A stretch of 26,442 bases of DNA, from the NCBI GenBank assembly GCA_025786725.1, contig JAHLTZ010000111.1, positions 1 through 26,442 on the forward strand, written 5' to 3'. Under the pieces are notes generated by a model. The model saw only the letters and a program-made list of their open reading frames with translations. It did no database searches and was not told the origin of the DNA. The stretch comes from Syncephalis fuscata. Its lineage: Eukaryota > Zoopagomycota > Zoopagomycetes > Zoopagales > Piptocephalidaceae. This document shows positions 1 to 26,442 of the stretch, in pieces. The translations under genes were made by a program, and so were the position numbers. Positions within the stretch are counted from its first letter, which is position 1. Each line of letters opens with the position of its first letter.

Positions 1-905
1 TAGGTGACCAAGGAACGGGTGCTATAGCCAATGCACTTACTAAAAATCGCTCACTGCGCTATCTTCAGTTGGAATTTAATAGCATTAGCGATGTTGGTGC
101 TCAGATGCTTAGCAATGCATTACGTGTAAATAATACGCTACGTGGCCTACAATTGACATTTAATCTTGTTGGCGATGAAGGCTGTAAAGCATTAGCCGAT
201 GCACTTGCTGCTAACGCTTCGCTCGAGCATTTCTCGCTTAGCAATAACCAATTAACAGATGTAGGCGCCGAGCATTTGGCTGCTGCTTTAACGCGTAATC
301 GCGCTTTGCAACATCTCTCGCTTGTTCAGAATCGTGGCATTAAACGAGATGGGCATTGCCATCTTGCTAACACTTTACATACGCGTAATACGACGCTCAA
401 ATCTATTCGTCTTGACTTTGAATTTTCCGAGTGGATTCCTGTCTACGAAATGGTACAAGCCAGTGTAGCGCGTAATTTCTGGCAAGATCGATGCCGAAGA
501 AAGGCAGCTATAGAGCTGTTAGTGCGTTCACGCATCATTCTATCGGCTCGTCCTATGAATAACGCTGGTTCACACGGCAGAGTAATTAGCGATTTACCAA
601 ACGAAGTAAAAATGACTATATTAGGCTGGACAGTAAACAATTTATTAGAGCAGAGCGCAATTCGTCGTGTAATTGCATTGGCTGCAGCACCATTTGAGCA
701 GCTGCATCGCCGTAATGTCAAACTGCGTCGGTTTTCCTCTATTGCCAGCCACATATCCGTTGATATTGATGATTGCAGTGCACTGCCTAGTAGTCGTGTA
801 TTAAAATCGCCTGTAATCGGTACAAGAAAAACAGTTATAAAGATACTGCCAATAGCATATCTACCACGCACTCTGATAGAATCCACTTTTTACAAGAATC
901 CTTAG
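1..905 (+). CDS. Leucine-rich-repeat protein (ribonuclease-inhibitor type), 5' truncated by window
   Basis: The frame is open from base 3, so the gene starts upstream. Four tandem 28-residue repeats are visible in bases 3-340. Each carries the pattern G/SDxGxxxLAxALxxNxxLxxLxLxxN, which is the RNase-inhibitor (RI) class of LRR, a protein-binding solenoid. The C-terminal part (about bases 430-870) is helical and basic. It contains a stretch starting DLPNEVKMTILGW that loosely resembles an F-box (LPxEhhxxIL), though it sits unusually at the C-terminus. The frame stops at 903-905. A coding-looking frame (-1 relative) continues past this stop to a TAG at 977-979, and the switch could be explained by one missing T in the T5 run at 887-891. 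No introns are seen in the visible part. Function beyond protein binding is unknown. Confidence 0.75.
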   Translation, partial: GDQGTGAIANALTKNRSLRYLQLEFNSISDVGAQMLSNALRVNNTLRGLQLTFNLVGDEGCKALADALAANASLEHFSLSNNQLTDVGAEHLAAALTRNRALQHLSLVQNRGIKRDGHCHLANTLHTRNTTLKSIRLDFEFSEWIPVYEMVQASVARNFWQDRCRRKAAIELLVRSRIILSARPMNNAGSHGRVISDLPNEVKMTILGWTVNNLLEQSAIRRVIALAAAPFEQLHRRNVKLRRFSSIASHISVDIDDCSALPSSRVLKSPVIGTRKTVIKILPIAYLPRTLIESTFYKNP

Positions 906-1285
906 GCGTTTTATACAAATCTGATGCAGGTCATAGTGCCAGTGTTAACGGCAACTATTCAATTGTATTTGGCTTTTAGGTATTAGATGATTTGTTTATA
1001 TGTTTTATATGTTTGTTGTTTTAATATACTGTTATTATTGCCATTTATTACATTGTTACCTTCTTGAACTTGTGGTAGAAGCTATGATACTGTTAATGGT
1101 ATAATATTAAATGATAATAATAGTTTCAAATAGGCTACTTCATTGTAACAGTAGCAATAATAGAATTGTCGATAGCTGTTGTATGTCATTTAATTACTTG
1201 GATTGTATCACATTAAAATACTGCAACTTGTACATTTAATACAATTATAAGCACGCCATGCATTTTAACAACAACTGCAATAGGT
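906..1285. other. AT-rich spacer
   Basis: Apart from the possible 25-codon continuation of the LRR gene (906-979), I see no coding, RNA or repeat signal here. It is low-GC sequence separating the LRR gene from the duplicated methyltransferase unit. Confidence 0.5.
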
Positions 1286-3250
1286 TATTTATGTTATTGA
1301 CATTAAACAATACCAAACACTTCATTAGTTATTTAGTGTGATTTGAGGAAGAGGAAAGGATTAAATGACTAAATTTAGTAATATTCGTGTAATTAAACTA
1401 AACTTTTCTTTTATTGAACATAGAATTAGATGGTGAATGACATTAAAGTTTAAATACTCAGTTTCTTCGTAACCAACTTTCTAAACTTTTTCACTATATT
1501 GTGATCTTCATGATTTAACAAAAATGTTGGGCAAAAGAATATGACTTAAGACCTTGATGACATAGCTAGCATCCCGCATAGTAATTATGTCGGATGGTTT
1601 TATGATATTTTTAGTAATTTTAGGATTAATGACACAGCTTGTGATACTATATTGCTCTATATATTTATTATTGAAACAATTGGAACAATATAGGGCCTTC
1701 TTATGTTACAGATACTTGTTGTAATTGATACGTAATAGCGTATTAATTACATATGATTTACCAGTATTGTGAAACTATGTTACAAATACTGGGTATTTCT
1801 TCAACTTTTTTCACTATATATAAACAGATACATATCATAGTAATAAAAATAACACTATTCACATCTATAATATCGCTTTTTTTATTCATTCTACTTTGAA
1901 ATAATTGTCAACAGCTTTGCTATACCTAACAGTACAGCTATTTTAGTTATTTTCAAGTGCATATCATTCTTATTCACAGTCGTAAATTTAGTAAAATAAT
2001 TTATTAGCAATATGGAATATCTACAGAACACTACATCCAGCCAAGAACAAGCAGAAGCTTCATCTTTTGTATATGAAGCGGGGCGTCGTTTTCATGGTGA
2101 AAAAAATGCACCTTATCCGTACGCTAACGACCAGACTGAATCAAATAGGTAAGCATTCGTGTATAAAACAAACAAGATAACATTTTATAAATATTTGTTA
2201 TTTTATGATTATTTAGGTTAAACGGACAACACCATGTGCTTAAACATCTACTCAACGGCAACTACATGAGCAAGCTAAATAATCCACAAAAAACATTTGA
2301 AGTGGGCAGTGGCAGTGGTATATGGGCTACAGTAAGTGGTTGTGTTTATTACAGCATTCTAAAACAATTAACAACTTACTAAATGGCATTTTATAGGAAA
2401 CGGCAGAGGAGTTTTCCCAATCTGAAATAAGCTGTATTGATATGTCTCCCGCACCATCTCTTGCAAAACTTCCCAGTAATGTCAAGTTTGAAACTATGAA
2501 TGCTCTCAAGGGTAGGCTTAATTATAATCAATAAGTGCAACAGTACATTAATCATTTAAATAATAATAGGTATTAAGTACGAGGACAATACATTCGACTA
2601 CGTTTATATGCGGCTATTATGCTCATCAGTGCCAGAAGATTATTGGCCTGTACTTGTCAAAGATCTAGCACGTGTTTGCACCTCCGGTGGTGCCATTGAG
2701 CTTGTTGAAACCAACAGTCAATTAATAAATGCTGGGCCATTGGGCCAGGAAGTTACTACATGGATTGATACTGTGTGTCGTAGCCGTGGCGCTAATCTAA
2801 GTAAAGTATGGCAGATACCACAAATGATACAACAGGCTGGCTTACAACTAGAGACTGAGCACTACATCGAGTTTCCTCTCGGGGCATGGTGTGATCAAGT
2901 GGGCCATCAGGGCTGGTTTGTTTTGCTCAGTTTGGTCAACTGCATAAGTGCTAAAATTATGTCCACATGCAATGTTACAAAAGAAAGATTTGATTATGTT
3001 CTTGAAAACCTGCACGAAGAAAATGTCACTAATCGTGTTTATTGGAAATTTGGCATATTCGTTGGACGCAAGCCATAAGGATTAAATAGCGCCAGTATTA
3101 ATTATAGCCATTTTATATCTAAATTCATTTTGTTAAACATGACAATAATATTGTTTTAAAATATTGTATTCAAACCTATATTCAAATTGACTAATTATAT
3201 CAATTGTTATTAGTTAATATTTAAATAATAATAATAATAGCAATATTTTA
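1286..3250 (+). repeat. Tandem duplication, unit 1 (promoter + methyltransferase gene + 3' flank)
   Basis: Unit 1 aligns with 3251-5060 in the same orientation from its upstream flank (ATACAATACC-like block near 1300, matched near 3270) through all four exons to the 3' flank (TAAATAGCGCCAGTATTAAT just after both stop codons). Unit 1 carries about 230-280 bp of extra upstream sequence (roughly 1663-1940) absent from unit 2. The extra part contains short internal repeats, such as TTACAGATACT and TTACAAATACT. Confidence 0.85.
2012..3078 (+). CDS. Class I SAM-dependent methyltransferase, copy 1 (4 exons)
   Basis: Exons 2012-2148, 2217-2331, 2397-2511 and 2570-3078 give a 291-residue protein. All three introns (68, 65, 58 nt) are GT-AG and the phases agree. 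Motif I (the SAM-binding glycine loop) is at about residues 73-83 as FEVGSGSGIWA. The usual acidic position is E instead of D and the second G-x-G reads GSG instead of GTG. Later come VYMRLL-PEDYW, the GGAIELVE strand and AGPLGQEV, all typical of fungal LaeA/UMTA-like class I methyltransferases. The substrate is unknown; this family includes small-molecule and protein methyltransferases. The start is chosen because the first 38 nt after the ATG are nearly identical in copy 2. The changed motif I may mean altered cofactor binding. Confidence 0.85.
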
Positions 3251-5060
3251 TTTCTGTTGTTGACATTATACAATACCAAACACCATTGGTTATTTTAGTG
3301 TGATTTAATGATCAATTTACTACATTTAGTAATATCTACGTAGTTGAACTAGAATTCGCTCTTTTGAACATGAAACTGGGTAGTGACGCCAGACATCAGA
3401 ATTATTGTCATTGTCATTATTCTCTATGTACAATATATTTAGTTGCACTATTATTACTGCGTATTTATATCACTATATGTCATTTATCTATATTGAATAA
3501 GTTATATTCAAAACTGAAGGACTCGGTCGTTTATATGATTAATAGCATATTTACATTTTTGTAGCCAACTTTTTAAACCTTTTTATATATTATAATTTCC
3601 ATAAGTCAATATATGTGCTAAAAACGTATCTTAAGGTCTCGCTGCCTTTCTAGTATTACACATGATGACACTATCTGGTTTAATGGTATTTATAGCAATT
3701 TTAAAATCGATGACGTATTTTGTAATACAGTATTGTTCTATATAACTACCCTTTCATTTAGTTCTTTTCAAATCCATATCATTTTTATTCACAGTCGTAA
3801 ATCTAGTAGTATATCTTTGTTAGCAATATGGAATATCTACAGAACACTACATCCAGCCAAGAGCAAGCGGAAGCCGCTTCTTGCGTATATGAAGAAGGTC
3901 GTCGTTTTCATGGTGAACAAAACGCACCTTATCCAATGCCGAATGACTCAAGTGAAGTAGATAGGTAGGTATTGTATATAAAAAATACAGCATAACACCT
4001 AATAAATAGCCACTATTCCATGAATATTTAGACTAAATGCGCAACATCATGTAATTAAAAGGTTACTTAATGGCAACTACATGAGCAAGTTAAATAATCC
4101 ACGAAGAATATTGGATGTAGGCAGTGGCACTGGTATATGGGCTAAGGTAAGTAGCTGTGATTATTACAACACTAGTATAATTAATAATTTACTAAATGAC
4201 ATTAAGTAGGAAATGGCAGAGGAATTTCCTCAATGTGAAATAAATTGCATTGATATATCTCCAGAACTGTCGATGAACAACCTCCCCAGTAATGTCAAGT
4301 TTGAAACTATGAATGCTCTCGAGGGTAGGCTTATTAGCCACTGATACATGTAAAACTACTTTAATCATCCAGATAATACTAGGTATCAAGTACGAAGCCA
4401 ATAAATTCAGCTATGTTCATGTGCGGCTATTATGTATAGCAATACCAGAAGATTATTGGTTTTTATATATGAAGGATTTGACGCGTATTTGCTCCTCTGG
4501 CGGTAGCGTTGAGCTCTTTGAAACCAATGGTGAATTAATGAATGCTGGGCCATTAGGTCAAGAAGTTAACTTTTGGTTTGATACTATGAGCCGCAGGCGC
4601 GGCGTCAATCTGAATAAAGCCTGGCAGATACCACAAATGATGCAAGAAGCCGGCCTACAAATGGAAACTGAACACTATATCAAGATTCCTATTGGAGAAT
4701 GGTGCGATAAAGTGGGTCACCAGGGCTGGACTGATTATTACAATCTGATCCATTCACTGACTGCTAGAATAACGGCTACATGCGATGTTACAAAAGAAAG
4801 GCTCGATTATGTTCTCGAAAACCTGCACGAAGAGAATATCACTAATCGTGTTTACCGGAAAATGGGTATATTTGTCGGCCGCAAGCCATAAAGATTAAAT
4901 AGCGCCAGTATTAATTCTAGTCATTTTTATACCTAAATTCACTTTGTTAAACATGATAATAATGTTGTTTTTAAATATTGTATTCAAAACTATATTTAAA
5001 CTGACTAATTATATCGATTATTATCAGTTAATATTTAAATAGTAATAGTAATATCAATAT
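3251..5060 (+). repeat. Tandem duplication, unit 2
   Basis: This is a direct repeat of 1286-3250, abutting it with no intervening unique sequence. Upstream, coding and 3' flanking parts all align, so the whole transcription unit was duplicated, not a retrocopy: all three introns are kept at identical positions and phases. Confidence 0.85.
3828..4891 (+). CDS. Class I SAM-dependent methyltransferase, copy 2 (4 exons)
   Basis: Exons 3828-3964, 4032-4146, 4210-4324 and 4383-4891 have exactly the same lengths (137, 115, 115, 509 nt) as copy 1 and give 291 residues. Motif I is canonical here (ILDVGSGTGIWA). The rest follows the paralogue: RLLCIAIPEDYW, GGSVELFE, AGPLGQEV and a conserved C-terminus ending VGRKP. 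This looks like the functional reference copy, with copy 1 diverging in the cofactor loop. Introns are 67, 63 and 58 nt. The substrate cannot be predicted. Confidence 0.88.
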
Positions 5061-5242
5061 ACTAATAGTTTTTCAATCCAATCCTTTGTATTTATAACTG
5101 ATTGTAATTAATTATACAAGCAATTATCGTTATTATACTACATAGCTACTCATATTCACTTCGTAGTATCATCAAAATAGCTAAACTCATTTACTAAGTA
5201 GTAAATGCTAATATGCATATTGTATATTTATTATTTATAAAT
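5061..5242. other. Convergent intergenic spacer
   Basis: AT-rich 3' region between the plus-strand methyltransferase and the minus-strand prenyl synthase. No terminator motif can be singled out. Confidence 0.4.
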
Positions 5243-6570
5243 CTATTTCTCTTGTCGTGGTCCAGACGCATCTTTGTACACGGCAGACAATGCATTTACA
5301 ATATCTTCTAGTCGGCTGTTACCTCCTAATTCAGCGATTGAATCGCGTATTTGTTTTTCCAACTGCCGTATAACTGTGACGGTATGACCGAATGAGTCTG
5401 TCTGTTCCATCAGTGTGAGCGCATATGATTTAACCTCCACTTCCACCGTGCGCTGACGTAGAATATGAATCAGTTGGGTATTTTTCGTATCGGCACGGAT
5501 CGAATGGATAATCGGGAATGAAAACTTTCCTTCCGACAAATCCTCGCAAAATCCCTTAGCATCTGTGTACTATTACGACAATGACGACAATGTAGATTAA
5601 TGACGAGAAATTAGAAATGATCATCTAAATAACTTACACTATCTGACTTTAAATTAATGTAATCATCCCGTATTTGAAAATGTTCACCCAATAAATTAAT
5701 CAATGGAACGCAATCACTAATACACAAATGAGACTTTATAATAACTAGTTAACCAGTCTTACTTACATATTGGTTGGTGATGCTTCTTGCATAAGCTTTA
5801 CAGCCAAGCGGAGTAAACCACCAGTCTCTATCGATATTCATATATTAGTATTTATATATTAAATTGATCAAAGCAACAACATACTATTAGAAATAATTTC
5901 AAGATATTCTTCTATTGTTGGACAAGCAACCGTATCGCGGAAATGCAATTCCATACCCTGTCCACGATGAAGATTAAGCAACTCCTCTAAAATAGCATCG
6001 TTAACTACTTAATATCCATGATATACCTCTGTAATCACCAATGAAAATATCAATCATACGCGGGTTGTTTAATTGACGTAAATCATCCAAAGCTCTGAAA
6101 TATACAAAATTGGCCGTATTAATCACCATAGGCACACCATAGATCTTGTGGGCAACTAATCAATAACAGTATTAATACCAAATAACCTATTAGTCTACTA
6201 TCTCTTACCTGGCACACCACGCCGTAGAATAGAATTATCCTCAACATCATCGATACTAACCATTGTATTATCTATTAGCAAGCAATAACATTAATATATC
6301 AATCAACTTACAGTAGACTTGACGTATGTAACATTTCTACTACTCGAGTAATAACGGTTAATTGAGCCTCCGGCACATTGAGCCACTGATTAAACGCCTC
6401 AATCATTTTACTACGAATCTCTTTGCCCGGATTCTGCAACAAATAGTTGTATGGCTCAAGTAGTAACTGCAGTGCAGATACAGGTTAATATACGTTCATT
6501 GACATCACTCTATCCTTCACACCTTATCTACCATTTCGCGACGCTCTTCATTGTTAACAAAGTTGGTCAT
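5243..6570 (-). CDS. BTS1: Geranylgeranyl diphosphate synthase (8 exons)
   Basis: Minus-strand exons 6523-6570, 6312-6466, 6209-6255, 6039-6155, 5987-adjacent exon 5885-5986, 5767-5827, 5638-5716 and 5243-5569 sum to 936 nt, 311 residues, close to the family's usual ~300. The enzyme condenses isopentenyl diphosphate with allylic diphosphates to make C20 GGPP for protein prenylation and isoprenoids. The first Asp-rich motif is [11 protein letters not shown] (DDVED at residues 70-74). Then come [39 protein letters not shown], the second motif [10 protein letters not shown] (DDYIN, 194-198), and [17 protein letters not shown]. Introns are 50-68 nt with GT-AG ends. The 52-nt intron 5987-6038 was chosen over shorter alternatives because it restores the family's [14 protein letters not shown] block. 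Orthologous names include al-3 and carG; the yeast symbol is used. Confidence 0.93.
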
Positions 6571-7650
6571 TGTACAGGTTGTTGGTTTAATAGCACGCTA
6601 GAGAAATGAACGAGGAATGAATAGAGAGATGCTTGTATCAATGTACAAGGAGAACACGCAAAGCTTTTAAATTGCAAGTGTGCTTTTCCTTCAAAGCATG
6701 TGATAAACACGTGAGAATTTGTGGTCAAAATGGTAACGCATAGTTTAGTGCAGATGATTTGACTGAATAGAGTCCCCAAAGCAAAATTCGCTACAATTGA
6801 TTTCAATTGTAACAAAATGGCCGTAGAATGACCGCTGTTACAATGCTGTTATGCATAACAAAACATAAGTATAGTGTTTTTATTTGATTTCATTGAAACA
6901 TTTGAGGTCGATTGTTATTGTTGTTGGTCATGTGTAGAAGGATGGATCGAATATTAATAAAAGCCATACAATTGCGATTCTATGCCATTTTGCATTTGTT
7001 ATTGCATCTGAATGATTGCTTCTATTTCTAATATTTCATTATTGCATTCTCGGCATATTTGCAATGTAAAATCAATATTAATATAATTATTATAAAGTTG
7101 TTTATTAAACAATCACTTTTTCTATAACCAATTTGACTAAATAAAGAACAATATATATATTAAAGCAATAATAAAGACAACCAATTAATTACATTATTGT
7201 ATTGATAATTACACATGAATTAATTAACGTTGGTTGTAATATTATACATGGAATAGTAATAAGTGAATAACGGATGAATATTTAATTATATCTAAAAGTA
7301 TCAAGAAAAAGGAAGTAAAATGTGTAAATAAAAAAGAAAATAATAAAAGGCGTTGGGCCCGTTTGTTTATTAACTGGACGAGTTGACAGATCAAAGTGAA
7401 ATAGTAATTACTGTAGCAAGGACATGGGACAATTGAGACTATAAGGGAGATGACGTCCAGTAAATCACCATTCTCTACTTTTTAAAATCTAATAGCTCAA
7501 TAACATAATCGCTACCTATTAGTAAAATGACGCAATCCTAAATATAGTGACTGCGCATTGTGATAAACCAGCGATTTTAATAAAATATTCTTTTTCCTCC
7601 CCTCCTATCCAGTGACAGAATTGATAAAGATCTGTTATAAACCTTTTTCT
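6571..7650. other. Upstream spacer with an eroded repeat
   Basis: This is the likely divergent promoter region of the prenyl synthase (minus) and the Crinkler-like gene (plus). It is AT-rich except near 6650-6830. It holds the degenerate TnpB/Fanzor-like relic at 6880-7070. No other gene is supported; the minus-strand open frame at 6567-6815 has no recognisable motif. Confidence 0.5.
6880..7070 (-). mobile_element. Relic of TnpB/Fanzor-like ORF C-terminus (copy 1, strongly eroded)
   Basis: This stretch aligns by eye in the same orientation with 21520-21734. Shared blocks include ATTGAAACATTTGA, GGTCATGTGTAGAA (GGCCATGTGTAGAA in copy 2), AATATTAATAAAAGCCATA and GGCATATTTGCAATGTAA (ATCTGCGATGTAA in copy 2). 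On the minus strand the copy 2 equivalent encodes a zinc ribbon and the last RuvC block of a TnpB-family protein. Here only short pieces such as LQICRECN remain readable and stops interrupt them. Assignment to the family rests on copy 2. Confidence 0.55.
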
Positions 7651-7815
7651 TTGCCAAGTCGCGTTTCGTCACGCACGGCTTTTTCTCTTTTTGTTTCTCG
7701 TCTCATCCACCTTCGCACGCTGTCAACTTCTGTCACCTCACCTCATCCTCGCTCCTGTTAGTCTCTTTAATTTTGCTAGTATATTTGGTACTGTTGGCAT
7801 CTTGCTATTAATTCT
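7650..7815 (+). promoter_or_regulatory. Pyrimidine-rich promoter/5' UTR of the Crinkler-like gene
   Basis: The segment before the ATG at 7821 is unusually CT-rich for this window (runs such as TTTTTCTCTTTTTG and CACCTCACCTCATCCTCGCT). Pyrimidine tracts of this kind are common just upstream of fungal transcription starts. No clear TATA box is seen. Confidence 0.4.
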
Positions 7816-7820
7816 GCACA

Positions 7821-10800
7821 ATGTCTTCCAAAGTGCTTAAAAGACTTCTTGAAGAAGCGTCTCGTATCGTCCAAGGTAAGCTCATCCCGACAGCAATAGA
7901 CACTTCTTCTCTCCGCCCCATACACACTCTATCTGCTCTGCGCCTATTTTGACATCTGCAAGACGTCAAAAAGAGAACTATGAGCCGTCTCGTGTCTCAC
8001 GCCTCTACTTGTCATTGCTGTCAGGCTGGCGCATGAGTCTACATGGCTCTTGTCGCCCTTTATATCTCTTACTCGCTTTCTCTTTCTCGACGTCTTCGTT
8101 CTTACTCTAGCACTACCTGGCCTCACCGTTGCCTGTAACCTTGTTCCTTTCTTTATATTGCAGATCAAGATCAGCCAGTCTCAGCAGCACCTGAAGTGAT
8201 GTCGGCCGTCTGGGTCAAACTTCTTCAAGGTTTACCGAGCAGTTCACGCTTTACGGAGCTGGGCATTGACCAAATCCTAGTCGAAAGCAAGATTCCTAAC
8301 CAAGAGCCCAATGTTGCCGGCCTTCGTAAAACACTTATCACCGATATTGCTTTCCAAGGCAAGCTCGATGGCGTAGCCTCGTCCGACCTAAAAGTCTACA
8401 ACAACGACGAAGATGCTACCAACCAGAGAGAGCCTATTGAAGAAGATACTTCACTCTCAGATCTTATTGAGGCCGGGAAGGGCGGTAGGAAGAAGACTGC
8501 TTTGATCGTTGTAGCGCCACCCAAGCCTGGTAAGTAGTTTTGCTTTAAAGACCAGCAGTCAATACGGCTCCTTCCTCTGCCGTTTGCTTTTGCTTTACGT
8601 CTATGTAGTACTAATATTTAACTATTCTTTCCATTACTCCGATATATCCATGTGCCTGTCTCATCATGTGCCTCTACTTCGCTTCCTGGCCATCTTTCAG
8701 ATCAATCGCGTCCTGGTAAGTGCACTTAGACCTTTTTTAAATACTCATTGTGTAACCTTATCTTGATTACTTAACGTTATTTTTTATCACCTTTTTTGAT
8801 CATGTAGCAACACCCATCCAGCAGACGTCTATTCCGAATGATCGCATCGAAAAGGAATTAGATGTCATTCTCCAAGGCGTCAACCATCATCCCACTTGTC
8901 CTATCAATTCAAATGATGTTGAAGCTTCGCAGAGAGATAGACTAGGACCCTTTTACAAAAGGACTTTACCATATTACAAAGCAGCAACAAATATAAGTCT
9001 AGTGATGTTGGGACTTGAATTGGGCAAGCAAGCAATCGGCAGAAATTATGAAACTCTTTGTACAATTGTCAAGGAAGACATAGAATGTTGTGATCATCGC
9101 GTAGTGGCCATGGTTGCCCCGTCCGGTTCAGGAAAGACTGCAACAGTCATTGACCTTGCGAGCAAGCACTTTGTCATTTATTGTGTCTGTTGTGAACCAA
9201 CTCCAACCAACTCTTCGAATTTTAAGGATTCAAACTTTATTACACTTGCAAATGATGTCGAGAATATATACCGGGCCATCATTAACAAAAATCAGGGAAA
9301 TTTTCTCGGTCCGCTGGACATTGATGCTGAAGTGAAAGCACGAGTGAGAGAACGCGTCAAGCTCGAATTCCTTGCACGAATGCTTTTCCTTCAGTATCTC
9401 CTAAAAAACAATCGTGATTTAGAGCCGCAGCAGTTCTTCCGTGAGCAAATCACTAGAGGTGACTCGACTATTAGCGAGCTAGTTGACAAGCTACAGAAAT
9501 ATGACGACCGCACAATCCAAACCATGCTTCGTAAAGTTCAAGCCAAGCTTTGGTCTTTTTTATCTTCCAAAAAACGTGGACTGGTGATTGCTTTGGATGA
9601 AGCTCAGGTTGCAGTGGCTCACATCTTATCCAATAAGCTCATCTCGCCGACAGCTTTGAGTAATAATAAAAATACACTTTTTGACGATAAGAACCAGATA
9701 CAATCCCAATACCGCCGCAGCTTTCTTACGCCTTTATCAGGTGCTTTGAGCGAGATAGAGGCAACGATAGTGATACTGGGCACAGCACTCTCATTGCAGG
9801 ATGCCGAACAGGTGCACACAGCCATCGCCAAAGAACCCAATTTCTTAAAAATAACGGACTTTCCAAGTTTTGATGAAGATGATGTGAGCAGGCTATACTC
9901 GGGTCTAATCGACATGTCAGGCTGTGAAATCCCGCTTGCCAAACGCCGCAAGCTAACAGGACGACCTCGATTTTCCATTAACGGCATCAACCGTCTCGCC
10001 AAGTCTTGCACTTTTCGAGGCTCTAAACAAGCTATTCTGGAGCACGCTATTGACGAGTCGATTGAGTATACAATAAATGGTCTTCGGGCCAAGATACGCG
10101 CCATTCTTGCCAACGATCAAGCAGGTGGGATAGCTCGGCTTCTCTCTTGAATGGTATTGGCCTATCATCTTCACAATGGCAAAATATCTTTCTTAAGCAA
10201 TGACCAGTCCGACTTTGTGGATAAAGCTCTGTGCAGACTACGATCACATGATAATGACATTCACTTGGTCATGGACGAGCCAATAGTTGTTGAGACAGTG
10301 CAGGAAGAGCTAAAGGCTTTAGGCAAAGATCCGGTGTTCTCTGAGTACATGGATCAATTTAACCAAATTATCACCAACTTTGGCACCGCTTCAGCTTTAA
10401 AGGGAGATGCGTTGGAGCCACTTGTCCGCCGATCACTTCAACGCTTCAATGGCTACCGTCTTGTTGACCTTCCTTTCCTTCAAGGCGTCACATTGCCCGC
10501 TTGGTGCAGCAATTTCCAGCTCCAAATTGATGAGATTAAAACAGCCAATGGATTTGGATACACTGGCAATGGCGTTCGTGCAGATCTCGCCTTCCTCACC
10601 GAATGTCCTCCGAACAAGATGCTTATTGCCAATAATGGCACACGTCCGGATGGAGTCTGGTTTTTCTCTGACAAACGTTACGCCGGCTCTCTTGCGATCA
10701 AGCTCTACAGCAACCGTCTGAAGCAGTCCACCCACGACTCTAACAAAACTTCCAGCAATATTCGGAGTTGTTTTTGAGCCGGGATGGTATCAACATGAAC

Positions 10801-11073
10801 CAATCCTTGACAGGCGTTCGACGTGACTTTGAGGCTTCGGGTACTCCATCCAATCTCAAAGGCATTCTTCGCATCCATCTCGAGTTTCCTGGCGTCGAGG
10901 GCGGTAATCTAGTTACTTATATCGAAGAGGACCCTGTGACTGGTATCGAGGATGTAATGGTGTATATAGGCCTTTCGAACCTGGACGATTTTTTTTTCGA
11001 GGGCATCGCAGAAAACAAGGACGATATGATCAAATTGAAAAGGTTGATTAAATTCGTCTCTGACTCAAAGTAA
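7821..11073 (+). pseudogene. Crinkler-like gene: ubiquitin-like header, P-loop NTPase, nuclease-like domain; broken
   Basis: Exons 7821-7875, 8164-8529, 8701-8715 (15 nt) and 8808 onward are in phase and read 592 codons to an in-frame TGA at 10148-10150. The same frame resumes at once and runs to 10777, where a -1 change of frame leads to the final stop at 11071-11073. Residues ~30-140 resemble the ubiquitin-like header of Crinkler (CRN) proteins, ending in a LIVVAPPK strand. An NTPase follows, with Walker A APSGSGKT (249-256) and Walker B LVIALDE (404-410). After the stop, a restriction-endonuclease-like domain is suggested by GDALEPLV, RPDGVWFF and AIKLYS. CRN proteins are secreted or nuclear effectors, or conflict proteins, in oomycetes and several fungi. 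Introns (288, 171, 92 nt) are long and GC-richer than neighbours. The breaks may be real or partly sequence error (T5 run at 10771-10775). Confidence 0.8.
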
Positions 11074-11902
11074 AGATCGTTTAGAAATAACACTACAATT
11101 TCTAATTCAAATTCTCTACTTTTTTGTCCATATGCCTTACGTTTTGATGTTTCTTCATCGTTATATACGACTTTTGAAGCGCTGCCAGCTGTCCTACTGC
11201 AACGCGTGTTAGACGCGTCAAGACTAATTTTTTCACGCCGCCAGCTGACCATCATATACACCTTACTTGTAATAAATACAACGCAAAAATGCAGTACACA
11301 AATATATTATGTAAAAACTAGTACTAATAGTATTGAAACAGTAGTTGATGTTGAAATAAACGTTTTTATTGAAGAGTAAATACAAATTATTAACGAAACA
11401 GCTATACGAAAAGAAAGCGCGTCATTAAAGAGTATTCAAACTGCAATGAACGTCATTATAGATAATAACATAATATGATAAAATGTATAATTATGACAGT
11501 ATTTACTATTAATATATTTATACAGAATACTGATTGTAATATTATATGATAAAACTAAATAATGCAAAATGAATATACAGCGTTAAGTAAAAGTATAAAT
11601 GAATACATTTATTTAATAATAGACATACAGTGTACATTTGTAAATATATAAATTATACAACTATATAACTAGCTATGTTAATTGACCGACTATACTGCTA
11701 ATTATATCACTAAATATTTAGTACACATTGTAAAAAGTCCATACAAAATTATATACGATATATGAGCAAATACATAACTAACGAGCAATATAAGTATGGA
11801 TATAAACAATTATTTAATGTAGTATAAAATGGGAAATTAGAAAAATAAATAGTCGCTAAATTTAATTTAATTAATTCTATTTAATAAATAAAATCTATCG
11901 TA
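11074..11902. other. AT-rich spacer
   Basis: The first ~190 bases still have raised GC and contain doubled ACGCGT (11202-11218) and GCCAGCTG words, perhaps the edge of the Crinkler-bearing segment. The rest is very AT-rich with no supported gene. Confidence 0.45.
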
Positions 11903-13215
11903 ATGTCTACTAAACTATTTAAAAAAGCTATATTTAACAGTATTAAAAAACTGAGAGCCGCTATTGACAAGTTTAAGCTTGTTAACAGTTGCAATTTTAA
12001 GAGTAAAATAGCAATTCAACAAGATTACAGCTTATTTGTCCTCATGAAGACCGTTCCAGCAACAAATGCCAGTTTGTTTTAACTGCCAAAAAGCGGAAAA
12101 TCGGCTTATTAAAAATTGTTTAATGCAATATTAAACATTTTAATGGTTGTTTATATGATTCTGGTAATGATACTATTAAATCTATTATTAAATATATTAC
12201 AAGTGGTGTCGCTATATTCTCAAATGTAAAATCAACAGATGTACGAACAAAAGTATCAATGTACACATTTGATTAGTTAATATACAATAACAATTGCAAT
12301 AGCTTAATAGATGCTATTATTTCTTACTACAAAGCTTGTTCTGCTCTTAATTTAATGGAAAAGAATAACATTAACAGCAATATTAATTTTTTTTCATTTA
12401 TTAAATATTACTTTATCAAATTTGAACATTTTAATCCGGATTCTGTTCAGCACTTCTTGCAAAACCAGTCTGGTAATTTTGAAAGAACATTTTTATGCCA
12501 TTTGTTATCTATTAAAGCTTGCCAGTATACCCGTAAAGTACTGGTAATTGATGGTTGTTATTTAAGGTTTTCTTATGGCGGTATTGCTCTTGGTGCAGTT
12601 GTTAAAGATGGAAATAATAATATTTTACCTTTGGCTGTTGCTATAGTATTTCATAAAAATGAAAACAACTGGGTCTATTTCCTTAAACGTTTAGCAGATT
12701 CAGTACCTGAATTAAGTATTCACAAGCTCAAGGATTGTTAACTAATAATAGCTATTTTTTGTATAAATCAACATTAACTGACATCAATAACTATATAGTT
12801 GATGATTATTCTGATACCAAATTTCAAATTAAAACTACTAATTTTGAAGAATTGTGGGTTTTTATTAAATGATTTTATTAATAAATCTTACACCATTGAT
12901 TATTTGAACAAATTATATGCTCCAGAAATTTGCCTGGTTGAAATAGAGCCAATTACTGCGGATGTTTTGTGTTTGCCACCGAAAATAACGAAGAAAGCCG
13001 GTGGATCAAGAGTTAAAAGAATTAGATGTTGTGGTAAAGCTTTGAAAGCCACCCAACGATATAACTGTCGCAATTGTAGCTTAAAAGACACAATACAAGA
13101 ACATGCACTGCAAACACTAGCACTAACAATGTTGAAACAAGCATCTTTATTGAGGAACAAATACAAACTACTAATGAAACAACTATCAAGAAAAGCGTTA
13201 TTAAAGAATGTTTAA
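11903..13215 (+). mobile_element. Decayed MULE (Mutator-like) transposase
   Basis: This is a broken transposase in pieces. 11903-12082 (59 codons) and the following frame, with stops, look like the N-terminal zinc-binding region (CPHEDRSSNKCQFVL, then HFNGC). 12355-12741 carries the start of the catalytic domain, VLVIDGCYLRFSYGGIALG and GNNNILPLAVAIV, then ENNWVYFLKRL; the D of VIDG is the first acidic residue of the MULE DDE triad. 12905-13215 matches the C-terminal tail, with PPKITKKAGGSRVKRIRCCGK and a degenerate zinc knuckle YNCRNC. The central part with the second D and the E is missing, so the element cannot be autonomous. Terminal inverted repeats were not found. Confidence 0.75.
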
Positions 13216-13312
13216 TTTGTGATAAACGTCATTAAAAGAAAACGAAGTGTGGAGCAAACAAAAAATAGTTTTATTAATAAATAAATTTAATAAATTTAAT
13301 AAATAATGTATG

Positions 13313-13568
13313 GCAAAGACTGCATATGAATAATTTGTAAGCATTTTGGGTTTGTCTAAAGAATTGTTCCAAAAGTGCATATGGCGACTCGAGGGCAAGA
13401 GGAATAAAACGTCAGTCATTAATGGCCTTTAGAGTCCATAAGAATATGGTGTGGAGGAACGGAGACCGTCCCGGAGATTGTAAGTAATACTGTTACCGAA
13501 TTGTTTGGCAAATACAAATAAAAGTGTATTTCAAGAACACAGATTCAATTGGTAGAACACTTATGTTA
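13313..13568 (+). mobile_element. Relic of a Tc1/mariner-type transposase N-terminus
   Basis: One frame, interrupted by several stops, reads a helix-turn-helix-like block (ILGLSKELFQKCIWRLEGKR, KTSVINGL), then EYGVEERRPSRRL, which matches the Tc1 GRPRKL linker position. It continues with VTELFGKYK and ISRTQIQLVEHL, like the second HTH of Tc1 transposases. No DDE/D catalytic part follows. The GTAAGT at 13490 lies inside this frame and is not treated as a splice site. Confidence 0.5.
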
Positions 13569-14416
13569 AAGTTAGTGAATTTATTGAGAGATTATGGTTT
13601 TTATTAAATAAAGTAGTGTTTAGTGTTTATATGAGTACTTGTTAGTTACCCTTTCATCCTTTATCATCGTCGTCCAAGCATATGCAGTCTCCTTTTCATC
13701 CATCAGATTTACCTTAAATAGTTTTTATGCTTTGATACTGCTCTTCTATTTCTACTACCTTTATTTTTTGGTTCTTGATGATATTGGTAACCTCTTTCAA
13801 ATGAGCTTCATAAGTCTGCGAAGTTTACCGGACATACTGCTATATTTTCAATATTTTTCTAACTTTTTTCTATAGACTTCGTTTTGTTTTATTATAATAC
13901 TTGGCAACATGATATATAATCGTGAGTAATAGAGAGTGAGTGAGTGAGCAAACTGCCAACCAACGCTTTGTCCATAATATAGTTTCAGCATAAAACTAAT
14001 GCTACAGTACCAAGAATGTGCAAAAACTGACACCCTTGTCCAAAGTTGACACTGTATGGCGGATATTGACTCATTAGAACAGGAAAAGAGCAAGAATGAA
14101 ATATTCGGAACTTGATTCTTGAGCAATGGCAAATGTTCACTTTGGTTTTGTTGCAGTACGCATTATAGCATGTCGTGTATAACTTGATCAATAAAAGCTA
14201 TTTTTTGTTCGACCAACTAATAGTATCAGTAGCTGAAAGCAGCGTTTTACTATTGAAAATGTCGCAAGACATCACATTACAAATAATGCTTATTGTAAGA
14301 CAGGTCATAAATGATTTTATAATATATCGCTTAAATATTGTCAATGGTATGTCATGTACAAAAATATGTTTAAATATATTGTATGTATAAATTTAGTAAA
14401 TCATTCATCTTTGTAA
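13569..14416. other. AT-rich spacer
   Basis: No gene supported. It contains a short GTGAGTGAGTGAG microsatellite near 13935. The open frames at 13639-13875 and 13848-14191 are hydrophobic, AT-driven and without motifs. Confidence 0.45.
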
Positions 14417-14557
14417 TTGTTATACTTTAACCGTCACCGCCGGGTACACTCGACAAAAGAAAAAATTGAAGAGAGAATTAAGCCAATATCAGATGACTTT
14501 GTTGTGCAAGAGTTCACTCATAAGTCTTTGGGTAGTTTAAAAAGGAAATTTGTGTAA
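14417..14557 (+). other. Orphan coding-like island
   Basis: A 46-codon frame ending at TAA 14555-14557 has a protein-like composition (VHSTKEKIEERIKP, then DDFVVQEFTHKSL). Its GC is higher than that of the flanks. There is no ATG or clear acceptor upstream and no family is recognised. It may be an eroded terminal exon or part of a transposon. Confidence 0.25.
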
Positions 14558-15160
14558 ACATATACTATAAGCCAGTGTTTATTATTAGCTCCATGTTATT
14601 AAATTGAATGAAAATAAAAGCTTTTGACCATTGGATCATTTATACAGCTTATTATTTACAACATCAAAATAACTATATTTGTAAAATAATCAGTGCATTT
14701 TATAATTCAATAGGTGCAGGCAGTTACACAGGATAGTGCATTTTTATCAAGCAATAGCTTATTGTATTAAATCTATTGCATTATATTTAAATATCCTGTT
14801 TAGATTATATTTAAATATTAGTTATTGAAGTTTTTTAGGGAAAAAGAAAACAAAGACACAGCAATGTGATTGCCGTTGTTTTCAAAAGACAAAACAACCT
14901 TTATCGTGGTATTGTTAAACCTGTCATTACACAATACAAATCGACACGCTTGTTGATATCACATACGTGACGATTAGTGCATGCGCATTATTTGTTTGTG
15001 CCAAACAAGTTATAACAACAGGCCTTTTTGAATTCTATTCTAGTATTACTCTATTTTTATATGTATGTTCCAAAAAACCATCTGGACTTGTTCCATTGAT
15101 TCACGTTGTATTCTAACAATACAATCAATACAATAAACGTTCTGTTGATACTACAACATA
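14558..15160. other. AT-rich spacer
   Basis: I see no coding or RNA gene here. Confidence 0.45.
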
Positions 15161-15164
15161 ATCA

Positions 15165-15313
15165 TAGGTTTAAATAGAGCACAGAATAAGCATAAATAGT
15201 CAGCGATATTACCATCACACTCTAATCTTCAGCAAATAAGCATTTTCACCTACTCTATATCAATTCTATTTCACTATTCATTTTACTTTTCTGTTTTAAC
15301 AAACAATATCACC
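15165..15313 (+). promoter_or_regulatory. Promoter and 5' UTR of the micro-exon gene
   Basis: TATA-like words TTTAAATAG (~15169) and ATAAATAG (~15192) lie 120-145 bases before the ATG at 15314. They are followed by a pyrimidine-rich stretch (TTTCACTATTCATTTTACTTTTCTG) and AATATCACC directly before the ATG. This arrangement supports a transcription start about 15220-15250. Confidence 0.4.
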
Positions 15314-16268
15314 ATGCGACTTTCTATTGCCATCTTCTGCGTTCTTTTCGTGGCTTTTGTGGCTAATACAAGCATAGTAGATGTTAGTCCAACTCTAACC
15401 CGGCGTGGTACGTTACAATTACAATATATTTTATAGAGCTATGCTTATAGTATATAATTAACCAATGATGTTGTTAGGCGGTAAGTCGCAACTACGTAGC
15501 GCCGGTTATATGTTAACTGGCAATTCAATTAAACATTGCTTTTTATTAAACTAAAACCAATAGAAAGTAAGTACCATACTTCATTAGTTACATATACACT
15601 AATTTCATATTGCCTCTATGTATCAATAATTTACTATTACCAGAACGTAAGTAGTATTGCATATTGGTTGTTTATCCTCTAATCACAAACTATGTATCGT
15701 ATTCATTAACAATTTAATGTTAAAAGGCTGTAAGTAATACTGTATATTAGTTGACCACGTATTAAATAAATACTATATGATATTTGTATTAAAAACTTAA
15801 TATAATAGGTCGTAAGTTGTATTGTATATTAATTAGCTACGCACTAATTGCATATTGTACACTTTGTGCATTAATAATTTAATATGGATAGCTTGTAAGT
15901 GGTATTGCATACTGATTAACTATGTGCTAATTACAATTTGTTTATTATGCATATTGGCAAATTAACATTGATAGATAGTAAGTGATATTACATGTATATT
16001 ATTCGTGTCAATAATTTAATGTTAATAGTTAGTAAGTTGTATTATATGTCAACTAGCTATGTACTAATTATATGATATGTATTTTGTTTATTGGCAAATT
16101 GATTTGATAGATTGTAAGTGTTTTACATGGAAATTAATTATTTACTAAATATATACTCACTATTTGCATCAAAAACTTAATATTAATAGGTTGTAAGTAG
16201 AATTACATATTATTGTTTTATGAATTAATTATATGTCATTTGCTATGTGTATATATATAAACATAGAA
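15314..16268 (+). CDS. Secreted small-peptide gene with ten consecutive 3-nt micro-exons
   Basis: Exon 1 (15314-15407) encodes 31 residues: a classical signal peptide (MRLSIAIFCVLFVAFVA), then a short propeptide ending TLTRR, and it ends in phase 1 at a GTACGT donor. Downstream, ten triplets are each enclosed by an acceptor AG and a GTAAGT donor: 15478-15480 GCG, 15564-15566 AAA, 15644-15646 AAC, 15727-15729 GCT, 15809-15811 GTC, 15892-15894 CTT, 15975-15977 ATA, 16029-16031 TTA, 16111-16113 ATT, 16190-16192 GTT. Spliced in order they read GEKRCPYINC, then TAA if the next acceptor is the TAG at 16264-16266. Introns are 51-83 nt. KR is a Kex2-type cleavage site, so the mature product could be a Cys-bridged hexapeptide. 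Use of every triplet is inferred from sequence. A final acceptor at 16297 would add two residues. Confidence 0.6.
15478..16198 (+). repeat. Tandem array of ~80-bp intron units, each delivering a variable triplet
   Basis: GTAAGT recurs at 15481, 15567, 15647, 15730, 15812, 15895, 15978, 16032, 16114 and 16193. The spacings are 86, 80, 83, 82, 83, 83, 54, 82 and 79. Units share internal words: GTATTGCATA or GTATTGTATA after the donor, CTAATTA or CTAATTGC in the middle, and AATTTAATGTTAATAG or AAACTTAATATTAATAG at the 3' end. The triplet between AG and GTAAGT differs in every unit, while the surrounding intron sequence is conserved. Confidence 0.85.
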
Positions 16269-17156
16269 TAACTGATACACGCAAGACATTAACATTAGTA
16301 GCGTAATTAGACTGCAGCCTAATTTATTTTAAATACATATTTGAAAAGCAAAAACCACTGACACCTATGCCATTTAGACCATCCAAATATTAAATTTTAG
16401 CCAACTCTCTGGTTTATTCATCTATGTAGACTTGTTTGAGTAAACACAAGTTTGTTTTAATTGTATTTAGCAATCTGTTACATTTTGTTCAGTGTTTATT
16501 TACATTCAATGATCAGCAGTGATTAATCAACTAAGTAAATTAACAGCAAATTTATACAAATATACTTTGTTTCAAATATATATACACGGTTGTTCCAATA
16601 TTGATACTAAAATAGCAATATTTTATTTGAATAGTGTGACAATATCTACTAACAATGTAATCAGCTGTACTAATTTGAAAAATGCCATACAGCCAAAGAG
16701 CTATAATATTGGTAGAAGTATAGTAATACTTCATTATTCGCTTTGAATCTATGTACATTGTTATAAAACAGGCGTTATAGTATTGAATATTGCACAATTA
16801 GCACTTCACTCTATTGAAAATAGTACCGTTTAGTTAAAACTATTACCAAACTATGTATTAAACGAATTAAGTGCGTACACTAATCAATAATCATGCTAGT
16901 GACAATTAATGGATACCATGAAAGAGGAAACTGATTGAAGATAAAGCAATATAATTAAGAACAAACAATGAATGCATTGGAATAAGCAAATGATGTAAAA
17001 TAGCTGACACTTTGAATCAAATAGTGTAATTAAATCTTTTTATTATGATCTAATATGGGCATCACTAAATAAATGGTCCAATGTGGATTGCACACTTGAA
17101 TATAAGTTTTTATTCTTTTTATATATAGTAAATATGCAATTTTAAGCTAATATTTT
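16269..17156. other. AT-rich spacer
   Basis: 3' region of the micro-exon gene followed by AT-rich sequence. The open frame at 16519-16746 has no start context, motif or splice sites that would support it. Confidence 0.45.
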
Positions 17157-18125
17157 AAAAAAGCGGTTTTAACGTAATTAGGTGTTAAAATGCAATGGCA
17201 TATGAATTAAAAATAATAGCATTTAATTAATAAGGCGTTACTAATAATACGTATAACTTTATGTATAATAAATAAATTGTTTAATATTTTGCACAAATAT
17301 TATGTAATATGTAGATAGTCATTGCCAAAGTATACCATGATTGTATTGCGTGATAGTGCAATAGTAGTGATAATACGCTAATAAATGTGTAAAAATAGCA
17401 GTTTTTTACTATTTATGCTTGTATAATTAAAATACAGCAAAATAGTTGGCAGATTCGAGTTCCCCATGCTAAGCTGTACCGTTTGGTATAAGATTTAGAA
17501 CAATGATTTTTGCAACAAATGTTAGTCAAAAATACGATTTACATAAGTAGCTTAATGAAAATCTGCTATATGTAAATATATGGCATAGCTTACTACTATA
17601 TGTCGTTATTTATGCATAACAACTTATTATGCTTGTTTTAGTGTTGTAGAATGCTTTGAATTTACTTTAAGCCAAATTTAATTATTAGTATTAAATTGCT
17701 TGAAATTATAAAGTCTAGTCACTTTTTGTTAATTTATACGTAAACTGCATTTTTGACTAACATTTGTTGCAAAATCATTGTTCTAAATCTTATACCAAAC
17801 GGTACAGCTTAGCATGGGGAACTCGAATCTGCCAACTATTTTGCTGTATTTTAATTATACAAGCCATAAATAGTAAAAAACTGCTATTTTTACACATTTA
17901 TTAGCGTATTATCACTACTATTGCACTATCACGCAATACAATCATGGTATACTTTGGCAATGACTATCTACATATTACATAAATATTTGTGCAAAATATT
18001 AAACAATTTGATTTATTATACATAAAGTTATACGTATTATTAGTAACGCCTTATTAATTAAATGCTATTATTTTTAATTCATATGCCATTGCATTTTAAC
18101 ACCTAATTACGTTAAAACCGCTTTT
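17157..18125. repeat. Long inverted repeat (~390-bp arms, ~190-bp loop)
   Basis: The left arm 17157-17548 is the reverse complement of the right arm 17738-18125, with only a few single-base indels and substitutions (for example TGATTTTTGC against TGATTTTGC, and TATGCTTGT against TATGGCTTGT). Outer ends begin AAAAGCGGTTTTAACG. No coding sequence, transposase or clear target-site duplication is visible. It fits a fold-back or MITE-like element. Transcription would give a long hairpin, a natural source of small RNAs. Confidence 0.9.
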
Positions 18126-18360
18126 CTAATACTGTTGCATATTTTTATAGCATTGGGCCAATAGTTTCAAATTTAAGTTTGTAGACTAGCGTTTTATTAA
18201 TATTCAAGTTATTATAAAGTCTATTTTTTATTGTATCCAATTATTTTTTAATTATATACTATAATCTCTATAAACAATATATTTTATTACATTATCAATA
18301 TACTAGTACAGTTCTTGTGAAGCCTAGATAAAATATTACACGTGCTTCTTTATATACATG
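18126..18360. other. AT-rich spacer
   Basis: Flank of the inverted repeat; nothing supported. Confidence 0.4.
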
Positions 18361-18691
18361 CAAAGTCTATTCCGACTATTGATCCATTTTCAAATCCTTG
18401 TTATACTCCACTATTCGAATATACGCTTGATTGTTATTGATTTAATTATGATAGCCATATAGACAGCCTTAGTAACCAATTTTAGTTTTGCTCTTGTAGC
18501 TTCAACTGCGATGCCGTCAGTGTGACAGCTTGTACACTAAGCAGTATCAAATATTACATATAAATCAAGAGGCTTTGTATTCAGCTAATTATGCTTGTAC
18601 TAATTTCCCACCTAGCCTCTTACTGCTTGACAGTGTATCTGGCTTGCTATCAACATTGATTAGTATACTAACATGTTTGATGAACGATTAA
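18361..18691 (+). pseudogene. Coding-like relic, unrecognised
   Basis: Two protein-like stretches lie in order. 18361-18430 reads AKSIPTIDPFSNPCYTPLFEY and 18500-18691 reads a 63-codon frame starting LQLRCRQCDSLYTKQY and ending in TAA. The second begins right after a good acceptor (CTCTTGTAG at 18491-18499) and has a hydrophobic C-terminus (LLLLDSVSGLLSTLI). No canonical donor joins the two. I do not recognise the family. It may be a decayed gene or a gene with unusual splice sites. Confidence 0.3.
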
Positions 18692-18847
18692 TATGATACA
18701 AATACTGTGGTGTATTTATTTATTTGCTTCTGCCATCATCCAGCCATTTAGCGTCGATTATTTCACTATAAACACACTTGATGCAAATGTTAATGTTTAT
18801 TACTAAAAGTAATTGTCTATCATACTGGTGTTTTATAGTTAATTTTG

Positions 18848-20368
18848 TTAATCAGATACATGCAAACGGTTGGCATTTGTATTTCTATCGAATTGTCTCA
18901 AGTATTGATCCGGCGTTAATCGCTCTTCGGGATTGAGTGTTAGCAGCCTATTTAGCATGTCTAATACGGGAGTATATTCATTTGGATGTGCTACATACAT
19001 ATCAGGAAGCATGCTATATATTCCTAGTTGGAAGAGCCCATTAAGCAAAAACTGTGAGTATCCTCGCAAAGGCTTATTTTCAAAAACACAGTTTTGCGCA
19101 GCAATGAATAAGTCTAGCATTTCTGTCGTTAAATAAATTTGCTTGATTGGCGACAACGATATATCAATGCTGTTCTTTGGAAATCCGCTGTTCGTATTTA
19201 ATAGAATAGCTCGACCTTTATTTTTTGTTATTAATCCAGATTGATAGCTATTTTCAATAAGTTTCTTGAAGTATGGCATAAATCTTTTGAACTGCTGTTG
19301 TGTGTCGTGGAGTTCTGGCTTGACGTCTGGCATTTTGGAAAAAGTTTCTTCTAAAATTTGTTTAGTGGATTTTTTTGACATCTTAAAGTAGAATTCATAT
19401 TGGAAAGCATAAAAAAGTTCGCCAATTCTCCATAGATCAGCCTTACGTGGATCGATTTTAGTATTTTTGATCCATTCAGGAAGATATAATAGTTTTATTT
19501 GAGGTGCATCTATCGGTACTACAATATTGTTTTTAAATTCGATGCGTCTTAGCTGTTCAATTTTCATTACATTGATAACAGGATATTTACTGAGATTTGA
19601 TCTAATAACAATGTCTATAAAATATAGTTAGCAATGATTTAAATGTTAAAGCAACATTTTCTTACTGAACTCATTTAAACTAATATTGGTCCATCCAACT
19701 TTGTGGATATAATTAATACCTAATCATATTTCATTATGAGATACTGTGCATACTCAAACATATCGGCTAGGCCTACCTTGTATCAATTTAGTGAAAAATG
19801 ATAAAATCGATTTAGCTTCAGCCAAACATGGTATGTAATTTAAATAAAAATCATTCAAATTTTCATCAACTGAGCGAGGCATAACAAAACAGCGCTTGCC
19901 TCGAAAAGTGAACGAGCGTTGCGGGTGTAAAACATACTGGCGTCCGGGATCATTTTGTAATAGCACTCGTTTGCGGCTAAGGTCCTAGATTTATAATTGC
20001 TTAGCTAGTTGTAATATTGGCAATATTTAATAAATACCTGAAGAAATCGAAATTTATCATTGAGATTGTTTCGTATGCGGCACATGACATTCACATCCAT
20101 GCCTTGTAGTTGTTGCTCCCATGATGTCTCTTCACCTTGTTCAAATCCAGCGGGTATATCAATACCATCGTATACTTGCGGTGGATCAGGTTCAAATACA
20201 TCTATATATCAATGCTATTAGTATGGATGCATAAACTATCTGGTATAATAATCTACCTTCGGGTAAATTGGCTTTACGCGGTGTAGCAAATATAGGCTGA
20301 ACAATAAATATCAGTGCCAAGACGCTGCTTATCATTGTAACTTGGTTCCATTTCAAAATTGGCATCAT
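18848..20368 (-). CDS. Secreted protein-kinase-like protein (pseudokinase), 5 exons
   Basis: Minus-strand exons 20257-20368, 20038-20201, 19777-19984, 19666-19719 and 18848-19614 total 1305 nt, 434 residues. Introns are 55, 53, 57 and 51 nt, all GT-AG and in phase. The N-terminus is a signal peptide with the hydrophobic core VLALIFIVQPIFA (residues ~16-28). The kinase fold is recognisable in RCFVMPRSVDENL, KLIQGINYIHKVGW (catalytic-loop approach), LPEW, KADLWRIGELFYAF (subdomain IX) and LLTLNPEERLTPDQYL (subdomain XI). Catalytic residues are missing: the HRD loop reads TNISLNEF, no DFG is present where VMKIEQLRR stands, and the usual beta-3 Lys is not evident. The protein is probably exported and non-catalytic, perhaps a scaffold or decoy. 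Its role is unknown. Confidence 0.8.
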
Positions 20369-21084
20369 GTTTATAATTAGTTACTTTAAAAATACGTGTA
20401 GAAAAGTAAGTGCAAAACGTAATGTACTTATCGTGGAAAATATTGAACAAAAATACTCGACAGACGGCATATTTATGTCTTTTTTGCTTTTATTCTTCAA
20501 TGCTTTATATTGCCATTTAAAAACAGGCCATGCCACCCTTGCCTGTTAAGGTATATTTAAATATCTGCAATATATATATTGCTCCTTGATAACACCTTCC
20601 ATTTGAGCAAAAAGCGACTGAGTACCAAATATTCTGAAATAAAGTGTGTATATAATTATTTCTTATTTTTGCATTCTTATTCTTTTGCTTATTTATATTT
20701 TTGTTTTAAATAAGCCATGTTGCTATTGCCAATTAATTTACTATGTCTAAAAAACGTGATACATATATATATTAGTATTAGTATTATCATTAAGGGATCA
20801 AATACATTATATATGAATATTATTATTATAAGCATAACCTCGTGATTATGTAGAAATATTAGCACTGTTATGCTTTAGTATAATCGTGGGTGATAAATCA
20901 ATCCAATGTAAATTGCATGTTCAACTCTAAATTCTTTTAAATTTATTTATTTGTTGATAACTAAGATGCAACTGTAAACTATGACATCAAAAGCCTTTTT
21001 TTTAAATCTGTATAATAACTTTAATATAAATAAAATACTGTGGCTATACATTATGATTTCTACAAACAATGGATATAGTGTCAC
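20369..21084. other. AT-rich spacer
   Basis: Upstream of the pseudokinase gene. No gene or structured element seen. Confidence 0.45.
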
Positions 21085-21186
21085 ATGATTGCTTTTTACC
21101 CACTTTCTTCCTATCAGGCAATACTAGATCCACATGGCTTCGCCTATGCCTTTTGCGAGTACACTTGCGCACACGAATTAAGGTAA
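21085..21186 (+). other. Small orphan ORF or exon remnant (33 codons)
   Basis: ATG 21085 to TAA 21184 encodes a peptide including ILDPHGFAYAFCEYTCAHEL. It has GC well above the flanks, and a possible acceptor (CTATCAG at ~21118) lies within it. The DPHG-hydrophobic pattern is faintly like a glyoxalase-fold end (DPDGxxxEF), but it is too short to assign. Confidence 0.25.
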
Positions 21187-21519
21187 CATAGCTATGTACA
21201 TGATGCACGAGGGACTCTGCGTTTATTCATTCATTAGTTCGACCTCAGTGGTCTTTAACAATGAAACGAGACTGATATCAAATATAAAACATGCGAATCT
21301 TATGTTGATAATTACTTTAAACCCCTCCCCCCAAAGCAGTAAATCATTTTATGCAATCTATTGTAATAGTTTAATTCGATTAAATTGTGTTTAAATGATC
21401 ATTCACAATAAATATTAACGTGATATAATAACATTATTATTTTCATAAAATAGAATTGATTGTAACAAAACATTATATTAGTAATGATATTATGCATTTA
21501 AATAAATAATGTAACATAC
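21187..21519. other. Spacer
   Basis: Nothing supported. Confidence 0.4.
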
Positions 21520-21980
21520 TATTTGATTTAATTGAAACATTTGAAATTGATTATTGTTGCTGGCCATGTGTAGAAAGATTGATCAAATATTAATAAAAGC
21601 CATATGATTGCTATTCCATGTCATTCTGCGGTTGCTATTGTTGTTGCTACATACAGTGTGATTCCTTACATCTAAATAATTTCTTCTATTTTCCAATCTT
21701 CTACTGTTGCATTTGGGCATATCTGCGATGTAAGATACTTGTTTATGGTGACAAAAAGGTAGAATGATTAGCATTTCTGATGTTCACCATTTTTTTTGAG
21801 CATGGTTGGTATCAACTTAATAGGTGCAGTTTATTTGCCAACCATTAATGGAGCAAATAACCTCCACCATATGCAATAATGATAGGTTGAGTGTCTTCAT
21901 CAGGAAAATTTTGTGGCGACAGTTGTAGCCAGAATATATGGCATGCCGTTGAGACTACTTGAACAGGTGTTAATGTAAAT
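21520..21980 (-). mobile_element. Relic of a TnpB/Fanzor-like RNA-guided-nuclease ORF (C-terminal part, copy 2)
   Basis: Read on the minus strand from ~21980, frames joined by stops and shifts give TQPIIIAYGGGY, then FAPLMVGK and TAPIKLIPTMLKK. Next come INKYLTSQICPN, CNSRRLENRRN, HTVCSNNNSNRR and MTWNSNHMAFINI. This order matches the C-terminus of TnpB and its eukaryotic Fanzor relatives: a (D/N)EYxTSxxCxxC block with the RuvC glutamate, the rest of the zinc ribbon, then WNRDxNAxxNI with the last RuvC aspartate. Here the Glu position is K and the RD pair is SN, so the nuclease is dead even ignoring the stops. Part of it repeats at 6880-7070, which shows an element family dispersed in this genome. 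Confidence 0.6.
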
Positions 21981-22308
21981 AAAAGAAATAAAGACTAGTG
22001 ATTGAATAGTGTTCTTTATTGATATTCAAATACGCATGCTATTTATATTGTCATATTCAACATTATTGTATAATATATTACTGAATAAAACAATAAGATA
22101 GCAATAGGAGAAGACGGTAAAATGAGTAAATAAAAATGTGAGAGTCAAAGTACAGTAGCTCCCAATATTAATTATCATTACAATGATAAACACAACGTTC
22201 AGTCATTGGGTTTTTACGAAAATAAATTTATTTGTCTGTTTATTGCTCAAACAACAAAAACAACATACTGGAAATATCAAAGCAAACCATTAATCGTTAG
22301 CTTCATAC
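21981..22308. other. AT-rich spacer
   Basis: 3' flank of SDHB. No coding or RNA signal. Confidence 0.4.
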
Positions 22309-23607
22309 CTATTCCGAAGCCATGGCCTTCTTGATCTTGGCAATAGCCAAGCCAGGATTTAAACCCTTTGGACAAGTACGAGTACAGTCTAATAGCAGTT
22401 AATAATCATATCTATCTATCTATCTGTTAGCTAATACTTACTCATGATGGTATGGCAACGGTATACGCTGAAGGGACCTTGCAATTTGGCACGGCGTTCA
22501 GGACCAAATTGATCCTAATAGTAAAGAAATCATTAGATTCAAGCATACAGCTTACTGTATCTAAAATATACATACACGACTATCCGCCTGCCAGCGGTAA
22601 GCTTGCAGCAAGGCAGCTGGTCCAAGGTACTTGTCCTGATTCCACCAATAGGACATACATGAAGTAGAACAGCACGCACACAAGATACATTCATATAGAC
22701 CATCCTAATAAACAATTTACATTAGCTATCCTCTCTTTAGCTGTTATTCATCAATAACGCTTACCAACTTCTTTCGCTCTTCAATCGATTGCAGGTTTTC
22801 TTTGCCATCCTTAGGTGGGTCTCGTTGTTGCAAATATGGCTCAATAAATGCATATTGGCGATAGAAATTGGTCAAATCTGGCACCAAATCCTTAATGACG
22901 TACATATGAGGCAATGGATAGATCTTTAGCGATTTGCCTGCATCACGGTCAATACGAGCAGTACAGGCCAGTGTATTGCCACCACCAATATTCATGGCAC
23001 ATGAACCACAAATACCTATCATCAAATACATTTAGTATATCTATCTAGCAAGTAATAAGGCCTATAGATACCTTCACGGCAAGAACGACGGAAGGTCAAT
23101 GATGGATCGATTTCATTCTTAATCTTAATAAGCGCATCCAATACCATAGGACCGCATTGATTGATATCTACTTGATAAGTTTGCAAATGTGGCTTTTCAC
23201 TAGGCTGTTCTGGATCCTATTATTAACACAAATATAAATGTTGTTGTTATTGTTATTATTGTATATCAGTGTGACATGGTAACGGTGTATTTGTTATTAA
23301 TTGCTTACCCAGCGATAGATTTCAAATTTCTTTAGTAACACTGGTTTGCCAGTAGATGCATCGGCCTCCTTGGCCATCGATGTTTGCACCGATGTTTGAA
23401 TGCCACGCATCTGTAGAATAAATAAAGACCATAGTAAGCAAGTGGCCATATTGGTCGGTAATTGCGTCATCCAATAGACATCATCGTATGTTATACGAGC
23501 AATCGTCTATTCAAACATCAAATGACATAACGTACCGTAATCGAGGAGAGACGCGTGTTTGGACGTGCCGTCCTAAGTGAGTTAACTACTGCTCGTGAAA
23601 ACGACAT
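22309..23607 (-). CDS. SDHB: Succinate dehydrogenase iron-sulfur subunit, mitochondrial (7 exons)
   Basis: Minus-strand exons 23536-23607, 23309-23410, 23072-23216, 22765-23015, 22576-22704, 22442-22514 and 22309-22388 give 852 nt, 283 residues. It is the electron-transfer subunit of complex II, passing electrons from the flavoprotein to ubiquinone at the inner mitochondrial membrane. The N-terminus is Arg/Ser-rich, as in a matrix targeting peptide. The [2Fe-2S] ligands lie in [13 protein letters not shown] (C104, C109, C112) and at C124. The [4Fe-4S]/[3Fe-4S] set lies in [11 protein letters not shown] (196-206), CHTIMNC (253-259) and TCPKGLNPG. The motif normally reading SCPSYWWN is SCMSYWWN: Met207 replaces a proline lining the quinone site. 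Introns are 125, 92, 56, 60, 61 and 53 nt; the intron at 22389-22441 contains a TATC microsatellite. Confidence 0.95.
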
Positions 23608-23858
23608 GTTAACCGGTATAACCAAAATGAATAAACGCAAAGTAGAGCAAGCAATATAGATAGTAGGTAGTAGTTGTAAAAGTGTTATTTAAGGGATGAC
23701 GAACGTCTTTTATCTGTTCGGAAGTGTTCGGGTCAAAAAGAACAGTTTCCCGTAAAAGGTTAAATGATTTGTTTGCTATTTCATCGTAAATTATGATCAA
23801 TATTAATTATTATTATTATTATTATTATAATTACATTTTTGTAATTAAAGATTTTAAT
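23608..23858. other. Intergenic region between TRM44 (3' end) and SDHB (5' end)
   Basis: Holds the SDHB promoter on the minus strand. An (ATT)n microsatellite at about 23803-23828 is next to the TRM44 stop. No gene supported. Confidence 0.45.
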
Positions 23859-26034
23859 CTACTCTTTGTGATAACGACGCTCTTCTTGTTTCTCTCGACG
23901 CATTGCTTCTTTGGCACGATCTGTAGCTCGTACTTTAAATGTATCGCCTTGATGAGCCAATCTATCAATATTAGCTTGAATAGTAGTCGCCAATGGATCA
24001 CCTATACATATGGATTAATAAATAAACCATTTAAACAATTCATGTATTTACCAGGTGTAAATGTACGTCGCCGTCCAACATAAGCTATATTTTTGGTGGA
24101 TGGAATACGTAACTGATCCCTTTCAATTACATAGCCACAAGTAGTTATAATGTCTTCTAAATAGCGTTGATAGGATAAATAACGGCTTAGTCCAGGTAAT
24201 TTTGGTAATCGTCGTTGACCATCTAGCGTATAGAAACAACAAGGAATAATAGCAAATCTACACTCTTATTAGCATCAATCATAATTGAATAACTAATTCT
24301 CATTTACTTTGGCGAATATCCTGAACGAGCAGCAATAATAGGAATCCTACATTAATTGGCCATGTGTAAATTGATAGTTCACTATATCTATTCATACTTG
24401 CCATGGCACTAATTCATCCGCATGATTACCGATAATCCAATCCACGCGATCCAGCATAGACCACGGATCTTGCTGATCCATCCTTTGTCCATCCTTTGCC
24501 GCTGTATTAAACCGCACCTCGTTTGGTAATAGTGCACATGTGGCCAATTGTGTGGCATTGCCATACTGTTGCCATACACCACGATCTGCCAAGTCAATAC
24601 CTATGCCCGAATATCCCTCACTTGTTAGCAAATGAGTTAACAATCCATTGCCACAGCCTAGATCAATAAACGTAGGTCGTCTAATAATCAATCAATGAAA
24701 GGCATTAGATGTAGTATATAGACTATTTAACAGATGCTAACTAACCGGTTTTCTAAAGATGATTTTTCTTCCTCTTGCCATAAACATAGTAGCCACGCGG
24801 CAATAGCAATATCCTCAAATACAAATTTCCGAGGGTCCGTTTTCTCCGGCCAGTGCTGAACCCAATACTTGGCATACTTTGCCTTGAGTTGGGCATACAT
24901 GGCCAAATACACTTCTTTAGATACGAGCTGGTCGTGACACGAGCGTTTCTGATAGCCTATCATAGTATTATGGCACCATTTACGGAGCCGTGTTAATAGC
25001 TGGGGCCATACACTTGCCTATCAACATTCCATGATATTCATTCACCGACTATAATTAGCGCTGTTATCATTATTGCTACTATTAGAAGTAGCATGAATAA
25101 AGAACTTACGGATTTATCAATCACGCTATTTGCATCAGGCAATGGCAAATATTCAATCCACAAATTGACTGGTTGATCATCCATCTTCAACGATGGCTGA
25201 GTTATTTCCAACTGGCTACAGTTAAACTCAGCAGGTGCATTACCGTTCTCATCCAATTTATAAGTATTATCGTTGCTATTGCCACTAGTAACTCCGCGGT
25301 CTGGCGGTTCATGCTGTGGCTGTTCTAATACAAATGCGAATGCGCGAACCTACAACTCAATTAGGCACGTGTACAAGGAGGGTCCATACAGCATATACAC
25401 ACGCTTGACCCTTTTGGTATTTACCTTCGGATAATAGAAGGGAAGCATGGTGGCCGATACTATGGATTCAAATTCAGGTCTGAATTCAGCGCGTGTCTGT
25501 ACCGGCCCGCCTAATAATAATTACAAGTATATTAATATTAGGATTAGGATTAAAAATAAATTGGCTTTACCGCGATGCATGCTTACCTGTATACTCGGGT
25601 CCTATCACGCGTATCTCGATACATTCAATAAGGGGGCATCTTTGTCGAGTCGTTTGGGAAGTAAACGCCGTCGGACACGTTTACGAAGCGTGGCATCCAT
25701 TTCATCGGTTATTTGACATGCGTCATTTTCATTATTATTATCGGAAAGTATTTCACAACCCCGTACTGGAGGAATAATGAGTTCAGGTTCAGCAATCCAT
25801 CGATCCTATAGATGTTCAATAATAGTGGTAATAATGGTAATAACAATAATTCGTTTCCGAATATTGGATACGTGACGTGGTCATAACAAGTAAAGTCATT
25901 CAGTAACAAACAAACAAACAAATAGGCCAGTTACTAACTATTACTTGTCGAAATACTGCCGCATTGGCCGTCACACTCGCCAAACAAGCACGTGTCCATT
26001 CAGGTGTCAATGGTGGTGGTGTTGAATGGATCAT
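23859..26034 (-). CDS. TRM44: tRNA(Ser) Um44 2'-O-methyltransferase (9 exons; one apparent 1-nt frame error)
   Basis: Minus-strand exons 25945-26034, 25587-25805, 25425-25510, 25110-25349, 24746-25017, 24402-24680, 24308-24346, 24052-24257 and 23859-24001. TRM44 makes 2'-O-methyluridine 44 in tRNA-Ser using SAM. Diagnostic blocks are TMLPFYYPKVRAFAF, then RPTFIDLGCGNGLL (SAM motif I), GYSGIGIDLADRGVW, DWIIGNHADELVPW, IPIIAARSGYSP and a basic C-terminus. Intron 24347-24401 has a GC donor (ATG|GCAAGT), which alone restores PW-IPIIAARS. Exon 2 is 219 nt where phase requires 220. The reading frame breaks at the five-base run 25632-25636; one extra base there makes the total 1575 nt (524 residues). 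The start at 26034 is the first in-frame ATG giving the run MIHSTPPPLTPEW. Confidence 0.9.
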
Positions 26035-26442
26035 GGCATAGAAATTAAAAGGGAAGGGAGAGAGAGAGAGAAGAAAAATGTGAACAAAAAGAATGGTCAA
26101 GTCGATTGTACGACGATCACCTCAACCCACATGGCCTAGTACTTGTTCTCGTAGTAGCAATAGGTATAACAGGTAATATTGCGTACAATAATTAGTACCG
26201 GAGCAAAGGTTGCTCTGATCGACTAGAGGGATGTTCAAGAGACTAGATGTATTATTTAGTTAAACGAGGAGAAATAAATAAACGCTCTTTACTATGTTAT
26301 CGTAATAAAATAACCAATTGTTTATTAATAATAAAGTATGTAAATTACATTATATATATACTATTATATCTATTATATGTTTAATTCAATACTATTTAAT
26401 TCAATAATATTATACAAATCTGTTACACGGCAATGAATCCAC
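26035..26442. other. TRM44 upstream region
   Basis: Contains an (AG)n run near 26057-26074, then moderately GC sequence to about 26240 and AT-rich sequence to the end. No further gene is supported. Confidence 0.4.

Follow-up and report, generated by a model that had tools for sequence, protein, structure and literature searches.

Can a protein be encoded one codon at a time, in a row of exons of only three nucleotides? The question is raised by a locus on the plus strand of a stretch of DNA of 26,442 nucleotides, which we refer to as the window. The first-pass annotation had proposed that this locus is a micro-exon gene, with ten copies of AG-NNN-GTAAGT at a spacing of about 80 bp behind a 94-nt exon encoding a signal peptide, and had claimed that all ten triplets preserve the frame and that the composite frame is open. 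We confirmed that the ten units are present (15476-16198, all on the plus strand). Their start-to-start distances are 86, 80, 83, 82, 83, 83, 54, 82 and 79 nt, so that the spacing is about 80 nt for eight of the nine intervals and 54 nt for one. AG-NNN-GTAAGT was found 11 times in the whole window, with one match (13475) outside the array and none on the minus strand. When the window was shuffled (n=100), the mean number of matches was 0.73 and the maximum 3. Tandem Repeats Finder made no call on the array.

In the predicted gene, the signal-peptide exon is followed by ten exons of 3 nt and by a final exon (Table 1). Inspected by eye, the product of exon 1 displays a hydrophobic N-terminus, which is the predicted signal peptide, followed by a short pro-region ending in RR. 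When exon 1 and the ten triplets were joined and read in the exon-1 frame, the translation was free of stop codons (MRLSIAIFCVLFVAFVANTSIVDVSPTLTRRGEKRCPYINC) with one base, T, left over. The claims concerning the frame are thus correct, and the end point given in the first-pass annotation, 16268, is the last base of the TAA formed across the final junction. The spliced gene would give a secreted precursor of 41 residues with the C-terminal end RRGEKRCPYINC. We prefer the last acceptor at 16265-16266, as the final exon of the paralogues starts at the equivalent place (judged by eye). Another acceptor, leading to an exon from 16299 and adding LA before the stop codon, was considered, and the family final exon favoured 16267. 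Between 16282 and 16420 the identity to the paralogue L056 is 68.5%, and BLAST matches the 3' end of the gene to the paralogue from 16282 on, 15 nt past the predicted start of the final exon. The gene is short and its product has only two cysteines; it could be a shortened or decaying member of its family, and the peptide may be a short loop peptide or a reduced family member.

Table 1. Predicted features of the micro-exon gene and other genes in the window
Feature	Position	Strand	Remark
Exon 1	15314..15407	+	94 nt; start codon, signal peptide, pro-region ending RR|G; last base is the first base of a codon
Intron 1	15408..15477	+	donor GTACGT, acceptor TTGTTAG
Micro-exon 1	15478..15480	+	GCG
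Micro-exon 2	15564..15566	+	AAA
Micro-exon 3	15644..15646	+	AAC
Micro-exon 4	15727..15729	+	GCT
Micro-exon 5	15809..15811	+	GTC
Micro-exon 6	15892..15894	+	CTT
Micro-exon 7	15975..15977	+	ATA
Micro-exon 8	16029..16031	+	TTA
Micro-exon 9	16111..16113	+	ATT
Micro-exon 10	16190..16192	+	GTT
Last intron	16193..16266	+	GTAAGT...AAACATAG
Final exon	16267..16420	+	3' limit approximate; TAA formed across the junction with micro-exon 10 (T at 16192, AA at 16267-16268), then 3' UTR
Methyltransferase-like genes	2560-3078 and 4024-4891	+	two alike genes in tandem
Large P-loop protein	8139-10777	+	GSGKT; no Pfam match; N-terminal part taken to be like Crinkler-type headers
MULE-type transposase fragment	12277-12741	+	slightly below the Pfam cut-off
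Fer2_3 gene	22744-23506	-	ordinary introns, used as splice-site reference; presumably the succinate dehydrogenase iron-sulphur subunit (SDHB)

The first-pass annotation had also suggested a search for other such loci in the same genome. We searched 28.95 Mb in 299 contigs, and a large family was found. Paired units 60-90 bases apart numbered 2,907 (1,232 forward and 1,675 reverse), while the reversed-pattern control gave 7 (3 and 4, respectively). The strict unit TTAATAG-N3-GTAAGT was present 1,992 times (reversed control, 1), and the corresponding patterns with N4 and N6 only 5 times (control, 4) and 6 times (control, 2). As the N3 counts far exceed those for N4, N6 and the reversed controls, the one-codon spacing is both specific and widespread. 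With a better-conserved exon 1 as the query (MKLSIAVVCTIVVALVASTAMVDANPVLVRRG), 150 matches were scored, of 331 candidates. Exon 1 of the window gene is related to the family exon 1 on sequence comparison, and the window locus is a short member of this genome-wide family. The arrays are often neighbours or local duplicates, as at 225 and 245 kb on contig C2 and at 430 and 436 kb on contig C68; the arrays at 475 and 534 kb on contig C1 are in opposite orientation.

Splice models were constructed with donor and acceptor scores derived from the arrays and chained blind to stop codons; exons of 3 nt were favoured, and after them those of 3n. Arrays much longer than that in the window were obtained, with 34 micro-exons in L010 (33 of 3 nt), 41 in L014 (40 of 3 nt), 42 in L074 (40 of 3 nt), 31 in L064 (30 of 3 nt) and 29 in L072 (27 of 3 nt). 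L015 contains 42 micro-exons, 41 of which are 3 nt long and 39 of which are single-codon exons in a row. The first-pass remark that ten successive single-triplet exons would be extreme therefore holds, but understates the matter. In the 48 modelled genes with 614 exons, 578 exons were of 3 nt, 33 of 6, two of 2 and one of 4. In a count made apart from the model and free of any length prior, the spacing between a strong acceptor and GTAAGT was 3 nt in 521 of 525 cases. The length of exon 1 was 3n+1 in all 28 arrays having at least eight modelled units.

Some arrays are damaged or interrupted, with damaged units or inserts seen in L009, L073, L075 and L082. Of L073 (joined with L076) and L075 (joined with L078), one has a frame-shifting 2-nt unit and the other a unit without the acceptor AG; these two arrays may be pseudogenes or may reflect sequencing errors. 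The sequences that interrupt L009 (approximately 3520-3930) and L082 (from approximately 2365) have a similar start (TTTTGAAGAGCTTGTG), and the insert in L009 has a tRNA-like end containing GGTTTGAACCC. Judged by these features, the inserts look like a SINE or small mobile element within the intron arrays. A donor of the GC-AG type, GCAAGT, was observed in an array unit of L009 (1494-1499).

The composite frame was examined next. Eleven loci at the same place as another or nearly copies had been left out beforehand, and L009 was absent from the list. From the 48 modelled genes, 20 with fewer than eight units were dropped (the intronless ones described below included), and then four near-duplicates, leaving 24 non-redundant arrays. 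Fewer than eight units had been modelled for L009 (which has an insert), L011, L012, L019-L021, L025, L027, L029, L032, L034, L041, L042 and L058-L060; at the places of L011 and L012, the scan for unit pairs shows more units than the splice model gave. In the exon-1 frame, the 24 arrays contained 2 stop codons and 76 Cys codons in 484 codons, the stops being one each in L026 and L075. When the order of the triplets was shuffled within arrays (2,000 times), 23.7±3.8 stops were obtained with a minimum of 11, and the number of Cys codons was 36.9±4.5 with a maximum of 52. The triplets' own frame (offset 0) had 3 stops in 507 codons and the third frame 36 in 485. The offset-0 frame is nearly stop-free because few triplets are themselves stop codons, and the argument from the frame consequently rests on the order-shuffle and Cys tests. 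As shuffling adds stops and lowers Cys, it is the order in which the triplets stand and the codons across the junctions that carry the information, and these are read only when the introns are removed.

The predicted products are secreted precursors of small size that carry a dibasic site; many have cysteines in the arrangement CxxCxxxC...C. The spliced products of L010 and L064 are RRGSVAECKTCLSHCTRGGDTRKYCKIHCSHNYFPAQC and RRGDPAQCAACVENCKRRTGLDWGKCRNGSCRTIC, respectively. Not every array encodes a cysteine peptide, as L084 (hydrophobic) and L085 (heptad-like) are without the Cys pattern. L085 has 32 pattern matches and a modelled open frame (RLKNLEKQVEEINSHLTVL) with a heptad-like helix, and no exon 1 was identified for it in the stretch examined. 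Five family proteins gave no match above the Pfam cut-off. Against the PDB, a sequence search with one protein gave no match and a profile search none that was significant, the best being scorpion neurotoxins (E 0.43). Our guess, by analogy, is that the products act towards a host, a rival or a partner.

We compared the array introns with ordinary introns of the same DNA. Five ordinary introns in three genes of the window (the presumed SDHB gene and the two methyltransferase-like genes; assigned by eye) are 56-92 nt long and end in AATAG, GATAG, TTAG or GTAG. The introns of six arrays (n=187) are 51-85 nt long, with a median of 78. As their size and splice sites resemble those of the five window introns, the array introns seem to be of the genome's ordinary kind. 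The third base of the triplets is A in a proportion of 0.30, T in 0.28, G in 0.26 and C in 0.17, without an exon-end consensus. Taking into account general knowledge of splicing, 3 nt cannot seat both neighbouring sets of splice factors at once, and the introns are therefore probably removed sequentially.

What we regard as the strongest support for the splicing model came from paralogues that have no array at all. Seven intronless loci were found (L051, L052, L053, L054, L056, L057 and L063, the last at the same place as L035), encoding five different proteins as L052 equals L053 and L056 equals L057. In each, the family signal peptide runs straight into a cysteine-rich mature part in one open frame. 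An alignment of ten sequences revealed that the signal peptide and the CxxCxxxC-type spacing are common to the intronless and the spliced-array products; spliced L014 has a longer gap between the first two cysteines, and intronless L056 one extra residue before the third. When a 66-residue intronless protein was used as a query, 104 of the 150 scored matches ended by residue 37, which is the exon-1 boundary, 17 reached residue 57 or beyond, and 29 ended between.

Five of the intronless members were then compared by BLAST with six array genes, and junctions were counted in 25 comparisons, those with the diverged window gene being left out. Through the end of exon 1 the array genes are about 68-89% similar; a gap over the array follows, and the similarity resumes near the final exon. 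On the 5' side, its end lies no more than 3 nt from the donor of exon 1 in all 25 comparisons. On the 3' side, its restart lies no more than 2 nt from the predicted final exon in 15 of the 25, namely in four of five comparisons each for L010 (predicted final exon 4306), L064 (4159) and L074 (5086), and in three of five for L072 (3368). In the other ten, the resumption is 4-21 nt off the prediction; these include all five for L014 (4637), where it comes 12-21 nt later. As the similarity runs on into both flanks, simple dispersed retrocopies do not account for the intronless members. These have the appearance of genes whose array was exchanged for its spliced form, as in cDNA-mediated intron loss.

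Judging from the DNA sequence, we consider it highly probable (approximately 0.9) that the locus codes for protein and belongs to a large family of genes for secreted precursors, in which the mature part is laid out in tandem exons that are almost always single codons. The genome-wide family, the order-dependent frame test and the intronless paralogues, which end and mostly resume at the predicted junctions, strongly support the initial proposal of a secreted micro-exon gene with consecutive single-triplet exons. Exon 1 would provide the signal peptide and a dibasic (RR) pro-region, at which the precursor is presumably cleaved. Each unit would contribute an ordinary intron of about 50-85 nt and usually exactly one triplet, in a single phase. 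Transcription and the removal of every intron, likely one by one, would then join the triplets into a small, often cysteine-rich peptide, and the stop codon would lie where the final exon begins or close by. As the phase is the same and the introns are homologous throughout, the exchange, loss or gain of a unit would alter the peptide without a frameshift. The turnover of units, together with selection on residues, would diversify the mature peptides but leave the signal peptide unchanged.

Could the units instead be a non-coding tandem repeat or a small-RNA array, with AG-NNN-GTAAGT conserved as a motif and no chain of codons? The units are indeed tandem, about 80 bp long and AT-rich. However, stop codons are depleted and Cys codons enriched in a manner that depends on the order of the triplets, exon 1 has the length 3n+1 in every array counted, and intronless counterparts exist. 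The window, moreover, has no Rfam family at the gathering score, and no tRNA. We therefore regard a non-coding array as very improbable. A coding alternative is that mobile introns of the introner type have inserted into nearly every codon, in which case the intronless members would be ancestral and the triplets old codons. This would agree with the likeness of the introns inside arrays (median identity 0.70-0.76 in six arrays) and with triplets that are near chance identity unless their flanks are nearly identical, as described below. On the other hand, exactly 3 nt between introns and a single phase would not be expected from independent insertions. The relationships among the genes point in the same direction. 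In a tree of 650 nt of upstream sequence and exon 1 (43 rows, leaving out L011, L012 and L075; midpoint root), the 6 intronless rows nest among the array genes and need 2 changes, with only 1 change needed in 12% of 200 bootstrap trees, so that a single origin may still apply. We consider a spread of introners improbable.

The other alternative concerns the use of the array rather than its nature. It may serve mainly for alternative splicing, with varied skipping of units producing many peptides from one gene. As almost every exon is a single codon and the phase is shared, any skip would stay in frame, and schistosome micro-exon genes do splice in this manner, according to excerpts of PMC10526429. 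The donors are not suggestive of regulated skipping, as the full GTAAGT is present in 10 of 10 cases in the window, 29 of 34 in L010 and 36 of 41 in L014, and each intronless paralogue holds one fixed order. A main role in alternative splicing thus seems rather doubtful to us.

How do the mature peptides of such single-codon arrays come to differ? Paralogues with a nearly identical promoter and exon 1 have strongly different mature sequences. L073 and L074, neighbours on the same contig, are identical over 800 nt upstream and at 93 of 93 exon-1 positions compared. Their arrays are mosaic, with the introns of units 4-12 being 99-100% identical in 7 of 9 and those of later units about 74-92%. 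Between the intronless L051 and L054, identity is 96% upstream, 92 of 93 positions in exon 1 and 97% downstream; in their mature parts, which differ in length, 62 of 82 aligned bases agree. Within arrays, the identity of triplets was 0.33 where the poorer flanking intron was less than 55% identical (4 pairs), 0.26-0.34 at 55-90%, 0.49 at 90-95% (27 pairs) and 1.0 above (4 pairs).

Hypermutation of the triplets had at first been suggested by the divergence between L073 and L074 (0.43 for triplets versus 0.06 for introns), and was set aside when the alignment of units revealed mosaic shifts. In 72 unit pairs with flanking introns at least 96% identical, the divergence was 0.0093 for triplets versus 0.0072 for introns, with 2 changed units. 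At a threshold of at least 93% (88 pairs) the values were 0.0303 and 0.0132 with 5 changed units, and at one of at least 98% (53 pairs) 0.0126 and 0.0027 with 2 changed units. These events are too few for rates to be compared, so that the triplets of strictly orthologous units may or may not change faster. The first-pass annotation had inferred that the locus is a device for generating peptide variants. The variation between paralogous arrays, one pair of which is mosaic, gives this partial support. With one codon per unit and a single phase, the frame survives any exchange within introns. We prefer recombination between homologous introns as the source of the diversity, mainly on the basis of the one strongly mosaic pair, and the simplest reading would be exchange, gain or loss of units between arrays together with longer-term selection on residues. 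It is possible, and we suggest it tentatively, that single-codon cassettes with homologous introns as recombination sites constitute a dedicated architecture for diversification, and that spliced products are occasionally fixed as intronless genes via cDNA.

Some features of the family are familiar. The precursors of conotoxins and similar small secreted cysteine-rich peptides combine a conserved signal and pro-region with a hypervariable mature peptide of fixed cysteine spacing, and in conotoxin-like genes the mature peptide is not known to be split codon by codon. Introner elements are short introns present in many near-identical copies per genome, scattered over genes and phases; the introns here are alike within arrays and, unlike introners, stand in tandem at 3-nt spacing. 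The exons of aphid bicycle genes are small, yet not single-codon. Excerpts of PMC9168663 give these genes an average of about 17 exons, with almost all internal exons starting at codon position 2 ('phase 2'). Internal exons start at the same position in the present family, as exon 1 is of 3n+1 and nearly all exons are of 3n. Like this family, the aphid bicycle and megacycle genes encode effector-type proteins from many small exons, evolve fast and form a large family. Bicycle genes, however, are animal genes with a CYC motif, whereas the present family has CxxCxxxC; the string CYC was absent from the ten aligned family sequences.

In Schistosoma micro-exon genes, as described in excerpts of PMC10526429, exons are 6-81 bp (3-81 in the abstract) and mostly 15 bp long, introns are 0.1-5 kb, and there are 10-20 short exons per gene. 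The two families have in common secreted products with a conserved signal peptide, many tiny, mostly 3n exons and a fast-changing mature part, and a signal-peptide exon followed by many symmetric 3n exons is found in the present family as well. The size range differs, as nearly all internal exons are of 3 nt here, the introns of the six arrays fall below the range above and up to 42 micro-exons are present. The introns of the present family are homologous to one another, and the likeness to the schistosome genes described here is one of gene layout. The organism that carries it, moreover, is probably a fungus: with a GGPPS exon as the query, several chains of terpene synthases and copalyl synthases, which are fungal enzymes, came out ahead of GGPPS of the human type. 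The family works like micro-exon and bicycle genes, yet lacks defining features of each, namely the exon and intron sizes of the former and the CYC motif of the latter. Single 3-nt exons are reported to be spliced in animals (RPS24 and PICALM) within ordinary genes, whereas here arrays of them encode the whole mature protein. Among the matches listed in a literature search of incomplete coverage, none mentioned arrays of 3-nt exons in its title or at the start of its abstract, and the passages found on exons and introns in a chytrid genome paper (PMC5364385) contain nothing on such arrays.

If the splicing model is true, we know of no protein-coding gene that is split more finely than those of this family. 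The structure bears on how the spliceosome defines exons of 3 nt without exon definition, and on whether splicing must be sequential. Automatic annotation would probably miss such genes, here and in other genomes, and the signals of frame, phase and spacing provide a simple method to search for them. The intronless copies make cDNA-mediated intron loss directly testable. The family would also be a concrete case of introns speeding the diversification of proteins, an idea long debated. If the cassette reading is true, the introns would serve as the machinery by which proteins evolve codon by codon, in more than 100 genes of one family.
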